Notes under the pieces: model-generated
The model's input: only the letters and a program-made list of their open reading frames with translations
Told to the model about the DNA's origin: nothing
Database searches by the model: none
From: Desulfovibrio sp.
Lineage (GTDB): Bacteria; Desulfobacterota; Desulfovibrionia; Desulfovibrionales; Desulfovibrionaceae
Direction: 5' to 3'
NCBI GenBank assembly: GCA_016208105.1
Contig: JACQYS010000023.1
Location: 62,001 to 126,000 of the forward strand
Length of the DNA stretch: 64,000 nucleotides
Position numbers and translations under genes: made by a program
Part shown: positions 1-64,000 of the stretch, in pieces
Position numbering within the stretch: the stretch's first letter is position 1
Layout of the letters: each line of letters begins with the position of its first letter

Positions 1-1
1 C

Positions 2-892
2 GAATTCGACGGCTACTTCATGGCGCTGCCCATCACCCTTGAAGGCTTCAAGGCCACCCCGTGGGGCATGATCTCCGTGGCTGGCCGCGACACCGCCTAC
101 AACAAAGTGTGGGTTGGCAACGGCGGCTACTCCAACGAGACCCTGGCCAACAACCTGTTGGCGGCCGGCTCGATGGGTACGTCCACCTCGTTCAAGAACA
201 ATCAGAACGTCTACTGGTGGGTCGGCTCGACCTTCGCGGTGACCGCGCTTGATCCCTTCAAGTTCTACGCGGACATCATGTACGGTTCCGGCAACGACAA
301 CGACCGCTCGCGCAACAAGCGCGCCGGTCTCTTCTTCGATGTGGCGGCCGAGTACACCGGGTTTGACATGGTCACTCCCCAGCTGACCTTCTGGTACTCC
401 ACTGGTGAGGACAGCTCCATCTCCAACGGCTCTGAGCGCATGCCCGTGGTCGTCAACTACTGGAGCCCGAGCAACTCGTTCCTGTTCGACGGCGACCAGG
501 CTTTCGCCAACGGATTCACCAACATCAACGCTGTCGGCTCCTGGGGTTTTGTCGCCGCTTTGGACAAGATCTCCTTCGTGCAGGACCTCACCCACCGTTT
601 GACCTTCAGCTACGCCCGCGGCACCAACAGCCCCGCTGGCCTGCGCAAGGCCAACGCCCTGCAGGGAACCGGCAACTACGTGCAGATCGGACGTGACCTG
701 ACTGACAAAGAGTCCGTGTTGGCCGTCAACCTGGACACCAAGTACAACATCTACCAGAACTTGGCAGCCATCGTGGAGACCGGTTGGTCCCACGGCGATT
801 TCCAGACCTCCGTCTGGGGTCATCGCATGGCGAATGCCACCCGTGGCGGCGACGTCTGGAAGGTGGCCTTCGGTCTGCAGTATAAGTTCTAG
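2..892 (+). CDS. outer-membrane trimeric porin, 3' part (gene starts before the window)
   Basis: This is the C-terminal 296 residues of a beta-barrel porin. The reading frame is open from base 2 (E-F-D-G-Y-F before the first ATG at 20), so the gene begins outside the window and the ATG at 20 is internal. It aligns along its whole length with the complete porin at 13839-15293: shared blocks include TPWGM, VYWW, FAVTALDPFKFYAD, EYTGFDM, TPQLTFWYSTGED, SNGSERMP and the end VAFGLQYKF. The terminal aromatic F is the usual last beta-strand signature of outer-membrane proteins. Porins of this family are the major diffusion pores of Desulfovibrio outer membranes (family knowledge). An intrinsic terminator follows at 924. 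Two paralogues only 13 kb apart suggest duplication. Confidence 0.9.
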   Translation, partial: EFDGYFMALPITLEGFKATPWGMISVAGRDTAYNKVWVGNGGYSNETLANNLLAAGSMGTSTSFKNNQNVYWWVGSTFAVTALDPFKFYADIMYGSGNDNDRSRNKRAGLFFDVAAEYTGFDMVTPQLTFWYSTGEDSSISNGSERMPVVVNYWSPSNSFLFDGDQAFANGFTNINAVGSWGFVAALDKISFVQDLTHRLTFSYARGTNSPAGLRKANALQGTGNYVQIGRDLTDKESVLAVNLDTKYNIYQNLAAIVETGWSHGDFQTSVWGHRMANATRGGDVWKVAFGLQYKF

Positions 893-923
893 TTCCGCTG
901 TCTGATCCTGAGTATAGTGTGGT

Positions 924-952
924 GGGCCGGAGCATGTGCTCCGGCCCTTTTT
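924..952 (+). terminator. Rho-independent terminator of the first porin
   Basis: A perfect 11-bp stem (924-934 with 937-947) is followed by five T. It lies 32 bases after the porin stop and closes that transcript. Confidence 0.9.
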
Positions 953-959
953 CAATGTG

Positions 960-1345
960 TGCTCCTCTCTTTTGTTAAGGATGCAATGTCGAACGTCCTC
1001 GCGCTTTGTTTTGGGTCTCGAGCGAGGGTGTATCACAGACACTGCCCCGTTTGCCTCGATGGCATCGACTATGGTTTGCGGATGATATTCTTCATCTGCA
1101 ATGATAAAATCGGCACTCTGACCATCCATCGGTGGCATTGCTTGAATGGAGTCTGACTAGTGACCGCCAGTAAGTATAAAACGAGTCGGACAACCTAATG
1201 AATCTGAAGTAGCATGGACCCTGGTTGAGGACCCACCTCGTGGCTCACCAAACTTCTGCCACTGCAGTCCCCATTGCTCCCTCTTCGAGTTTATGCCATC
1301 GAACAATAGGGCTAAAGAACACGTTGTGCACTACGCAGTAGCGGG
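960..1345 (-). pseudogene. decayed IS5-family transposase fragment
   Basis: Translating the minus strand by eye gives a broken DDE transposase. From about 1345 downward one frame reads PIVRWHKLEEGA, resembling the IS5 motif around STIVRAHQHAAGA. After a frameshift near 1262-1280 the next frame reads GEPRGGSSTRVHATSDSLG, then CPTRFILTGGH, a TAG stop at 1159-1157, SDSIQAMPPMDGQSADFII, ADEEYHPQTIVDAIEANG and VIHPRSRPKTKRE. These match the conserved IS5 order: RGG..TKIHA, DalGnP..filTgG, aD.viADkgYd, VIPpr.nRk. The product is interrupted by at least one stop and one frameshift, and its C-terminal part is missing beside the porin terminator. It is non-functional. No ends of the original element could be defined. 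Confidence 0.75.
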
Positions 1346-1399
1346 CCTCGTCCCCTCCTAGCTCTCCCCAAAGGTGGAGCTCGACGGTCTCGCATTGAT

Positions 1400-2545
1400 G
1401 CCATGTAGAGCAAGCCTATCGATCTGGTGGGAAGTCTTAAGAAGGGTTAAGTGTTTGTGGTTCTTGAGAATCTAGGTGCGCCACAGTTGGAACAGCGTAA
1501 TTCTAGGAAGTTCTTTCTGGACCTTCTGGACCATTGCGGACCATCAATTTCAATGGTCCAATATTGTATTTATCTTATATTATTTACTTTTAATTATACT
1601 TTTACCCTATAGGACCATTAATGGAGATAAAGGTCCTAAAAAATGAGCACACCTTTATTATGGGCGTTTAGGTCGTTTCATGGTCCAATGGGGTGAATGG
1701 TCCGCACCCTTTAGGATCCAGAATTCTCCCCTCTGAGCTCCACATCCGTGTTGAGCGGCAATAATAAGTATTTGTAGTTACTCATATTCTTTGTTCTCTG
1801 GGCGCTATTCGATGCATGGATTAAAGAGTGCCTGTGATGGGATTGACTTCACGTTTTTGTTATCGTTCTTAAGCCACTATTCGGATTAGACATCCTATAT
1901 GGACGTTGCGCCGGCCGTTTTATGCACAGACGCTTCTGCGCGGTCGATTATGAACTCCTCGATATAATACTTGTAGCTTTGGTACTTGTCCATGGTTTCG
2001 GTGATGACCTTGGTCGGAGCGGAATTCAATTTTTACCCTCACACCATTTAGACTCACTACTATTCCTGATTCATCTGCCGTGAACAGATTCGATATCTAA
2101 AAATGCCTCAAACCCATGAGGCGCGTCGGAGCTCTTCCATTTTTCCATGAGATATTTTCCACGAAAATCCGCGACCGCCCGAGGTGTATGTGAACCCTGT
2201 TTAATAGGGCTCCGGAAGGACCCGCGTTTATTCGGGAAGCAGCAAGCTCAAATCGCGACTGTTCGTGACCATTGGTTGGTTTATCCAAAGGGAAGGGGGG
2301 TAGGGGGCGGAAGGCAGGTGACCCCAAGGCTGAGCGGATGCGGCCGCAGCTATCGTCTGTTCATAAGGTCCAGGTTGACCACATAGACCCACAAGGATAA
2401 GGCTGCGGCCGCACCTTACACATGCTGACCAGATGGAATCTGGCGACGGTCCGTCGTCAATTGTGGGGTAGGAGTGGGGTAAAAGGCTAGACTCGAGTAA
2501 TCGAGGTGGATCAAGTGAACAGGGGTGATGGGAAAAAGTCAAGGA
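1400..2545. other. about 1.1 kb of low-GC, gene-free decayed DNA
   Basis: No open frame here has a credible start, codon pattern or recognisable family. Base composition drops sharply (long AT runs at 1560-1615) relative to the GC-rich flanks. It contains a cluster of GGACC/GGTCC words at 1519-1703, a 44-codon minus-strand frame at 1895-2029, and a pair of inverted 12-bp NotI-like blocks near 2340 and 2404 (TGCGGCCGCAGC and its complement). Together with the transposase remnant and the neighbouring tRNA-Sec this reads as the residue of an old insertion, but no integrase or attachment duplication is visible. Confidence 0.5.
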
Positions 2546-2638
2546 TGGCGGAAGCGTATAGGGGTCGAACCTACCGAAGGGGATGAGCCTTCCACTGGAT
2601 TTGAAGTCCAGGCGCCACACCGGTGACGATACGCTTCC
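2546..2638 (-). tRNA. selC: tRNA-Sec (anticodon UCA)
   Basis: The minus strand folds into a selenocysteine tRNA. The acceptor stem has 8 bp (GGAAGCGT with ACGCTTCC). A 6-bp D stem (CGTCAC/GTGGCG) closes a tiny CGGT loop. The anticodon arm is CTGGA-CTTCAAA-TCCAG with UCA encoded at 2604-2602. There is a long variable arm with a GAAGG/CCTTC stem, a T loop TTCGACC and an encoded GCCA 3' end. The 8-bp acceptor, 6-bp D stem and UCA anticodon are diagnostic of bacterial tRNA-Sec. The genome is therefore expected to encode selenoproteins, although no in-frame Sec TGA was recognised in this window. Confidence 0.96.
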
Positions 2639-2650
2639 GGCCGAACGGCC

Positions 2651-2679
2651 CTTGTAACCTTAACACTCCATGAATTCAA
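2651..2679 (-). promoter_or_regulatory. probable sigma-70 promoter of tRNA-Sec
   Basis: On the minus strand TTGAAT and TACAAG are separated by 17 bases. The -10 box ends about 12 bases before the tRNA 5' end, with a short GGCCGTTCGGCC palindrome between them. The spacing fits a stable-RNA promoter, but the -10 match is only fair. Confidence 0.5.
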
Positions 2680-2753
2680 CTCCGGGCGCATGGACAGGGT
2701 TGTCCCGAAGTGTTACCTAAATCGCTGTGGGAAACACCCACGGAGGAATTGAC

Positions 2754-4748
2754 TTGAATAATTTCACTAAGAATTTGGGCATCTGGGCGGTCATCTGCGT
2801 AGTCATGATCGTCCTGTTCAATCTTCTCAATCAGCAGCCCGCCCAGTCTTCGAAGCTCGCCTATTCCGAGTTCATCAAGAAGGCCACTTCGGGCCAGATC
2901 GAAGCCGTAAAGATTCAGGGGCACCGCATCGACGGCGTCACCACGGACAACCAGCGCTTCATCACCTACACGCCCAACGACCCCACCATGGTCAAGACGC
3001 TTCTGGACAACAAGGTCCAGGTCCGCGCCGAGCCCGAGGAGGAGTCGCCCTGGTACGTGTCCATCTTCGTCTCCTGGTTCCCCATGCTTCTGCTCATCGG
3101 CGTGTGGATATTCTTCATGCGCCAGATGCAGGGCGGCGGCGGCAAGGCCATGTCTTTCGGCCGTTCCCGCGCGCGCCTCATTAACCAGGACACCCAGCGC
3201 GTCACCTTCCAGGACGTCGCGGGCGTGGACGAGGCCAAGGAAGAGCTCTCGGAGATCGTGCAGTTTCTTTCCGACCCCAAAAAGTTCACCCGCCTGGGCG
3301 GGCGCATCCCCAAGGGCGTGCTCCTGGTGGGCGGCCCCGGCACCGGCAAGACCCTTCTGGCCAGGGCCGTGGCCGGTGAGGCTGGCGTGCCGTTCTTCTC
3401 CATCTCCGGCTCCGACTTCGTGGAGATGTTCGTGGGCGTGGGCGCGGCCCGCGTTCGCGACCTGTTCGTGCAGGGCAAGAAGAACGCCCCGTGCCTCATC
3501 TTCATCGACGAAATCGACGCCGTCGGCCGCCAGCGCGGCGCGGGCCTGGGCGGCGGCCACGACGAGCGCGAGCAGACCTTGAACCAGCTTCTGGTGGAAA
3601 TGGACGGCTTCGAATCAAACGAGGGCGTCATTCTCATCGCCGCCACCAACCGCCCCGACGTTCTCGACCCGGCCCTTCTGCGTCCTGGTCGTTTCGACCG
3701 CCAGGTGGTGGTGCCCACCCCGGACGTACGCGGCCGCAAGCATATTCTTGAAGTCCACACCCGCCGCACCCCGTTGGACGGCTCAGTGAATCTGGACATC
3801 CTGGCCAAGGGCACTCCGGGCTTTTCCGGAGCCGATCTTGAGAACCTGGTGAACGAGGCAGCGTTGTCCGCAGCCAAGCTCAATCGTGACCGGGTGATCA
3901 TGGCCGACTTCGAGATGGCCAAGGACAAGGTGCTTATGGGCAAGGAGCGCCGCAGCCTCATCATCTCCGACGAGGAGAAACGCACCACCGCCTACCACGA
4001 GGCCGGACACGCCCTGGTGGCCAAGCTCATCAAGGGCTCCGACCCTGTGCACAAGGTATCCATCATCCCGCGCGGACGCGCCCTGGGCGTCACCATGCAG
4101 CTGCCCGAGGACGACCGGCACACCTATTCCAAGGTTTTTTTGACCGACTCCATCGTCATGCTCATGGGCGGACGCGTGGCCGAAGAGCTGGTGCTGAACC
4201 AGCTGACCACCGGCGCGGGCAACGACATCGAGCGCGCCACGGGCGTGGCCCGCAAGATGGTCTGCAAGTGGGGCATGAGCGAGAAGCTCGGGCCGCTCTC
4301 CTACGGCGAGAAGGACGAGGAGATCTTTTTGGGCCGCGACATGGTGGCGCACAAGAACTTCAGCGAGGACACCTCCCGCATGATCGACGCCGAGGTGCGC
4401 TCCATCGTGGAAGGCTGCCACGCCACGGCCAAGCAGCTTCTCTCGGACAACATCGAGGTTCTTCACCTCATTGCAAAGGCCCTGCTGGAGCGCGAGACCA
4501 TAAGCGGCGCGGACATCGACCTCATCATGAAGGGCGAGGAACTTCCTCCGGTCGATATCATGGCGGACGCGCCCAAGGCTCCGGAATCCAAGCCTGAGGA
4601 GGCCAAGGCCAGCCCTGAGGCCGAAAGCAGCTCTTCTTCCGCTTCCGGTGAAGCCCAGGCCAAAGAGGAACCGGCCGCTTCCGGCGGGAATGAAGAAACC
4701 GCGACCGCTTCCGGCGAAGCTTCCCCCAAAGAGGGCAAAAGCTCCTGA
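2754..4748 (+). CDS. ftsH: ATP-dependent zinc metalloprotease FtsH
   Basis: FtsH is a membrane-anchored hexameric AAA+ protease that extracts and degrades membrane and regulatory proteins. The TTG at 2754 is preferred: GGAGG at 2742-2746 lies 7 bases upstream and the product begins [13 protein letters not shown], as in relatives; the in-frame GTG at 2727 would sit upstream of that ribosome site. Visible features: transmembrane segment 1 at about residues 8-25; a periplasmic stretch; a second segment near 100-124; Walker A GGPGTGKT near 194; Walker B LIFIDEID near 249; zinc site HEAGH near 414. The length, 664 residues, is normal. The last about 60 residues form a Glu/Ala/Ser/Pro-rich tail, probably disordered. 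folP follows. Confidence 0.95.
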
Positions 4749-4815
4749 TCTCCGGGCCGGACGTGGCTTTTTTGCCTGCAGGGACCAGGTGTCCTTCGAG
4801 GCGGGCTGCTTGAGA

Positions 4816-5691
4816 ATGCATGGTTATCGCAACACCGCCACCGGCGACTGTGCCAAAGGCGTGACGTGGACCGTTAAGGGGGGGCGGGTCTTGGGACCCG
4901 TCCCCTTTCTTGTCATGGGTATCGTCAACGTCACCCCGGACTCTTTTTCCGACGGCGGCATTAGCTTCGACCAGGACCAGGCCGTGGCCCATGCCGCGCG
5001 TCTTGTAACCGACGGCGCGGACATCGTGGATATCGGCGGTGAATCCACCCGGCCCTTTGCCGACACCGTTTCGGAAAGTGAAGAGATGCGCCGGGTGCTG
5101 CCCGTCATCGAGAGGGTTCTCGAAAAACAGCCTCAAACGGTTGTCTCGGTGGACACCTACAAGGCGAACGTTGCGGACAGGGCGCTCACGGCCGGAGCGG
5201 CGATAGTGAACGACGTGTCAGCCTGCGCCTTCGATCCGGCGCTCGCGGATGTGCTGGCCGAACACAAGCCGGGCTATGTGCTCATGCATTCGCTTGGCAG
5301 GCCGGCCACCATGCAGGTTGAACCCGTGTACAGCGACGTGGTGGCGGAAATATCCCGCTTCTTCGAGTCGAACATGAAGACACTTGTTGCGGCTGGATTG
5401 CCGGAAGACCGGATCGTGCTCGATCCCGGCATCGGCTTCGGAAAAACTCTTGAGCACAACATGGCCATCCTACGCGGTCTTGAGTCCTTCACCCGTCTGG
5501 GGCGGCCCGTTCTCATGGGGCTTTCCAACAAGTCGTTTTTCGGCAAACTGCTGGGTTTGGATGTCGGCGCGCGAGGCCCCGCAACCCAGGTGGCCACGGC
5601 CCTGTGCCAGGAGCGCGGTGCAGCCATTCACCGGGTGCACGACGTGGCCGGGGCCGTTCAGGCCCTTACCCTTGCGGAGGCGTTTGCCTGA
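4816..5691 (+). CDS. folP: dihydropteroate synthase
   Basis: The enzyme condenses p-aminobenzoate with dihydropterin pyrophosphate in folate synthesis. Signatures are MGIVNVTPDSFSDGG near the N-terminus, GADIVDIGGESTRP, and the late block DPGIGFGKTLEHN, all typical of the TIM-barrel pterin-binding fold. The start is uncertain: ATG 4816 gives 291 residues with a weak ribosome site; a GTG at 4861 would give a start closer to the family average. The frame is open further upstream into ftsH, but that part is unlike FolP. The stop overlaps the cdaA ATG by one base (TGATG), implying translational coupling. Confidence 0.92.
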   Translation: MHGYRNTATGDCAKGVTWTVKGGRVLGPVPFLVMGIVNVTPDSFSDGGISFDQDQAVAHAARLVTDGADIVDIGGESTRPFADTVSESEEMRRVLPVIERVLEKQPQTVVSVDTYKANVADRALTAGAAIVNDVSACAFDPALADVLAEHKPGYVLMHSLGRPATMQVEPVYSDVVAEISRFFESNMKTLVAAGLPEDRIVLDPGIGFGKTLEHNMAILRGLESFTRLGRPVLMGLSNKSFFGKLLGLDVGARGPATQVATALCQERGAAIHRVHDVAGAVQALTLAEAFA

Positions 5692-6458
5692 TGGACTGGC
5701 TGAAAGACTCCCTCGCTTTTCTGCCCATCAGCTGGCGCGAAATCCTGGACATCCTTTTGGTGTCCCTGCTGTTTCACCGCCTTATCGTTCTGGTGCGCGG
5801 CACCAGGGCCGTGTCGGTAATAAACGGCATCATCGTGGTGCTGGTGGCCTACTATCTCTCCGGCGAGTTCGGCCTGTTCACGCTGCACTGGCTGCTCACG
5901 AATTTTCTGAGTTCCTTCTTCCTTGTTCTGGTCATCCTGTTCCAGGCCGATATCCGCAAGGCTCTTTCCCAGGTCGGCCTGCGCTGGTTCGGGGGGGGAA
6001 GCACGGCCTCCAAGGATGTGAGCGCCCACGAACTGGCCGATGCTCTGGAGGAACTGGCCCGCCGCAGGGTCGGGGCCCTGGTGGTGCTGGAGCGAGGCAT
6101 CCTTTTGGGCGACATAATGGCCAGGGGAGTGGAACTCTCCACCAAGTTGAGCACGGATTTTCTGCTGACCGTCTTCCACCATGAAACACCGCTGCACGAC
6201 GGCGCCCTGATAGCCCGTGGCGACCAGGTGGCCGCTGTGGCCTGCATCCTGCCTTTGGCGTCGTACCAGTCCCTTCCCGCGTCGTTCGGCACGCGGCACA
6301 GGGCCGCAGTGGGCGTCACCGAGGAAACGGACGCCCTGGCCCTGGTGGTTTCCGAAGAGCGCGGCGAGATTCGGGCCGCGCAGGGCGGGAAACTCTCGGA
6401 CCCCCTGCCCCCGGAGGAACTCAGGTCTCTCTTGTTGTCGCAATGGGTGGGGCGCTGA
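5691..6458 (+). CDS. cdaA: diadenylate cyclase CdaA (DacA)
   Basis: CdaA makes cyclic di-AMP from two ATP at the inner membrane. The 255-residue product has three hydrophobic N-terminal helices (roughly residues 17-35, 42-60 and 65-85) and then the DAC domain with both catalytic motifs, DGALI and GTRHRAAVG. The gene begins at an ATG overlapping the folP stop and ends overlapping the cdaR ATG, so three genes are coupled. The order cdaA-cdaR-glmM is the classical c-di-AMP arrangement, in which CdaR and GlmM modulate the cyclase (known in Firmicutes, inferred here). Confidence 0.94.
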   Translation: MDWLKDSLAFLPISWREILDILLVSLLFHRLIVLVRGTRAVSVINGIIVVLVAYYLSGEFGLFTLHWLLTNFLSSFFLVLVILFQADIRKALSQVGLRWFGGGSTASKDVSAHELADALEELARRRVGALVVLERGILLGDIMARGVELSTKLSTDFLLTVFHHETPLHDGALIARGDQVAAVACILPLASYQSLPASFGTRHRAAVGVTEETDALALVVSEERGEIRAAQGGKLSDPLPPEELRSLLLSQWVGR

Positions 6459-7351
6459 TGAATTCCAAATGGTACTATCGCGGCCTCGCGGTCCTGCTGG
6501 CGGTTTTGTCCTGGTATCTCGTCATTGGGCGGGAACGGGTCGATTCCTGGGTGCAGGTCAAGATCGAGATTTCCGGTTTGTCAGAGGGGGTGCTCATTCG
6601 GGGCGCGCCTAACGACTATCTCGACGTTCTGGTGCGCGGCCCCAAGGGATTGGTGCGAAAGCTCGGATCGGACAGCCTGGTCTATACCCTGGACGCCCGC
6701 AAGCTTGCCCCCGGGGTGAACACCGTGGCCATCGAACCGGACGCCATCCCGGTTTCCAAATTGTTCGAGGTTGTGGAGACCAGGCCTTCCAGGCTTGAGC
6801 TTGTGGTGGAGCGCCGCCAGGTCAAGTCCGTGCCGGTGCGCGTCATGTTCCGCGATTCGGTCAGCCGGGACTACAAGCTTCTGGCCTCGGTCGATCCTCC
6901 CCAGGTGACCATTACCGGGCCGGAATCCTTGATACGAAACGTCAAGGACGTTCCCGTCCAGCCCTTGACCCTTCCGGACGACGTCTCCGGTAGGTTCGAT
7001 ACCCTGGTCGGGCTGGTTCTCCCCGAACAGGTGGAAGCCACTCCGCGCACGGTCAAGGCGCACGTGGAGTACCAGCTGAACACCCGTGAGGCAGCTGTGG
7101 ACGCCCCGGTCCGGGTGGTCTATCAGGGGCGCGGCTCCGTGAGCGTGTCGCCGGAATCGGTGCTTCTCAAATTCAAGGCCCCGCTTACGCTCTTGCGCGA
7201 AGGGGCCTGGCGCGGGCTTGTGGACGCCTTTGTCGAGGTGGACGCCAAGACCCCGCCGGGACGCCATGAAATGACATATCGCGTCACCTTGCCTCAAGGC
7301 TGCGAACTGATACAGGCCAGGCCGGACAAGGTGTCCGTGCTGGTCAAATGA
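6458..7351 (+). CDS. cdaR: YbbR-domain protein CdaR, regulator of CdaA
   Basis: A 297-residue protein with one N-terminal membrane anchor (GLAVLLAVLSWYLVIG) followed by repeated YbbR-like beta domains on the outer face. Repeat signatures include VTITGPESLIRNVKDV and the ending VSVLVK. The start was chosen at ATG 6458, overlapping the cdaA stop (TGATG) after a GGGTGGGG stretch; an ATG 15 bases upstream is in frame but less likely. Its position between cdaA and glmM supports a role in tuning c-di-AMP synthesis. The ligand sensed is unknown. Confidence 0.88.
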   Translation: MNSKWYYRGLAVLLAVLSWYLVIGRERVDSWVQVKIEISGLSEGVLIRGAPNDYLDVLVRGPKGLVRKLGSDSLVYTLDARKLAPGVNTVAIEPDAIPVSKLFEVVETRPSRLELVVERRQVKSVPVRVMFRDSVSRDYKLLASVDPPQVTITGPESLIRNVKDVPVQPLTLPDDVSGRFDTLVGLVLPEQVEATPRTVKAHVEYQLNTREAAVDAPVRVVYQGRGSVSVSPESVLLKFKAPLTLLREGAWRGLVDAFVEVDAKTPPGRHEMTYRVTLPQGCELIQARPDKVSVLVK

Positions 7352-7363
7352 TAGGGAGAGAAG

Positions 7364-8716
7364 ATGCATAATCGCCTTTTCGGTACTGATGGACTGCGCG
7401 GGCAGGTGAATATTTATCCCATGACCCCTGAAGTGGCCCTGAAGCTGGGCCTGGCCGCCGGTGCGCACTTCCGCAACGGCAAGGGCCGGCACAAGGTGGT
7501 CATCGGCAAGGATACGAGGCTTTCCGGCTACATATTCGAGTATGCCCTGGCTTCGGGGTTCTGCGCTTCGGGCATGGACGTCTTCCTGGTCGGGCCGCTG
7601 CCCACCCCGGCCATCGCCTTTCTCACCCGCTCCATGCGCGCCGACGTTGGCGTTGTCATCTCGGCCTCGCACAATCCGTACATGGACAACGGCATCAAGT
7701 TTTTCGACCGCAACGGCTTCAAGCTCCCGGACGAAACCGAGGACCAGATCTCGGCCATGGTTTTAAACCCCAAGCCCGAGTGGGAATTCCCGGCCCCGGA
7801 AGCCGTGGGCCGTGCTTTCAAGATTCAGGACAGCCCGGGCCGCTACAACGTCTATTTAAAATCCACCATCCGCTCCGAACTCCCCTTCGAAGACCTCAAG
7901 ATCGTCATGGACTGCGCCAACGGCGCGGCCTACCGCGTCTCGCCGCTGGTGTTCGAGGAGCTCGGGGCCAAGGTGATAAAGCTTGGCGTGGAACCGGACG
8001 GCACCAACATCAACCGCAAGGTGGGCTCGCTCTACCCCGAGGTGACGGCCCAGATGGTGCGCGAGACCGGCGCGGACATCGGCATCGCCCTGGACGGTGA
8101 CGCGGACCGGGTGATCGTGGTGGACGAGAAGGGCAACGTGCTCGACGGCGACCAGATCATGGCCATCTGCGCCCAGGATATGCTGGAGAAGGACAAGCTC
8201 TCGAACAATCTTCTGGTGGCCACGGTGATGAGCAACATGGCCCTTGAAGTCTTCATGAACGAGCGTGGCGGCAGGCTCTTGCGCACTCCCGTGGGCGACC
8301 GCTACGTGTTCGAGGCCATGCGGCGTGAGGGCGCCGTGCTCGGCGGCGAACAGTCCGGGCACATCATCTTCAAACGCCACGCCACCACCGGAGACGGCAC
8401 CCTGGCCGCGTTGCAGCTTATCCGCATCATGCTGGAGCGGGGCAAGCCCCTATCGGAGCTGGCCACCCTTCTCGAGCCCTATCCGCAGATTCTGATAAAC
8501 GTCCACGTGGAGCGCAAGATTCCCTTCGAGAACGCCCCAAAGGTCATGGAGGCCGTGAAGGACGCCGAAGCGACCCTGTGCGGCAAGGGAAGGGTGCTTC
8601 TTCGCTATTCCGGAACGGAATCCGTGGCGCGCATCATGGTGGAGGGCTGCGACACCGGCCAGGTCAAGGAATTGGCCGAATCTCTCGCGGTTACCTTGAA
8701 GGAGCACCTGCGCTAG
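7364..8716 (+). CDS. glmM: phosphoglucosamine mutase
   Basis: GlmM interconverts glucosamine-6-phosphate and glucosamine-1-phosphate for UDP-GlcNAc, feeding peptidoglycan and LPS. The 450-residue product starts [13 protein letters not shown]. It carries the phosphoserine loop VVISASHNP (catalytic Ser102), the magnesium loop DGDADR, the sugar loop GGEQSGH and the phosphate-binding RYSGTE near the C-terminus. A ribosome site (AGGGAGAAG) lies just upstream and only 12 bases separate it from cdaR. It is the last gene of the block; a 146-bp repeat begins two bases after its stop. Confidence 0.95.
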
Positions 8717-8718
8717 GC

Positions 8719-8864
8719 GCCTGTTGAAAAAATCCCGCTGGCTGCGTTGCCGCGCAAAAGTCAAACCTTCGCGTATGTCAAATACGCTTCAGCCTTGACT
8801 TTTTTCCGCGCCTTGCCATCTGGTTTTTTGAGCAGGCTCAAGAATATCGGATTTTTCAACGGGC
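8719..8864 (+). repeat. dispersed about 146-bp repeat with terminal inverted repeats, copy 1
   Basis: The element starts GCCTGTTGAAAAAATCC and ends with GGATTTTTCAACGGGC, which is nearly its reverse complement. Inside is a palindrome GCGTATGTCAAATACGC. A second copy lies at 41831-41975 in the opposite orientation, with about 90 percent identity over the 120-bp core by eye. No coding frame is present. It resembles a MITE-like non-autonomous element, or a mobile terminator. It follows the glmM stop by two bases. Confidence 0.8.
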
Positions 8865-9036
8865 TGCCGGGCTGGCCGTTTTCGCTGGACATTTCAGGCG
8901 ATTCTCCTAAAATTCTTTTTTGGAGAAAAATGGCGCACGGGCTGTTTCGGGGATGGACGACTCGCGTCCCCTGGGGCCGACCCCGTGACCCGCGCCAGCC
9001 AACCTGATGTGACAATAGCTTTGAAGGAGAAGGCCC

Positions 9037-9903
9037 ATGGAGATATCGAAAGTCGTTGTTCCGGTAGCGGGGTGGGGCACCCGGTCGCTTCCGGCCACCA
9101 AGAACCTTCCCAAAGAGATGCTCCCGGTCTTCAAGAAGCCGGTGGTGCAGTACATCGTTGAGGAAGCCCAGGCAGCAGGGCTTACCGACGTGGTGTTCGT
9201 CACCAACCGCAACAAGACCATCATCGAGGACCACTTCGACTACAACCTGGCCCTTGAGAAGATCCTGGAGAAATCCGGCAAGAAAGAACTGCTGGAAACC
9301 GTCCGCCAAACCGCTGAAATGGCCAACATCATCACCGTGCGCCAGAAGAAGCAGCTTGGCCTCGGGCATGCTGTCCTGTGTGCCAAGGAAGTGGTGAAGA
9401 ACGAGCCTTTCGCCGTCATGGTGGGCGACGACCTCATGTTCAGCATGGAGCCCGGCATCCGCCAGCTCATCAACGTTGCCCAGTCCGAGCACATGCCCGT
9501 GGTTGGCGTTATGGAAGTGCCCGCGGACAAGGTTTCCAGCTACGGCATCATCGATGCCGACGAGTTCTCCTCCGGGCTATACCGCGTGCGCGACCTGGTG
9601 GAAAAGCCCAAGCCCAGCCAGGCTCCGTCCAAGCTGGCCATCGTCGGCCGGTATGTGCTTTTCCCGGATATCTTCGAACACCTGGAAAACCTGAAGCCCA
9701 ACAAGGACGGCGAGTACCAGCTCACCGACGCGCTCAAGGGCCTGGCCAAGAACGGCAGGCTGCTGGCCGTGAAAATCCGTGGACAGCGCTTCGATGCCGG
9801 CGACTGGGTGGACTACCTGGCCGCCAACATCTACTTCGCCCTGCAGGACGAGGAGCTGCGCTACCCGCTTATTTCCAAGCTGCGGGATTTCATGCCGGTT
9901 TAG
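9037..9903 (+). CDS. galU: UTP-glucose-1-phosphate uridylyltransferase
   Basis: GalU forms UDP-glucose for polysaccharide and LPS synthesis. The 288-residue product has the nucleotidyl-transferase opening VVPVAGWGTRSLPATK, then KNLPKEMLPVFKKPVVQYIVEEA, the VMVGDDLM metal site and VEKPKPSQAPSKLAIVGRY, all in GalU order. In most GalU the first motif reads PAAGLGTR; here it is PVAGWGTR, a modest variation. AAGGAG lies 9 bases before the ATG. The preceding about 170 bases after the repeat hold no recognisable site. A GC-rich hairpin and the multi-hairpin repeat follow. Confidence 0.93.
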   Translation: MEISKVVVPVAGWGTRSLPATKNLPKEMLPVFKKPVVQYIVEEAQAAGLTDVVFVTNRNKTIIEDHFDYNLALEKILEKSGKKELLETVRQTAEMANIITVRQKKQLGLGHAVLCAKEVVKNEPFAVMVGDDLMFSMEPGIRQLINVAQSEHMPVVGVMEVPADKVSSYGIIDADEFSSGLYRVRDLVEKPKPSQAPSKLAIVGRYVLFPDIFEHLENLKPNKDGEYQLTDALKGLAKNGRLLAVKIRGQRFDAGDWVDYLAANIYFALQDEELRYPLISKLRDFMPV

Positions 9904-9971
9904 CGTTTGCTCGTTCCGGTTTGACAGCTTCCGAGTGATGCTGTGCCACCGGGATGATTGCTGCTTGTTTC

Positions 9972-10003
9972 GCGCCGCCCGCCGCTTTGACGGTGGGCGG
10001 CGC
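9972..10003 (+). terminator. GC-rich hairpin after galU, probable weak terminator
   Basis: A 13-bp stem with one G-T pair (9972-9984 with 9991-10003) and a 6-base loop. There is no clear T run, so it may only slow transcription or protect the mRNA end. Confidence 0.45.
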
Positions 10004-10029
10004 GGTCGTTAAGATCGCCCAGGATTACG

Positions 10030-10205
10030 CAGGGCTCCGCCCTGCACCCGCCAGGGGGATGATCCCCCTGGACCCTCTATTGCTTCGCGGCTTTCACCGG
10101 GAACCGGTGAAAGCCGCGAAGCAATAGGGGATTCCAAAGGAACTTCGTTCCTTTGGCGGGAGAGTCCAGAGAGGGCGGAGCCCTCGCTGGCCGCCGGAGG
10201 CTTCA
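10030..10205 (+). repeat. multi-hairpin dispersed repeat, copy A
   Basis: Four hairpins in a row: CAGGGC-TCC-GCCCTG at 10030-10044; CCAGGGGGA-TGA-TCCCCCTGG at 10051-10071; a perfect 24-bp stem with a GAA loop at 10077-10127; and CCAAAGGAAC-TTC-GTTCCTTTGG at 10134-10156. The related copy at 44156-44325 shares the first three hairpins and the ending GCCGCCGGAGGC. It has no coding value. Such arrays are common in intergenic DNA of this family and may be RNA-stabilising or REP/BIME-like elements (inference). Confidence 0.8.
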
Positions 10206-10226
10206 CTTTCCACTACCCAGGTTACT

Positions 10227-12596
10227 ATGACGTTGCCGCCTAGTCCTCTTGTGCGCGTCGCGCTTCTTTCGCCGCCTTTCGCGGCTCTCACCTATTCGCT
10301 GCCCCCGCACTTCTCGGGTTGGGATTTTCCACCCGGCCTGCGGGTTTGCGTGCCCATGGGCAGGTCCGTCCGCGCCGGTGTTGTGCTTGGCCCGGGTGAA
10401 CCGCTCCCGCCGAGCATTGCGGCCAAGGACATCATCTGGCCCCTGGAACTGTCGCCATTGTTGACGCCCGAGTATGTCAGCCTTGCCGAGAACCTCGCTT
10501 CCAGGCAGATGGCCCATGCTGGCCAGGTGCTCTCCACCCTTTTGCCCGCTGGCTTGAAGATAGCCAAAGCCACGCTGGCCTTTCGCCACGGCGGTAAAAA
10601 GCTCAAGTGCTTGTTGAGCAAGTTGGGTGAGGCTCCTGTTCCTCTGGCTGACCTGGCCGTGGCCTGGCGCGGGGGCGAGGCCTTGCTGAGCTTCTCCTCG
10701 GCCGAGCGCGAACCGGCCTACCGGCTGCTGGTGGACCCGCCCTGGCCTGTCCGCCCGGCCGCGTCGGCCCAGTTGGCCATTCTCGAAATGCTGTTTGCCA
10801 GGGGCCAGGCCACCGCGTCGCAACTGCGTGAAGCCTTGGGGCCTGGGATATCCCAGGCTTTGAAGACGCTGGAAGGCAAGGGGCGCATCATTCTTGGCCC
10901 GCCGCCCGAGGAACCCGAGGAGGAGCCGGTTATCGGCGAACCCGAGGGACGCCCTCCCTTGACCGGCGATCAGCAAGCGGCCCTGGAGGAACTTCTGCCG
11001 CTTCTTGCACAGGGTACGGGTGGAGAGCGCCTGGTGCACGGCGTTACCGGGAGCGGCAAGACCAGGCTCTATTTCGAGCTGGCTGGGGAAACGCTGCGCC
11101 AGGGCCGGTCGGTCATGCTGCTGGCTCCCGAGGTGGCCCTGGCGGCGGCGCTGCGGGACAGGGCCCGCTCCTGGTTCGGTTTTGATCCGGTTTATTCCCA
11201 CGGCTACCAGACCCCGCTCAAGCGCGAGCGCACTTTCCGGGAGGCGGCTCTGTCGCGTACGCCGCGTCTGGTGGTGGGCACGCGCTCGGCGCTCTTTCTG
11301 CCGGTGCCCAATGTCGGGCTCATCATCCTGGATGAGGAGCACGACGCATCCTTCAAGCAGGACGACCGCCTGCCCTATCAGGCCAAGGAAGTGGCCTACT
11401 TCAGGGCCAGGCAGGATGGCGCGCTCTTGCTCTTGGGCTCGGCCACTCCGGACGTGAAGACTTTCCAGTCCGCCCTGGACGGAGCCACCCCCATGGTGTC
11501 CATGCCCAGCCGGGCGGGGGCGGGGCGGCTGCCCGAAGTGGAGCTTGTTGACCTGGCACCCAGGGACAAGGCCGTGCAGCTTGCCCAGCGTCTGGACAAG
11601 GATGGCGTGGGCATGCTGGCCGCTCCGAGCATCGCCGAACTGGAGTCGACCCTGGCCCGGGGCGACCAGGCCATGATTTTACTTAACCGCCGGGGTTACT
11701 CGCCGCTTATTTTCTGCCTGGACTGCGAGAAGGTGCTTCGCTGCCCGAGCTGCGAGGTGTCGCTCACCTACCACAAGGGCCGTGAGCGCCTGGTGTGCCA
11801 TTACTGCGGCCAGAGTTTCGGTTTCCCCAGGCCCTGTTCCTCCTGTGGCGGGTGCAACTTTCTGCCCATGGGCGAAGGCACGGAGCTTCTGGAGGAGCAG
11901 CTAGCCGCCGCGCTGCCCCCGGAGACAGCCGTGGCCCGCCTGGACCGGGACGCGGCCCGCAGGGCAGGCAGGGCCGAGGAGATCCTGGCCGATTTTTCCA
12001 AGGGGCGAACCCAGGTACTGGTGGGCACGCAGATGCTCACCAAGGGCCACGACTTTCCGGACGTCACCCTGGTGCTGGTGGCGGACGGCGACATGGGGCT
12101 CAACCTGCCGGACTACCGGGCCACGGAGCGCACCTTCCAGATGCTGGTGCAGGTGGCCGGGCGGGCCGGGCGCGGCGACAAGGCTGGAAGGGTGCTCATA
12201 CAGACCAGAAACCCTGGCGACCCGTTCTGGAACCTGGTGCGCAACGCGGATTATAACGGGTTCTTCGCCCAGGAAATCGAGAAGCGGCGCAAGTACGGCT
12301 ACCCGCCCTTCGTGAAGCTGGGGCTGGTGCGGGCCAGCTTCCCGAGGGAGTATGAATTGGGGCAGGATATGCTCATGGAGCTCGCCAGGGCTCTTAGAGG
12401 CGTGGCGGGGGTCAGGGTGCTTGGCCCGGCTCCGGCGCCCATCGCCGTCATGCGCGACCGCAGGCGGTTCAACTGCCTCCTGAAGGCCGCTGACTGGCCG
12501 TCCATCCGGCAAAGCTTTCACAAGGCCCTGCGGGCCATAGGGACGTCGTCTAAGCTTCGGTTACAGCTGGATCTGGACCCGGTGGACATGATGTGA
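10227..12596 (+). CDS. priA: primosomal replication-restart helicase PriA
   Basis: PriA recognises stalled forks and reloads the replisome. The 789-residue product shows the N-terminal fork-binding region, helicase motif I GVTGSGKT, motif II DEEHD, and the helicase-inserted zinc-binding region with CLDCEKVLRCPSC, CHYCG and CSSCGGC. The later helicase motif VGTQMLTKGHDFPDVTLV and QVAGRAGRGDKAG follow in order. The ATG has a poor ribosome site (CCAGG) just after the multi-hairpin repeat. Length is slightly above the usual 730. It stands alone between the repeat and the VOC gene. Confidence 0.95.
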   Translation: MTLPPSPLVRVALLSPPFAALTYSLPPHFSGWDFPPGLRVCVPMGRSVRAGVVLGPGEPLPPSIAAKDIIWPLELSPLLTPEYVSLAENLASRQMAHAGQVLSTLLPAGLKIAKATLAFRHGGKKLKCLLSKLGEAPVPLADLAVAWRGGEALLSFSSAEREPAYRLLVDPPWPVRPAASAQLAILEMLFARGQATASQLREALGPGISQALKTLEGKGRIILGPPPEEPEEEPVIGEPEGRPPLTGDQQAALEELLPLLAQGTGGERLVHGVTGSGKTRLYFELAGETLRQGRSVMLLAPEVALAAALRDRARSWFGFDPVYSHGYQTPLKRERTFREAALSRTPRLVVGTRSALFLPVPNVGLIILDEEHDASFKQDDRLPYQAKEVAYFRARQDGALLLLGSATPDVKTFQSALDGATPMVSMPSRAGAGRLPEVELVDLAPRDKAVQLAQRLDKDGVGMLAAPSIAELESTLARGDQAMILLNRRGYSPLIFCLDCEKVLRCPSCEVSLTYHKGRERLVCHYCGQSFGFPRPCSSCGGCNFLPMGEGTELLEEQLAAALPPETAVARLDRDAARRAGRAEEILADFSKGRTQVLVGTQMLTKGHDFPDVTLVLVADGDMGLNLPDYRATERTFQMLVQVAGRAGRGDKAGRVLIQTRNPGDPFWNLVRNADYNGFFAQEIEKRRKYGYPPFVKLGLVRASFPREYELGQDMLMELARALRGVAGVRVLGPAPAPIAVMRDRRRFNCLLKAADWPSIRQSFHKALRAIGTSSKLRLQLDLDPVDMM

Positions 12597-12672
12597 CCAG
12601 TGGATGCTGGACTTCCCTGCCGGATGCGCTATCACCTTGATACGAATCATTCCAATTCCAAGGGGTAAGCCA

Positions 12673-13758
12673 ATGGCGGAGTTCAAGCAAAATGACGATT
12701 CCGTTCTTCAGACGGCTGTTGATAAAATACGCCGCGAACGCAAGGCCGCCGGCCTGCAAGGCCTGGTGGGAGGCCTGGAGGCCGTGGTGATAGCCACCGA
12801 GCCGGACCGTTTCGAACCTGCCGTGAACGAGCTTCTGGGCAACACCGGCCATGATGTATACGCCGCATACAGCCAGGGCCAGTTCGACGTCTGCGTGCTC
12901 TCCCAGGAAGGCTCGGCGGACCTCCTGGTCCAGTCGCGCAAGGGGGGCGTGAACCCTTTCGCGGCGGCCAACAAGGGAGCGAAGACCGCAAACGTTCCCA
13001 ACACCCGCCTGGAGACCTTCATCTTCAAATGCCGGGACGTGGCTGAGTATTTCAAAACCCAGAAGAAGCGCGGGGTGTCCTTCCTGGAGGACCGCATCTT
13101 CAAGACCCCCAATTACACATACGCCCAGACCATGCCCTCGCGCTTCACGGGCAACGCCATCGGGCTCATCGAATGGACGAACACGGAATCCGACTACGTC
13201 ACCCCTGATTGCGCGCCTCTCGCCCATTCGTTCCAAAAACCCGACAGGCCGTATCTGAAGAACATCAAGGAACTCGACCATGTGGCCACCCGGGTGCGCG
13301 CCGAGGAGCGCGACGCGGCCATCCTGGAATTCATGGAACTCACCAGCTATGACTTCGCCTTTGCCGTGTACGTGGAATTTCTGAACTCCATCACCAACGT
13401 GGCCAGGCTCAGTCCCAACGACTACGCCCAGGTGTTCACTTCGGGCATCGCACCCTTCACCACGCCCGAGACCTCGGGGCCAACCGAGCTTTTCATCTAC
13501 AACTACGCTCCGCGCAGCCATCACATGGCCTTCACCACCGAGAACATCGAGAACACGGTGGAGGCGCTGACGGCTAATGGCCAGGGCTTCCTGTCTGATT
13601 TAGTGGGGTCGCGCGAGGAAGGGCTCAAGCAGATATTCACCAAGATGAGTAGGAACACGCTCCTGGTGAACGAATACATCCACCGCTACGACGGGTTCGA
13701 CGGATTCTTCACCAAGTCCAATGTGACCCTTTTGACCCAGGCCACCTTGAACCAATAA
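12673..13758 (+). CDS. VOC-superfamily protein, 4-hydroxyphenylpyruvate dioxygenase-like
   Basis: The 361-residue protein has a two-module vicinal-oxygen-chelate look. The C-terminal half keeps three likely metal ligands in HPPD order: His in ELDHVATRV, His in HHMAFTTENIENTVEAL, and Glu in LVNEYIHRYDGFDGFF. The spacing around QIFTKMSRNTLL resembles the HPPD end region. It diverges strongly elsewhere and lacks the tyrosine-pathway neighbours. HPPD uses O2, so in an anaerobe the real reaction may differ or be linked to oxygen exposure. ATG 12673 (AAGGGG upstream) is preferred to the in-frame ATG at 12604. A function beyond the family is not assigned. Confidence 0.6.
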   Translation: MAEFKQNDDSVLQTAVDKIRRERKAAGLQGLVGGLEAVVIATEPDRFEPAVNELLGNTGHDVYAAYSQGQFDVCVLSQEGSADLLVQSRKGGVNPFAAANKGAKTANVPNTRLETFIFKCRDVAEYFKTQKKRGVSFLEDRIFKTPNYTYAQTMPSRFTGNAIGLIEWTNTESDYVTPDCAPLAHSFQKPDRPYLKNIKELDHVATRVRAEERDAAILEFMELTSYDFAFAVYVEFLNSITNVARLSPNDYAQVFTSGIAPFTTPETSGPTELFIYNYAPRSHHMAFTTENIENTVEALTANGQGFLSDLVGSREEGLKQIFTKMSRNTLLVNEYIHRYDGFDGFFTKSNVTLLTQATLNQ

Positions 13759-13780
13759 CGGCCGCTCCACGAATACGATC

Positions 13781-13814
13781 AAACAAAAGCGGCCGGGACT
13801 TTCGTCCCGGCCGC
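13781..13814 (-). terminator. terminator of the second porin
   Basis: The perfect 11-bp stem 13789-13799 with 13804-13814 and a TTTC loop is preceded on the plus strand by CAAAACAAA-like A-rich sequence, so on the minus strand it ends in a T run. It lies 25 bases after the porin stop and between convergent genes, so it may also act on the VOC gene. Confidence 0.85.
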
Positions 13815-13838
13815 CATGGTCATGTCCGGCAAACCTTC

Positions 13839-15293
13839 CTAGAACTTGTATTGCAGGCCGAACGCCACTTTCCAGGCGTCGCCGTTCTGGGACTGATTGA
13901 CCAGCCTGTGCCCCCAGACGCTCGACTGGAATGATCCGTGGGCCCAGCCGCTTTCCACGATGGCGGCCAGGTTCTCGTAGATGTTGTACTGGTTGTCGAA
14001 GTTGACGCCCACCACATACTCATCCGTTGTCAGGTCGCGGCCCATCTGCACGTAGTTGCCGGTGCCCCAGATGGCGTTGGCATAGCGCAGGGCGCGGGCG
14101 CTGTTGGTTCCCCGGGCGTAGCTCAGGGTCAGGCGGTGGGTGAGGTCCTGCATGAACGAGATCTTGTTCAGCGAGAACGCAGCGCCCATGGAGCCGATGG
14201 GGTTCAAGCCCATGTGTCCGCCGGCGAAGGCCTGGCTGGAGTCGAACAAAAACGAAGTGGAGGGTCCCCAGGAACCGACGATGGTGGGCATGCGCTCGGA
14301 ACCGTTGCTGGTGGAGTTGTCCTCGCCGGTGGAATACCAGAAGGTCAGCTGGGGGGTCAGCATGTCGAAGCCGGTATATTCGGCGGCCACGTCGAAGAAC
14401 AGGCCGGAGCGGCTTTTCCTGCCCTGATCGGTGGCGCCTGCGCCATAGATCACGTCCGCATAGAACTTGAACGGGTCAAGCGCGGTGACGGCAAAGGACG
14501 AGCCGGCCCACCAGTAGACGGTCTGGGCCTGGCTGAAGCCGGTGTTCGTCCCGGTCATGTAGCCTGCGGAAGCCAGGTTGGTGGCCAGGGACTGGTTGGT
14601 GTAGCGCGGGGATGAACCCACGGCGGTGGTGTAGGTGGCGTCCTTGCCGGCTACGGCCAGCATGCCCCACGGGGTGGCAGAGAAACCGTCCAGGGTGATG
14701 GGCAGCACCAGGAAGTAGGCGTCGAGCTCGTCGGCCTTCTGGGTCGTGGTGGTGTCGAAGTCCTTGTTGGAGTCGAGCAGGCGGGCGAATCCGGCCATGA
14801 TCTTGAACTGGTCCACCACGGGGATGGACACCACGGCCGCGGCGGCGCGGGTGCCGCCGAACACGGGGTTGGCGTTCAGCAAGGCCGGGGAGGAGATGGG
14901 CAGGTCCATGTCCTGCAGGCCGATGGTGAACTCTACGTCTGTGCTGGGCCATTTGAACTGCAGGAAGGCCTGGTACACGTCGATGGACACGGCCGGGTTG
15001 TCCACGGTGAAGGTGTCGTTGCCCCAGGCCTTGTTGTTCACGCGGATGCCCAAGCGGAACTTCAGGTTCTCGTTGGTGATGAAGTCCGAACGCAGGCGGA
15101 AGCGTTCCCAGATGGTCAGGGAGTCCCCGGTGTTGGTGCCCTTGGCGTTCCAGCCCGTATAGTTGGTGTTGTTCCAGAAATTCGCATGGATGCGTGCGTC
15201 GCCGGTCATCTTGACCTCGGTAGCGGCAGCGGCCAGGGCCGCGAAGCCGAACACCATGGCGGCGAACAGTGCCAGGCAGGTTAAACGCTTCAT
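13839..15293 (-). CDS. outer-membrane trimeric porin, complete
   Basis: A 484-residue beta-barrel porin. The N-terminus MKRLTCLALFAAMVFGF is a Sec signal peptide ending at ALAAAA before TEVKMTGDARIHANF. The body has alternating aromatic strands and ends VAFGLQYKF. ATG 15293 is chosen because AAGGAG lies 8 bases before it; the ATG six bases upstream is too close. It is paralogous to the porin cut by the left edge. The leader contains an imperfect stem (15337-15372, GGGAC/GTCCC enclosing TCCAT-TGAA-ATGGA). Abundant porins of sulfate reducers belong to this family (knowledge). Confidence 0.93.
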   Translation of the reverse strand: MKRLTCLALFAAMVFGFAALAAAATEVKMTGDARIHANFWNNTNYTGWNAKGTNTGDSLTIWERFRLRSDFITNENLKFRLGIRVNNKAWGNDTFTVDNPAVSIDVYQAFLQFKWPSTDVEFTIGLQDMDLPISSPALLNANPVFGGTRAAAAVVSIPVVDQFKIMAGFARLLDSNKDFDTTTTQKADELDAYFLVLPITLDGFSATPWGMLAVAGKDATYTTAVGSSPRYTNQSLATNLASAGYMTGTNTGFSQAQTVYWWAGSSFAVTALDPFKFYADVIYGAGATDQGRKSRSGLFFDVAAEYTGFDMLTPQLTFWYSTGEDNSTSNGSERMPTIVGSWGPSTSFLFDSSQAFAGGHMGLNPIGSMGAAFSLNKISFMQDLTHRLTLSYARGTNSARALRYANAIWGTGNYVQMGRDLTTDEYVVGVNFDNQYNIYENLAAIVESGWAHGSFQSSVWGHRLVNQSQNGDAWKVAFGLQYKF

Positions 15294-15706
15294 TCTCATT
15301 ACTCCTTTTGCATGAATGGATGCCGGATACTAAACGGGACGATACACTCCATTGAAATGGATCTGTCCCGGTTGACCATTGTTTTGGTATGCAACATGTA
15401 ATAGGTTACATTCCAAATGCTTTGTGGACGTAAGTTTCTCCTTTCTGGATTCCAGGTGCTTTGGGATGTTCCACCTACAATGTGTGTTCTGGAAAGCTTC
15501 TGGTTACCAATGCGTTAATTATTTCCGTACTGAAATATGAGAGTGTGGTTAACAGTTCGCGACACAGTCAATCTTCGTGCAGATGCCGGGACCGTGTTGT
15601 GGGAGGGTCAGAAATGGTTTGAATCAGGCGGGGAATATGGTTTAAGAAGTGGGAGCGTGGAAATGCTTGGTATCCATCCGTCAGACCATAAACCTGGAGG
15701 CCCGCG
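15294..15706. promoter_or_regulatory. divergent control region between the porin and two small envelope genes
   Basis: About 410 bases without a gene, AT-richer than its surroundings. For the porin a candidate minus-strand promoter is TTGGAA, 17 bases, TGCATA near 15385-15415, which is a weak match. A leader hairpin lies at 15337-15372. No operator repeat or riboswitch was recognised. Confidence 0.35.
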
Positions 15707-16090
15707 GTGACTCACGGACGTATGATCCTACTCACGGCCATTTTTGGCGTGTTCCTGTTGTCGGCCTCTTCGCCAGCCATGGCGGAGGTCAACTCCTTTC
15801 CGGTCATCACCGGCGAACACTGGGTGAACGCCTCGCCTGAGGAAAGGCTGGCCTTCATCGCCGGATTGACCACCATGATCGAGCTTGAGAAGGAAATCCA
15901 GGGAGCCACTCCGCCCAAGGAACAAAAGAGTTTGATTCCCGGCTGGGTGAGCGGGCTCTCGCGGTTTCAGCTGAAGGATATCGTTACCGCCCTGGACGAC
16001 GTGTTCAAGAAAAAACCGGAGATGAAGCAGAAGCCGGTGGTCGAGGTTCTCTGGTACGAAGTGGCCTTTCCCAAAACGAACAATAAGTAG
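15707..16090 (+). CDS. small secreted protein of unknown function
   Basis: A 127-residue protein with an N-terminal signal peptide (ILLTAIFGVFLLSASSPAMA, cut before EVNSF). The mature part contains HWVNASPEERLAFIAGL and a Lys-rich end. GTG 15707 is supported by GGAGG at 15696-15700, six bases upstream; the ATG at 15722 would lack a ribosome site. I do not recognise a family. It is ten bases from the next small lipoprotein gene, so the two are probably co-transcribed and act in the periplasm or envelope. Confidence 0.7.
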   Translation: MTHGRMILLTAIFGVFLLSASSPAMAEVNSFPVITGEHWVNASPEERLAFIAGLTTMIELEKEIQGATPPKEQKSLIPGWVSGLSRFQLKDIVTALDDVFKKKPEMKQKPVVEVLWYEVAFPKTNNK

Positions 16091-16099
16091 GTGAGGATC

Positions 16100-16345
16100 A
16101 TGAGTAAAACCATAGCGGCCGGCGTCCTGGCCTTTTCCCTGGTGTTTACCGGCGCGTGCACGAACATGTCCAAGACCCAGCAGGGAGCCCTGAGCGGTGG
16201 AGCCATCGGAGCCGGTGCGGGGGCTGGGATCGCCGCCATTTCGGGCGGCTATGTGGGGGTTGGCGCAGCAATTGGCGGCGCTCTGGGAGCCTTGGCCGGC
16301 GGCCTGTACGGCAACCAGCAGGAGAAAAAGAGCAAGGGGAATTAG
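16100..16345 (+). CDS. glycine-zipper lipoprotein
   Basis: An 81-residue protein with a lipoprotein signal (FSLVFTGAC, modified Cys after GA). It is followed by a glycine-zipper segment rich in G-A-G-A-G and GGAIG repeats (about residues 32-70) and a basic tail. Glycine-zipper lipoproteins insert in or line the outer membrane (family knowledge, e.g. OmpA/SlyB-like). ATG 16100 follows AGGTGAGG. The gene lies nine bases behind the previous secreted-protein gene. Confidence 0.75.
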   Translation: MSKTIAAGVLAFSLVFTGACTNMSKTQQGALSGGAIGAGAGAGIAAISGGYVGVGAAIGGALGALAGGLYGNQQEKKSKGN

Positions 16346-16404
16346 CGAGTTTCATCTAGCCACGTGACGGTGGCCCTGCGGGCCGGGGTGTTTTCGTCAT
16401 GAAC

Positions 16405-16524
16405 TCTGGCCTTGATCAAGGCCGCACTCCCGGAAAGGGTGGGCTGCGAGAGCGGTGACGCTCGTTTCTCAGAGGCAACCTTGCCGCCAAGTCGACCATC
16501 ATGGTCGGCTTGGCGGTTTTTTTT
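16405..16524 (+). ncRNA. candidate structured small RNA ending in an intrinsic terminator
   Basis: No coding frame lies directly before the strong terminator at 16484-16524. The 80 bases before it form two clean hairpins: GGCCTTGATCAAGGCC (16408-16423) and GAGCG-GTGA-CGCTC (16450-16463). This could be an sRNA, or an attenuator/riboswitch leader for the chemoreceptor gene downstream. It matches no riboswitch consensus I know. The 5' end and promoter are not defined. Confidence 0.4.
16484..16524 (+). terminator. strong Rho-independent terminator
   Basis: A 14-bp stem with one G-T pair (CCGCCAAGTCGACC with GGTCGGCTTGGCGG) and an ATCAT loop, followed by eight T. It lies between the glycine-zipper lipoprotein gene (139 bases back) and the chemoreceptor gene. 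Confidence 0.92.
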
Positions 16525-16765
16525 GTGGCAGAAACACGGGGTGTTTCATTGCGTGTTGTTATGCGCCGTTACGTATTTTTATCGATCTCCGCTCTGCGTT
16601 ATCGTGCATTCGCGATAGGATATATTGTTGGTAGGTTTTGGAGCATATTATTCCTGGTCTATTGTTTTAAATGGTTTTTGTGTTATTATCCTAGTAATGA
16701 ACCTAGATAGTTCGGAATAAAACACACGGAACATGGCCGGAAATGTCATGGAAAGGTGGGCTATT

Positions 16766-18625
16766 ATGATAGACAAAATATTGAACGCTAAGATGATGGT
16801 AAAAATACTTGGAGTTGCAATATTTATTATAAGCCTGTTTGTTGCGGCAATATTTACGATGTTGCTTCCCCAGGTTGAGAGTCGGCTTATCTCTGAAAAA
16901 CGTGACTTGCTTTCGAGCACGATGGATATTTCCTATAATCTTGTGAAAGAGTATCAGGAAAGAGTCGGAAAAGGCGAGTTCACGCTTGATGAGGCGAAAA
17001 AAAGAGCTGCTGAACGCATTAAGCATATGATGTACGGTGAGGGAAACTATTTTTGGATCCAGGATGCCGCGCTGCCGTACCCGAAGATGATAATGCATGC
17101 CACGAATCCCGGACTGGACGGGAAAGTTCTCGACTCTGACAAGTTCAATACGGCCACGAAGATGACGTTCGGTTCCAATGGGAAAGGCGAAGCGGTCAAA
17201 GGCAAGAATCTTTTCCAGGCCATGGTTGAGGTCGTGAAGAAATCGAAGGAAGGCTTTGTATCCTACGAATGGCCCAAGCTCATTCAGGGGAAACTTTCCA
17301 CGAAGTCCTATCCCAAAGAATCGCTGGTCCGCCTGTACGAGCCCTGGGGCTGGGTTATAGGGACCGGGATATACATTGATGATGTTGAGCGGGAACTCGG
17401 CACCCTGAAGTGGTTCGTCACGTTGCTCTCCGGAATTGTTGGCCTGCTCGCGTTCATCGTCACGTATTTATTGGCGAGAAGCATCTCCACACCCATCAAC
17501 AACCTTGTCCGTTACGCATCGGCAATCGCCGGCGGAGACTTGAACGCGCGCATCCAAGGGACTTTCCGGGGTGAATTGAAGGTTCTTGAGCAAAGCAACG
17601 TCCAGATGGTGGATCATCTTAAGCTGAAGATCGAAGAGGCGGACAAGGCCCTCAAATTGGCCGACCAGGAAACCGCGAAAGCCTTGGAATCATCGCGGGA
17701 AGCAGAAGAGGCGCGAGGGCGTGCGGAACTGGCGCGCGAAGAAGGCATGCTGCATGCCGCCCAGCAGCTTGAGGGCGTGGTTGAGATAGTCACCAGCGCG
17801 TCCAGCGAGCTTGCCTCCCAGATTGAAGTATCCAGCCAAGGCTCCCAGGACCAGTCCAGGCGAGTGGACGAAACCGCAACCGCCATGGAGGAGATGACGG
17901 CCACTGTGCTTGAGGTGGCGAAGAACGCGGCCCAAGCCTCGGAAACGTCCGGACGGGCCAAGCTCAAGGCGGAGGAGGGAGCGGCGATAGTCGGCAAGGT
18001 GGTCCAGGGTATCAACATGGTCAAGGCCCATGCCGATGAGCTGAAAACGGACATGGGGGCGCTCGGCAAGCATGCCGAGGGCATCAACCAGATCATGAAC
18101 ATGATCACCGACATTGCCGACCAGACCAACATGCTGGCCTTGAACGCCGCCATCGAAGCGGCCCGCGCGGGCGAGGCCGGTCGCGGGTTCGCCGTGGTCG
18201 CCGACGAGGTGCGAAAGCTCGCCGAGAAAACCATGAACGCCACCAAGGACGTCGGCGATTCGATACAGGGCATTCAGGAGAGCACGAAAAAGAACATCGA
18301 CAATGTGGACAGATCCGCAGTGACCATTCAGGAGGCCACCGAACTGGCCGGGCAATCCGGACAGGCGCTCAAGGAGATCGTGTCTCTCGTGGAATCAGCT
18401 TCCGACCAGGTGCGGTCCATTGCCACCGCGTCCGAGGAGCAGTCCGCCGCCAGCGAGGAGATAAACCGCAGCATCGAAGACATAAACAGGATATCCTCCG
18501 AGACCGCCGATGCCATGCGCCAATCTGCCCAGGCTGTGGACGAGCTCGCCGATCAGTCGAACGTATTGAAGAACCTTATCGACTCAATGAAGTCAGGCGG
18601 GGGGGCCGTAAGGGCGCTGAAATAG
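16766..18625 (+). CDS. methyl-accepting chemotaxis protein with a single Cache sensor
   Basis: A 619-residue transmembrane chemoreceptor. The order is: transmembrane helix about residues 9-30; a periplasmic Cache-type domain with [10 protein letters not shown] and [17 protein letters not shown]; a second helix near 215-238; a HAMP-like linker ([19 protein letters not shown]); then the coiled signalling domain with the conserved tip [20 protein letters not shown] and [17 protein letters not shown]. It has no C-terminal CheR-tethering pentapeptide. ATG 16766 is chosen over 16733 and 16748 because AGGTGG precedes it by about 6 bases. The first about 250 bases are AT-rich while the signalling half is GC-rich. 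The ligand is unknown, possibly a small organic acid as in related Cache receptors. Confidence 0.92.
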
Positions 18626-18639
18626 CGCCGGGCATTATG

Positions 18640-19551
18640 TTACATGGGCAGGGTGTGCTGGGCGTCCCCTGGCATGTGGTTTCCAATGAGTGAAGGCGAG
18701 AGAGGGTCGTGCCGGGCGTTCGCCTGGCGCGACCTTTCGAAATTCTGAGTCGCATAGCAGTAGACGCATCCGGCCGGGCAGGCGTCGTACATGCCGATGT
18801 CCCGGCTTGGGGCGCAGCGGCAGGCGTCCCGTTGTGAAGGGTCCTTGGCATCCGGAATGTCCAGGCCAAAAAGCCCGCTCAAGAACCCTGCGTCCACGCA
18901 CGCCCCCGGAGTGAATCCAAAACCTTGAAGCGCTGCTTCGTCAGCGCAGCTGACCGGTTCCATTCCCGCCTCTCTGGCCATGGCGGCCATGGACGTGAAC
19001 ATGGACGCAAGGCTCTTCTCGTCCGGCACCAGAAGGTGCGCCTTGGCCAGTTCCATGCGTTTGCGGATCTTCTTGTACGGCTCCATCACACTCACTGTCA
19101 CCCGCCGGGTAAAGCCGGCAAGCTCCCTGGAAAGATGTTCGAAAGACCGGATGTGGAAATCCGTGTCCGTAGCGCTTGTAAGAACGACAGGGTCGTATCT
19201 CCACAGAACGCGCTCCGGTCCCAGGGTGCCCGCGAGATTCTTGAAGACGTCCAGGCGCAGGGGCAGGGGAGGCATGCCCGGGTGCATGTTCACAGGGTAT
19301 TCGACCAGGGTGAACTGAAAAACGTACCGGTAGCCACGCGAATCCAAAGCCGGCAGATGCCGCATCAAGGGCCTCGGGTCGCGGGTCCAGAACACCAGGG
19401 CGGAGACGTTCTCGGGCGTAAGGCTTATCCGGGCCACCTGGCGGGAGTTGAACGGATTGGGCACCGCGCACCAGCCAGCATCAATGCGGTTTAAAAACCA
19501 CTGCGCGTAGTGGGCGGGCAGGTCGGCGCGCCTGGTGGCGCTTATGATCAT
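18640..19551 (-). CDS. DUF1848 family protein with C-terminal cysteine cluster
   Basis: The 303-residue protein starts MIISATRRADLPAHYAQWF and carries VFWTRDPRP, RYVFQFTL and RVLWRYDPVVLT, all typical of DUF1848, then a C-terminal cluster CRCAPSRDIGMYDACPAGC followed by VYCYA. The clustered cysteines suggest an Fe-S cluster, and the family has been compared with radical-SAM or spore-photoproduct-lyase-like proteins, but no activity is established. Its ATG overlaps the stop of the upstream glycosidase gene by four bases (ATGA), so the two are translationally coupled. It ends 15 bases from the convergent chemoreceptor gene. Confidence 0.85.
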   Translation of the reverse strand: MIISATRRADLPAHYAQWFLNRIDAGWCAVPNPFNSRQVARISLTPENVSALVFWTRDPRPLMRHLPALDSRGYRYVFQFTLVEYPVNMHPGMPPLPLRLDVFKNLAGTLGPERVLWRYDPVVLTSATDTDFHIRSFEHLSRELAGFTRRVTVSVMEPYKKIRKRMELAKAHLLVPDEKSLASMFTSMAAMAREAGMEPVSCADEAALQGFGFTPGACVDAGFLSGLFGLDIPDAKDPSQRDACRCAPSRDIGMYDACPAGCVYCYATQNFERSRQANARHDPLSPSLIGNHMPGDAQHTLPM

Positions 19552-21224
19552 GGCAGGCGGACCGGCAGGCGCCCCCTGAACGCTATTGTGCCCATCATGG
19601 CCGAGGACAGGGCCTGTACGGAAGCCGGCACGTCCCCGTAGGTGGCGATGCTGGCCGGGGCGTCGGGAAAGAGCGACAGGTCGTACGGGGCACCCATGGC
19701 CACATGAACGAGCCCCTGGGGCTTCACGGCCAGCAGGGCGCGCACCAGGCTTTGCTGGGCGGGGTTGCGGATGGCGTCGTAGGTGATGGCCACCACCTTG
19801 TCCGCCTGCCCTGCTGCTTCCACGGCGCGGTTGAAATCCTGCGGCGAAGGTTCCTTGGCCGTGCGGATCAGAAGAGTCTCCGAAGGCAGCGTCAAGGCGT
19901 CCACAGGGTCGAAAGAGGCGCGTTCAGGCCAGACCACCAGAATCTTGTCCTTTTGCTTGAAGGGCAGGAGCTTGAGACGGTCATGGCGCAGGGTCATGCT
20001 GTCCTGGGCGGCGGCCAGGGCCGCTTGACGGTTTTCGGCGGAGCCCACTTCGAAGGCGATCTCCTGGGACCGGTCCCGGATGGCCGCCGCGTCCAGAAGG
20101 CCGTATTGTTGCTTGGCGGCCAGGATGCGCCCTAGCGCGCGGTCTATGGCGGCCATGGGAATCTCGCCGGATTTCACGGCCGAGACAAGGGCGTCGAAGG
20201 CCAGGATCTGGTCCTTGGGGTCATGGCCGATATCGGCGCCGAAGAGCAGTATGTCCGCCCCGGCCTTGGCTGCCAGCACGGCAGCCCGGATAGTGCCGAC
20301 ACCTTTGGAAAGGGCGCCCATGCCGAGCGAATCGGTTATGATGAGCCCGCCAAAGCGCATGTCCTTGCGCAATACTCCTTCCAGAACGCGCGTCGACAGC
20401 GTTGCCGGAAGCTCTTTCGCGGGCTCGAGCGCGGGCACCTCCACGTGGGCGGTCATGACCGCCGGGGCGCCCGCCTTGAAGGCGGCGGTGAAGGGGGGGA
20501 AATCCACGCGCTCGAGGGTCGTCTTGTTGTGGTTGGAGACCGGCAAGCCAAGGTGGGAGTCGACATCGGTGTCGCCATGCCCGGGGAAATGCTTGGGCGT
20601 GCAGAGCATTTTCGCCTTGACGTATTCCTCCACCATGGCGGCGGTAAGCCGGGAAACGGCGTTGGAGTCCGACCCGAAGGAGCGAATGCCGATGACGGGG
20701 TTTTGCGGATTGGAGTTGACGTCCGCTACAGGCGAATAATTCATGTTGATGCCCAGCACCGCCAGCTCTCTGGCCAATACCCGGGCCATGCCCCGGGCGT
20801 GTTCCCTGTTGCCGGTGGCGGCTATGGCCATCTGGCTGGGGAACACCGTCACCCCGTCGCGCAAGCGATTGACCGGGCCGCCCTCCTGGTCGACGCCCAC
20901 AAAAAGGCCGATGGGGTTGGGGTTCTTGGCTGCCAGAGCCTGGGCCCCGGCGTTCAGGGCGGCCACCTGCCCCAGGTTCTCCACGTTGCCCCAGGCCGAG
21001 TAGAGGATGATGCCGCCGATGGCGCGCTTTGAGATCATCTCGGCCAGTTCCGGCGAAACTACGGGCCCCTTGAACGCCACCAGCATCATCTGCCCGACTT
21101 TCTCCTCCAGGGTCATGGAAGAGAGAATGCGGTCGGGTGTGGCGGCGTGTCCTTCACAGAAGGGCAGCAGGGCGACAAGGAAGAGAAGGAAAACCTGGCG
21201 GGAGAAAGGCGACGAGTGCTTCAT
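19548..21224 (-). CDS. glycoside hydrolase family 3, beta-N-acetylhexosaminidase-like
   Basis: A 558-residue exported enzyme. An N-terminal signal peptide (VFLLFLVALLPFCEGHA) precedes the GH3 TIM barrel with LEEKVGQMMLVAF, GLFVGVDQEGGPVNRL, CTPKHFPGHGDTDVDSH and the nucleophile region GLIITDSLGMGAL. The KHFPGHGDTxxDSH motif is that of NagZ-type hexosaminidases. Unlike the compact cytoplasmic NagZ (about 340 residues) it has a signal and an additional C-terminal domain of about 180 residues. It probably acts on peptidoglycan or chitin fragments in the periplasm. The gene is coupled to the DUF1848 gene by a four-base overlap. Confidence 0.87.
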   Translation of the reverse strand: MKHSSPFSRQVFLLFLVALLPFCEGHAATPDRILSSMTLEEKVGQMMLVAFKGPVVSPELAEMISKRAIGGIILYSAWGNVENLGQVAALNAGAQALAAKNPNPIGLFVGVDQEGGPVNRLRDGVTVFPSQMAIAATGNREHARGMARVLARELAVLGINMNYSPVADVNSNPQNPVIGIRSFGSDSNAVSRLTAAMVEEYVKAKMLCTPKHFPGHGDTDVDSHLGLPVSNHNKTTLERVDFPPFTAAFKAGAPAVMTAHVEVPALEPAKELPATLSTRVLEGVLRKDMRFGGLIITDSLGMGALSKGVGTIRAAVLAAKAGADILLFGADIGHDPKDQILAFDALVSAVKSGEIPMAAIDRALGRILAAKQQYGLLDAAAIRDRSQEIAFEVGSAENRQAALAAAQDSMTLRHDRLKLLPFKQKDKILVVWPERASFDPVDALTLPSETLLIRTAKEPSPQDFNRAVEAAGQADKVVAITYDAIRNPAQQSLVRALLAVKPQGLVHVAMGAPYDLSLFPDAPASIATYGDVPASVQALSSAMMGTIAFRGRLPVRLP

Positions 21225-21351
21225 GGCTCCTCGTACCCCAAACAGCGGAAAATAGGAATGGTGGGGGCATCCGCTCCCCGGTGTGGTTCATGTTTCCGTG
21301 GCGGGTATTGGAACCGCTAGTTCGTGCCGCACCCGGGATGCATGAGCCGCC

Positions 21352-22008
21352 TTAAGCCTGGCCGAGCCGCACGGCTTCGGAAATGAACCGATGGAGGTTC
21401 TCCGACATGCTGCTGGTCATGGAGCCGAACTCAAGGCCTATGCACTTGTTGTCCGGTGTGTTTCTCAGTGATCTGACTGACGCCTTGAACGTGTTGTCGT
21501 CCTGAGCGGCCAACTGGCGGCTTTCTAGGACAACCGGCGTGTCGACTCCAAGCTGCGGAGCGCCTGAGTCCGAAGGAAAGACGAAACTGCATCCGCCGTT
21601 GCTCAAGTCCGTGATCATTCCGTGCACTTGCTCCTGGCCAGCGTGCAGGACAGCTTCGAACAGACAGTTGATCCGGGTGTGCTTGCGAACGTTGACCAAT
21701 TCCAGATTTGCCGGATAGCCAAGGAAGAGCATGGGATATGGAGACATGACGAAACGGATGATGTGGCTGTTGAAGGCCACGGCCATGCCCGGGCACAAGG
21801 TGTAGCAGGTCATGTTGTTTCCGGAATAGAGCAGGGGATAGATTCTGTTCGGCTCCGTTTCGGCTTGCTTCGGAACGCTGACGAGTATGAACCGTTTCGG
21901 GCAGATGCCGATCAGGAAGGAATTGAGACGTTCTTCGAGCCCGTCGATCTCAAGATATAATGGTGTTCCCACAGAGAGTTTAGAGAGGAGCTTTCTGTTG
22001 TCGTTCAT
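21352..22008 (-). CDS. PilZ domain protein, YcgR-like
   Basis: A 218-residue cytoplasmic protein. The N-terminal half resembles the YcgR flagellar-brake domain (VGTPLYLEIDG, FRVM-like RFVMSPYPML). The C-terminal PilZ domain shows the c-di-GMP-binding motifs RKHTR and DLSNGG about 30 residues apart. YcgR proteins slow flagella or control adhesion on binding c-di-GMP (family knowledge). GGGAG lies ten bases before the ATG. It lies downstream of the pseudo-receiver/TPR gene on the same strand, 71 bases away, so the pair could be co-transcribed. Confidence 0.83.
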   Translation of the reverse strand: MNDNRKLLSKLSVGTPLYLEIDGLEERLNSFLIGICPKRFILVSVPKQAETEPNRIYPLLYSGNNMTCYTLCPGMAVAFNSHIIRFVMSPYPMLFLGYPANLELVNVRKHTRINCLFEAVLHAGQEQVHGMITDLSNGGCSFVFPSDSGAPQLGVDTPVVLESRQLAAQDDNTFKASVRSLRNTPDNKCIGLEFGSMTSSMSENLHRFISEAVRLGQA

Positions 22009-22079
22009 TGTGTTTTCTCCCGCTTCAAATTTTAAACAACAACAGCGGAGTATGAGTGTAGTAAACTATAACATGTTCT

Positions 22080-23474
22080 CTACACGGTCGCAGGATTTGC
22101 TTTCGCCCCAGCGGTAATCTTGTGCAATTCCATTGAGAGCTTCCTTGCTGGTTCATAGTCTGGAACCAGCAGAAGCGCGTTGTCCACAAACTTGACGGCG
22201 TCGTTGTACTCCTTGTTCTTTGAAAATATCATTCCAGCATTGTACGATACGGTAGGATCGTTTTTGTGAAGAGAGGGGTTGATTCGCAGGGCGCGTCGCA
22301 TACAGGTGCTGGCGTTGTCGAAATCCTCGCCGTCGTTGTATGCTAGGGCAAGATTATAATAGACTATGTCGTTCTCTTTATCTATTTCAAGCGCTCTTTG
22401 ATATTCATGTACTGCGTCTTTCCACTTGCCTTTCTTCCTCAGAAATATCCCGAGATTGTTGAAGAGGTGGATATGTGACTTGTCAAGATTCGAGCCATGG
22501 ATGTCGATCGCTTTTCTAAAGTATACCTCTGCTTCAGGATCGTTGTTTTCCGCACAGATTGCGCCAATTTTTATAGCGGTTTCACTTATTGTGTCGGAAA
22601 CCTTCTTTGTAGTCATCTTCATTACGGAGTCGAATGTCCCGTGCGCATCGTCGGAGTGGCCGAGCTGAAGGTGGAGCCGCGCGATCTCCATCTTGCGCTC
22701 CATATTGAGTGGAGAAAGAGCGTCCAACTTTTCAAGGTAGTGCACAACCTTGTCTTTCTCCCCCCGTTCATGAAAGTACGTAACAAGCTTTGATATGGGC
22801 TCGAAGAAGAGTTCGTCCACGTAACTCGCGTGTTCGTAGGCCTCAACCATCTCCTCTTCTTGCTCCAGCCCTTTGTATGCGTCTCCCATGAGCATGTAGG
22901 CGACGGCGCTGTCCGGAAACGTCTCAAATATTTTTTTGCATATAACAAGAACATGCCTGTAGGAGCCTTGTTTTAGGTATTCTTCCGCCCCCGCGATCAG
23001 CTTTTCCAGATTGCCGTGTGGTTTTATTATCGATGCGACTTTGTTGAGAAGCTGGTTGATCACAACGGGCTTTGATATCCAGTTGTCGGCGATATGCTGC
23101 TCTCTTAAGAGCGCAAGTTGATGCACCTCTGCCTCTGTGGTGACGATCACCACCTTGCAGTTCCGAATTTTCCACGCGACTTGTTTGATTATTTCATCTA
23201 TTCTTGCGTTGTTGATCATTGTTTGCGCAAAGAATATGAGCGATTTTTTCCTGACGCTCATCTCCTTTACACATTTGAGTATATGTTCTTGGCATGTGAG
23301 TACCGTCATGCCATTTGATGGTAGCCCAAGTTCCGTTATTATTGTTCTTCGAAACACATTAATAAATATCCTGTCGTCGCTTGCAACGATAATGTGCCCA
23401 AAGTCTTTGTTTATATAGTCAATTATAATGGATTGAGCATTTCTGGGTGTAGGAGTGGCATTAATGACTGGCAT
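22080..23474 (-). CDS. receiver-like domain fused to TPR repeats
   Basis: A 464-residue protein. Residues about 20-145 look like a CheY receiver fold (HIIVASDDRIFINVFRRTI; conserved Lys in WISKP), but the phospho-acceptor position reads SLIFFAQTM instead of the usual hydrophobic-Asp, so this is a likely pseudo-receiver. Then come six or more TPR units (AYMLMGDAYKGLEQEEEMVEAY, NLGIFLRKKGKWKDAVHEYQ is one of the clearest, cited by position about 320-370). ATG 23474 is chosen because GGAG precedes it by six bases; the frame extends upstream without support. The gene is visibly less GC-rich than its neighbours. Role unknown, perhaps a signalling scaffold with the PilZ protein. Confidence 0.8.
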   Translation of the reverse strand: MPVINATPTPRNAQSIIIDYINKDFGHIIVASDDRIFINVFRRTIITELGLPSNGMTVLTCQEHILKCVKEMSVRKKSLIFFAQTMINNARIDEIIKQVAWKIRNCKVVIVTTEAEVHQLALLREQHIADNWISKPVVINQLLNKVASIIKPHGNLEKLIAGAEEYLKQGSYRHVLVICKKIFETFPDSAVAYMLMGDAYKGLEQEEEMVEAYEHASYVDELFFEPISKLVTYFHERGEKDKVVHYLEKLDALSPLNMERKMEIARLHLQLGHSDDAHGTFDSVMKMTTKKVSDTISETAIKIGAICAENNDPEAEVYFRKAIDIHGSNLDKSHIHLFNNLGIFLRKKGKWKDAVHEYQRALEIDKENDIVYYNLALAYNDGEDFDNASTCMRRALRINPSLHKNDPTVSYNAGMIFSKNKEYNDAVKFVDNALLLVPDYEPARKLSMELHKITAGAKANPATV

Positions 23475-23840
23475 AATGTTCTCCGCCTCCTTGGTCAGCC
23501 GCAGTGGCATACTGTTTGAGTGGCCACTGGACTTCCGAAACAACCTCGACGCCTTGACTTGGCAACACGGTGCCACGCAGTTGTGTGACCAGCAGACATT
23601 AAAATAAATGCGAGATGCAGGAATTTTTGTTTTACTGTTACAAGTAGTCTATGCATTCATCTTTATCATGCAGCCATTCCAAATAGGATATCCGATCCCG
23701 ACGGGTCTTTCAGTTTCTCTTACACCATGATCGCCCGGGAAAATCAAGTGCGTTTGGCAAGGACAATTTTTACGGCGATTGCCTGCGAAACCCGGGCGCG
23801 GCGAACCTTCCGCCTAAGGTTTCATGGTGAAGGAGCAGCA
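23475..23840. other. gene-free region between the TPR protein and malic enzyme genes
   Basis: About 365 bases of low-GC sequence that must hold the promoter of the minus-strand TPR gene. I see no convincing -35/-10 pair, operator or RNA. The malic enzyme terminator lies at its right end. Confidence 0.4.
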
Positions 23841-23867
23841 AAAAAAAGGCGCGCCCGAGGGCGCGCC
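23841..23867 (-). terminator. terminator of the malic enzyme gene
   Basis: GGCGCGCC-CGAG-GGCGCGCC preceded by seven A on the plus strand, so on the minus strand the hairpin ends in seven T. It lies 24 bases after the malic enzyme stop. Confidence 0.9.
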
Positions 23868-23890
23868 TTGTAGAGGTCAAAAGCGGTGTT

Positions 23891-25222
23891 TTAGACGATC
23901 ATGCTCAGGTCGTAGGTGGTGAGGAACTGGTTCATGCGCTTGTGGGCATCGTCCATGCGCTTGCGCAGGTCCTTCCTGTACTGTTCGAGGTCGAGCTTCT
24001 TGGTGGCCACGCCGGTATCCATGGCGGCCTTGGCCACGGCGGGGGCTTCCCACTCGAGCATGCGGAAGTCCAGGGCCTTGGGCATGACGTAGTCCAGGCC
24101 GAGCTTGAGTTCCTTCACGCCGTACATATCGCAGATTTCGGAAGGAACGGGCTCCTTGGCCAACTCGGCAATGGCTTTGGCAGCGGCCATCTTCATCTCT
24201 TCGTTGATCATCCTGGAACCGGCGTCCAGGGCTCCGCGGAAAATGAAGGGGAAGCCGGAGACGTTGTTGACCTGGTTCGGGAAGTCCGAACGGCCGGTGC
24301 CCATGATGGCGTCGGGGCGGGCGGCCTTGGCGTCGGGATAGGGGATTTCGGGGTCGGGGTTGGCCATGGCGAAGATCACCGGAGACTTGCCCATGCCCTT
24401 GACCATGTCCTGGTTGACCGCGTCCTTGACGGAAAGGCCCAGGAACACGTCTGCGCCCTTCATGGCTTCGCCAAGGCTTGCGTATTCCTTCTTCTGCGCG
24501 TCGCCGAAGAAGGCTTTGGTGGCGTGCAGGCCGGTGCGGCTCTTGTTGATGTGGCCCTTGGTGTCGAACATGGCGATGTTCTCGCGGGCGATGCCCATGG
24601 CCACGTACAGCTTGGAGCAGGCGATGGCGGCCGCGCCGGCGCCGGAAACGACCACGCGCAGATCCTCGATCTTCTTGCCGGTGATCTCGCAGGCGTTCAG
24701 AAGCCCGGCTGCGGACACGATGGCGGTGCCGTGCTGGTCGTCGTGGAAAACGGGGATCTCAAGCATTTCGATCAAGGTCTGCTCGATTTCGAAACACTCG
24801 GGAGCCTTTATGTCTTCCAGGTTGATGCCGCCCACGGAGGGTTCGAGCATCTTGCAGAACTCGATGACCTGCTCGGGTTTGGCCGCGTTGATGTTCAGGT
24901 CGTAGACGTCGATGTCGGCAAAGATCTTGAAGAGAAAACCCTTGCCTTCCATGACGGGCTTGCCGGCCTTGGGGCCGATGTTGCCAAGGCCCAGAACGGC
25001 GGTGCCGTTGGACACGACGGCGACGTTGTTGCCGCGGTTGGTGTAGTCGTAAATCTTCGACGGGTCGGCATGGATTGCGCGGCACGCCTCCGCCACGCCC
25101 GGCGAGTAGGCCATGGAGAGGTCTTTCTGGTTGCGGAAGGGTTTGCAGGGAACCACTTCAAGCTTGCCGACACGCGCTGCCGAATGGTAGCGCAGGGCTT
25201 CCTCTTTGGTGAACAGGGCCAT
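23891..25222 (-). CDS. malic enzyme (malate dehydrogenase, oxaloacetate-decarboxylating)
   Basis: It decarboxylates malate to pyruvate with reduction of NAD(P). The 443-residue product has [53 protein letters not shown] and the nucleotide-binding [15 protein letters not shown]. The length fits the short bacterial form without the phosphotransacetylase-like tail of MaeB. The start is ATG 25222 ([10 protein letters not shown]): GGAGG lies about 8 bases upstream, inside the sequence that would encode the alternative start at 25237. In sulfate reducers malic enzyme links C4 acids and pyruvate. It is transcribed alone. Confidence 0.94.
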
Positions 25223-25349
25223 ATTTGTGACCTCCAAAATGCGGTCAAGCGTTGAAGCGGGCGAGAGCGAGCGATTTGATTTTTAGGTCACTCCGCCGGA
25301 TTGCGCAACATGTTTCGCGTGGCCTGATTCTTGATTCGTAAAGGACGCA

Positions 25350-26912
25350 ATGCGCACATTGGTCATAAATTTGACCCGCTTCGGGGACCTGCTCCAGACG
25401 CAACCAGTGTTTACGGGGCTCAAGCAGGCAGGCGGCGAGGTCGGCCTGGTCTGCCTCCAGAACTTTCAGGCCGCCACCAGGCTTGTGAGGCATTTGGATT
25501 CGGTGTTCCCTGTGGCTGGTGCGAAATTCCTGGCCGAACTCGACCGGGGCTGGCCCCTGGCTCTGGGCGACTGTCTCGGCTGGGCCCATGGCGTCCGCGC
25601 GGACTTTAAGCCTGAGTGCATCATCAACCTGACCCCTTCGCTCCCCGGGAGGCTCCTGGCCAAGATTCTCGGGGATGTTCCCGTGCTGGGCTTCGCGCTC
25701 GACGACTTTGGTTTCGGCTCCTACTCCACGCCGTGGGCCGCTTTTTTGGAGGCCACATCGCGGTACAGGGGCTCAAGCCCGTTCAATCTCGTGGATCTCT
25801 TTTTCAAGGCCGCCCACCTGGGAGACGCACCCAGAGACTTCCGCCTGGCCGACCCGGACCCTCAGGCGTTGCTGGCCGTGCAAGGCATGGTCTCGGAGCA
25901 ATGCGCACTCGCGAACTCCGGCCTTGTGGGCATGCAGCTCGGGGCAAGCGCGGCCAAACGCCAGTGGCCCACCGGGCATTTCGCCAGAACCGCTGAGTTT
26001 TTATGGGAGCGTCACCGGCTGCTGCCGGTGCTTTTGGGCTCAAAAGAGGAAGAGCCTCTGGCAATGTCCTTCGCGGCCGGTTCCAGCGTGCCCCATGTGA
26101 ACCTGGTTGGGCGCACCGGCCTTAGCGAACTGGCAGCGGCCGTCGGCATGCTGCGGCTTCTGGTCACCAACGACACGGGCACCATGCATCTGGCCGCCGG
26201 GCTTGACGTGCCCATCCTGGCGATCTTTCTGGCCACGGCCCAGCCGTGGGACACCGGACCGTACCGGGCCGGGACCTGCTGCCTGGAACCGGACATGGAG
26301 TGCCACCCCTGCTCGTTCTCCCACGAATGCCAGACAGGCTGGTCCTGCCGGGAAGCCGTCACTCCGGAAGCCGCAACGGCCTTTCTGGACGGTTTCCTCA
26401 CGAGCGGCAGGTGGCCCGAACTCTCAGGACTTGGGGCAAGGGCCTGGGAGAGTGTGAACGGGCAGGGCGGGTTCTTGTCCCTTGCGTCCCGCTCCGGCCA
26501 CGGGAAGAGCCTGCCCGCCGTATGGAACGCGATTCAGCGCGCCGCATGGCGGCGGTTTCTTGACGGCGAACCGCTTGTTTTCACGGGCGACGAAGCCGAG
26601 AACCTGCCGCTTGCATTCAGAACCAGGCTGCACGGTGTTCTCTCCCAGGCCTCCGGGCTCTGCGAAGTGCTCCTCAAGCAGGCCCAGGTGCTGTCCCATG
26701 CGCAACACCAGACCATGCGCTCCAAATTCATGGGAACCTGGCAGCGCCTGGAATCCCTGTTTGCTTCCGAGCCTTCCTTGAGCGCCCTGTCGCATCTGTG
26801 GATGCACCTCTCCCAGGCCGAAAGTCACGATCTCTCTCACTTCACCGGATTCGCCGGAAGGGTCTCCGAATTCGTCTCGTCGCTTGCCCGCCTGCTCGCT
26901 CCGCGGCAGTAA
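25350..26912 (+). CDS. glycosyltransferase family 9 (heptosyltransferase-like) with extra C-terminal domain
   Basis: A 520-residue protein. The N-terminal about 350 residues are a GT-B fold of family 9: MRTLVINLTRFGDLLQTQPV, QLGASAAKRQWP and LVTNDTGTMHLAAGLDVP, all standard for ADP-heptose transferases, plus a Cys-rich CHPCSFSHECQTGWSC stretch. The family normally ends near 350-370 residues; the extra about 150 residues (from about 370) are helical and unrecognised. AAAGGA precedes the ATG. The two following small genes may be flagellar, so the substrate could be LPS core or a surface protein; this is an inference. Confidence 0.85.
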   Translation: MRTLVINLTRFGDLLQTQPVFTGLKQAGGEVGLVCLQNFQAATRLVRHLDSVFPVAGAKFLAELDRGWPLALGDCLGWAHGVRADFKPECIINLTPSLPGRLLAKILGDVPVLGFALDDFGFGSYSTPWAAFLEATSRYRGSSPFNLVDLFFKAAHLGDAPRDFRLADPDPQALLAVQGMVSEQCALANSGLVGMQLGASAAKRQWPTGHFARTAEFLWERHRLLPVLLGSKEEEPLAMSFAAGSSVPHVNLVGRTGLSELAAAVGMLRLLVTNDTGTMHLAAGLDVPILAIFLATAQPWDTGPYRAGTCCLEPDMECHPCSFSHECQTGWSCREAVTPEAATAFLDGFLTSGRWPELSGLGARAWESVNGQGGFLSLASRSGHGKSLPAVWNAIQRAAWRRFLDGEPLVFTGDEAENLPLAFRTRLHGVLSQASGLCEVLLKQAQVLSHAQHQTMRSKFMGTWQRLESLFASEPSLSALSHLWMHLSQAESHDLSHFTGFAGRVSEFVSSLARLLAPRQ

Positions 26913-26998
26913 ACAACATCTGGCATCCTCCTTGCACTGACGGTGCTGCAGGAATTTATTTCCACCACCGCCACATCCTTATTTGAGGAGGGAGAGAC

Positions 26999-27607
26999 AT
27001 GATCGTTGTGGACGGCCGGGAAACCGGGCTTAAAATCCAGAGTTTCGAGAACCTGGAACAGCTTCTTGTGAAGGTGCAGGGGGAGAACTACCTTGAAGGC
27101 CGCATCGTAACGGATGTCCTGGTGAACAAGGAGCCTTTCTCCGAAATTTATCCACATCAGGCCGAGGACGTGGAGTCTTCGGAAATCGAGTCGGTTGAGA
27201 TCCTGAGCGTGCCGACCCACGAAATGGCCGTGAACATCACCCGCGAGCTGTACAAGGTGGTGACCCTCATGGACCACGGCGCACGCCGCGTGGCCGAGCT
27301 GTTCCGCAAGGCCGACGACAACGAGGCCCTGGAGGTCTATCAGGACCTCATGGACGTCACCCGCGATTTCCTCGGCATGGTCGGGGTGCTCCGGGGCGAA
27401 TTCAGCCTCAAGCACGCCCCCAATTTCAACGAGGCCGCCGAGGAACTTTCCAGCCTGTTCTCGGAGATGCTCGAGGTCATCGAGAACGAGGACTGGATTC
27501 TTCTTGCGGATCTTCTTGAGTTCGAATTCATCCCCACGGTGGATCGCTGGAAGAAGATCGTGGCCCAGTTGCGCGAGGACATCAAGGAAGTTGCCCGCGC
27601 GGCCTAA
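26999..27607 (+). CDS. conserved protein of unknown function, possibly flagellum-associated
   Basis: A 202-residue, acidic, soluble protein without signal peptide or membrane segment. The N-terminus is MIVVDGRETGLKIQSFENLEQ; the rest is strongly helical (about residues 65-200), with AVNITRELYKVVTLMDHG and LADLLEFEFIPTVDRW. A strong ribosome site (GGAGGGAGAGAC) precedes the ATG. It lies 86 bases behind the glycosyltransferase gene and 15 bases ahead of the next small gene. I do not recognise a named family; the neighbour suggests flagellar or export-chaperone work. Confidence 0.7.
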   Translation: MIVVDGRETGLKIQSFENLEQLLVKVQGENYLEGRIVTDVLVNKEPFSEIYPHQAEDVESSEIESVEILSVPTHEMAVNITRELYKVVTLMDHGARRVAELFRKADDNEALEVYQDLMDVTRDFLGMVGVLRGEFSLKHAPNFNEAAEELSSLFSEMLEVIENEDWILLADLLEFEFIPTVDRWKKIVAQLREDIKEVARAA

Positions 27608-27622
27608 CAAAGGCGGCATTGT

Positions 27623-27973
27623 ATGAGCGACGAAATAGAAATTCTCGACAAAGCGTTGCGGTCTGGCCGCCAGGAGCTGCAGCAGCTCGTTGATGGCGAA
27701 GTGGAGGGGGCGGAGCAACTGGCCCAGGAGCGTCTTGCCCTTATGGACGAGGCGTGGCGCATGCGCGACCCGTTGAAGATCGGCGTGCTCAAGGAGAAAC
27801 TCCTGCAGCTGCAAAGTCTTCAAGGGCAGATAACGGCTGAAGCGCGCCGCTTGCACGAGGCCATCCGACGCGACCTCTTGAGAGCCAGGCAGGAGAACCA
27901 GCGCCTGACGGGGTATCGTTCGTCGCTTCGAGTCTCTCCTCATGGCGCACGATTCGTGGACAGGGCCGGTTGA
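27623..27973 (+). CDS. small helical protein, possible FlgN/FliT-like flagellar chaperone
   Basis: A 116-residue protein consisting almost entirely of amphipathic helix: LDKALRSGRQELQQLVDGE, then LKEKLLQLQSLQGQITAEA, then RARQENQRLTGYRSSLR. Length and helical pattern, with an Asn near the second-helix end, resemble the FlgN/FliT export chaperones, which hold flagellar hook or filament proteins. The similarity is to a general pattern, not a diagnostic motif. It lies 15 bases after the previous gene and is followed by a hairpin terminator. Confidence 0.6.
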   Translation: MSDEIEILDKALRSGRQELQQLVDGEVEGAEQLAQERLALMDEAWRMRDPLKIGVLKEKLLQLQSLQGQITAEARRLHEAIRRDLLRARQENQRLTGYRSSLRVSPHGARFVDRAG

Positions 27974-27977
27974 TATT

Positions 27978-28015
27978 ACCGGGAGCAGAAAGTTTTAACT
28001 TTCGTGCTCTCCGGT
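27978..28015 (+). terminator. hairpin after the glycosyltransferase/chaperone-like genes
   Basis: ACCGGGAGCAGAAAG pairs with CTTTCGTGCTCTCCGGT around a TTTTAA loop, with single-base bulges. There is no T run after it, so it may be an mRNA 3' stabiliser or part of the structured element that follows. Confidence 0.5.
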
Positions 28016-28099
28016 TATAAGTGCCAGCCGCCGCAGGCGGCGACAGCGGCGGCCGCCGCTCGGAGCAAAATGCAGTTACATTTTGCACCTGGCAATAAC
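28014..28099 (+). ncRNA. cloverleaf-like structured intergenic element of unknown role
   Basis: A closing stem, GTTAT/ATAAC plus TGCCAG/CTGGCA with an AAG bulge (28014-28027 and 28089-28099), encloses three hairpins: CGCCG-CAGG-CGGCG (28029-28042), AGCGGCGGCCGCCGCT (28045-28060) and GCAAAATG-CAGTTA-CATTTTGC (28065-28086). It is not a tRNA (no anticodon or T loop) and does not match integron attC ends. It may be an RNA element or a palindromic mobile repeat. Transcription is unproven. Confidence 0.45.
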
Positions 28100-28105
28100 G
28101 GTCTT

Positions 28106-28138
28106 GAAGGCCGGGCGAAAGCCCGGCCTTCTGATTTT
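28106..28138 (+). terminator. Rho-independent terminator
   Basis: AAGGCCGGGC-GAAA-GCCCGGCCTT followed by CTGATTTT. It is a ten-bp stem with a stable GAAA loop and closes the transcript from 25350-27973 or the structured element before it. Confidence 0.85.
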
Positions 28139-28346
28139 ACGGGACTTTGTCCGTGCGAGCCTTCTTATGATGGACGACTTTCTTTAAGTGAATGATTCCA
28201 ACCTCTCCGGTTCCCCCCCCATGCGCCATTCGATTCCCATCCCCTTGAATTGAAACCGGCTCTTGCCCGCCGTGGAGGCGAATCCGCCAAGGTGCACTCT
28301 CCACCAGGCCGTTTCAGAATATAACCGAACATTGTCAGGACTTCTT
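28139..28346. other. gene-free stretch before the alcohol dehydrogenase promoter
   Basis: About 210 bases with no plausible coding frame, repeat or hairpin that I can see. It may hold upstream control sites for the alcohol dehydrogenase gene. Confidence 0.35.
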
Positions 28347-28375
28347 TTGACGCATTCGCCTGGGTGTGTTAATAC
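28347..28375 (+). promoter_or_regulatory. probable sigma-70 promoter of the alcohol dehydrogenase gene
   Basis: TTGACG, 17 bases, TAATAC: close to consensus in both boxes and spacing, 40 bases before the ATG. This is the best promoter match in the window. Confidence 0.65.
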
Positions 28376-28414
28376 TTGGCGTGACTCCTCTTGGCCTTCA
28401 CAGGGAGACCCGCC

Positions 28415-29564
28415 ATGGCTGAAACCCGGAATTTCGAGCTGAGAAAATTCGTGGCCCCGGAATTCGTCTTCGGGGAAGGGGCTTCCAGCCTTGCGGCGCA
28501 GTACGCCGTCAACCTGGGCTCACGGCGCCCCATGCTGGTGACGGACGCCGGGCTCATAGAAGCCGGGTGGTCCAAAACGCTTCTGGACGGACTCAAAACG
28601 GCCGGGCTTGGCTGCGTGGTCTTCAGCTCCGTAACGCCCAACCCCAAGGACCATGAGATTATGGCGGGGGCGCGGATCTACCAGGACGAGGGCTGCGACG
28701 CCCTGGTTGCCCTGGGCGGAGGCAGCGTGCTGGACTGCGCCAAGGGCATCGGCATCGTCACCGCCTGTGGCGGACACATTCTCTCTTACGAGGGCGTGGA
28801 CACGATCTCCTGCCCGCTGCCTCCGCTGGTGTGCGTGCCGACCACCTCCGGAAGCTCGGCGGACGTGTCCCAGTTCGCCATCATTTCAGACACGGTGCGC
28901 AAGGTGAAGATCGCACTGGTGAGCAAGATGCTCGTTCCCGACGTCTCCCTTATCGACCCCCAATTAACCACCACCATGTCCCCCTCCCTTACGGCAGAGA
29001 CGGGCCTGGACGCCCTGACCCACGCCATCGAGGCCTATGTGTCCAACGCCAACTCGGCGGTTACGGACCTTTTCGCCCTGGAAGCCATGCGCCTTGCCCG
29101 AGGGTATCTTGTGCAGGCCGTCAGATTCCCGCAGGACATCGAGGCCCGCTCGCGCATGTGCCTGTCCAGCCTGGACGCGGGTCTGGCCTTTTCCAACGCC
29201 ATACTCGGGGCCGTGCACGGCATGGCCCACAGCCTGGGCGGCAACCTCGACCTGCCCCACGGAGAATGCAACGCCATCCTCTTGGGTCCGGTCATCGCCT
29301 TCAATTTCCCGTCCGCGCCGGAGCGTTACCGCAATGTGGCCCAAGCCATGGGATGCGCGGTCGAGGGCGTTTCCGACAGCGATGTCCTGGCGTCATTGCT
29401 TGCGACCATCAAACAGATGCGCGCCGATGTTGATTTGACCCGCAACCTGGGGGCGTTGGGAGTGACGCGCGCGGACATACCGCACCTGGCGGAAATGGCC
29501 ATGAAGGACCCGTGCCTGCTCACCAACCCCCGTCCACCCGTCCAGGCGGACATTGAAGCCATTT

Positions 29565-29581
<17 letters not shown>
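28415..29581 (+). CDS. iron-containing alcohol dehydrogenase
   Basis: A group III (Fe2+) NAD(P)-dependent alcohol dehydrogenase of 388 residues. Visible are the Rossmann/GGGS motif ALGGGSVLDCAKGIGI (GGGSxxDxAK), CVPTTSGSSAD, and metal ligands in ETGLDALTHAIEAY (Asp and His), HGMAHSLGG (His) and LPHGECNA (His). These enzymes oxidise ethanol or 1,3-propanediol-type alcohols, or reduce aldehydes. The ATG at 28415 has GGGAG eight bases upstream. The stop lies 17 bases inside the next kinase gene, so expression is coupled. The preceding promoter is close to consensus. Confidence 0.93.
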
Positions 29582-31208
<1,627 letters not shown>

Positions 31209-31307
31209 ACCCACCGGATGTGCTCCGTGGGGCTTTCCTTTTTGCCCGATCTAATCTAAACAAAACCCCTTTGTCCGCATCCCCATATCTTTGAGGAGCC
31301 ATGTCCC

Positions 31308-32615
31308 ATGGAGTATAACGTCACTGAAGTGTCCCCGGTCGAAACCAAGATCGAGGTCAAAGTACCCGCCGAAGAGATCAACGCCTCCCTGGCCGTCACC
31401 ACGGCCATGTACCGCCGGAACCTCGATCTTCGCGGCTTCCGCAAGGGCAAGGTCCCCTCCAGCATCGTTGAGTCCAAGTTCCGCAAGCAGATTATGCGCG
31501 AGGCCGCCAACGACCTCATGAACGTCCACATCAACGAGGTCATGTCCACCCTCAAGTACCTGGCCATCGCCAAGCTCGACGTCAGCCCCGTGGAACTGGA
31601 GAAGGACAAGGCAATCGACTACGTCATCACCTTCGAGCACTGCCCCAACTTCGATCTGCCCGAATACAAGGGCCTTGAGATCGAAGAGGAAGAAGCTCAG
31701 ACCAAGGACGACGAGGTCTCCCAGGTCATCGAGCGCATCCGCGGCAACCTGGCGGAGTTGAAGGTCGTCAAGGAATCCCGCCTGCCCAAGGACGGGGACG
31801 TGGTCGTGGTCAGCTTCACCGGCAGCCAGAACGGCGAGCCCCTTCCCGGCGTGCGCGCCGAGAACTTCCAGCTTTCCCTGGGAGAAAACCAGGCCCTTCC
31901 CGATTTCGAAGCCCTGGTGAAGGCCACCAAGGCCGGGGCCGACAATACCGGAACGCTCAGCTTCCCCGCCGACTTCATCAACCAGGAGCTGGCCGGAAAG
32001 ACCGTGGACCTAAGCATCACCGTCCACATCATCAAGGAAAAGGAGCTTCCGCCCATCGACGACGAGCTGGCCCAGAAGGCCGGCAACTTCGAGAGCCTGG
32101 AGAAGCTCAAGGAAGCCATCTCGCGCTCCTACGTGCAGAGCCGCCAGCAGCTCTACAGGGCCGCCGCCCAGAAGAAGCTCCTCGACGAGCTTTTGACCAA
32201 GGTGGACTTCCCCCTGCCTCCCTCCCTGGTGGAGGAGCAGATCGGCATCCTGGTGGAGGACGCCAAGAACAAGGTCGAGCGCCAGGGCAAGGCTCCCGAG
32301 GCCCTGGGCAAGACCGACGAAGAGTTGCGCAAGGATTTCGAGCCCAAGGCCAAGGAGATCGTCAAGGCCCAGCTCTTTTTGATCAAGCTTTCCGACAAGG
32401 AAGGCATCGAGACCACTCCCCAGGAGATGGACGCCTACTTCATGCAGGTGGCTTCCCGCACCGGCCAGGACGTTTTGGCCGTGAAGCAGCACTACGAAGA
32501 GAAGGGGCTCATCATTCCCGTGCGGGATAAGATCCTGGCTGACAAGGCCATGGAGTTCATCTATTCCCAGGCCAAGGTCACCAAGGTGCCGGCCAAGGAA
32601 GAAGAGAAGGCCTAG
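31308..32615 (+). CDS. tig: trigger factor
   Basis: A ribosome-bound chaperone and peptidyl-prolyl isomerase. The 435-residue product has the N-terminal ribosome-binding region with the FRKGKVP signature (LRGFRKGKVPSSIVE), a central FKBP-like domain (DGDVVVVSFTG), and a long helical C-terminal arm. GAGGAG lies about 10 bases upstream. The arrangement tig-clpP-clpX-lon, with about 160-750 base gaps, is a conserved protein-quality cassette. A Lys/Glu-rich tail ends the protein. Confidence 0.94.
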   Translation: MEYNVTEVSPVETKIEVKVPAEEINASLAVTTAMYRRNLDLRGFRKGKVPSSIVESKFRKQIMREAANDLMNVHINEVMSTLKYLAIAKLDVSPVELEKDKAIDYVITFEHCPNFDLPEYKGLEIEEEEAQTKDDEVSQVIERIRGNLAELKVVKESRLPKDGDVVVVSFTGSQNGEPLPGVRAENFQLSLGENQALPDFEALVKATKAGADNTGTLSFPADFINQELAGKTVDLSITVHIIKEKELPPIDDELAQKAGNFESLEKLKEAISRSYVQSRQQLYRAAAQKKLLDELLTKVDFPLPPSLVEEQIGILVEDAKNKVERQGKAPEALGKTDEELRKDFEPKAKEIVKAQLFLIKLSDKEGIETTPQEMDAYFMQVASRTGQDVLAVKQHYEEKGLIIPVRDKILADKAMEFIYSQAKVTKVPAKEEEKA

Positions 32616-32635
32616 CAACAGCGTTTCCCACGGTA

Positions 32636-32661
32636 CGGCCGCCGTTTTTCTGCGGCGGCCG
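32636..32661 (+). terminator. hairpin between tig and clpP
   Basis: CGGCCGCCG with CGGCGGCCG and an 8-base T-rich loop. No T run follows the stem, so readthrough into clpP is likely. Confidence 0.4.
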
Positions 32662-32777
32662 CCCGGAGTCCCGATGCGGGCGGTCTTGTCTTTCCGCGCG
32701 CGTTGGGTAAAAGTCGCCCTGTGGACGGAGGCTTCAGATTCTCCGTGAGGAACTAATTCCAGCCAAGGAGTTTCAGG

Positions 32778-33386
32778 GTGCACGCCCAGATACCTATAGT
32801 AATCGAGACCACGGGGCGCACCGAACGCGCCTACGACATCTATTCGCGCCTGCTGAAGGACCGGATCATCCTCTTGGGCACCCCCATAGACGACCACGTG
32901 GCCAACGTGATCTGCGCCCAGCTTCTTTTTCTCGAGTCCGAGGACCCGAAAAAGGAAATCTCCATCTACATAAATTCCCCGGGCGGCTCGGTAACAGCCG
33001 GGATGGCCATCTACGACACCATGCAGTTCATCTCCTGCCCGGTGGCCACCCTGTGCATGGGCCAGGCGGCCAGCATGGGCGCGCTGCTCATGGCGGCCGG
33101 CGAGAAGGGCATGCGCTACGCCCTGCCCAACGCCCGGATCATGATCCATCAGCCCTCGGGCGGGTTCCAGGGACAAACCACGGATATTGACATCCACGCC
33201 CGCGAGATTATTCGCATGAGGGAACGGCTCAACGAAATTCTTGCCAAACACACTGGCACGGATATTGATAAAATCCGTGACGACACGGAACGCGACTACT
33301 TCATGACCCCGGACGAAGCCATGAAATACGGCCTCATCGACAAGGTCATCACCTCGCGGCAGTCCCAGGAAGAAGAAAACCAGTAG
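32778..33386 (+). CDS. clpP: ATP-dependent Clp protease proteolytic subunit
   Basis: ClpP is the tetradecameric serine protease chamber. The 202-residue product starts at GTG 32778, with AAGGAG about eight bases upstream. The catalytic triad is Ser99 in [10 protein letters not shown], His124 in MIHQPSGG, and an Asp near residue 173 (ERDYFM). The early block [17 protein letters not shown] is typical. The ClpX ATPase gene follows 58 bases later, as usual. Confidence 0.96.
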
Positions 33387-33444
33387 GCTCTGTATTCACC
33401 GGCAGCGGCAAAGTTTGCCCCCGCGCGACATCAGGGAAGATGCC

Positions 33445-34698
33445 ATGACCAAAAAGAAGACCCCAGTTTCCACCGACCTCTGCTGCTCCTTTTGCGGCAA
33501 GAACCAGGAAGAGGTGCAGCGCCTCATCGCTGGTCCCGACGTCTACATCTGCGACGAGTGCGTTTCCTTGTGCAACGAGATCATTGCCCAGGAAAGCCTG
33601 AACGAGGAAGTGGAGGACGGCAAACTCCTGGCTCCCGCAGAAATAAAGAATCTGCTCGATGAATACGTGATCGGGCAGGACCAGGCCAAGAAGATCCTGG
33701 CCGTGGCCGTGCACAACCATTACAAGCGCGTTCTCTATGCGGGCGGCGCCAAGGGCGACGACGTTGAGCTGGACAAGTCCAACATCCTGCTCATCGGCCC
33801 CACCGGCTCGGGCAAGACGCTTCTGGCCCAGACCCTGGCCCGCGTGCTCAAGGTGCCCTTCGCCATCGCGGACGCCACCACGTTGACCGAGGCCGGCTAT
33901 GTGGGCGAGGACGTGGAGAACATTCTCGTCCAGCTGCTGCAGAACGCCGACTACGACATCGAGGCCGCGTCCAAGGGCATCATCTACATCGACGAGATCG
34001 ATAAAATCGCGCGCAAGTCGGACAGCCCGAGCATCACCAGGGACGTGTCCGGCGAGGGCGTGCAGCAGGCCCTTTTGAAGATCATCGAGGGAACCGAGGC
34101 CAACATCCCCCCCAAGGGCGGCCGCAAGCACCCCCAGCAGGAATTTATCCGCCTGAACACGTCGAACATCCTGTTCATCGTGGGCGGCGCCTTCATCGGG
34201 CTCGAGAAGATCGTGCAGCAGCGCATGCGCGGCTCTGCCCTGGGCTTTGGCGCCAAGATGGAGGGCAAGCGCGAGGAGGACGTCTCCAAGCTCCTCCTGC
34301 AGGCCCATCCCTCTGACTTGGTGAAGTTCGGCCTTATCCCTGAGTTCGTGGGCCGAATACCCATCATCACCTCCCTGACGGAGCTGGTGGAGGAAGACCT
34401 TATCCGCATCCTCACCGAGCCCAAGAATGCGCTGGTGAAGCAGTACATGAAGCTCTTCGAGCTTGATAAGGTCCGCCTGCGCTTCACTTCCAACGCCCTG
34501 TCCGCCATTGCCCGCAAGGCCATCGAAAGAAAGACCGGGGCGCGCGGACTGCGCAACGTGATGGAGAACATCATGCTGGACATCATGTACCAGCTGCCGT
34601 CGCTGTCGGGCGTTACCGAATGCGTGATCAACAAGGCCGTGGTGGAGAAGGGGCAGGACCCTTTGCTCTTCTACCAGCAGGAAGTGAAGTCCGCGTAA
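33445..34698 (+). CDS. clpX: ATP-dependent Clp protease ATPase subunit ClpX
   Basis: An AAA+ unfoldase that feeds ClpP. The 417-residue product has an N-terminal zinc finger, C-x2-C in CCSFCGK and CDECVSLC. The AAA domain has Walker A GPTGSGKT, Walker [12 protein letters not shown], sensor-1 and the ClpP-binding IGF-type loop (LGFGAKM). The start at ATG 33445 is preferred to the upstream TTG at 33415, because a zinc-finger start of [11 protein letters not shown] fits relatives; GGAAG lies upstream. A strong terminator follows. Confidence 0.95.
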
Positions 34699-34723
34699 GT
34701 CCGCGTTGAAATCCGAAATGGTG

Positions 34724-34760
34724 AAGCCCCCTTCCGTTTCAGGGAGGGGGCTTCTTTTTC
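34724..34760 (+). terminator. terminator after clpX
   Basis: AAGCCCCCTTCC with GGGAGGGGGCTT around a GTTTCA loop, followed by CTTTTTCT. It closes the clpPX transcript. Confidence 0.9.
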
Positions 34761-34834
34761 TCGTCGACTGTTATGCGTTCGTATTGGCAGAATGCGTCAT
34801 CTCTTCATAGGCAATGCCGAAGATACGGCGAAGC

Positions 34835-35032
34835 CTATTTTTTGGCGATGACGAGCCAGGCGTCCCCGTAGCCGACCAGGGGCGGTTTGGTGGCGTCCCA
34901 GGCGCATTGGGTTTCGGTCTGAACGTGAATGGTGGAAACTGTCAGGCCAAGCCGCTCGTACTCTCTCTTCCCTTCGTTCGCGGCAGCCTCCGACAAGTAG
35001 CGGTACACTATGAACACTCCACATTCTTCCAT
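34835..35032 (-). CDS. small protein of unknown function
   Basis: A 65-residue cytoplasmic protein beginning MEECGVFIVYRYLSEAAANEGKRE, of mixed composition. The ribosome site AAGGAGG lies 7 bases before the ATG, an unusually good one, which is the main reason to believe it. It contains a two-cysteine opening and a central EYERLGL helix. It lies convergent with clpX, with the clpX terminator between them. I do not recognise the family. Confidence 0.6.
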   Translation of the reverse strand: MEECGVFIVYRYLSEAAANEGKREYERLGLTVSTIHVQTETQCAWDATKPPLVGYGDAWLVIAKK

Positions 35033-35349
35033 TGCGGACCTCCTTGTTACAGGTGTGCTTGCCAGGGTTCATCCTTCACTGAAGCATGCCATTTCCGGAA
35101 CGATCTGAATTTGGATTGTCAGTATATATTTATTATACGAATTAATTGTTGATGCTATATCACAGAACCATGGTTCGCGTGTGCTTGTCAAATATTCCAC
35201 CGATAAGGCAGGATACCTGGCCATGGCGGGAGATGCGGGGGATTGCAGGGAGGGCTTGCAAGGGCGCTTGGAAGCGGACGAACTAATCCGCGATGGCCGC
35301 GAGAACCTGTGTTGGTATAACAACCCGGAATGGTTGATTATTACTTGAT
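35033..35349. other. gene-free region upstream of lon
   Basis: About 320 bases of mixed composition, with an AT-rich patch at 35115-35160, the likely promoter zone for the small minus-strand gene. No CIRCE-type operator or heat-shock motif stands out. Confidence 0.35.
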
Positions 35350-35377
35350 TTGACTTTTCCCGTACCTGACTTACTCT
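35350..35377 (+). promoter_or_regulatory. candidate promoter of lon
   Basis: TTGACT, 16 bases, TACTCT, about 70 bases before the lon ATG. Only moderate similarity to a sigma-70 promoter; no sigma-32 consensus was found. Confidence 0.3.
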
Positions 35378-35447
35378 CAATTATCTTACAACCCGGCCGA
35401 TAAGCGCTGCAAAGCGGCGTGACATCATACCATCCCAGGAGACCTTC

Positions 35448-37904
35448 ATGACGAGCTTTTTCTCCGATGACCAACCCCGCAGGACCGACCGCGTGCGCCT
35501 GCCGGTGATGAGCCTGCGCGAGGTGGTCATGTTCCCCAGGTCCATCGTTCCCCTGTTCGTTGGACGCGAGGCCTCCATAAAAGCCATTGAGAACGCCGTT
35601 TCCACCTACGACAAGAAGATCTTCCTGGTGGCCCAGCGCACCCCGGAAACGGAGAAACCCCAGGCGGAAGACCTGTTCCGCATGGGCACCGTGAGCAAGA
35701 TCCTCCAGATGCTTCGCCTGCCCGACGGCACCATCAAGGTGCTCTTCGAGGGCCTGTACCGGGCCGAGTGGGAAGAGGACGGCATGGAGGGCTTCGAGGA
35801 CGACTTCCCCACCGCCCGCGTGGTCCGCATGCAGGAGGACGACGGGGAGGGCAGCGAGGCCGAGGCCATGGTGCGCACGGCCCACGAGGCCATGGAGCAC
35901 TACGGGCGCATCAACAAGAAGCTCGCTCCCGAGACCATCCTGGCCATTAACGCCCAGACCGCCCCGGGCCGCCTGGCCGACGCCATCATGCCCCACCTGA
36001 AGGTGGACTACATCAAGAAGCAGGAAATCCTCGAGCAGCTGGACCCCGTCAAGCGCCTGGAAGAGTCCTTCGCCTTTCTCCAGGGGGAGATCGAAATCTC
36101 CTCCATCGAGAAGAAGATCAAGGGCCGCGTCAAGCAGCAGATGGAGAAGAACCAGCGCGAATACTATTTGAACGAGCAGCTCAAGGCCATCCACAAGGAG
36201 ATGGGCCGCGACGAGGACCCCCTGGCCGAGGTGGCCGAGTTCGAGCTGCGCCTGAAGGAAAAGGACATGCCCGAAGAGGCTCGCGAAAAGGCCATGCGCG
36301 AGCTTAAGAAGATGAAGCACACTCCGCCTTCCTCAGCGGAATACACCGTGGTTCGCAACTACGTTGAGTGGATTCTGGACCTGCCCTGGAACGTGCTCCA
36401 GGACGTCGAGATCGACGTGAACAAGGCCAAGGAGATCTTGGACGCCGATCACTACGGCCTGGAAAAGCCCAAGGAGCGCATCCTGGAGTACCTGGCCGTG
36501 CAGAGCCTGGTGGAGAAGATGAAGGGCCCCATTCTGTGTCTGGTGGGCCCTCCGGGCGTGGGCAAGACCTCTTTGGCCAAGTCCATCGCCAGGTCCATGG
36601 ACCGCGAGTTCGTGCGCCTGTCTCTTGGCGGCGTGCGCGACGAGGCCGAGATACGCGGCCACCGCCGCACCTACGTGGGCGCGCTGCCCGGCAAGATCAT
36701 CCAGTCCTTGAAGCGGGTCAAATACAACAACCCCGTGTTCTGCCTGGACGAAGTGGACAAAATGTCGACCGATTTCAGGGGCGACCCGTCCTCGGCCCTG
36801 CTCGAGGTGCTCGATCCCGAGCAGAACTACGCCTTCGGCGACCACTACCTGGACCTGGACTACGACCTATCCAAGGTGTTCTTCATCACCACGGCCAACG
36901 CCCTGCACACCATCCCCCTGCCGCTGCAGGACCGCATGGAGATCATCCGCATCCCCGGCTACATGGAGACCGAAAAGCTCTCCATCGCCAAGGAGTTCCT
37001 GCTGCCCAAGAAGATCAAGGAGAACGGCCTGAAGGACGAGAACATCTCCGTGTCCGAGGGCGCCATCCTGGAGGTCATCCGGCGCTACACCCGCGAGGCG
37101 GGCGTGCGCAACGTGGAGCGGGAGCTGGCCTCGCTGTGCCGCAAGACCGCCCGCAAGCTGGTGGAGGGGGGCGATCTTGCCGCCACGTTCTCCATCACCA
37201 AGCAGACCCTGCCCCAGTATCTTGGCGTGCCCAAGTTCCGCCACGGCGAGATGGAGGAGAAACCCCAGGTGGGCGTCTCCACTGGCCTTGCCTACACCGA
37301 GCTTGGCGGCGAGATGCTCATGGTGGAGACCGCGCTCATGCCCGGCGCCGGAAAGGTGGAGATAACGGGCAAGCTTGGCGACGTGATGCAGGAGTCGGCC
37401 AAGGCCGCGCTTTCCTACATCCGCTCCCGCTCGGCCAGCTTCGGCTTGAAGCCCGACTTCCACAAGGAAATCGACATCCACATCCACGTGCCCGAGGGCG
37501 CCACTCCCAAGGACGGCCCAAGCGCGGGCATCACCCTGTGCACGGCCATGGTCTCGGCCCTTCTGAACATGCCGGTCCGCAACGAACTGGCCATGACCGG
37601 CGAGATCACCCTGCGCGGACGGGTGCTGCCCATCGGCGGGCTTCGCGAAAAGCTTCTGGCCGCCCACCGGGGCCAGATCAAGAAGGTGCTCATTCCGGAA
37701 GAGAACGCCAAAGATCTGAAGGAAGTGCCCGAGGCCATCCTTAAGGAACTGGAGATCGTCCAGGTGAAGAACATGGACGAGGTGCTGGAGCAGGCCATCC
37801 TGTGCGAGGAGTCAAACAAGCTCTTCTGCGCCAGGGGGGCCAATGTGCAGCCCTTGGCAGCGAGCCTTCTCAAGGAAGAGTACCAGAACCAGACCAGGCA
37901 CTAA
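35448..37904 (+). CDS. lon: ATP-dependent protease La
   Basis: Lon degrades misfolded and regulatory proteins. The 818-residue product has the N-terminal substrate-binding domain ([19 protein letters not shown]), the AAA domain with Walker A GPPGVGKT near residue 367 and the [20 protein letters not shown] loop, and the C-terminal Ser-Lys protease (active Ser in DGPSAG near 691 and Lys near 734). AGGAG precedes the ATG by 8 bases. The length is standard. Its tail of about 45 residues is Cys-containing and non-conserved. A strong terminator follows. Confidence 0.95.
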
Positions 37905-37927
37905 GCCGGTTTATAACAACGCTACCA

Positions 37928-37958
37928 AGAGCCGGGGGATACTCCGGCTCTTTTTTTT
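37928..37958 (+). terminator. terminator of lon
   Basis: AGAGCCGG with CCGGCTCT and an 8-base loop, followed by eight T. It is 24 bases after the lon stop. Confidence 0.93.
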
Positions 37959-37959
37959 C

Positions 37960-38242
37960 GGGCAAATACTATGCCGGTTTCCCGCCATCTTCCGCAACGC
38001 GCCTGCCTGGCAACTGCATTCTTCCTGGAAGCGGAGCGACGCCAAGGTGGAACGGTATCAGGAAATGCACATTGTGTGCGGAGGCTCTGCGGTAGCCTCA
38101 TGCACGCTTAGAAATGGAGTCTTGTGATGCGTGTTGCTGTTTTAATGTCTAGGCATTTATTCGCCACGGTGCGCAAATATCATACCTGAAAAGTCGGTAG
38201 TTGGTGATGAATAAATGCAATCACACTCCATTTTGGTCGTAA
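37960..38242. other. gene-free region between lon and the ferredoxin gene
   Basis: About 280 bases of moderate GC with no recognised gene or RNA; several short frames lack ribosome sites. The promoter of the downstream gene lies at its right end. Confidence 0.35.
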
Positions 38243-38270
38243 TTGACAGATCTCCAGCATGTTGTATCTC
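38243..38270 (+). promoter_or_regulatory. candidate promoter of the four-cluster ferredoxin gene
   Basis: TTGACA, 16 bases, TATCTC, 20 bases before the ATG. The -35 box is consensus, the -10 box is weak. Confidence 0.4.
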
Positions 38271-38290
38271 GATAAAAGGGGGGATTTGTC

Positions 38291-38794
38291 ATGAGTAATT
38301 ATGTTGTAATTCAAGATGCCGACAAATGCGGGCATTGCGAAGCGTGCGTTGCCAAATGCATGAAATCCAATCACTTCCCTGCCAGGGTCCGCATGGTGGA
38401 CATCGTGGCCCCGCACGCCACCAAACCCGGTACCCATCACTTCGCTTTTTTGTCCTGCCACCACTGCGAAGACCCGAAGTGCGTGGCCGCCTGCACCCAC
38501 AACGCCATGCAGCGCACAGCCGACGGCGTGGTGCGAGTGAACGAGGACAACTGCGAAGGCTGCGCCGACTGCGCCCACGCCTGCCCCTGGCACGTTCCCA
38601 GGGTGCTGGGCGATACGCCGACTGTTAAGTGCAACCTGTGCGACGGCCGGGCCGCCCATGGAGAACTGCCCGAATGCGTGCGCACCTGCCCGCATGGAGC
38701 GCTCAGGCTGGTGCGGGTGGCTCAGCTTTCGCTGGAGGGCCGGGCGGAGTATGCCCAGAAGTTCATCATGCGCAACTTTTTGAAACACGACTGA
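38291..38794 (+). CDS. 4Fe-4S ferredoxin-like electron-transfer subunit (HycB/CooF type)
   Basis: A 167-residue soluble protein with 16 cysteines in four ferredoxin-like motifs: CGHCEACVAKC, CHHCEDPKCVAAC, CEGCADCAHAC, and CNLC...CVRTC. This is the four-cluster pattern of the beta subunits of formate hydrogenlyase, CO dehydrogenase partners and DMSO-reductase-type enzymes. Here no catalytic subunit is adjacent. AGGGGGGA precedes the ATG by about 5 bases. A 19-bp terminator follows, so it is a separate transcript from the lactate dehydrogenase. The partner is unknown. Confidence 0.9.
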   Translation: MSNYVVIQDADKCGHCEACVAKCMKSNHFPARVRMVDIVAPHATKPGTHHFAFLSCHHCEDPKCVAACTHNAMQRTADGVVRVNEDNCEGCADCAHACPWHVPRVLGDTPTVKCNLCDGRAAHGELPECVRTCPHGALRLVRVAQLSLEGRAEYAQKFIMRNFLKHD

Positions 38795-38821
38795 GCTTTC
38801 TCAATCCATCAAATGGCGTGT

Positions 38822-38866
38822 AGTCTGAAGGGTCTGCCGGTCCGCCGGCAGACCCTTCAGACTTTT
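38822..38866 (+). terminator. very strong terminator after the ferredoxin gene
   Basis: A perfect 19-bp stem (38822-38840 with 38845-38863) and a TCCG loop, followed by TTT. It is one of the longest perfect stems in the window and isolates the ferredoxin gene from the lactate dehydrogenase gene. Confidence 0.85.
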
Positions 38867-38970
38867 GCAAAGAACGCCATCCAAGCTTCCCATAACCGGT
38901 TTTTCGCGTTAAGATTTGAGTGATTCCTTTCTCTTGCCTGGCCCGCACCAATGGACCCCAAGGAGAAGTC

Positions 38971-41817
38971 ATGCTCGAGCGAAACGACTGCATCAAACTG
39001 CCCGGCGTATACCAGACCTACCACGACCGCATAGCCTCGTTCATTCCGGCTGCGCGGCTCTTCTGCGGCGCGTTCACGAACCTGGCCTATGGAGACGACG
39101 CCAGTTTCTACCGGCTGGTCCCCAAAATTGTGGTCAAGGCCACGTCCGCGGACGAGGTGTCCAGGCTTCTGGCCATCGCCAGCGAACTCAAGGTGCCTGT
39201 CACCTTCCGCACCGCCGGGACCAGCCTGTCCGGCCAGGCCCTCACGGATTCGGTGCTCATCTACCTGGCCGGAGCCTGGAAGGGGCTTCACATCCACGAT
39301 CACGCCAGCCACATTAGCCTTGAGCCCGGCGTCATAGGCGCCGAAGCCAATTTCCAGCTGGCTCCCCACGGCAAGAAGATCGGGCCGGACCCGGCTTCCA
39401 TCAATGCGGCCATGATCGGCGGCATCGCGGCCAACAACGCCTCGGGCATGTGCTGCGGCACGGCTGAGAACAGCTACAAGACCGTGGAGTCCATGAAGCT
39501 CATCTTCGTGGACGGCTCCACCCTGGACACGGCAGATCCGCAGTCGCGCGAGGCCTTTGCCAAAAGCCACCCCGGGCTCCTGGCGGAACTGGCGGCCATC
39601 CGCGACGAGATTGCCGGAGACGCCAAACTTTCAGCGCGGATCAAGACCAAGTTCAAGATAAAGAACACCACCGGCTACGGCATCAACTCCTTCGTGGACT
39701 TCTCCGACCCCATCGACATCCTGCTGCACCTGATGGTGGGGTCCGAAGGCACCCTGGCCTTCATCGCGGAAGTCACCTACCGCACAGTGGTGGAGCACCC
39801 GAGCAAGGCCTCGGCCATGATGTACTACGCCACCATAAAGGACGCCTGCAACGCCACGATAAAGCTGAAGAAAGGCCCTGTTTCCGCCGTGGAGCTCATG
39901 GACAGGGCTTCGCTGCGCTCTGTGGAGGACAAGCCGGGCATGCCAGCCTTCCTGAAGGGGCTGCCGGACACGGCCGCGGCCATCCTGGTGGAGACCCGGG
40001 CCGCGGACAAGAAGACGCTTCTTGCGCAGATTGAGAAGATTCAAGCGTTGGTGGCCGGGATCAAGGCCATCCACCCCATCGTGTTCATGGACCAGCCCGA
40101 TGATTTCAACAAGCTCTGGAACATCCGCAAGGGTCTTTTCCCGGCTGTTGGCGCGGTGCGAAATCCCGGGACCACGGTGGTCATCGAGGACGTGGTTTTC
40201 CCCATAGCCAAGCTGGCCCACGGCACGGTGGAACTCCAGGAGCTCATGCACAAGCACGGCTTTCCCGAGGGAATCATCTTCGGGCACGCCCTGGAGGGCA
40301 ACCTGCACTTTGTGTTCTGCCCGGACTTCGGCTCACAGCAGATGATCAGGAACTACCAGGCGCTCATGGAAGAGGTGGCGGACATGGTGGTGGGCCGCTA
40401 CGACGGTTCGCTCAAGGGCGAGCACGGCACCGGGCGCAACATGGCCCCCTTCGTGGAGATGGAGTGGGGGCGTCAGGCGTATGCCTACATGGTGCGCCTG
40501 AAAAAGGCCTTCGACCCGGAAAACCTTCTGAACCCCGGGGTGATAATTAACGACAACCCCAAGGTATACCTTGAGAACTTAAAACCCATGCCCGCGGTGA
40601 ACGAGATAATCGACCGGTGCATCGAGTGCGGATTCTGCGAACCCGTCTGCCCCTCGCGCTCCATAACCACCACCCCGCGCCAGCGTATCGCCCTGCAGCG
40701 GCACATGGCCAAGCTCAAGCACACCCACGACGACGAGCTCATGAAGCGCTTCTGGGAGCATTACACCTACTTCGGCGAACAGACCTGCGCCGCGGACGGG
40801 CTGTGCTCCACGGTCTGCCCAGTATCCATCGACACCGGCCGCTTCACCAAGGAGCTGCGCGGCGAGCGGTCAAGCCCGCGCGCCAAGAAGATCGCCCAGG
40901 GAGTGGCGGACAATTACGGGTGCGTGCTGAACATCGTGCGCCAGGGGCTCAAGGCCGCCAACTTTGTTCATGGCGTTCTCGGAAGCGGGCTCATGGGCCA
41001 GCTGGCCGAATCCTTCAGGGAGCTTTCGGGCGGGCGCATTCCCCTGTGGACCAAGTGGATGCCCAGAGGAGTCACTCCGCCGGACTTCACGGACACGGTT
41101 CGGGGCAAGAACCGCCAGGTGGTGTATTTCCCAAGCTGCGTGGCCCGGTCCATGGGCCCTGCCAAGGGCGACCCGGACCAGCGGGCCCTGTACGAGGCCA
41201 TGCTCTCGGTGCTTAACAAGGCGGGCTATGACGTACTCTATCCGCAGAACATGCAGGAGCTGTGCTGCGGCCTGACCTTCGAGTCCAAAGGCTTCATGGA
41301 GCAGGCGGACCAGAAGGCCCGCGAGCTGGAGCGCGAACTGCGCAGGGTGAGCGACAACGGGCGCATACCCATACTCTTCGACACCAGCCCCTGCCTCTAC
41401 ACCATGCGCCGCAAGGTGGAGCCCGATCTTGTTATCTTCGAGCCGGTGGAGTTCATCCACGACCACCTGATGGACAAGCTTGTGTTCACAAAGGTGGACG
41501 AGACCGTGGCCATCCATTCCACGTGCAGCTCGGTGAAGATGGGGCTGGCCGGAAAGTTCAAGGCCGTTGCCGAGGCCTGCGCCAAGAAAGTTGTGGTTCC
41601 ACGCAACGTGAACTGCTGCGGGTTCGCGGGCGACAGGGGCTTCAATTTCCCGGAGCTGAACGAGGCCGCCCTGGCCGAGCTGAACCCGCAGCTGCCTCCG
41701 GAAACCGCAGCAGGATACTCCAACAGCCGCACCTGCGAAATCGGATTGTCCAGAAACACCGACAAGCCCTACCAGTCCATCGTGTACCTGGTGGACCGTT
41801 GCACCGTGGCGAAGTGA
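38971..41817 (+). CDS. FAD/Fe-S D-lactate dehydrogenase (Dld-II type)
   Basis: A 948-residue flavin and iron-sulfur oxidoreductase. Residues about 1-540 form the FAD-binding PCMH domain and FAD-linked C-terminal domain (VTFRTAGTSLSGQALTDS, IGGIAANNASGMCCGT, HNGEHGTGRN-like GEHGTGRNMAPF, DPENLLNPGVI). Then come two ferredoxin motifs (CIECGFCEPVCPSR and CAADGLCSTVCPV). The last third contains two CCG-type motifs (CCGLTFE and CCGFAGDRGF) of GlpC/heterodisulfide reductase type. Such fused D-lactate or 2-hydroxyacid dehydrogenases oxidise lactate to pyruvate in sulfate reducers. ATG 38971 has AAGGAG 5 bases upstream. Confidence 0.88.
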   Translation: MLERNDCIKLPGVYQTYHDRIASFIPAARLFCGAFTNLAYGDDASFYRLVPKIVVKATSADEVSRLLAIASELKVPVTFRTAGTSLSGQALTDSVLIYLAGAWKGLHIHDHASHISLEPGVIGAEANFQLAPHGKKIGPDPASINAAMIGGIAANNASGMCCGTAENSYKTVESMKLIFVDGSTLDTADPQSREAFAKSHPGLLAELAAIRDEIAGDAKLSARIKTKFKIKNTTGYGINSFVDFSDPIDILLHLMVGSEGTLAFIAEVTYRTVVEHPSKASAMMYYATIKDACNATIKLKKGPVSAVELMDRASLRSVEDKPGMPAFLKGLPDTAAAILVETRAADKKTLLAQIEKIQALVAGIKAIHPIVFMDQPDDFNKLWNIRKGLFPAVGAVRNPGTTVVIEDVVFPIAKLAHGTVELQELMHKHGFPEGIIFGHALEGNLHFVFCPDFGSQQMIRNYQALMEEVADMVVGRYDGSLKGEHGTGRNMAPFVEMEWGRQAYAYMVRLKKAFDPENLLNPGVIINDNPKVYLENLKPMPAVNEIIDRCIECGFCEPVCPSRSITTTPRQRIALQRHMAKLKHTHDDELMKRFWEHYTYFGEQTCAADGLCSTVCPVSIDTGRFTKELRGERSSPRAKKIAQGVADNYGCVLNIVRQGLKAANFVHGVLGSGLMGQLAESFRELSGGRIPLWTKWMPRGVTPPDFTDTVRGKNRQVVYFPSCVARSMGPAKGDPDQRALYEAMLSVLNKAGYDVLYPQNMQELCCGLTFESKGFMEQADQKARELERELRRVSDNGRIPILFDTSPCLYTMRRKVEPDLVIFEPVEFIHDHLMDKLVFTKVDETVAIHSTCSSVKMGLAGKFKAVAEACAKKVVVPRNVNCCGFAGDRGFNFPELNEAALAELNPQLPPETAAGYSNSRTCEIGLSRNTDKPYQSIVYLVDRCTVAK

Positions 41818-41830
41818 TGATGTTCTAACA

Positions 41831-41975
41831 GTCCGTTGCAAAAGTCTATTTCCGCAGCCTGTTCAAAAATACTGCTGGCAAGGCGCGGGAAAAAGTTAAG
41901 GCTGAAGCGTATTTGACATACGCGAAGGTTTGACTTTTGAGCGGCAACGCCGCCAGCGGGAGTTTTTCAACAGGC
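41831..41975 (-). repeat. dispersed about 146-bp repeat, copy 2 (inverted relative to copy 1)
   Basis: The reverse complement matches copy 1 at 8719-8864 over its whole length. The outer ends are GTCCGTTGCAAAAG on the plus-strand left and CTTTTTCAACAGGC-like on the right, and the palindromic core is GCGTATTTGACATACGC. It begins 13 bases after the lactate dehydrogenase stop. The word CTAAC occurs next to both ends (41825 and 41978), possibly a target duplication. Confidence 0.78.
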
Positions 41976-42009
41976 AGCTAACCCTGCTGCTCTCTTCGGG
42001 AATGCTATG

Positions 42010-42042
42010 TCGCCCGGGGGAAGTGCTTCCTCCGGGCGATTT
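42010..42042 (+). terminator. probable lactate dehydrogenase terminator, displaced by the repeat
   Basis: A 14-bp stem with one G-T pair (TCGCCCGG... with ...CCGGGCGA), a two-base loop and TTTG. It lies 35 bases past the repeat; the repeat seems to have inserted between the gene and this terminator. Confidence 0.7.
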
Positions 42043-42167
42043 GTCGTCTCGCAAGCACCGCAGGGCGGAATGAATTTCAAGCAAATGGATAGAGCACTGG
42101 CGGAGCCAACAAGATGACAGCCACGGCCCGCTTCGCTATCGTACCGGAAATCCCTGCGGAGTAGCTG

Positions 42168-44135
42168 ATGGAAATACCGATTCTTTCTGAAATCGTTCTC
42201 ATATTGGCCTTGAGCGTCGGCATCATATTCGCCTGCAACAAGCTCGGACTGCCTCCCGTGGTGGGATTTCTCGCCGCCGGCGTGGTGTGCGGGCCCGGAG
42301 GGTTCGGCCTGGTGAAGTCGGTCCATCAGGTGGAAATGATGGCCGAGATTGGCGTGGTGTTTCTGCTCTTCACCATCGGCATGGAGCTCTCCACCTCGGA
42401 GCTCATGCGCCTGAAGCGCCCGGTGTTTCTGGGTGGAGGCGCCCAGGTGGCGCTCACCATCGTGGCCTTCGGCGGTCTCGCCATGTTGCTTACCCCGTCC
42501 ATGAGCCTGGGCAAGGGGGTCTTTGCCGGCTTTCTGGCCGCGTTGTCCTCCACGGCCATCGTGCTCAAGGAACTCCAGAACCGGGCCGAGCTTGAAAGCC
42601 CGCAGGGCCGCGTGAGCCTGTCCATCCTCATTTTTCAGGATCTGGCCATTGTGCCCATGATGCTGCTCACTCCCTTTCTCAGTGGGCAAGGCGGGGACAT
42701 CTGGTCCTCGCTTGGCCTGATGCTCGCGAAAGGGCTGGGCGTGGTCGTGGTGGTGCTCGTCCTGGCCAGGTACGCGGTGCCGCGCCTGTTTCTCATGGTG
42801 GCCCAGGTGCGCAGCCGGGAGCTCTTTCTCATGGCCACCATCGTGTTCTGCATGTCGGTGGCCATGCTCACGGCCAGCGTTGGCCTGTCGCTCTCGCTTG
42901 GCGCCTTCCTGGCCGGGCTCATGCTGTCCGAATCCGAATACGCCTTGAACGCCATGGAAGGCGTGATGCCCTTCAAGGACATCTTCACCAGCCTGTTTTT
43001 CGTGTCCGTGGGCATGCTCGTGGACGTAGGCTTCATCGCGGCCAACCCGGGGCACGTCTTTTTCTGGTCCATGGCCGTCATGGTGGTGAAGATACTGGCC
43101 GCGGCCGGGGCCGTACTGATCCTGGGGTACCCGCTCCGGGTGGCTATTCTCGGGGGCATGGCTCTGGGGCAGGTGGGAGAGTTCTCCTTCGTGCTGGCCA
43201 AGGTGGGGCTGGACTGCGGCCTTATCGGCAGCGACGCCTACCAGAACTTCCTGGCGTCCAGCGTGCTGACCATGGCGGTGACGCCGTGGCTCATCCAGTT
43301 CGCGCCCAAGCTCGCGTCCAAGGTCTGCAAAACCCAGAAGCCCAAAGAGGCGAAGCCGGAAGGGCACGAGGAACTGCGCGACCACATGATCATCGTGGGC
43401 TACGGGCCCGGCGGGCGCCAGATCGTGCATGCGGTCAAGCGTGCGGGCATCCCGTTTCTGGTGCTGGAAATGAACATCGACACGGTGCGGCGCGAGCGCA
43501 AAGAGGGCCTACCCATCAGATACGGCGATGCAGGCTACCCGGCCGTGCTCGAACATGCCGGCATCAAGCACGCCAGGGTGCTGGTGGTGGTCGTGTCCGA
43601 CATGACCGCGGCGCGTCGCATGGTTTCCACCGCGCGGGCGCTCAACCGCAACCTGAACATCATCGTGCGCACCCGCTTCGTGAACGAAGCACCGATACTG
43701 CTCGAACTCGGGGCCACGGAAGTCGTTCCCGAGGAATTCGAGACATCCATCGAGATATTCACCCGCGTGCTGGTTGAATACCTGGTGCCCAACCAGACCA
43801 TCGAGCGCTTGATACTTACGGCGCGCGGGGCAAACTACCGCATGCTGCGCACCCCGGACATCCCAGTGGACGGCCAGAAACTCATGACGCCGCATCTCAC
43901 CGGAATGGACCTGGCTGTCTTCAGTGTTGAGCCTGGGGCTCCCCTGGACGGGAAAACCCTGGAGGAGGCGGAAATCCGCAAGGAGCACGCTCTCACCGTG
44001 GTCGCCGTGGAGCGCGACGGGGAGAACCACATGAACCCGGACGGGTCCTTCGAGATTTCAGCCGGGGACAAGGTCTACGTGTTCGGACGCCAGGAAGACG
44101 TGGTGGATAAGGCCTGGCTCTTCATGCCAGCTTAG
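42168..44135 (+). CDS. Kef-type potassium/proton antiporter (CPA2)
   Basis: A 655-residue membrane protein. Residues about 1-390 hold some 12 transmembrane helices with the CPA2 opening LPPVVGFLAAGVVCGPGG and the helix GVVFLLFTIGMELS. A cytoplasmic TrkA-N Rossmann domain follows (DHMIIVGYGPGGRQIVHAVKRAG) and then a TrkA-C domain ending near VYVFGRQEDVV. Kef and similar proteins export K+ in exchange for H+ under electrophile or alkali stress (family knowledge). GGAG precedes the ATG. The multi-hairpin repeat follows. Confidence 0.9.
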   Translation: MEIPILSEIVLILALSVGIIFACNKLGLPPVVGFLAAGVVCGPGGFGLVKSVHQVEMMAEIGVVFLLFTIGMELSTSELMRLKRPVFLGGGAQVALTIVAFGGLAMLLTPSMSLGKGVFAGFLAALSSTAIVLKELQNRAELESPQGRVSLSILIFQDLAIVPMMLLTPFLSGQGGDIWSSLGLMLAKGLGVVVVVLVLARYAVPRLFLMVAQVRSRELFLMATIVFCMSVAMLTASVGLSLSLGAFLAGLMLSESEYALNAMEGVMPFKDIFTSLFFVSVGMLVDVGFIAANPGHVFFWSMAVMVVKILAAAGAVLILGYPLRVAILGGMALGQVGEFSFVLAKVGLDCGLIGSDAYQNFLASSVLTMAVTPWLIQFAPKLASKVCKTQKPKEAKPEGHEELRDHMIIVGYGPGGRQIVHAVKRAGIPFLVLEMNIDTVRRERKEGLPIRYGDAGYPAVLEHAGIKHARVLVVVVSDMTAARRMVSTARALNRNLNIIVRTRFVNEAPILLELGATEVVPEEFETSIEIFTRVLVEYLVPNQTIERLILTARGANYRMLRTPDIPVDGQKLMTPHLTGMDLAVFSVEPGAPLDGKTLEEAEIRKEHALTVVAVERDGENHMNPDGSFEISAGDKVYVFGRQEDVVDKAWLFMPA

Positions 44136-44155
44136 CAGCCTGCCCGGTTAATTGA

Positions 44156-44325
44156 GATCAAGGGCTCCGCCCTTGATCCGGCAGGGCGCTGCCCTGCACC
44201 CGCCAGGGGGATGATCCCCCTGGACCCTCAGTTGCTTCGCGGCATTCACCGGAAACCCGGTGAATACCGCGAAGCGATAGGGGATTCCAAGGGGCCATTG
44301 GCCATTTGGCCGCCGGAGGCATCCA
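44156..44325 (+). repeat. multi-hairpin dispersed repeat, copy B
   Basis: It contains GATCAAGGGC-TCC-GCCCTTGATC (44156-44178), GCAGGGC-GCT-GCCCTGC, CCAGGGGGA-TGA-TCCCCCTGG, and a long stem around TTCACCGG-AAA-CCCGGTGAAT with one mismatch. It shares the GCCAGGGGGATGATCCCCCT word, the stem arrangement and the ending GCCGCCGGAGGC with copy A at 10030. Confidence 0.8.
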
Positions 44326-44394
44326 AAATACAAAGGGGTCGCGCTCGCACGAGCCCGACCCCTTTACAATTCAAGAGTGAAAGTCGCGTGGCCG

Positions 44395-45102
44395 CTACGG
44401 CAGCAGGAAGTTTGGCACCTTCTGCCTGCCGGTCCGCCAGTCTCCGGGCTGCTGATAGGAAACGCCTGGTTCAGCGGCACCTGGAACGGTGGCCACGGTC
44501 GGGCGGACATTGCTCTGGCCGGGGGTGTTCTGCTCCATGAGAAACGCCACCGGGCGGCTCATGGGGATGACCTTGCTGGTCTTGGCCAGCACGTCGTTGT
44601 TGCGCGCGTCCATGACCTCAACGTTGAAGCGCACTCCGTAGGGCGTGGCCGAATAGGTGCCGGCAATGATCAAGGTGCTCTGGAACTTCCTGGTGGCGTG
44701 TTCGCGCACGTTGCGCGAGAGCATGAATTCGCCCTGGGTCTTGTTGAAGATCACCTCTGAGGTCTTCCTGATTTCCTGAACATAGTAGCCCTTGGCGCTC
44801 ATGGCAGCGCCGAGTTCTTCCGCCACAGCCCGAGAGAGCGGGGCGGCCTGGCCCATGTTGTTCAAGTCCGCGGGAGTGGTGATGACCAGCCACTGGAGGC
44901 CCCGGGTGGTGGTGTGGTCGAAGCCCAGGCGGGGGGCCAGCTGGAAGTCCAGCTCGTCGGCCATGGTTCTGGCCATTTCAGGATAGTATTCCTTCGTGTC
45001 CGGCCCGCTGCCGAACGAGGGGATGAGTGAAGCCATCTCGCCGTTGGCCATGGGAGCGCACGCGCTGCAAAGAAACAGAAGGATCCAGGCGAAGCGTTTC
45101 AT
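44395..45102 (-). CDS. outer-membrane lipoprotein with a FlgO-like domain
   Basis: A 235-residue lipoprotein: signal MKRFAWILLFLCSAC with a lipobox-like CSAC, then a mature domain. Features of the FlgO family are LARTMADELDFQL-type helices, QWLVITTPADLNNMGQAA, AEELGAAMSAKGYYVQEIR and IAGTYSATPYGVRFNVEVMDA. FlgO in Vibrio is an outer-membrane protein stabilising the flagellum (knowledge). The C-terminal about 40 residues are Pro/Gly-rich. GGAGAATG precedes the ATG. It is the last of three same-strand envelope genes. Confidence 0.72.
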   Translation of the reverse strand: MKRFAWILLFLCSACAPMANGEMASLIPSFGSGPDTKEYYPEMARTMADELDFQLAPRLGFDHTTTRGLQWLVITTPADLNNMGQAAPLSRAVAEELGAAMSAKGYYVQEIRKTSEVIFNKTQGEFMLSRNVREHATRKFQSTLIIAGTYSATPYGVRFNVEVMDARNNDVLAKTSKVIPMSRPVAFLMEQNTPGQSNVRPTVATVPGAAEPGVSYQQPGDWRTGRQKVPNFLLP

Positions 45103-45227
45103 GACATTCTCCTCTCCCAGCGCGGCTTAACTACGCGCGAAGGAACATGGCGGATATTTCCCACCATGCACCCGATGCAGGGATTGTGCCTTGCCAGAAC
45201 TGAAGAGGGCGCGGGCCGGGAAGTATC

Positions 45228-45485
45228 TTACCTCAGCTGCAAAAGCGCCCTGTCCACCGAGGCGATTTCAGCTTCGCAGCGGCGGCTCATGCCGGTGTCG
45301 CGGGAGGTGGCCAAGGCCAATTGGAAATGCTCCCTGGCCAGGAGATAGCGCCCTTCCTGCTTGCAGCGCAGCCCCTGGGCGTAGTGTTCCAGGCTGTGGG
45401 GGTCCTGGGGAATCACGGTGAGGCCGGGCCCGCGCCCGCACGCGGCCAGGGCCATGGTCAACACGATGACAGCCATGATCTTCAT
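45228..45485 (-). CDS. small lipoprotein with TPR-like helices
   Basis: An 85-residue protein with a lipoprotein signal (VLTMALAAC, lipobox LAAC). The mature part contains one TPR-like helix pair, HYAQGLRCKQEGRYLLAREH, then FQLALATSR. AGGAG lies 8 bases before the ATG. It lies 9 bases after the stop of the FlgO-like gene at 45495-46403 and 125 bases before the next, so the three are probably one transcript. It may be an assembly factor for the FlgO-like proteins. Confidence 0.7.
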   Translation of the reverse strand: MKIMAVIVLTMALAACGRGPGLTVIPQDPHSLEHYAQGLRCKQEGRYLLAREHFQLALATSRDTGMSRRCEAEIASVDRALLQLR

Positions 45486-45494
45486 GGGCCGCTC

Positions 45495-46403
45495 CTATTT
45501 CTGGTCCGGTTTGGCGGCGGGTTGTTGCGTCGCGCTTTTCGCGGCCGTGTCGATTGGTTCGCAGCCTGGCGGGCAGGGCGATTTCGACGCGGTTTTAGTC
45601 GATTTTTTGGCAGGAGCCTTTTTCTTGGCGCTTGGCGAATAGGGCATGGGCGTCTTGTCGCCCGAGCCCGGAGGATCGTCCGAATTGCGGGAACCGATGA
45701 GCGTGGGCGGAGTCGGGCGCAGCCCGTTGTAATCAGGGATGCCAAGCATGCGCCTGAGCGTTGGGGTCATGGGGATGAGCACCGAGCCTGTGCGCAGGAC
45801 CCGCCCCGAAGGCTCCACCAGGCGGGCGTTCACGAAAAGGTTGTCCTTGTCCACGTAGTAGGAACCGGCCAGAACGGCCAGGGCCTCCGCCGGGGCTTTC
45901 TTGCCCTTGGCCTTGGCCGGGGCCGCGCCCCGGGCTTCCTTGACCGGGAACCCCCGGCTGTTGAGTTCATAGATCATCTGCTCGCCCATGAGCCTGCCGA
46001 ACGACGTGGTTTCGCGCGTGTCCTGGTTGACGAATGCCGAGGGGATGCTGGACACGCCGTACAGGGGGGCGTCGCCGGATATTCCACGGGTGATCTGGGA
46101 GGCCAGCTCCCTGGCGTAGAGCCGTATCTCCTCGGCATCGGCCCGGGCGGGCTTGGGCTGGGCCAAGGGTGAGCCTGGAGCGTAGTACACGTAGCCGCCC
46201 CGGTCGTCCGGGACCATGTATCCCTGGGAAACGCCCGTGGTGGTGCGCACGCCAACACCCGTGACCCCGTTTATCGTGACGCTTTTCGAACTGGAAACAT
46301 CCACCTGCGCGCCCGGGTCCACAGGACCGATTACTTGCGCCCTGGCGCTGTCCGCGCTGGCGGCCGCCGCCAGAAGCGCGGCGAGGAAGAGTGTCGCGCG
46401 CAT
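45495..46403 (-). CDS. secreted protein with a FlgO-like domain and Pro/Lys-rich tail
   Basis: A 302-residue protein with a Sec signal (FLAALLAAAASADSARA). The central FlgO-like region has FGRLMGEQMIYELNSRGFPV and AVLAGSYYVDKDNLFVNARLVE, and then RTGSVLIPMTPTLRRMLG. The ending is a low-complexity Ala/Lys/Ser/Pro tail with a CPPGC motif. It is paralogous in domain plan to the lipoprotein at 44395. GGAGGG precedes the ATG. The position and class suggest a role in the outer membrane or flagellar basal structure. Confidence 0.68.
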   Translation of the reverse strand: MRATLFLAALLAAAASADSARAQVIGPVDPGAQVDVSSSKSVTINGVTGVGVRTTTGVSQGYMVPDDRGGYVYYAPGSPLAQPKPARADAEEIRLYARELASQITRGISGDAPLYGVSSIPSAFVNQDTRETTSFGRLMGEQMIYELNSRGFPVKEARGAAPAKAKGKKAPAEALAVLAGSYYVDKDNLFVNARLVEPSGRVLRTGSVLIPMTPTLRRMLGIPDYNGLRPTPPTLIGSRNSDDPPGSGDKTPMPYSPSAKKKAPAKKSTKTASKSPCPPGCEPIDTAAKSATQQPAAKPDQK

Positions 46404-46717
46404 GTATGTACCCTCCGAGGCTTTTTCATCTCATCGGCGATCTGCTGAAACGCTTTACCCCATGCGGCGTGGGCGTTTTTTTCCCACTTACCCGGTAACC
46501 ATCATCTCTCGCAAAGTCCATGCCGGAAAAGTGGACAGATTTGGATCAAGTGTGTATTGAATGGTCACGAAGAAAGTTAAATTCGTGACTTAACGTTTCG
46601 CGTTCGTCTTCGCATGGGAATCGATTCGAGGGGAGCCCTGATGCCGCTGGCGGACAAGCGTTCCAGCCGCCGGCGGTTGATAAGCAAAGGGACGCCAAAG
46701 CCCTGAAGGGGTGAGCC
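46404..46717. promoter_or_regulatory. divergent intergenic region with an inverted repeat
   Basis: Between the divergent envelope genes and the TSUP transporter. It holds an 8-bp inverted repeat GTCACGAA-N10-TTCGTGAC at 46564-46589, possible operator, 130 bases before the transporter ATG. No clear -35/-10 was found. Confidence 0.35.
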
Positions 46718-47713
46718 ATGTATTTTCCTGTCGCCGGGATAGAGGTTTCGCCGTGGGTGCCGCCTGTCGTGGCTTTCTGCGTCTCTTTCTGCACCTCCAT
46801 GGGCGGCGTGTCCGGAGCGTTTCTGCTACTTCCGTTCCAGATGTCCGTCCTGGGCTACACGTCACCGTCGGTCAGCGCCACCAACCAGGTGTTCAACATC
46901 GTGGCCATACCAAGCGGCGTGTACCGCTACATCCGTGAAAAACGCATGGTGTGGCCGCTCACCCTGGCCACGGCCGTGGGCACGCTTCCGGGCGTGTTCC
47001 TGGGGGCGATCATCCGGGTGAAATATCTGCCCGACCCCAAGAGCTTCAAGTTCTTCGCGGCCTGCGTGCTGGGCTACATCGGCCTGCGCCTCGTCCGGGA
47101 CACCTTCTTCAAGAAAACCGCTCCGGCCAAGCCCGCGCAAGGCGGGGGCCCAGGCTGCGCCATGCGGGATGCGCCCAAGCAGGCCAGCTGCACAGGCGGA
47201 CCCCAGGGCGGCAGCGCGGCGCAGGGGTGCGGACCCCAGGGCACTCTTGTGGAGCAGCTCGCCGTGAGCGGCGCCAAGTACACCTTGAAGCGCGTGGAAT
47301 TCACGTTCCAGGGAGAGACCTACGGCTTCTCAACGGGCGGGGTGCTGCTCATGAGCCTCATCGTCGGAGTGGTGGGCGGAGTGTACGGCATTGGCGGCGG
47401 AGCCATCATCGCCCCGTTCTTCGTGGCCTTCTTCGGCCTGCCGGTCTACACCGTGGCCGGGGCCGCGCTCATGGGAACGTTTCTCACCTCGGTGTGCGGC
47501 GTGCTCTTCTATCAGGCCATTGCGCCTTTTTATCCGGAAATGGCTGTCGCTCCGGACTGGACCCTGGGGGCCCTGTTCGGCCTGGGAGGGTTCGCCGGCA
47601 TGTACGTTGGGGCGCGCTGCCAGAAATATGTGCCCGCCAAGTACATCAAGAGCTTTCTCGCGGCCACGATCCTGTTTTTGGCCGCGCGCTACATATTCGA
47701 ATCCTTGAAGTAG
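46718..47713 (+). CDS. TauE/SafE family sulfite/sulfonate transporter (TSUP)
   Basis: A 331-residue membrane protein with two four-helix halves. The first half starts SPWVPPVVAFCVSFCTSMGGVSGAFLLLPFQ (about residues 10-40, given in part). The second half has SLIVGVVGGVYGIGGGAIIAPFF. Between them (about 145-180) is a cysteine- and glycine-rich cytoplasmic loop with GPGCAMRD, ASCTGG and GCGPQG, not typical for the family. AAGGGG precedes the ATG. TSUP members export sulfite, sulfonates or related sulfur anions (knowledge). Neighbouring desulfoferrodoxin suggests a redox-stress setting. Confidence 0.82.
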   Translation: MYFPVAGIEVSPWVPPVVAFCVSFCTSMGGVSGAFLLLPFQMSVLGYTSPSVSATNQVFNIVAIPSGVYRYIREKRMVWPLTLATAVGTLPGVFLGAIIRVKYLPDPKSFKFFAACVLGYIGLRLVRDTFFKKTAPAKPAQGGGPGCAMRDAPKQASCTGGPQGGSAAQGCGPQGTLVEQLAVSGAKYTLKRVEFTFQGETYGFSTGGVLLMSLIVGVVGGVYGIGGGAIIAPFFVAFFGLPVYTVAGAALMGTFLTSVCGVLFYQAIAPFYPEMAVAPDWTLGALFGLGGFAGMYVGARCQKYVPAKYIKSFLAATILFLAARYIFESLK

Positions 47714-47824
47714 GCGACTCCGAAAGGCCTTGCGGAATCGGGCGGAAAGTGGTTTATTTCATGGACATGCCCGACTGTTCCCCATGAGAGCAGCCGCAAT
47801 GACATCAACTGGAAAGGAGTCTAT

Positions 47825-48202
47825 ATGACTGAGAAGAATGGCGTTTATAAATGCGATATCTGCGGCAATATTGTCGAGGTTCTGCATACAGGCGGAGGCG
47901 ACCTGGTCTGCTGCGGCCAGCCCATGAAGTACTTCCAGGAGAACACCGTGGACGCCGCCAAGGAAAAGCACGTCCCCGTGATCGAAAAGACCGCCACGGG
48001 CTTCAAGGTGATGGTGGGCAGCGTGGCTCACCCCATGGAAGAGAAGCACTACATCGAGTTCATCGAGGTCATGGCGGACGGCAAGGTCTATCGCCAGGAC
48101 CTGGCCCCCGGCCAGAAACCCGAGGCCGAATTCTGCATCAAGGCCGACAAGATCGTCGCCCGTGAATACTGCAACATTCACGGCCTGTGGAAGGCGGAAT
48201 AG
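47825..48202 (+). CDS. dfx: desulfoferrodoxin (superoxide reductase)
   Basis: A 125-residue two-iron protein that reduces superoxide to peroxide. Centre I uses Cys10, Cys13, Cys29 and Cys30 (CDIC and CC). Centre II uses the Glu47-Lys48 loop, His49, His69, His75, Cys116 and His119. All are present at the positions of the Desulfovibrio prototype. AAAGGAG precedes the ATG. The ferritin gene starts 3 bases after its stop, linking superoxide removal to iron storage. Confidence 0.97.
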
Positions 48203-48205
48203 TTT

Positions 48206-48715
48206 ATGCTCAGCAAGAAGATGGAACAGGCCCTGAACGATCAGGTCAAATGGGAGCTGTGGTCCTCCTACCTCTACCTTTCCATGGCTTCCTACTTTGA
48301 GGAAAAAGGCCTCATGGGCTTCGCCAACTGGATGAAGGTCCAGGAGCAGGAGGAGAAGTTCCACGCAACCAAGTTCTACAACTACACCTTCGAACGGGGC
48401 GGACGCATCAAACTCCAGACCCTGGAAGCCCCGGAAAACACCTGGAAGACGCCGTTGTTCGCCTTCCAGGAGACCCTCAAGCACGAGCAGGGCGTCACCG
48501 CGCGCATCAACGCGCTCATGGACCTGGCCATCAAGGAGAAGGACCACGCCACGGCCTCCTACCTCAAGTGGTTCATTGACGAGCAGGTCGAGGAGGAAGC
48601 CAGCGTTCAGGACGTGATCAACAAGCTGAAGCTGGTGGAGGGCAATGCGTCGGCCCTGTACATGCTCGACAAGGAGCTGGCCACCAGGGTGTTCACGCCC
48701 CCTGCCAACGCATAA
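48206..48715 (+). CDS. ftn: ferritin
   Basis: A 169-residue ferritin of the bacterial FtnA type that oxidises and stores iron. Ferroxidase residues are visible as Glu17 (KWELWSSYLYL), Glu50/His53 (EQEEKFHATKF) and Glu-rich EQVEEEASV near 125-133. It starts three bases after desulfoferrodoxin, with an AAGGCGGA ribosome site inside that gene. Coupling to superoxide reductase is common in sulfate reducers and limits Fenton chemistry. A strong terminator follows. Confidence 0.95.
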   Translation: MLSKKMEQALNDQVKWELWSSYLYLSMASYFEEKGLMGFANWMKVQEQEEKFHATKFYNYTFERGGRIKLQTLEAPENTWKTPLFAFQETLKHEQGVTARINALMDLAIKEKDHATASYLKWFIDEQVEEEASVQDVINKLKLVEGNASALYMLDKELATRVFTPPANA

Positions 48716-48754
48716 ACCTTATGGCGTAACAAACCGTACACGTTAATCATTTGG

Positions 48755-48793
48755 CAGGAGGCCGCCGGAGTTCTCCGGTGGCCTCCTGTTTTT
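48755..48793 (+). terminator. terminator of the desulfoferrodoxin-ferritin operon
   Basis: CAGGAGGCCGCCGGAG pairs with CTCCGGTGGCCTCCTG around a TT loop (one G-T pair), followed by five T. Confidence 0.94.
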
Positions 48794-48818
48794 CGGCACG
48801 AAGAAGGTGGAATCCGGT

Positions 48819-50498
48819 ATGCCTGACAGCAGCGTGAACATCGTCATTGGCGGCGAGGCGGGGCAGGGGCTCGTGACCGTGGGCGACTTTCTGGCCAAGG
48901 CCCTGGTCCGGGCGGGCTATGAGATAGTCGTCACCCAGGACTACCAGTCTCGCATACGGGGCGGGCACAACACCTACGCCATCCGGGCAAGCCACGAGGC
49001 CGTGTTCGGGCCCAGAGAGACCATCGACCTGCTGGTGGCCTTAAACGCCCAGACAGTCTCCCTGCACAAGGACAAACTGACCGCCCGGGCCATGGTCCTG
49101 GCCGATGAAGCCATCGACCTGGCCGGGCTCTCCGGCCTTTCGATCCCTTTCAAAACGCTGTGCCCGAAACCGATTTTCGAGAACATGGCCGCGCTTGGCG
49201 TTCTGGCCCAGCTGCTCTGCATCGAGCCGGCCTGGCTGGAAGGGCTCATAACCGAGACCTTCCACAAGAAGGGCGACCAGGTGGTGGCCGAGAACCTGAA
49301 GGTGTTTGCGGACTCCCTGGCCTGGGCCCACGCGCGCAATGCCGGTTTCTCCTGCATCGCCCCGGCCGAGCGAACCGAGAAACGCTACTTCATGAACGGC
49401 AACGAGGCCATCGCCCTTGGCGCCCTGGCCGCCGGGGCCAACTTCTGCTCCTACTACCCCATGACACCGTCCACGTCGGTTGCTGCCACTCTCATCGACA
49501 AGGGGGGGCAGATGGGAATGCTGGTGGAGCAGGCCGAGGACGAAATCGCGGCCATCAACATGGCCCTGGGGGCTTCCTACGCCGGGGCGCGGGTGGTGGT
49601 GCCCACCTCGGGCGGCGGCTTCGCCCTGATGGTGGAGGGGGTGAGCCTTGCGGGGATGACCGAAACCCCCGTGGTGATCGTTCTGGCGCAACGGCCCGGC
49701 CCAGCCACCGGACTGCCCACCCGCACCGAGCAGGGCGACCTGAGCATGGTGCTTTATGCCGGGCACGGCGATTTTCCCAGGGCCGTGTACGCTCCGGGAA
49801 CACCCGAACAGTGCTTCGACGTGACCTATAGAGCCATGGACCAGGCCGAGAAATGGCAGAGCCCGGTGTTCGTGCTCACCGACCAGTACCTGGCCGATTC
49901 TTTCCGGGCCGTGACACCCTTCGACTTGTCCCGCTTGCCCCGGGTTTCATCTCCGGAACTGGGCACGGACGCTCCCGATCGATACGAACGCTACGCCGAC
50001 ACGCCAAGCGGCGTTTCGCCAAGGCTCATTCCCGGCTTCGGGGAACACCTGGTGGTGCTCGACAGCGACGAACACACCGCCGACGGGCACATCACGGAAG
50101 ACCTTGGCGTGCGCATCCGCATGGTGGACAAGCGCATGCGCAAGGCCGCAGGGCTCCTGGCGGACTGCCTGGCTCCGGAAGTGACGGGCAGCGCCGCCCC
50201 GGACACCCTGCTGGTCTGCTGGGGGTCCACTTACGGCCCGGCCCTGGAAGCGGCCCGGAACCTGAGAGAGCAAGGTGTGGACGCGGCTGTGATGCACTTT
50301 CTCCAGGTGTATCCGCTCAGTCCGGAGCATTTCCTCCCCACCCTGGAAGCCGCCCGCCGGGTGGTGATGGTGGAGGGCAATTATTCCGGGCAACTTGCGC
50401 TTCTCATCAAACAGGAAACGGGCTTTGCGTTCAAGGAAGTGATCACTCGCTATGACGGGCTGCCCCTGACGGCGGCCTACATTCTTGAGCGGTTGTAG
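48819..50498 (+). CDS. korA: 2-oxoacid:ferredoxin oxidoreductase, fused gamma-alpha subunit
   Basis: A 559-residue subunit. Residues about 1-185 form the gamma domain (IVIGGEAGQGLVTVGDFLAKAL, SRIRGGHNTYAIR). Then comes the alpha domain (NGNEAIALGALAAGANFCSYYPMTPSTSV, EDEIAAINMALGASYAGAR) and the C-terminal NYSGQLALLIKQETG. This is the KorA/VorB-like architecture for CoA-dependent decarboxylation of 2-oxoacids with ferredoxin. ATG 48819, preceded by GGTGG, is preferred to GTG 48807. korB follows after 86 bases. The preferred substrate (2-oxoglutarate, branched-chain or other) cannot be read from the sequence. Confidence 0.88.
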   Translation: MPDSSVNIVIGGEAGQGLVTVGDFLAKALVRAGYEIVVTQDYQSRIRGGHNTYAIRASHEAVFGPRETIDLLVALNAQTVSLHKDKLTARAMVLADEAIDLAGLSGLSIPFKTLCPKPIFENMAALGVLAQLLCIEPAWLEGLITETFHKKGDQVVAENLKVFADSLAWAHARNAGFSCIAPAERTEKRYFMNGNEAIALGALAAGANFCSYYPMTPSTSVAATLIDKGGQMGMLVEQAEDEIAAINMALGASYAGARVVVPTSGGGFALMVEGVSLAGMTETPVVIVLAQRPGPATGLPTRTEQGDLSMVLYAGHGDFPRAVYAPGTPEQCFDVTYRAMDQAEKWQSPVFVLTDQYLADSFRAVTPFDLSRLPRVSSPELGTDAPDRYERYADTPSGVSPRLIPGFGEHLVVLDSDEHTADGHITEDLGVRIRMVDKRMRKAAGLLADCLAPEVTGSAAPDTLLVCWGSTYGPALEAARNLREQGVDAAVMHFLQVYPLSPEHFLPTLEAARRVVMVEGNYSGQLALLIKQETGFAFKEVITRYDGLPLTAAYILERL

Positions 50499-50584
50499 TC
50501 TGATTTCAAACGCATCCTTGGGAACCATCGCTAAGAATAAGAGATGCTTCCCCCTGGAATAGTGGCAAACGAAAAGGAATCGTC

Positions 50585-51436
50585 ATGATCCCCACCCAAC
50601 AATACGGCGAATTCGAAACCGCCTGGTGCCCCGGCTGCGGGAACTTCTCCATCAACAAGGCCGTCAAGAAGGCCCTGTCCATGCTCGATCTGGCGCCGCA
50701 CAGGGTGCTCATCTGCTCCGGCATCGGCCAGGCAGCCAAGTCGCCGCATTACCTTCGCTGCAACTGCTTCAACGGGTTGCATGGGCGCAGCCTGCCTCCG
50801 GCCCAGGGTGCGGCGCTGGCCAACACGGAGCTGACGGTCTTTGCCGAGAGCGGCGACGGGTGCAGCTACGGCGAGGGGGGCAACCACTTCCTGGCAGCCA
50901 TGCGCCGCAACGTGACCATGACCTACCTGGTGCACGACAACCAGATCTACGGGCTCACCAAGGGCCAGGCCAGCCCCACCACGGCCCAGGGGCAGACCAC
51001 CAAGTTCCAGCCCGGCGGAGTGGCTTCGATGCCCTTCAACCCGGTGGCTGTGGCCGTCACCATGGACGTGCCATTCGTGGCCCGGGCCTATGCGGCCGAG
51101 GCGGACCATCTGGCCGATCTCATCGTCCAGGCCGCCAGGCATCCCGGATTCGCCCTGGTGGACATCCTCCAGCCCTGCGTGTCGTTCAACAAGGTGAACA
51201 CCTACGCCTGGTACAAACAGCGCTGCTACAAGCTTGGCCCGGAGTACGATCCCACGGATTGGGCATCGGCCATGCGCAAGGCCCAGGAGTTCGGGGACCA
51301 GATTCCCATCGGGGTGATTTACAAGGGCTCACGCCCGCCGTTCGAAGGCCGTATCGATGCGCGTGTGCGCAGGCCCTTGGCCACCTCGAAGCCGGACCTG
51401 GGCAAGCTGGCGGAAATTTTGGAAACTTACGCGTAA
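50585..51436 (+). CDS. korB: 2-oxoacid:ferredoxin oxidoreductase, beta (TPP) subunit
   Basis: The 283-residue TPP-binding partner of the upstream subunit. It has WCPGCGNF (Cys15 and Cys18), the TPP/Mg loop GDGCSYGEGGNHFLAAMRRN, DNQIYGLTKGQASPT and ILQPCVSFN. The usual third cluster cysteine in a GIGC motif is replaced: it reads CSGIGQAAKSPHYLRCNCFNG, with Cys59 and Cys61 nearby. The strong ATG site is 86 bases from korA. A DsrE-like gene follows 31 bases after its stop. Confidence 0.9.
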   Translation: MIPTQQYGEFETAWCPGCGNFSINKAVKKALSMLDLAPHRVLICSGIGQAAKSPHYLRCNCFNGLHGRSLPPAQGAALANTELTVFAESGDGCSYGEGGNHFLAAMRRNVTMTYLVHDNQIYGLTKGQASPTTAQGQTTKFQPGGVASMPFNPVAVAVTMDVPFVARAYAAEADHLADLIVQAARHPGFALVDILQPCVSFNKVNTYAWYKQRCYKLGPEYDPTDWASAMRKAQEFGDQIPIGVIYKGSRPPFEGRIDARVRRPLATSKPDLGKLAEILETYA

Positions 51437-51467
51437 CGAGTGGTTGCGCTACGCTGAGGAGACAGAC

Positions 51468-51815
51468 ATGGAAAAGGTCGTCCTGTTCGCTTTTCGCGGG
51501 GAAGTCCCCTGTTTCGTGCATGTGATGCTAAACGCCATGGACATGCGTGAGAAGGGCATGGACGTTCAGGTGGTTTTGGAGGGCGAGTCCAGCAAGGTTC
51601 TGGCGGAACTCTCGAAAGACACTCACCCCATGCACAAGCTTTTTGAACAGACCAAGTCGCTCGGGCTCTTCGCCGGGGCGTGCAAGGCCTGCGCCCATGC
51701 CACGGGGAGCCTGGACGCCGTTCTCAAGGAAGGGCTGACCGTTCTGGACGACATGCACGGGCATTCGGGCATGGCCGCGTTCATCCTGAAGGGATACCGG
51801 ATCATCACGTTCTGA
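51468..51815 (+). CDS. DsrE-like small protein
   Basis: A 115-residue alpha/beta protein (MEKVVLFAFRGEVPCFVHVML opening in part; VQVVLEGESSKVLAEL). It ends with ACKACAHATG and GHSGMAAFILKGYRI, in the style of DsrE/DsrF-like or YchN folds, which carry or sense sulfur through a conserved Cys. Cysteines are in VPCF and GACKACAHA. GAGGAG lies about 7 bases before the ATG. It is close behind korB and may be part of the same transcript. Its role is unproven. Confidence 0.72.
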   Translation: MEKVVLFAFRGEVPCFVHVMLNAMDMREKGMDVQVVLEGESSKVLAELSKDTHPMHKLFEQTKSLGLFAGACKACAHATGSLDAVLKEGLTVLDDMHGHSGMAAFILKGYRIITF

Positions 51816-51840
51816 AATCCCCGGCTCAGTTCATGCCTGT

Positions 51841-51867
51841 CTTCGCGGGCCGGGCTGGCCCGCGAAG
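51841..51867. terminator. bidirectional hairpin between korB/DsrE-like and methyltransferase genes
   Basis: CTTCGCGGGCC with GGCCCGCGAAG around GGGCT: a perfect 11-bp stem between convergent genes. There is no T run, so terminator strength is uncertain. Confidence 0.5.
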
Positions 51868-51974
51868 CGAAATCACCGTGGCAACAGGTCAGCCACGCGG
51901 CATGCTGGTGTTGACGCCTTGCTGTGCGCGGCGGCATGGGCGCAAGACGCATGCAACCTTGCTCCGGGCCTCTC

Positions 51975-52685
51975 TCAAACTTTCCGGCCCACGATCTGGA
52001 TGATGTTGAAATATTTCCCGGCTCCAGCTTCCATCATTGCAATATCATTTTGAGCATGGGGGTTGGGAGACTGCAGCCACTCATCCCAAGCCTGTTTGCA
52101 TGAGTTCATTTCACGCAACCCGGTAATCGCTATGCCGGGTTCCTTTTCCCAGAGCGCCCGCCACCAGCCGGGAGAATAGAAATACCACTCCGGCGTCCAG
52201 AAGGGCTTCACTTCCTCCGGCAGCCCCCCTTCGGGGAAATCGTGCGTAAAGCCAGGCACGGCAACGGCCACATGGCCGCCTTTTTTCACAAAAGGCAGGA
52301 GCTTCGCTAGCATGGCCTCGTTGTTGCCAAAGTACTGATAGGCATCCACGCTTGTGATCATATCAAAATAGTCATGAGCAAACGGAATCTCTTTTGTGGC
52401 GTCAACCAGGAAGGGAAATATCTTCGAATCAAGACCCAGGCGTGCGAAGCGTTCCGCGTTTTCGGTGGGGGCAATCCATAAGTCGGCCGCGAACACCGTC
52501 ACATCGTATTTTTGGGCAAGCAGGATGGAAGAGATTCCCATTCCGCAGCCCAGGTCGAGAATGCGCATGCCCGGAGAAAGAGGGAGATGATTCGCCATCT
52601 CTTCCATAATGCGCATGGCATTGGGCCCCATCATGGTGTCCAGAAGAAAAGCCCTGTCATAGTCGTCGGTAAACGGCGTGCTCAT
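51975..52685 (-). CDS. class I SAM-dependent methyltransferase
   Basis: A 236-residue cytoplasmic protein with the SAM-binding motif ILDLGCGMGISS, then VTVFAADLW, DMITSVDAYQYF and KKGGHVAVAVPGF. The start is at ATG 52685, with AAAGGAA upstream; an additional methionine lies two codons before. The substrate is unknown. Codon and base use are less GC-rich than in neighbours. It lies downstream of the CD3324-family gene on the same strand, separated by that gene's terminator. Confidence 0.82.
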   Translation of the reverse strand: MSTPFTDDYDRAFLLDTMMGPNAMRIMEEMANHLPLSPGMRILDLGCGMGISSILLAQKYDVTVFAADLWIAPTENAERFARLGLDSKIFPFLVDATKEIPFAHDYFDMITSVDAYQYFGNNEAMLAKLLPFVKKGGHVAVAVPGFTHDFPEGGLPEEVKPFWTPEWYFYSPGWWRALWEKEPGIAITGLREMNSCKQAWDEWLQSPNPHAQNDIAMMEAGAGKYFNIIQIVGRKV

Positions 52686-52765
52686 AGTCATTTCCTTTAA
52701 GTCCAAGACTGTTTGAAAGCACGCTATGGTGTACAGGCCGTGAATGCACCCCACTTATTGTTTGC

Positions 52766-52804
52766 GAAAAAAGAAAGCGCCCTGAACCAGATCAGGGCGC
52801 TTTC
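52766..52804 (-). terminator. terminator of the CD3324-family gene
   Basis: GAAAGCGCCCTGA with TCAGGGCGCTTTC, preceded on the plus strand by a run of A (T run on the minus strand). Confidence 0.9.
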
Positions 52805-52809
52805 GGATC

Positions 52810-53082
52810 TCAGCCGATTTTAGCGGCGTTGAGGATTTTGTATATAGCCTTTGTGGACAAGAAGTATTGTTCGGCCAGTTCGGCAGCGGAACATCCCTCC
52901 AGACGTTTGGCCAGAATGTCTCTGTTTCTTGCCTGGAGAGTCTCTCTTGTCTGCGTATTTGCACCCCACGGAAGCTTGTTGTTCTCTTTGCGTGGGATAT
53001 AAATATATTCGCCGTCTATATACTGTTGAACAGCACTCAATAAAGAATGCGGCAAGACATCGTTCGCCTTTTTATAGCTCAT
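52810..53082 (-). CDS. CD3324-family helix-turn-helix protein
   Basis: A 90-residue protein resembling the CD3324 family of Firmicutes: MSYKKANDVLPHSLLSAVQ, DGEYIYIPRKENNKLPWG, and an HTH (LAEQYFLSTKAIYKILNAA). These small proteins are thought to bind DNA and are seen mostly in Clostridia. AGGAGG lies 9 bases before the ATG. An inverted 15-bp repeat lies upstream at 53112. With its lower GC it is a likely recent acquisition. The function is unknown. Confidence 0.8.
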   Translation of the reverse strand: MSYKKANDVLPHSLLSAVQQYIDGEYIYIPRKENNKLPWGANTQTRETLQARNRDILAKRLEGCSAAELAEQYFLSTKAIYKILNAAKIG

Positions 53083-53111
53083 TATGCTCCTCCTAATTTG
53101 TATCAGGATCG

Positions 53112-53160
53112 AGCAAGAGCTATTGCCTAAAGCTCAAACCGTTATGCAATAGCCCTTGCT
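53112..53160. repeat. 15-bp inverted repeat upstream of the CD3324-family gene
   Basis: AGCAAGAGCTATTGC (53112-53126) and GCAATAGCCCTTGCT (53146-53160) are reverse complements with one mismatch. The loop is 19 bases. It could be an operator or a hairpin in the leader of the minus-strand gene. Confidence 0.5.
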
Positions 53161-53242
53161 ATGCATAACGAACAGCAACCACTTGATTCAGCATAAACAA
53201 TCCTCACAGTGTTACTCGTTACCGGTTTACAAAAACGCGCCA

Positions 53243-54226
53243 CTAATCGTACTTCACCGAGCTGAACTTCATGAGCTTGTCCCAGGTGTGGTGTGACTCG
53301 ATACGCCGCATGGTGCCGGTTTTGCCACGAAGCACCAGCGAGTGTGTCACAGCCCCCCTGCCTGAAAAGGAGACCCCTTCCAGCCAGGTGCCGCCGGAGA
53401 TGCCGGTGGCCGCGAAGAAGGTGTCGGAGCTTGAGACGAGTTCGTCGGCGGTGAGCACCCGTTTCAGGTCGTACCCGGCATCTTGCAGGTTCCTGCGCTC
53501 CTCGTCGGACTGGGGGTCTAGCCGGGCGAACATCTGCCCGCCCACGGCCCGGATGGCGCAGGCCGAGAGCACGCCTTCAGGGGTGCCGCCCGTGCCTATC
53601 ATCACGTCCACCATGTCCTTGGGGTCCAGGGCCATGAGGGAGCCGGCCACGTCGCCGTCGGTGTGCAGCTGGATGCGGGCGCCCGCCGAGCGGATCTGGG
53701 TGATGAGATCCTTGTGGCGGGGTTTGTCCAGCACGAAGACGACCAGGTCGTCCACGTCCTTTTCCAGAGCCTTGGCGATGTTTTTGAGGTTGTCCGCCAC
53801 GGGGGCGTCCAGGTCCACGGCGTCGCGGGCCTGGGTGGGCACCACCAGCTTCTGCATGTAGTAGCTTGGTCCCGGGTCGAACATGGAGCCCTTGGGAGCG
53901 ACGCCCACAACGGCGATGGCGTTTGGCCGCCCGTAGGCCAGCAAACGGGTGCCTTCCACGGGGTCAACGGCCACGTCCATGGCCGGGCCGAAGCCGGATC
54001 CGACCTCTTCTCCGTTGAAGAGCATGGGGGCTTCGTCCTTTTCGCCCTCGCCGATTATGATAAGGCCCCGGATGTTTATCGTGTTGAAGGAGAGGCGCAT
54101 GGCATCAACCGCGGCCTGGTCGCCGGCGTTCTTGTCGCCCTTGCCGAGCCAGCGGGCGCTGGACAGGGCAGCGGCTTCCGTTACGCGGACGAGGTCCAAT
54201 GCGAGATTGCGGTCGGGAGCTTCCAT
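53243..54226 (-). CDS. glpX: class II fructose-1,6-bisphosphatase
   Basis: GlpX hydrolyses fructose-1,6-bisphosphate in gluconeogenesis and the pentose-phosphate cycle. The 327-residue product has GEGEKDEAPMLFNGEEVG, DVAVDPVEGTRLLA, DGDVAGSL and TGGTPEGVLSA in family order. GGAGG lies before the ATG (about 5 bases). It heads a minus-strand gene set that includes tkt and rpiB further up, which fits carbon cycling, but it is separated from infA by a hairpin. Confidence 0.95.
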   Translation of the reverse strand: MEAPDRNLALDLVRVTEAAALSSARWLGKGDKNAGDQAAVDAMRLSFNTINIRGLIIIGEGEKDEAPMLFNGEEVGSGFGPAMDVAVDPVEGTRLLAYGRPNAIAVVGVAPKGSMFDPGPSYYMQKLVVPTQARDAVDLDAPVADNLKNIAKALEKDVDDLVVFVLDKPRHKDLITQIRSAGARIQLHTDGDVAGSLMALDPKDMVDVMIGTGGTPEGVLSACAIRAVGGQMFARLDPQSDEERRNLQDAGYDLKRVLTADELVSSSDTFFAATGISGGTWLEGVSFSGRGAVTHSLVLRGKTGTMRRIESHHTWDKLMKFSSVKYD

Positions 54227-54285
54227 GATGCCTCCATCGTTTTGTGGTGGAGAGAAAGTAGAGAAAAACGCGTGGCCAGTAAAGA

Positions 54286-54328
54286 CGGCACGGGCCGGAT
54301 TCCCATTACGGAAAACCGGCCCGTGCCG
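54286..54328 (-). terminator. hairpin between infA and glpX
   Basis: CGGCACGGGCCGG with CCGGCCCGTGCCG, a 13-bp stem and a 17-base loop, lies after the infA stop. On the minus strand it is followed only by TCTTTACT, so it is a weak terminator or stabiliser. Confidence 0.5.
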
Positions 54329-54373
54329 CCAGGCGTGGAGCGGGGTCCAGGCCTTTGGAAAACGTGTTCGAGG

Positions 54374-54592
54374 CTATTTTGCTCTGAAGGTGATGCGACC
54401 CTTGGTGAGGTCGTAGGGAGACATGGTCACCTTCACGGAATCGCCCGGCAGTATCTTGATCCTGAACTTGCGCATTTTGCCGCACAGGTAGGCCAATACG
54501 GTCTGTCCGGTTTCCAGCTTGACTTCAAATACGGTTCCGGGAAGCGCTTCCTGCACGATTCCGGGAATTTCTATCCCGTCTTCTTTCGCCAT
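54374..54592 (-). CDS. infA: translation initiation factor IF-1
   Basis: A 72-residue OB-fold protein: [54 protein letters not shown], and the end [12 protein letters not shown]. Length and motifs are exactly those of IF-1. The ATG at 54592 follows GGGAGGGAACC. The open frame extends upstream to 54712 without a good start; that extension is a chance frame crossing the RRM gene terminator. Confidence 0.96.
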
Positions 54593-54622
54593 TGGTTCCC
54601 TCCCCGGCGTTTTGAGGTGAAA

Positions 54623-54656
54623 GAAAAAAGCCCCATCCCGTTCGGGATGGGGCTTA
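54623..54656 (-). terminator. terminator of the RRM protein gene
   Basis: AAGCCCCATCCCG-TT-CGGGATGGGGCTT-like stem with an A run to its left on the plus strand, which is the T run for the minus strand. It separates the RRM gene from infA. Confidence 0.9.
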
Positions 54657-54680
54657 AAGACAACACGAAGTGGTAGAAGA

Positions 54681-54989
54681 CTACCAGGGGCGACGGCCGC
54701 CGCCGCCACCACCGCCGGAGCGGTTGTTATCGAAGGAACGACGGGGGCGCTCCTGAGCTTCGTTGATCTTCAGGTTACGACCCTGGAAGCTCTGGCCGTC
54801 CAGGGCTTCGACGGCAGCCATCGCACCTTCGTCGTTCATCTCGACGAAGCCGAAGCCGCGCAGGCGGCCAGTTTCGCGGTCGGTGATCAGCGCAACGGAG
54901 ATCACCTCGCCATAAGGGGCGAAATAGTCGCGAACATCATCTTCGGAAGCGGAAAAGGGAAGGTTGCCGACGTAAAGTTTCTTAGCCAT
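54681..54989 (-). CDS. RNA-binding protein with one RRM and a glycine-rich tail
   Basis: A 102-residue protein. RNP2 (LYVGNL) and RNP1 (RGFGFVEM) of the RNA-recognition motif are intact; the tail is [13 protein letters not shown] after a short basic stretch. Such bacterial glycine-rich RRM proteins (Rbp) resemble cyanobacterial and plant cold-response proteins and are thought to chaperone mRNA (knowledge). The start at 54989 has GGAG nine bases before it. The frame is open to 55118 but without a ribosome site. Confidence 0.93.
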
Positions 54990-55373
54990 GTGCATAAACT
55001 CCAAATAGTATTTGGCATTCATTCTTATCAAATTGGAGCGAAGCACATGCTTAACCCAACTCTCAACAAGACCGATGCCGTTGCCGTAAGAAGGTAAATG
55101 CATTCCAGAGATAGTCAAGAAAAAAGTAAGTTTTTTGAAAAAAAATTATTGGTCAGATGGAAGAAAACTTGGAAGGTTTAATTTGAGTAAATTCTGCCTG
55201 TTAGGGGGCAATAGTAAGAATAAATCCTACTGATGGTAGCTGGCCAGGAACGAATCAAACCGAATCTTGAAAAAAGAGTGCGAAGCAAAAAGTGTGGGCA
55301 ATCCGCAAAAAAAAGAACGCAAGGGAAGAAGGAAAGCAAGATGATTCACTATGCCTTCAAGAGCTCTTTGGAC
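54990..55373. promoter_or_regulatory. AT-rich leader/promoter region of the RRM protein gene
   Basis: About 380 bases without a gene. It is markedly AT-rich at 55100-55200 and carries several A/T runs. A possible long 5' leader of the RRM mRNA, as in cold-regulated genes, lies here; I see no defined box. Confidence 0.35.
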
Positions 55374-55413
55374 AAAAAAAGAGCTCCCTGTTTCACTGCG
55401 AAACAGGGAGCTC
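55374..55413 (-). terminator. terminator of the transketolase transcript
   Basis: GAGCTCCCTGTTTC with GAAACAGGGAGCTC around ACTGC, preceded on the plus strand by seven A, so it ends in seven T on the minus strand. Confidence 0.94.
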
Positions 55414-55435
55414 ATGAGATTCAGAAGGTCAGAGA

Positions 55436-57433
55436 TCAGTCGCCAAGGGCGATGCGTTCGCGGATGAGCTTCAAGAGGTTCTCGGCGGTGAAGCCGTACT
55501 TCTCGGCCAGAAGTTCGGCCGGGGCGGAGTCGCCGAAGTGGGAGATGCCCAGCACCAGGCTGCCGCAGCCCACGTACTTGTACCACAGCTCGGGGCGTCC
55601 GGCCTCCACGGCCACGCGGCAGATGCACTCGGGCGGCAGAACCTCGTCCTTGTAGAGTTGGGGCTGCTCGTCGAAGAGCTCCATGCAGGGCATGTTCACC
55701 ACGCGCACCTTGCGCTCGGTGAGGGCTTCGGCAGCGGCCAGAACCATGGGCACCTCGGAGCCGGAAACCAGGATGATAAGGTCGGGCTTGCCGCCGGGGG
55801 CGTCGCGCAGGATGTAGCCGCCCTTTTTCGCGCCTTCGAGAACGGCCGGGTACACCGCCGGGTCCATGACCGGCAGGTTCTGGCGCGAGAGCATCATGCA
55901 GGTGGGGCGGCTGGTCTGCTTGAGCGCCGTCTCCAGGCACAGGGCGGTCTCGCGGGCGTCGGCCGGGCGCATCACCAGCATGTTGGGGATGAGCCGAAGC
56001 GCGCTCACGTGCTCGATGGGCTGGTGGGTGGGGCCGTCCTCGCCCAGCCAGAAGGAGTCGTGGGTGAAGATGTGCAGCGCGGGCAGGTGCTGCAGGGCGG
56101 ACATGCGAAGCGCGTTGCGCTCATAGTCCGAGAAGGTGAGGAAGGTGGCTCCGAAGGGGACCAGCCCGCCGTGCAGGGCGATGCCGTTGACGATGGCTCC
56201 CATGGGGAACTCGCGCACGCCGAACGAGAGGTTGCGCCCCAGGGGCTCGCAGGAGCTGAAGTTGCCCACCTTGTCGCGGAACTTGGCGGTCATGTTGGAG
56301 GGGTCCAGGTCGGCCGAGCCGCCCACGAAGATGGGCAGCTGGTCGATGAGGGCCTCCAGGCACTTGCCCCAGGCCGAGCGGGTGGCGATCTTGCTGCCGG
56401 TCTCGAAGGCGGGCCAGGAGAAGGTGCGGTTGCCGGGGTTGCGCTTCACGATGCGCCAGAGGTCCTGGAAGGCCTGGTCCTTGTCGAACTTGGCTTCGAA
56501 GGTCTTGTTCCAGGCGGCAGCCATGGCCCGAAGCTCGGGGACGCGCACGCGGAAAGCCTCCACGGCGTCCTGGGGCATGTTGAAGGTCTTGTCTTCGGGC
56601 AGGCCGAGCTTCTTCTTGGTGGCCGCGATTTCCTCGGCGGGCAGGGGCGAACCGTGGGTTTCGAAGTCGCCCTCGCGGGTGGCTGTGCCCTTGGCTATGA
56701 CGGTGTGGCCGATGATGAGGGTGGGGCGCTTGGTCTCGGCCTTGGCCTGGGCGATGGCCTTGCGGATGGCCTCGTGGTCGTGGCCGTCGATCTCGATGAC
56801 CTGCCAGCACAGACCCTCGAACACGGTCTTGTAGTTGGCGCAGTCGCAGACCTTGGTGGGGCCGGAGAGCTGGATCTGGTTGGCGTCGTAGAGCACGATG
56901 AGCTTACTAAGGCCCCAGAGCCCGGCCAGGGACGCGCTGCCCAGGGCCACGGGCTCCTGGAGGTCGCCGTCGGAGGCCAGGGCGTAGGTGAAGTGGTCGC
57001 AGACGTCGTCTCCCAGGCGGGCGCGCAGCATGCATTCGGCGGCGGCCATGCCCACTGCCATGGAGAATCCCTGGCCCAAGGGGCCTGTGGTGGCCTCCAC
57101 GCCCGGGGTGACGTGCACCTCGGGGTGGCCCGGCGTGCGGGACTTCCACTGGCGGAAGGCCTTGAGGTCGTCCAGGGTCAGAAGCCCCCGGAAGGCCAGC
57201 AGGGCGTAGAGCAGGGTGGACTCATGCCCGGCCGAGAGCACGAAGCGGTCGCGGTTGAACCACTCGGAGTCGTCGGGGGAGTAGTTCAGAAACTCCTTGA
57301 AAAGGATGTAGGCCATGTCGGCCGAAGACATTGGCCCGCCGGGATGGCCGGAATTGGCCTTGCGGGACTGGTCCATGATGAGGCCCTTGATGACGTTGAC
57401 CGCGTGGCGGTCCTTCTCGATGATCGAGGACAT
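55436..57433 (-). CDS. tkt: transketolase
   Basis: A 665-residue TPP enzyme moving two-carbon units in the pentose-phosphate path. Signatures are ANSGHPGGPMSSADMAY, VEATTGPLGQGFSMAVGMA, SDGDLQEPVALGSA (in place of the usual GDG), and THDSFWLGEDGPTHQPIE. GGAAAC and AAAGG lie before the ATG. It lies 12 bases after the stop of rpiB on the same strand. Usual TPP loop residues (Asp-Gly-Asp) appear as SDGD. Confidence 0.96.
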   Translation of the reverse strand: MSSIIEKDRHAVNVIKGLIMDQSRKANSGHPGGPMSSADMAYILFKEFLNYSPDDSEWFNRDRFVLSAGHESTLLYALLAFRGLLTLDDLKAFRQWKSRTPGHPEVHVTPGVEATTGPLGQGFSMAVGMAAAECMLRARLGDDVCDHFTYALASDGDLQEPVALGSASLAGLWGLSKLIVLYDANQIQLSGPTKVCDCANYKTVFEGLCWQVIEIDGHDHEAIRKAIAQAKAETKRPTLIIGHTVIAKGTATREGDFETHGSPLPAEEIAATKKKLGLPEDKTFNMPQDAVEAFRVRVPELRAMAAAWNKTFEAKFDKDQAFQDLWRIVKRNPGNRTFSWPAFETGSKIATRSAWGKCLEALIDQLPIFVGGSADLDPSNMTAKFRDKVGNFSSCEPLGRNLSFGVREFPMGAIVNGIALHGGLVPFGATFLTFSDYERNALRMSALQHLPALHIFTHDSFWLGEDGPTHQPIEHVSALRLIPNMLVMRPADARETALCLETALKQTSRPTCMMLSRQNLPVMDPAVYPAVLEGAKKGGYILRDAPGGKPDLIILVSGSEVPMVLAAAEALTERKVRVVNMPCMELFDEQPQLYKDEVLPPECICRVAVEAGRPELWYKYVGCGSLVLGISHFGDSAPAELLAEKYGFTAENLLKLIRERIALGD

Positions 57434-57445
57434 GGCAGTTTCCTT

Positions 57446-57880
57446 TTAAAGGTTGTCGAAGAGGTCGATGCGCCGCTGGTGCCGGCCGCCTTCGAACTGG
57501 GTGTTCAGAAAGGTTTCGGTAATGGACTCGGCCAGGCCCGGGCCCATCCAGCGCTCTCCGAGGCAGAGCACGTTGGCGTTGTTGTGCAGCCTGGTCATCC
57601 TGGCCATGTACTCGTTGGAACACAGCGCGGCCCGGATGTTCTGGCGGCGGTTGGCGGCCATGGACATGCCAAGACCGGTACCGCAAATCAGGATGCCCAG
57701 GCAATTTTTCTCGATAACCAGATCGCAGAGCTTGAAGGCGAACAGCGGGTAGTCGCAGCTGGAAAGCGAGTCCGTGCCCACGTCGACGCATGTAAATCCC
57801 ATGCCCGAGACATGCTTCTTGAGGACTTCCTTCAGGTTGAAGCCGGCGTGGTCCGAACCGAAGATGACGGGAGTACTCAT
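57446..57880 (-). CDS. rpiB: ribose-5-phosphate isomerase B
   Basis: A 144-residue isomerase interconverting ribulose-5- and ribose-5-phosphate. It starts FGSDHAGFNLKE and has GILICGTGLGMSMAANR (Cys active base) and HNNANVLCLGERWMG. AGGGGAAA precedes the ATG. The adjacent transketolase shares the pathway, and the two lie on one transcript with 12 bases between them. Confidence 0.95.
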   Translation of the reverse strand: MSTPVIFGSDHAGFNLKEVLKKHVSGMGFTCVDVGTDSLSSCDYPLFAFKLCDLVIEKNCLGILICGTGLGMSMAANRRQNIRAALCSNEYMARMTRLHNNANVLCLGERWMGPGLAESITETFLNTQFEGGRHQRRIDLFDNL

Positions 57881-57975
57881 GGCGTTTCCCCTAAAGATTT
57901 CACATTACACCCTGAAACAAGCGCCTGGATGGTCAGAAAACAAGAAGATGCTTGAGACGAAGAAAGCGTGAAACA

Positions 57976-58878
57976 TCACGGCAGTTCCGGTGCCTTGAAC
58001 TCGCCTTCCCGGTCCAGGAGAATGTGCTTGGCCTTGGGCGGGAGCGGCAGGTCCAGAAGCTGCGCTTCCATGGGGGCGGTGCCCAGGTCGAGTTTCTTCA
58101 CTCGAAAAAGCGCCTGCAGTCCGCCCGGAGTGGTCAATTGGATTTTCTGAGCCAATGGCTTTCGGCCTGGTTCCGCAGGGGTGAATTCACCCATTTCAAC
58201 GGACCAGGGTTCGATGCCCCGGCCGGTGAGATGAATGGGTTTGCCTTCGAAGTCAAGGGTGACCACCGCCACGGAGGACGATGCGGGCAGAGTGTATTCG
58301 AAGCCCTTGGCGGTTTTCTTCACGCTCTTGTAGGCTGGCGGGAAGATGAGGCCGTAGCGGCCGACGGCAAGGGCCGCGAGGTCCTTTAAGCCGAAGGGGA
58401 ACGGCATGCCGAGCTTGGACAGGGCCGCCTTCGTATCCGAGTGGGTGAAGGCCTGGTTCGACAGAGGGTATACGGCTATCCAGCCCAGGGAATCCTCCCG
58501 CCACAGGGAGAACGTCTGTCCCATGCCTGTGGAGAGGTCCAAGCGCAGGGGGCGGTCCAGGTTGCCCCAGAACTTCACCAGCAGGCGGGCGGATTTCTGG
58601 GAGCTCTGGAAACTCAAGCTGGCGTTCAAGGTGAAGGACTTGGGCTGTTCGCCTGAGCCTTCGGCGAAGGCCGACCAGAACGCCTGCGCCTGTCCGATAT
58701 CCAGCGCGGCCGGCCCGGTCTTGGGCGCGCACCCGGCCAGGGAAAGGAGAATCACCCCGGTCAGGGCCGCCAGCAGGCCAAGCCGGGAGGGCGACACAGG
58801 GGTTGGCGTCCCTGCGAAGCAGGCCAAAGAGCATGAGAACCAGCCTGGCGAACGGCGGGCGCCGGAAGCCGGGATCAT
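57976..58878 (-). CDS. outer-membrane lipoprotein of unknown function, LolB-like in layout
   Basis: A 300-residue lipoprotein. The lipobox LLSLAGC lies near residue 50 when the start is 58878, so a later start (GTG at 58797, near VSPSRLGLL) would give a more typical signal. The mature part is beta-rich with SFTLNASLSFQSSQKSARLLVKFWG and FTHSDTKAALSKLGM. It is similar in length and beta-sheet content to LolB/DUF4292-type proteins, but without a diagnostic motif. The ATG overlaps the stop of the TPR gene (ATGA), implying coupling. Confidence 0.65.
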   Translation of the reverse strand: MIPASGARRSPGWFSCSLACFAGTPTPVSPSRLGLLAALTGVILLSLAGCAPKTGPAALDIGQAQAFWSAFAEGSGEQPKSFTLNASLSFQSSQKSARLLVKFWGNLDRPLRLDLSTGMGQTFSLWREDSLGWIAVYPLSNQAFTHSDTKAALSKLGMPFPFGLKDLAALAVGRYGLIFPPAYKSVKKTAKGFEYTLPASSSVAVVTLDFEGKPIHLTGRGIEPWSVEMGEFTPAEPGRKPLAQKIQLTTPGGLQALFRVKKLDLGTAPMEAQLLDLPLPPKAKHILLDREGEFKAPELP

Positions 58879-60554
58879 TTCAGCCCTTCCAGCTTGCCGG
58901 TGATTTCGGGGGCGTTGGGAGGATTCATCTGCAAGGCCTTCTGGTATCCCCTTTCAGCTTCCTTGCGGTTTCCCATGGCCTTGGCGATGTCTCCGTAGTG
59001 CTCCCAGATGGCCGGGTCTTCGGAGGGTTTCGCCACGGCCCGCTGGATTTCGGTCCAGGCCTTCTTGAGCTCTCCGCGCTTGAAATACACCCAGGCCAAG
59101 GAATCGATGTAGTAGGGGCTTTCCGGATTGGCCATCAGGGCCTTGCCGATGAGCTCCAGGGCCCGGTCCAGGTCGCGTCCGTCCTCGGCCAGGGCGTAGC
59201 CCACGAAATTAAGGGCGTCCGGGTTGCCGGGCTCCATGGAGAGGATGCGCTCCATGACGCGCATGGATTCGGTGCGGTTCTTCAAACGTTCCAGGACCAC
59301 GCCGTAGCGGTAGAGGGCCTCGGTGTTTTCGGGCCATCTGTTCGCCGCGTCCCAGTAGATTTCCGAGGCCTTGGGCAGGTTGCCCTGCTTGTCGTACAGC
59401 ACGGCCTCGTAAAACCAGAATTCGACCCGGTCCGGGAAGAGGCTCCGGCCTTCCCTGATGAGCGGCATGGCCCTGTCGTACTGGTCGGTGTCCAGGGCAA
59501 GCTGAATGCGTGTGGTCAGGCTCTTGTCGTAGAGCTTGTGGGTCTTGGGAATCTGGGACAGAAGGTTGAAGGCCTTGTCCAGGTTCTTTTCCTTGTCCAC
59601 GGCCAGCATGGCCTGGATGAACAGCACGTCGGGATTTCCCGGCTGATCCTCGGCCAGGATCTCGAGAACCTTGGCAGCTCCCTGCTGGTAGCCTTCGTCC
59701 GCGAACATTCCCATGGCTTCGAAAAGCATGGTCCGGTCCTTGGGGGCCTTTTCCAAAAACTGGATGGCCTTGGCCTCGTTTTTCTGCTTGATGGCCAGGC
59801 GGATGAGCCTGATCCAGACTTCGGGGCCGTCTTCGCCCAAGTCGAGGATGCGCCGGTAGGCCTCCTCGGCGTGGCGGAAATCGTTGTTCTGCTCGTACAA
59901 AAAGGCCAGCTCGGACCAGGCGGCCAGAAGATTCGGGTCTTCCTTGAGGGCCTGGGTGAGCTTTTCCATGGCCTGCTTGCGCTTGCCAAGCCCCCCGTAG
60001 GCCTTGGACTCGTAATAGGACATGGCCGGGGTGCGCCTGTCCTTGGGAACTGCAGTCAGAAAATCCAGAGCCTCCTGGAACTTGCCCGCCTCCACGAGAA
60101 CCGCGCTCAATTCCTGGAGCGTGGTCTGGTCCTTGGGATGCTTGGCCAGGTATTCCCTGAGAACCTTGGTGGCCTCGTCGAAGCGGCGCTGCAGGAGATA
60201 GGAGTTGGCCAGATAGAAATGGAGAATCCTCTCGTCAGGGTACTTGGCCAAACCCTGGGCGAGCACTTCCCGGGTCTTGTCCGGATCGCCCAGGCCCCAG
60301 TGAAGGTTGGCCAGGTCTCTATAGAGTTCCGGCGAGGGGGCAAGCTCGATGAGTTTTTCCAGAACGGCCGTGGCCTGCCTGGCCTGGCCCTGTCTGCTCA
60401 GCTCCTGGTACAGGAGGAAATAATAATCCGCGGCGGCGCTCTGGCTCAGGCCTTTGGCGGTCACGTCCACGGGGGCGGTTTTCTTGGGCGCGCAGGCGGC
60501 CAGGGCCAGGGCCGCGAGCAGGGCGCATATGAATTTCTGCATGATGCGTATCAC
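58875..60554 (-). CDS. TPR-repeat lipoprotein
   Basis: A 559-residue protein with a lipoprotein signal (LLAALALAAC) and about a dozen TPR units to the end, e.g. NLHWGLGDPDKTREVLAQGL and LAYVYFKRGE-like WVYFKRGELKKAW near the C-terminus. The first codon is GTG at 60554, overlapping the rpoH stop as GTGA with AAGGAAGA upstream; the in-frame ATG at 60542 is an alternative. TPR lipoproteins often form outer-membrane assembly scaffolds. Translational coupling to rpoH and to the next lipoprotein is unusual. Confidence 0.85.
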   Translation of the reverse strand: MIRIMQKFICALLAALALAACAPKKTAPVDVTAKGLSQSAAADYYFLLYQELSRQGQARQATAVLEKLIELAPSPELYRDLANLHWGLGDPDKTREVLAQGLAKYPDERILHFYLANSYLLQRRFDEATKVLREYLAKHPKDQTTLQELSAVLVEAGKFQEALDFLTAVPKDRRTPAMSYYESKAYGGLGKRKQAMEKLTQALKEDPNLLAAWSELAFLYEQNNDFRHAEEAYRRILDLGEDGPEVWIRLIRLAIKQKNEAKAIQFLEKAPKDRTMLFEAMGMFADEGYQQGAAKVLEILAEDQPGNPDVLFIQAMLAVDKEKNLDKAFNLLSQIPKTHKLYDKSLTTRIQLALDTDQYDRAMPLIREGRSLFPDRVEFWFYEAVLYDKQGNLPKASEIYWDAANRWPENTEALYRYGVVLERLKNRTESMRVMERILSMEPGNPDALNFVGYALAEDGRDLDRALELIGKALMANPESPYYIDSLAWVYFKRGELKKAWTEIQRAVAKPSEDPAIWEHYGDIAKAMGNRKEAERGYQKALQMNPPNAPEITGKLEGLK

Positions 60555-61603
60555 TCTTCCTTACGGATCCACTCCGCGGAAAAATCGTCGATTCGTTTTG
60601 AGAAATGGTCGCGGATCTTTTCCAAAAGCCTGGTTTCGATCTGGCGGACCCGCTCGCGCGTGATGCCGTACTTGGTTCCGATCTCTCGAAGGGTGATGGG
60701 GGAGTCGGAAAGGATGCGCTGCTCCAAAAGGTCCCGTTCCTTGTCGGAAAGATCGGGCATGATGGTCTGGAGGTGCTTGTCCACGAGGCTGGCGATCTCG
60801 TCCTTGGCCAGTATTTCCTCGATGCCCGGGGTGAGCGACGGGAGATAGTCCAGGCGGGTCGACGAGGAGTCGTCTCCCAGGGTGATGTTCAAGGACAGAT
60901 CGTTGCGGGCCATGCGCTGGTCCATTTCCATCACGTCGGTCTCGGATACCTTGAGATTCTTGGAAATGTTGGTGACCGACGGGTCGAACCCCAGGGAGGT
61001 GAGGCGCTGGCGCTCCTTGTTCAGATTGTAGAACAGGGTCCGCTGGGCCTGGGTGGTGCCGATGCGCACCAGCCGCCAGTTGTCCATGATGTATTTGAGG
61101 ATGTAGGCCTTGACCCAGTACGCCGCGTAATAGGAGAACTTGATGCCTTTCTCCGGGTCGTACTTCTTCACCGCGCGCATGAGCCCCACGTTGCCTTCCT
61201 GGATGAGGTCGGCGACGTTCTGGGCCCAGCGGCGCTGGAAATCCATGGCGATCTTCACCACAAGGCGAAGATGCGACGTGACCAGCCTGAATGCCGCCTT
61301 CTGGTCCCCGTTGTCCCGGACACGCCGGGCCAGTTCGAATTCCTCGTCAGGGTTAAGCAGGGGGAACTTGCTTATCTCGCGCAGGTAGACATGCAGGTTG
61401 TCCCGGCCGGTGGCGGGAACGGTGGGAACCTTGGGGACGGGAAGATTCAGTATGTCTTCATCCAGGCCGCCCACGGAAACGTCGGAATCCTCGGAAGATT
61501 CCAGACCGTCGTCCTGGTCTGTCTCGTCTTCCGGAAGCGCGGCGTCATCGCCGTTGGCGGAAAGGAGGCTCTCCTCCTCGGGAACTTCTTTGCTGGTGCT
61601 CAT
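60551..61603 (-). CDS. rpoH: RNA polymerase sigma-32-type factor
   Basis: A 350-residue sigma-70-class factor. Region 2 is intact (LVTSHLRLVVKIAMDF, DLIQEGNVGLMRAVKKYDP, GIKFSYYAAYWVKAYI), region 3 follows, and region 4 ends with the helix-turn-helix REIGTKYGITRERVRQIE. The block ILKYIMDNWRLVRIGTTQ is typical of RpoH. An acidic N-terminal extension of about 60 residues is long for the family. ATG 61603 is taken; an alternative ATG 61639 sits immediately against AAGGA, too close. Expected role: heat-shock control of lon, clpXP and ftsH. Confidence 0.9.
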   Translation of the reverse strand: MSTSKEVPEEESLLSANGDDAALPEDETDQDDGLESSEDSDVSVGGLDEDILNLPVPKVPTVPATGRDNLHVYLREISKFPLLNPDEEFELARRVRDNGDQKAAFRLVTSHLRLVVKIAMDFQRRWAQNVADLIQEGNVGLMRAVKKYDPEKGIKFSYYAAYWVKAYILKYIMDNWRLVRIGTTQAQRTLFYNLNKERQRLTSLGFDPSVTNISKNLKVSETDVMEMDQRMARNDLSLNITLGDDSSSTRLDYLPSLTPGIEEILAKDEIASLVDKHLQTIMPDLSDKERDLLEQRILSDSPITLREIGTKYGITRERVRQIETRLLEKIRDHFSKRIDDFSAEWIRKEE

Positions 61604-61718
61604 TGTGACTGTCCGTTTAGCGAGAAACGCCTGAAGCATTCCTTCTTACGCTTTTCATTTGCCGGATTCAACGTTTTTCAGTACGACCCTAAGGCTTACG
61701 AGCCAAGGAGGAATTACG

Positions 61719-64000
61719 GTGGCGGACTTTCGCAAGGCACTTTCGGACAATTCCATCATCGTTTTTGACGGTGCCATGGGCACCCTGCTGCAGGCCAGGG
61801 GCCTCCCGCCGGGCGCTTCGCCCGAACTCTGGGGACTTGAGCACCCGGATGTGGTCCGTTCGGTGCATGAAGACTATCTCCGGGCCGGAGCCAGGGTGGT
61901 CACCACCAACACCTTCGGCGGCACCCGCTTCAAGCTGCCCTCCGGGACGGACATCAGGCGGGTAAACGCCGAGATTGCCAAGGTGGCCCGCCAGGCCGCC
62001 GGCGAGAATTGCTTTGTTGCCGGAAGCGTGGGACCCACCGGGCACTTCGTCGAGCCCCTGGGCACGCTTTCCATGCGCGAACTGGTGGACGCCTTCGCCA
62101 GGCAGATAGAGGGCCTGGCCGAGGGCGGGGTGGACCTGGTCATCGCGGAGACGCACTTCGACCTGGCCGAAGCCAAGGCCGTTGTCCTGGCCGCGCGCCA
62201 GGTGTGCGACCTGCCCGTGGCCATCCTCATGACCTTCGAGCCGGGCGGATCGCTCACCGGCACCCCGTCGGCCACCTTCGCCGACACCATGCAGAACCTG
62301 GGCGTCGATCTTCTGGGCATCAACTGCGGGCTTGGCCCCGAGCAGATGCTGGACGTTGCCCGCGACTTCCTCCCCCGCATCGACGTGCCCTTTTTCATAA
62401 AGCCCAATGCCGGCCTGCCCAGGCTGGAGAACGGTGTTACCGTATTCCCCATGGGCCCCGACGAGTTCGCCCAGGGAATGATCCCGTTTCTGGACATCGG
62501 CGCCAAATGCGTCTCCGGCTGCTGCGGGACAACCCCGGCGCATATCGGGGCCCTGGCCAAGGTGGCCGCCGGGCGCACCTGGACCAGGCCCGAGCCCGCC
62601 CAGGGCCGCCCGCTGGTGCTCACCTCCCGCTCGAAGTCGGTGTGTATCGGCGTCGGGCTTCCGGCGGTGTGCATCGGCGAGCGCATAAACCCCACCGGCA
62701 AGAAGGTGCTCACCGAAGAGCTTCAGACCGGCCAGTTCGCCGAGGCCATCCGTCTGGCCGAGGAGCAGGTGCAGGCCGGAGCCTCGGTGCTCGATGTGAA
62801 CGTGGGCGCGCCCATGGTTCAGGAAGAGGTGCTGCTGCCCGCCCTGGTCAAGCAGCTCACTGCCCGCCTGCTTACGCCGCTGTGCCTGGATTCCACCAAG
62901 CCCGAGGCCATTTCCGAAGCCCTGTGGGCTGTTCCTGGGTCCGCATTGGTTAATTCCATAAGCGGCGAGCCGGGGCGCATGGACGAGCTCGGCCCGCTGT
63001 GCAAGCTGCACGGGGCGCCGTTCATCCTTTTGCCCCTGGCTGGAAAAAAGCTGCCGGTCACGGCCTCGGAACGCATCGCGGCCATCGAGGCGCTGCTGAT
63101 TCAGGCCGAAGCCCTGGGCATCCCCAAGCGCCTCATCCTGGTGGACGCCCTGGCCCTTACCGTGTCCTCCAAACCGGAGGCCGCCCTGCACTGTTTGGAG
63201 ACCATCCGCCACTGCGCCGCGGTGTGGGGGCTGCCGACCACGCTCGGGCTCTCCAACATTTCCTTCGGGCTGCCCGCCCGCGAGCTTTTGAACGCCACGT
63301 TCCTGACCATGTGCTTGGGCGCCGGCATGGCCGCGCACATCTCCAACCCGTCCACGCCCCTGCCGCGCGAAGTTGGCCTGGCCTCGGAAGTCCTTCTGGC
63401 CAGGGACAAGCAGGCCGCAAGCTACATCGCCTCCTGCGCGGACTGGAAATACGGCGGAGTAAGCGGCGTCCAGGTCCGTGAGGCCAAGACCCAGGCGGTC
63501 ACCTCCCTGCGCGAGGCCGTCGTGGCCGGGCGCAAGGAGGCCGTTCTGTCTATGGTGGAGGAGGCCCTGAACAAGGGCCAGGAACCCATGGCCATTTTGA
63601 ACGGCGAATTGATCCCGGGCATCATGGAAGTGGGCGTTCTCTACGAGCGCAAGGAATACTTCCTGCCGCAGCTTCTGCTTTCCGCCGAAGCCATGCAGGG
63701 CGGGTATGAGCGTTTGAGCCCGCTGCTGGATGCCGCGTCCAAGGGCCAGGAGCGCGCCAAGATCGTGCTGGCCACCGTGGAGGGGGACATCCACGACATC
63801 GGCAAGAACATCGTGGGCCTGATGCTTCGAAACCACGGGTTCGACGTGATCGACCTGGGCAAGGATGTGTCGGCCGAACGCATCGTGGATTGCGCCTCCG
63901 AGACCGGGGCCAAGCTCATCGGGCTTTCGGCGCTCATGACCACCACCATGGTCCGCATGGAGGAAACGGTGAAGCTTCTTGGCCAGCGGGGCATGGACCA
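61719..64000 (+). CDS. metH: cobalamin-dependent methionine synthase, 5' part (runs off the window)
   Basis: The start is GTG 61719, with AAGGAGG seven bases upstream. The frame stays open for 760 codons to the window end. Domain 1 binds homocysteine: FDGAMGTLLQARGL, zinc ligands in INCGLG and SGCCGTTP. Domain 2 binds methyltetrahydrofolate: GERINPTGKK, ASVLDVNVGAP, LCLDSTKPEAI. Domain 3 is the cobalamin cap and binding region: ATVEGDIHDIGKNIVG, where His is the lower cobalt ligand, and ALMTTTM. The C-terminus is cut by the window. A reactivation domain, present in longer MetH, could lie beyond. Confidence 0.95.
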   Translation, partial: MADFRKALSDNSIIVFDGAMGTLLQARGLPPGASPELWGLEHPDVVRSVHEDYLRAGARVVTTNTFGGTRFKLPSGTDIRRVNAEIAKVARQAAGENCFVAGSVGPTGHFVEPLGTLSMRELVDAFARQIEGLAEGGVDLVIAETHFDLAEAKAVVLAARQVCDLPVAILMTFEPGGSLTGTPSATFADTMQNLGVDLLGINCGLGPEQMLDVARDFLPRIDVPFFIKPNAGLPRLENGVTVFPMGPDEFAQGMIPFLDIGAKCVSGCCGTTPAHIGALAKVAAGRTWTRPEPAQGRPLVLTSRSKSVCIGVGLPAVCIGERINPTGKKVLTEELQTGQFAEAIRLAEEQVQAGASVLDVNVGAPMVQEEVLLPALVKQLTARLLTPLCLDSTKPEAISEALWAVPGSALVNSISGEPGRMDELGPLCKLHGAPFILLPLAGKKLPVTASERIAAIEALLIQAEALGIPKRLILVDALALTVSSKPEAALHCLETIRHCAAVWGLPTTLGLSNISFGLPARELLNATFLTMCLGAGMAAHISNPSTPLPREVGLASEVLLARDKQAASYIASCADWKYGGVSGVQVREAKTQAVTSLREAVVAGRKEAVLSMVEEALNKGQEPMAILNGELIPGIMEVGVLYERKEYFLPQLLLSAEAMQGGYERLSPLLDAASKGQERAKIVLATVEGDIHDIGKNIVGLMLRNHGFDVIDLGKDVSAERIVDCASETGAKLIGLSALMTTTMVRMEETVKLLGQRGMD

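Follow-up and report, generated by a model that had tools for sequence, protein, structure and literature searches.

Background

Repeats that resemble terminators and lie near the 3' ends of bacterial genes have precedents. The nearest in behaviour to the element described here is SPRITE of Streptococcus pneumoniae, a short repeat resembling a rho-independent terminator which, in the excerpted account (PMC3049150), is enriched near gene 3' ends and has been proposed to be co-opted as a terminator. Excerpts of a review (PMC10969869) place QMITE2 of Coxiella burnetii, a miniature transposon (MITE), mainly in 3' untranslated regions; the same excerpts describe Chunjie, a MITE of the sulfur- or metal-reducing relative Geobacter uraniireducens, as 235 bp at full length and tolerated in an operon. 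MITEAba12 shows no orientation preference in genomes (PMC6382973), and IS1272, a member of the IS1182 family of insertion sequences (IS), replaces an inverted repeat without target duplication, unlike the elements treated here (PMC5678879). The label of co-opted terminator is often attached to bacterial gene-end repeats with no evidence of how co-option came about.

The element analysed here occurs twice in a 64,000-nucleotide stretch of a Desulfovibrio sp. genome (contig JACQYS010000023.1, positions 62,001 to 126,000), hereafter the window; the genus is very likely Fundidesulfovibrio. It is a non-autonomous miniature transposon of ~150 bp and represents a real mobile family, for which no describing paper was found in the open-licence literature.

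Results

The two window copies and their ends

The original prediction described a 146-bp terminal-inverted-repeat element lying two bases behind the glmM stop and sharing about 90 percent identity with a second stretch at 41831-41975. The inverted ends, the internal palindrome and the relation between the two copies are all present, the last at 88% identity, but the true ends, the inverted CAGCCTGTTG...CAACAGGCTG, are ~2 bp further out on each side. The element therefore abuts the stop directly: the apparent GC gap is illusory because these two letters are degenerate outermost positions of the element itself, with the consensus CA. The boundaries and internal features are collected in Table 1. 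The gene upstream of copy 1 carries the PGM/PMM domains of glmM, the right-hand target copy reads CCGG, decayed from CTAG, and the element is placed between glmM and the conserved promoter-like region that serves the nucleotidyltransferase gene further downstream. That region, at 8880-8920 of the window, reads TGGACA-16-TAAAAT, and a similar promoter-like sequence occupies the same place in relatives of the genus, though the surrounding DNA diverges. The right end of copy 2 is 11 bp from the stop of a FAD/Fe-S oxidase gene.

Table 1. Features of the two element copies, in window coordinates
Feature	Position	Strand	Remarks
glmM stop codon TAG	8714..8716	+	From sequence; within left copy of 4-bp target CTAG (8713-8716)
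Copy 1, full 150 bp	8717..8866	+	Sense, flush with glmM stop
Copy 1 left terminal repeat GCGCCTGTTGAAAAA	8717..8731	+	Consensus CAGCCTGTTGAAAAA; resembles left end of IS1182-like IS
Copy 1 terminator-like core	8760..8805	+	Stem-loop GTCAAACC...GCCTTGAC (8760-8799), then TTTTTT (8800-8805)
Copy 1 internal inverted copy of left terminal repeat, TTTTTTGAGCAGGCTC	8824..8839	+	Closes ~120-nt hairpin
Copy 1 right end (..ATTTTTCAACGGGCTG)	8840..8866	+	Resembles right end of IS1182-like IS
Copy 2 target duplication CTAA, left	41825..41828
Copy 2, 149 bp	41829..41977	-	Opposite orientation
Copy 2 target duplication CTAA, right	41978..41981

Hairpin and terminator-like core

Folded as RNA, copy 1 reaches -62 kcal/mol (z = -5.3 against dinucleotide shuffles), while copy 2 is less remarkable (z = -1.5). 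Aligning 46 copies drawn from several genera yields a long hairpin in which 96% of cells are paired and 15 of 28 pairs show double changes; slid controls give double changes in 2-7 pairs, and shifting the partner by 1-3 columns lowers pairing to 30-40%. Compensatory changes in a palindrome can also come from conversion between its arms. As judged from sequence, the core has the feature expected of an intrinsic terminator, a stable stem-loop followed by a U tract behind a gene. A simple consensus terminator scan did not list this stem-loop, likely because unpaired bases interrupt the stem. T tracts flank the stem-loop on both strands (in copy 1, the opposite strand has a T4 tract after the stem), and a simple score is about level between them, with a mean of 17.3 for sense and 18.9 for antisense. 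A one-way terminator was rejected as the cause of the orientation bias reported below because both strands score alike; the core does not account for that bias.

Copy number and range

A whole-genome search of the source genome (4.18 Mb, 31 contigs) returned 18 matches, corresponding to ~15 copies, three of which carry a ~77-bp insert in the loop; a further shortened copy stands behind another gene (L064). Matches also occur in 24 of 59 relatives. Most copies measure 147-151 bp and have inverted ends, a size too small to hold a transposase gene. Two genomes from another family of the Desulfovibrionales, G043 and G051, hold ~40 copies each, closely similar to those in Desulfonatronum contigs. 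A degenerate core pattern found 43 stretches in genome_contigs, all of them in Desulfovibrionales and including Fundidesulfovibrio agrisoli; an exact 21-mer scan of genome_contigs gave no match. No match to the element was found in viral contigs and plasmids, and no family in Rfam matches it.

Several further observations concern variants and neighbours. A stretch at 29086-29128 of the window weakly resembles the element's right half (E = 0.0015) and is perhaps an old fragment. Longer variants, with ~77 bp in the loop, occur in the source genome (L238-L240) and in other Desulfovibrionales contigs (L124, L136-L138, L142, L147, L152, L154, L161). Their inserts differ in sequence between genera and have a common plan, two CAGGAC-loop hairpins, on opposite strands, around two small hairpins; from their sequence, we presume these loops to resemble CsrA-type GGA sites. 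A ZTP riboswitch (L240:1183-1266, 68.9 bits) starts ~60 bp past the right end of one long copy in the source genome, and the minus strand of the window carries a selenocysteine tRNA gene at 2550-2638 (79.4 bits).

Empty sites and target duplications

The 78 copies in the genus represent 69 distinct sites, some of them common to several species. The four bases to the left and right are identical in 21 of these 78 copies, and in 14 of the 16 youngest copies of G043, where they have a TA core; the target duplications are YTAN-like. Empty sites were found at glmM in four relatives. Two of them, G005 and G002, have an in-frame glmM TAG with no insertion and native downstream sequence directly after it; in G001 and G004 the site is also empty and the stop is TGA. 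One convergent gene pair provides two reciprocal empty sites, a copy in G001 being flush on one gene and a separate copy in G004 on the other. The proposal of a mobile element is thus borne out by the many copies, the 4-bp target duplications, the empty sites and the IS-like ends described next.

Which transposase

Both ends of the MITE match those of an IS1182-like IS on plasmid pDMC1 of Solidesulfovibrio (S. magneticus), and of remnants in the genus. The pDMC1 IS (transposase WP_012749714) has the left end CAGCGTGTTGAAAAACTCC and the right end CTTTTTGCAACGGCCTG, nearly identical to those of the MITE, and a TGTA duplication. The remnants are contig ends in G001 and G002 at which a GTGTTGAAAAA-type end, with YTAR flanks, stands beside a transposase start. 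The best NCBIfam model for the pDMC1 transposase is IS1182, at 162.5 bits against a cut-off of 270, and PF05598 and DDE_Tnp_1 exceed their cut-offs. G039 holds a clear IS1182 member (326 bits) with duplications TTAG, TTAA and TTGA. Because both ends match the IS1182-like IS, the MITE is best read, from its sequence, as moved in trans by IS1182-type transposases.

No IS1182-type transposase was found in the source genome. In G043, a single-contig genome with 16 copies of at least 98.5% identity, the youngest of the family, there was no PF01609 or PF05598 transposase and none with matching ends; the IS1182 link consequently rests on Fundidesulfovibrio and Solidesulfovibrio. Two other candidate sources were rejected: an unrelated DDE_Tnp_1 transposase of the source genome (C2:57199), whose flanks are without MITE ends, and the IS1182 members of G003, which have other ends.

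Position and orientation at stop codons

Placement was scored at 63 independent sites in the genus, orthologous sites having been merged and seven loci left out of the main counts as picked by a TAG-containing pattern; to define the gene ends, open frames and codon-position GC were used rather than a full gene finder. The original prediction had raised a 3' position bias, and it is present: at 45 of the 63 sites at most 1 bp, and mostly 0 bp, separates the left end from the in-frame stop of a same-sense coding frame upstream. Left ends 2-15 bp behind a stop number only four, copies 2-60 bp behind stops six, and right ends flush with an opposite-strand stop eight. Counted exclusively, 42 sites are flush on the left only versus five on the right only (p = 2e-8). 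The left-flush stops comprise 35 TAG, five TAA and five TGA. Opposite several of the left TGA stops, the right side reads CTAA or TTAA, so these stops look like later stop-to-stop changes. For comparison, the 32 non-coding CTAG positions of the window include five sense stops (16%), five antisense stops and 22 others. Outside the genus, under a looser criterion, 28 copies with both ends testable gave 14 flush on the left and three on the right. At least one locus pair retains the native terminator.

The bias grows with divergence

Identity to the consensus stood in for age, and targeting may have changed from one burst to the next. In G043 and G051 together, the left end is flush in 2 of 16 copies at 98.5% identity or more, 4 of 14 at 95-98%, 7 of 19 at 92-95% and 6 of 11 below 92%, the corresponding right-flush counts being 2, 0, 2 and 1. 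With the older genus sites (45 of 63) as the last class, the left-flush share rises with divergence from 12 through 29, 37 and 55 to 71%. The trend has p = 0.009 within G043 and G051, 4e-7 when the older genus copies are included and 0.02 when age is taken from nearest-neighbour identity. G043 alone gives p = 0.009 (two of its copies, L264 and L272, may be one duplicated site), and G051 alone a weak gradient (p = 0.09). Among the 16 youngest copies, all in G043, two are left-flush and two right-flush, which is no bias.

Discussion

From the lack of bias in young copies and the rising left-flush share, we infer that insertion is near random and that selection then decides which copies are retained. 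The reading that we favour, and regard as probable, is that IS1182-type transposases move the MITE, that it inserts almost at random, and that sense copies flush with a stop are selectively kept as likely 3' ends. In this mechanism, insertion would occur at YTAN sites regardless of stop codons or gene direction. An insertion on a stop would leave it intact because the duplicated target contains the stop, and a sense-flush insertion would put the stem-loop and its T tract immediately behind the gene. Copies exactly on a stop and in the sense direction would then be kept far longer than others. With the stop intact and such a stem-loop right behind the gene, the kept copies would most likely serve as predicted transcript 3' ends, whether as an intrinsic terminator, a 3' stability hairpin or both. 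This suggests that cells keep copies that work as gene endings. The earlier notion of a spreadable terminator receives indirect support from the conserved T-tract stem-loop, the exact stop placement and the enrichment with age.

The bias might instead have been there from the start, had stop codons, or some gene-end feature, been recognised in one orientation by the transposition machinery that drove older bursts. We consider this unlikely. The 0-bp spacing at most of the 45 sites, with only four of 63 at 2-15 bp, is what such targeting would produce, and a few intact NTGA-type target duplications, all at stop codons, point the same way. However, the 16 youngest G043 copies divide two and two between the ends, the share climbs gradually through the 95-98, 92-95 and below 92% classes with no switch, and the left TGA stops facing CTAA or TTAA look like later changes of the stop.

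Less probable again is survival without any host function for the hairpin, harmful insertions being purged and those at harmless gene-end sites remaining. The orientation bias of 42 versus five would then go unexplained. Copies 2-60 bp behind stops are rare (6 of 63), though insertion there should be equally harmless, and only 16% of the non-coding CTAG positions in the window are sense stops. What this account does explain is that the YTAN target includes TAG and TAA, where insertion preserves the stop, and that 3' intergenic placement is typical of harmless repeats in the excerpted literature on SPRITE and QMITE2. That the element is no transposon at all, and instead a regulatory RNA or REP-like palindrome, fixed and passed on vertically, is highly improbable: its conserved, covarying structure and the sites common to several species would fit, but 69 distinct sites among 78 copies, near-identical recent copies and the lack of a matching Rfam family speak against it, and the empty sites and target duplications already contradict it.

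If selective retention of sense, stop-flush copies is correct, its broader form would be that a mobile family seeds genomes with ready-made gene endings, random at birth, of which the sense, stop-flush copies are adopted and outlive the rest, a parasite thereby becoming the source of 3' untranslated regions throughout an order of bacteria. We judge the case for this broader form to be evenly balanced. The young-to-old series within one family makes it possible to separate insertion preference from retention, and matched filled and empty sites are available for direct measurement of the effect on transcript ends.

Comparison with known systems

The IS1182-like elements share the terminal sequences and the 4-bp duplications of the MITE but differ in being ~1.45 kb long with a transposase, and the IS showed no sequence from which the MITE's interior hairpin could derive. 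Against a REP/BIME system, in which a small palindrome is paired with a REP-associated tyrosine transposase, stand the 150-bp size, the 4-bp duplications and the DDE-type IS ends. QMITE2 belongs to another host, and flush, sense-oriented placement is not described for it in the excerpts of PMC10969869. SPRITE has no known sequence relation to the MITE, and neither a target duplication nor an empty site is demonstrable for it according to the excerpts of PMC3049150, whose account is without exact stop-codon spacing, sense bias or an age gradient.

Follow-up and report, generated by a model that had tools for sequence, protein, structure and literature searches.

Gene context of the element

The window, the whole stretch of 64,000 nucleotides analysed here, carries a structured element directly 3′ of the TGA stop codon (27971–27973) of a 116-aa ORF and 5′ of an intrinsic terminator. 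The ORF is preceded by a 202-aa gene and followed by an iron-containing alcohol dehydrogenase, assigned as ErcA by NCBIfam, and this arrangement is conserved in six other genomes of the genus. No Pfam or NCBIfam family scores over its cut-off on the 202-aa gene. A FlgN-like label for the 116-aa ORF was dropped because no family search backs it. The features of the locus are listed in Table 1.

Table 1. Features of the element and its flanks, in window positions.
Feature	Position	Strand	Basis and remarks
Complete element, 124 bp, non-coding	27974–28097	+	TATTACCGGG...CTGGCAATA; ends placed by aligning 77 other copies with it
Hairpin 1, left terminal imperfect palindrome	27974–28019	+	Fold and compensatory changes
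Hairpin 2, GC-rich	28027–28041	+	Fold; both sides changed in 3 of 8 family pairs
Hairpin 3, GC-rich	28045–28060	+	Fold; 98.4% of cells paired in the family
Hairpin 4, right terminal	28062–28089	+	Fold; both sides changed in 7 of 12 family pairs
Left TA, presumed target duplication	27974–27975		By family pattern; unproved at the window site
Right TA, presumed target duplication	28096–28097		By family pattern; unproved at the window site
Conserved ORF, 116 aa	27623–27973	+	No hit above cut-off in Pfam or NCBIfam
Intrinsic terminator of the upstream genes	28106–28131	+	Terminator scan; parted from the stop codon by the element

In all six of these genomes, a GC-rich, terminator-type inverted repeat follows the stop codon within about 80 bases, as judged by eye. 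Nothing resembling the element was seen by eye at the syntenic site in any of the six, and a covariance model of the element found no match anywhere in these genomes (G001–G006). When the element and one TA are removed, the window site aligns with two related loci (L018 and L019), leaving a one-base gap at the junction. The element is best read as a mobile insertion rather than as a locus-specific element. Positioned between stop codon and terminator, it most likely extends the upstream mRNA by a structured 3′ untranslated segment and is predicted not to end transcription.

Structure of the window copy

A sequence-only reading of the region had described a cloverleaf-like element at 28014–28099, closed by an 11-bp stem, and had judged its nested pairing too regular for chance. 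The judgement on chance is borne out. This 86-nt segment folds with −40.3 kcal/mol at a z-score of −3.85, and none of 200 shuffles was as good. The z-score is −6.91 for 176 nt around the segment, and −6.24 as RNA and −7.08 as DNA for the 124-nt unit of Table 1. The region is therefore structured beyond chance.

The bounds and the shape had to be redrawn. The element starts 40 bases further left than had been proposed, and its fold is a row of four hairpins instead of a cloverleaf. GTTAT (28014–28018), the left strand of the outer 5 bp of the supposed closing stem, pairs inside hairpin 1 when the wider region or the whole unit is folded; the outer stem is therefore not formed in these folds. 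Two bases of its partner ATAAC (28098–28099) fall outside the element. The inner part of the closing stem, TGCCAG/CTGGCA, is mostly formed in the window copy. A covariance model of the four hairpins (R2), built with the window copy included, recovers the element in the window at 81.7 bits (E 1.4e-16).

Two terminator-like hairpins had been said to flank the element. The right one passes the terminator scan, but the left one is the element's own hairpin 1. An intrinsic terminator consists of a hairpin followed by a T run, and in the scan only the hairpin at 28106–28131, outside the element, scores as one; a terminator reading of the element was therefore rejected.

The earlier view that the element is neither a tRNA, nor a known riboswitch, nor an attC site is sustained, for attC by eye. 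An Rfam scan of the whole window matched only a selenocysteine tRNA (tRNA-Sec, 2550–2638, minus strand, 79.4 bits). No Rfam family reaches its gathering score on the element, and therefore no known tRNA or riboswitch family matches it. The core sites of attC read RYYYAAC...GTTRRRY and lie within an integron; by eye, GTTATAA and CAATAAC do not fit this motif.

Distribution of the family

The element is present in a single copy in its own genome by both BLAST and the covariance model, and the family is therefore invisible to a repeat search of that genome alone. Further copies, which the sequence-only reading had suggested looking for, were found in other genomes. A first DNA search covered 348 genomes of the order Desulfovibrionales. 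It gave long alignments in four other genomes (G028, G011, G015, and G279); 66 of the 348 matched at E ≤ 0.01, the rest of them by short matches lying mostly in the GC-rich middle. A more focused search then yielded dozens of places. From these searches, 82 full-length copies with 40-base flanks were kept, after removal of three copies at locus edges, of copies below 70 bits or with low model coverage, and of duplicates. Their lengths are 122–130 bp in 81 copies and 108 in one. The 78 copies that were aligned come from G011 (37), G015 (34), G028 (3), G279 (3), and the window (1); L215, the 108-base copy in L174, and one copy each of L191 and L150 were left out.

Scanning the 348 genomes with model R2, with at most the ten best candidates scored per genome, gave matches at E ≤ 1e-3 in 13 genomes, including the window's own. 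They span 10 of 59 genera, and one genome (G036) belongs to another family of the order. The matches in three genomes (G207, G216, and G029) are weak, differ in appearance, and may be spurious. In two of them, G207 and G216, a similar-looking structured intergenic sequence (L255, L257, and L265) shares flanks that extend beyond the element (GTACGCTGTAAC...GCGGCGAAGCCGCC...), and is possibly a different conserved RNA or repeat.

Seventeen genomes were scanned in depth. G011 and G015 have 108 and 109 model matches, respectively. The numbers are 15 in G036, 13 in G095, 8 in G279, 6 in G032, 4 each in G028 and G097, and 1 each in G000 and G098, with none in G001–G006 and G096. Because the model can match both strands of one palindrome, some copies may be counted twice here; among the matches listed, distinct places number at least 59 in G011 and at least 64 in G015. 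An end motif of the element, TATTAMYGGGAGC, is likewise abundant with up to one mismatch in G011 (160 occurrences vs 9 for the reversed control) and G015 (125 vs 4), and shows no enrichment in G000 (8 vs 10) or G028 (11 vs 12).

In a phylum sample of 395 genomes, some of them of the same family, only the window's own genome matched; there, the best eight candidates per genome were scored under stricter filters. BLAST of the element against plasmids and phages returned nothing better than E 0.03. Among viral contigs, one pattern scan gave a single hit (L141), which has no model match at E ≤ 1e-3, a second gave 19 contigs with an end-like motif, none with a model match at E ≤ 0.01, and another gave zero hits.

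Copies lie among genes of all orientations. For 102 copies, a crude ORF call placed 21 and 14 in tandem contexts, 19 between convergent and 19 between divergent genes, 14 inside an ORF, and 15 at an edge; the call misread the window copy as divergent, and the counts serve qualitatively. The same call ends an ORF 6 bases inside the element in seven copies (L158, L143, L128, L154, L187, L240, and L201), and in these the upstream gene may take its stop codon from the end TATTAA. Solo single-hairpin forms of 45–48 bp with element-like ends also occur (L173 383–427, L181 470–517, and L175 777–823).

Conservation of the four hairpins

For the 78 aligned copies, the RNAalifold consensus contains hairpins 3 and 4 and part of hairpin 2, and leaves hairpin 1 unpaired. 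The four-hairpin structure used for the 78-copy test and for model R2 was then drawn by hand. With this structure, 94.3% of cells pair (shuffled 89.2%; slid at most 52.8%), 15 of 41 pairs are changed on both sides, and the covariation is 0.189 (shuffled 0.103, sd 0.004; slid at most 0.066). In a more diverse set of 20 copies from seven genera, aligned with MAFFT, both sides are altered in 22 of 42 pairs, with a covariation of 0.282 (shuffled 0.136, sd 0.009; slid at most 0.094). Both scores are somewhat favoured, because the structures were drawn from the same alignments and related copies can exceed shuffles.

Hairpin 1 takes part in these changes. At two of its base pairs, both partners are replaced in 36 and 28 of the 78 copies, respectively, and 11 of its 19 pairs change on both sides in the diverse set. 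Thus, the covariation that had been proposed as a check is found, for four tandem hairpins: they are conserved by compensatory change while their letters drift.

Neither of the two longer-range pairings shows such a pattern. The terminal inverted repeats (alignment columns 1–13 against 122–134) are complementary in 88.9% of cells over the 78 copies, and their end-to-end pairing has no covariation (0.064 vs 0.059). The closing stem of the cloverleaf was rejected as a family feature, since the stem tested, taken whole, is paired in 66.0% of cases against 66.2% when shuffled. Within TGCCAG/CTGGCA, two of six pairs are broken in 72 and 74 of the 76 copies that have bases at these positions, and a third is broken in 43 of 78.

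GU pairs exceed AC mispairs, 49 to 32, counted as pair-by-genome cases. At most, this excess hints weakly that one strand is under selection as RNA.

Insertion at TA and recent movement

Both ends carry TA in 75 of the 82 copies, in the form TA|TTAC...GTAA|TA. A shared duplication longer than TA does not rise above chance level. The flanks are AT-rich on both sides, with A or T in 73 of 82 copies at position −1, 62 at −3, 56 at +1, and 57 at +3, compared with, for example, 24 at −8 and 31 at +5 farther out. In L166, a copy overlaps its neighbour by exactly two bases, TA, and in L150 and L160, one TA is common to adjoining end motifs.

Empty sites were sought for 102 insertions among the fetched loci. 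Nine had a match spanning the junction and eight were usable; L162 was left out, as it matched only other element copies. At six of the sites, the element is inserted within another repeated sequence that also occurs without it. Here, 30 of 36 distinct related empty junctions read TA (L164 3 of 6, L195 4 of 6, L274 6 of 6, L276 8 of 8, L277 3 of 3, and L279 6 of 7). At the two other usable sites, the empty junction is TG (L145) or, for the window copy, T- in both relatives. Judged from these alignments, the TA target duplication holds for the family and is presumptive at the window site. Between G015 and G279, one of six sites is empty by length, and the orthologous intergenic regions are too diverged to place the TA.

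Four copies in G095 (L274, L276, L277, and L279) are 96–99% identical to one another, and their flanks are 56–86% identical. All four sit at one and the same TA of another host repeat, palindromic and diverged, and face the same way. Near-identical elements in diverged flanks indicate that the family has moved recently. The simplest reading is that these copies represent recent separate insertions at the same TA of the host repeat; gene conversion may instead have homogenised the elements.

The host sequence is itself a second dispersed palindromic repeat, GCAAGGCGC...GACGCGTATT..AATACGCGAGGGTTT..GCAACGC, which occurs in several genomes of the order and is a repeated target of the element. Besides the four G095 flanks, it was found in L278, L271, L136, L053, L080, and L083.

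A probable non-autonomous element and its putative transposase

With a probability of roughly 0.85, the element is one copy of a family of non-autonomous, TA-inserting MITEs with conserved structure in the Desulfovibrionales. It is shorter than 200 bp, holds no transposase gene, and has terminal inverted repeats, dispersed copies, and, at the level of the family, a TA target duplication. The reading rests on dispersal, absence from sister genomes, TA ends, mostly single-TA empty sites, recent movement, and compensatory change. We infer that mobilisation depends on a trans-acting protein transposase and that the shape of the hairpins plays a part in recognition or excision. Such an enzyme would recognise the matching ends (TTAC-YGGGAGC...GCTCCCR-GTAA) and the hairpins that hold them, and would insert the element at a TA dinucleotide, duplicating it. 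At the window locus, the element would have landed between the stop codon and the terminator. The TA duplication points to an enzyme that is Tc1/mariner-IS630-like or otherwise specific for TA.

The IS630-type domain DDE_3 (PF13358) was found in no gene of G000, G011, G015, G028, or G279; the same search was positive in 3 of 14 control genomes. The genomes richest in the element therefore lack the obvious TA-specific family. Nor was a longer parent element with the same ends found in 15 stretches of 6–11 kb around partial copies, where the possible parent ends proved to be partial or decayed copies. Nor did L168 show a parent element: a 1.4-kb stretch between two end motifs there holds a long, putatively heme-oxygenase-like ORF, which we take for a host gene.

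These results bear on the kind of enzyme that moves the family. A shape-recognising mover is a minority possibility: compensatory mutation would keep the four hairpins across genera while the letters drift, and the enzyme, inserting the element at TA, would belong neither to the IS630-type DDE nor to the Y1 HUH transposases. A more specific version, in which the enzyme reads hairpins of single-stranded DNA or RNA, is a little less probable and, on balance, unlikely. It would account for pairing that is conserved while stem letters change across genera, for end-to-end pairing without covariation, and for genomes with neither DDE_3 nor Y1_Tnp (G000, G015, G028, and G279). But the lack of two families is not the lack of all TA-specific DDE families, of which others exist (e.g., IS5/IS427), and the helper may simply have been lost. 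For the MITE family, the helper may belong to another TA-specific family, have been lost, or reside on a mobile carrier.

It is quite improbable that the family is of the REP/REPIN type and owes its spread to a RAYT (Y1 tyrosine HUH) transposase. A pair of inverted palindromes at the ends with a common GGGAGC, the solo palindromes of 45–48 bp in L173, L175, and L181, and hairpins conserved by compensation all resemble such elements. However, Y1_Tnp (PF01797) is absent from nine of ten genomes, namely G000, G015 with its many insertions, G028, G279, and five other genomes of the window's genus, and on this count RAYT was rejected as the general mover. Only G011 has the domain, in two genes, and the 1.9 and 3.3 kb around them contain only weak end-like motifs (at least 2–3 mismatches). 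The Y1 HUH mechanism is not known to produce a TA duplication. In addition, REP palindromes are flanked by a GTAG or CGTC tag (PMC3733652), whereas the present ends look TATTA/TAATA-like by eye.

A structured cis-acting RNA, riboswitch-like or a 3′-UTR regulator kept for a host function, is very improbable. It would explain the strong covariation and suit a window copy that lies within a likely transcribed 3′ UTR, and the GU excess described above leans weakly the same way. Against it stand copies in all gene orientations (by the crude ORF call), the same site without the element in six of six sister genomes, a patchy occurrence across genera, copies inside other repeats, and the lack of an Rfam match. 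A chance hairpin cluster at an operon end, to which the single copy in the genome might point, is refuted by the shuffle z-scores, the multi-genome family, and the covariation.

Comparison with known small elements

A 2007 review (PMC2229807) lists Correia/NEMIS, ERIC, RUP, RPE, CIR, YPAL, and RU-3. Such elements are described there as shorter than 200 bp, and most of them have inverted repeats and TA at their termini; those other than CIR fold with the 5′ end paired to the 3′ end, and CIR consists of two arms and a linker. ERIC (IRU, RU-1) of enterobacteria is likewise mobile and dispersed, is 127 bp long with terminal TA and a target duplication, and yields strongly base-paired transcripts (PMC2229807). 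It differs, in a comparison by description only, in its bacterial hosts and its end-to-end fold, whereas four hairpins covary here. CIR also has separate arms and a linker instead of one end-to-end stem, and a conserved structure, but its arms number two and carry GANTC motifs, against four hairpins in the present family (PMC2229807). RUP of pneumococcus is similar in being 107 bp long, non-autonomous, and targeted to TA; the helper proposed for it is IS630-Spn1 (PMC2229807), whereas no DDE_3 gene was found in five genomes here. REP/REPIN elements with RAYT share inverted terminal palindromes and solo forms with the present family, but the latter has a TA duplication and central hairpins, and its genomes mostly lack Y1_Tnp.

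No description of the family was found in open-access literature on Desulfovibrio MITEs, transposases, hairpins, or repetitive palindromes. The accessible text of a 2024 review (PMC10969869) contains no word starting with "desulfo". By size, ends, and dispersal, the family resembles known TA-duplicating small elements; it stands apart by its four separate arms, which compensatory mutations maintain.

The family adds a well-sampled MITE-like group in sulfate reducers, with at least 123 places in G011 and G015 and, apart from these two and the window's own genome, matches in as many as ten others. Compensatory changes among its divergent copies are evidence that a miniature element of bacteria is constrained to a specific multi-hairpin fold, and whether the transposases of such elements read sequence or shape becomes directly testable. 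The window copy also serves as a warning: a cluster of hairpins at the end of a gene can be an insertion even if the genome has it only once.

Other repeats in the window

The window contains further repeats. Dispersed blocks, 80–88% alike, lie at 10016–10157 and 44168–44310 and, inverted, at 8702–8838 and 41856–41992; none of them matches the model of the element. The former pair carries long palindromes such as GCTTCGCGGCTTTCACCGG. A long inverted repeat of about 75–79% identity links 320–892 with 13839–14411 (together with 1–104, 176–292, and 14436–14730), and possibly represents duplicated genes in opposite orientation.
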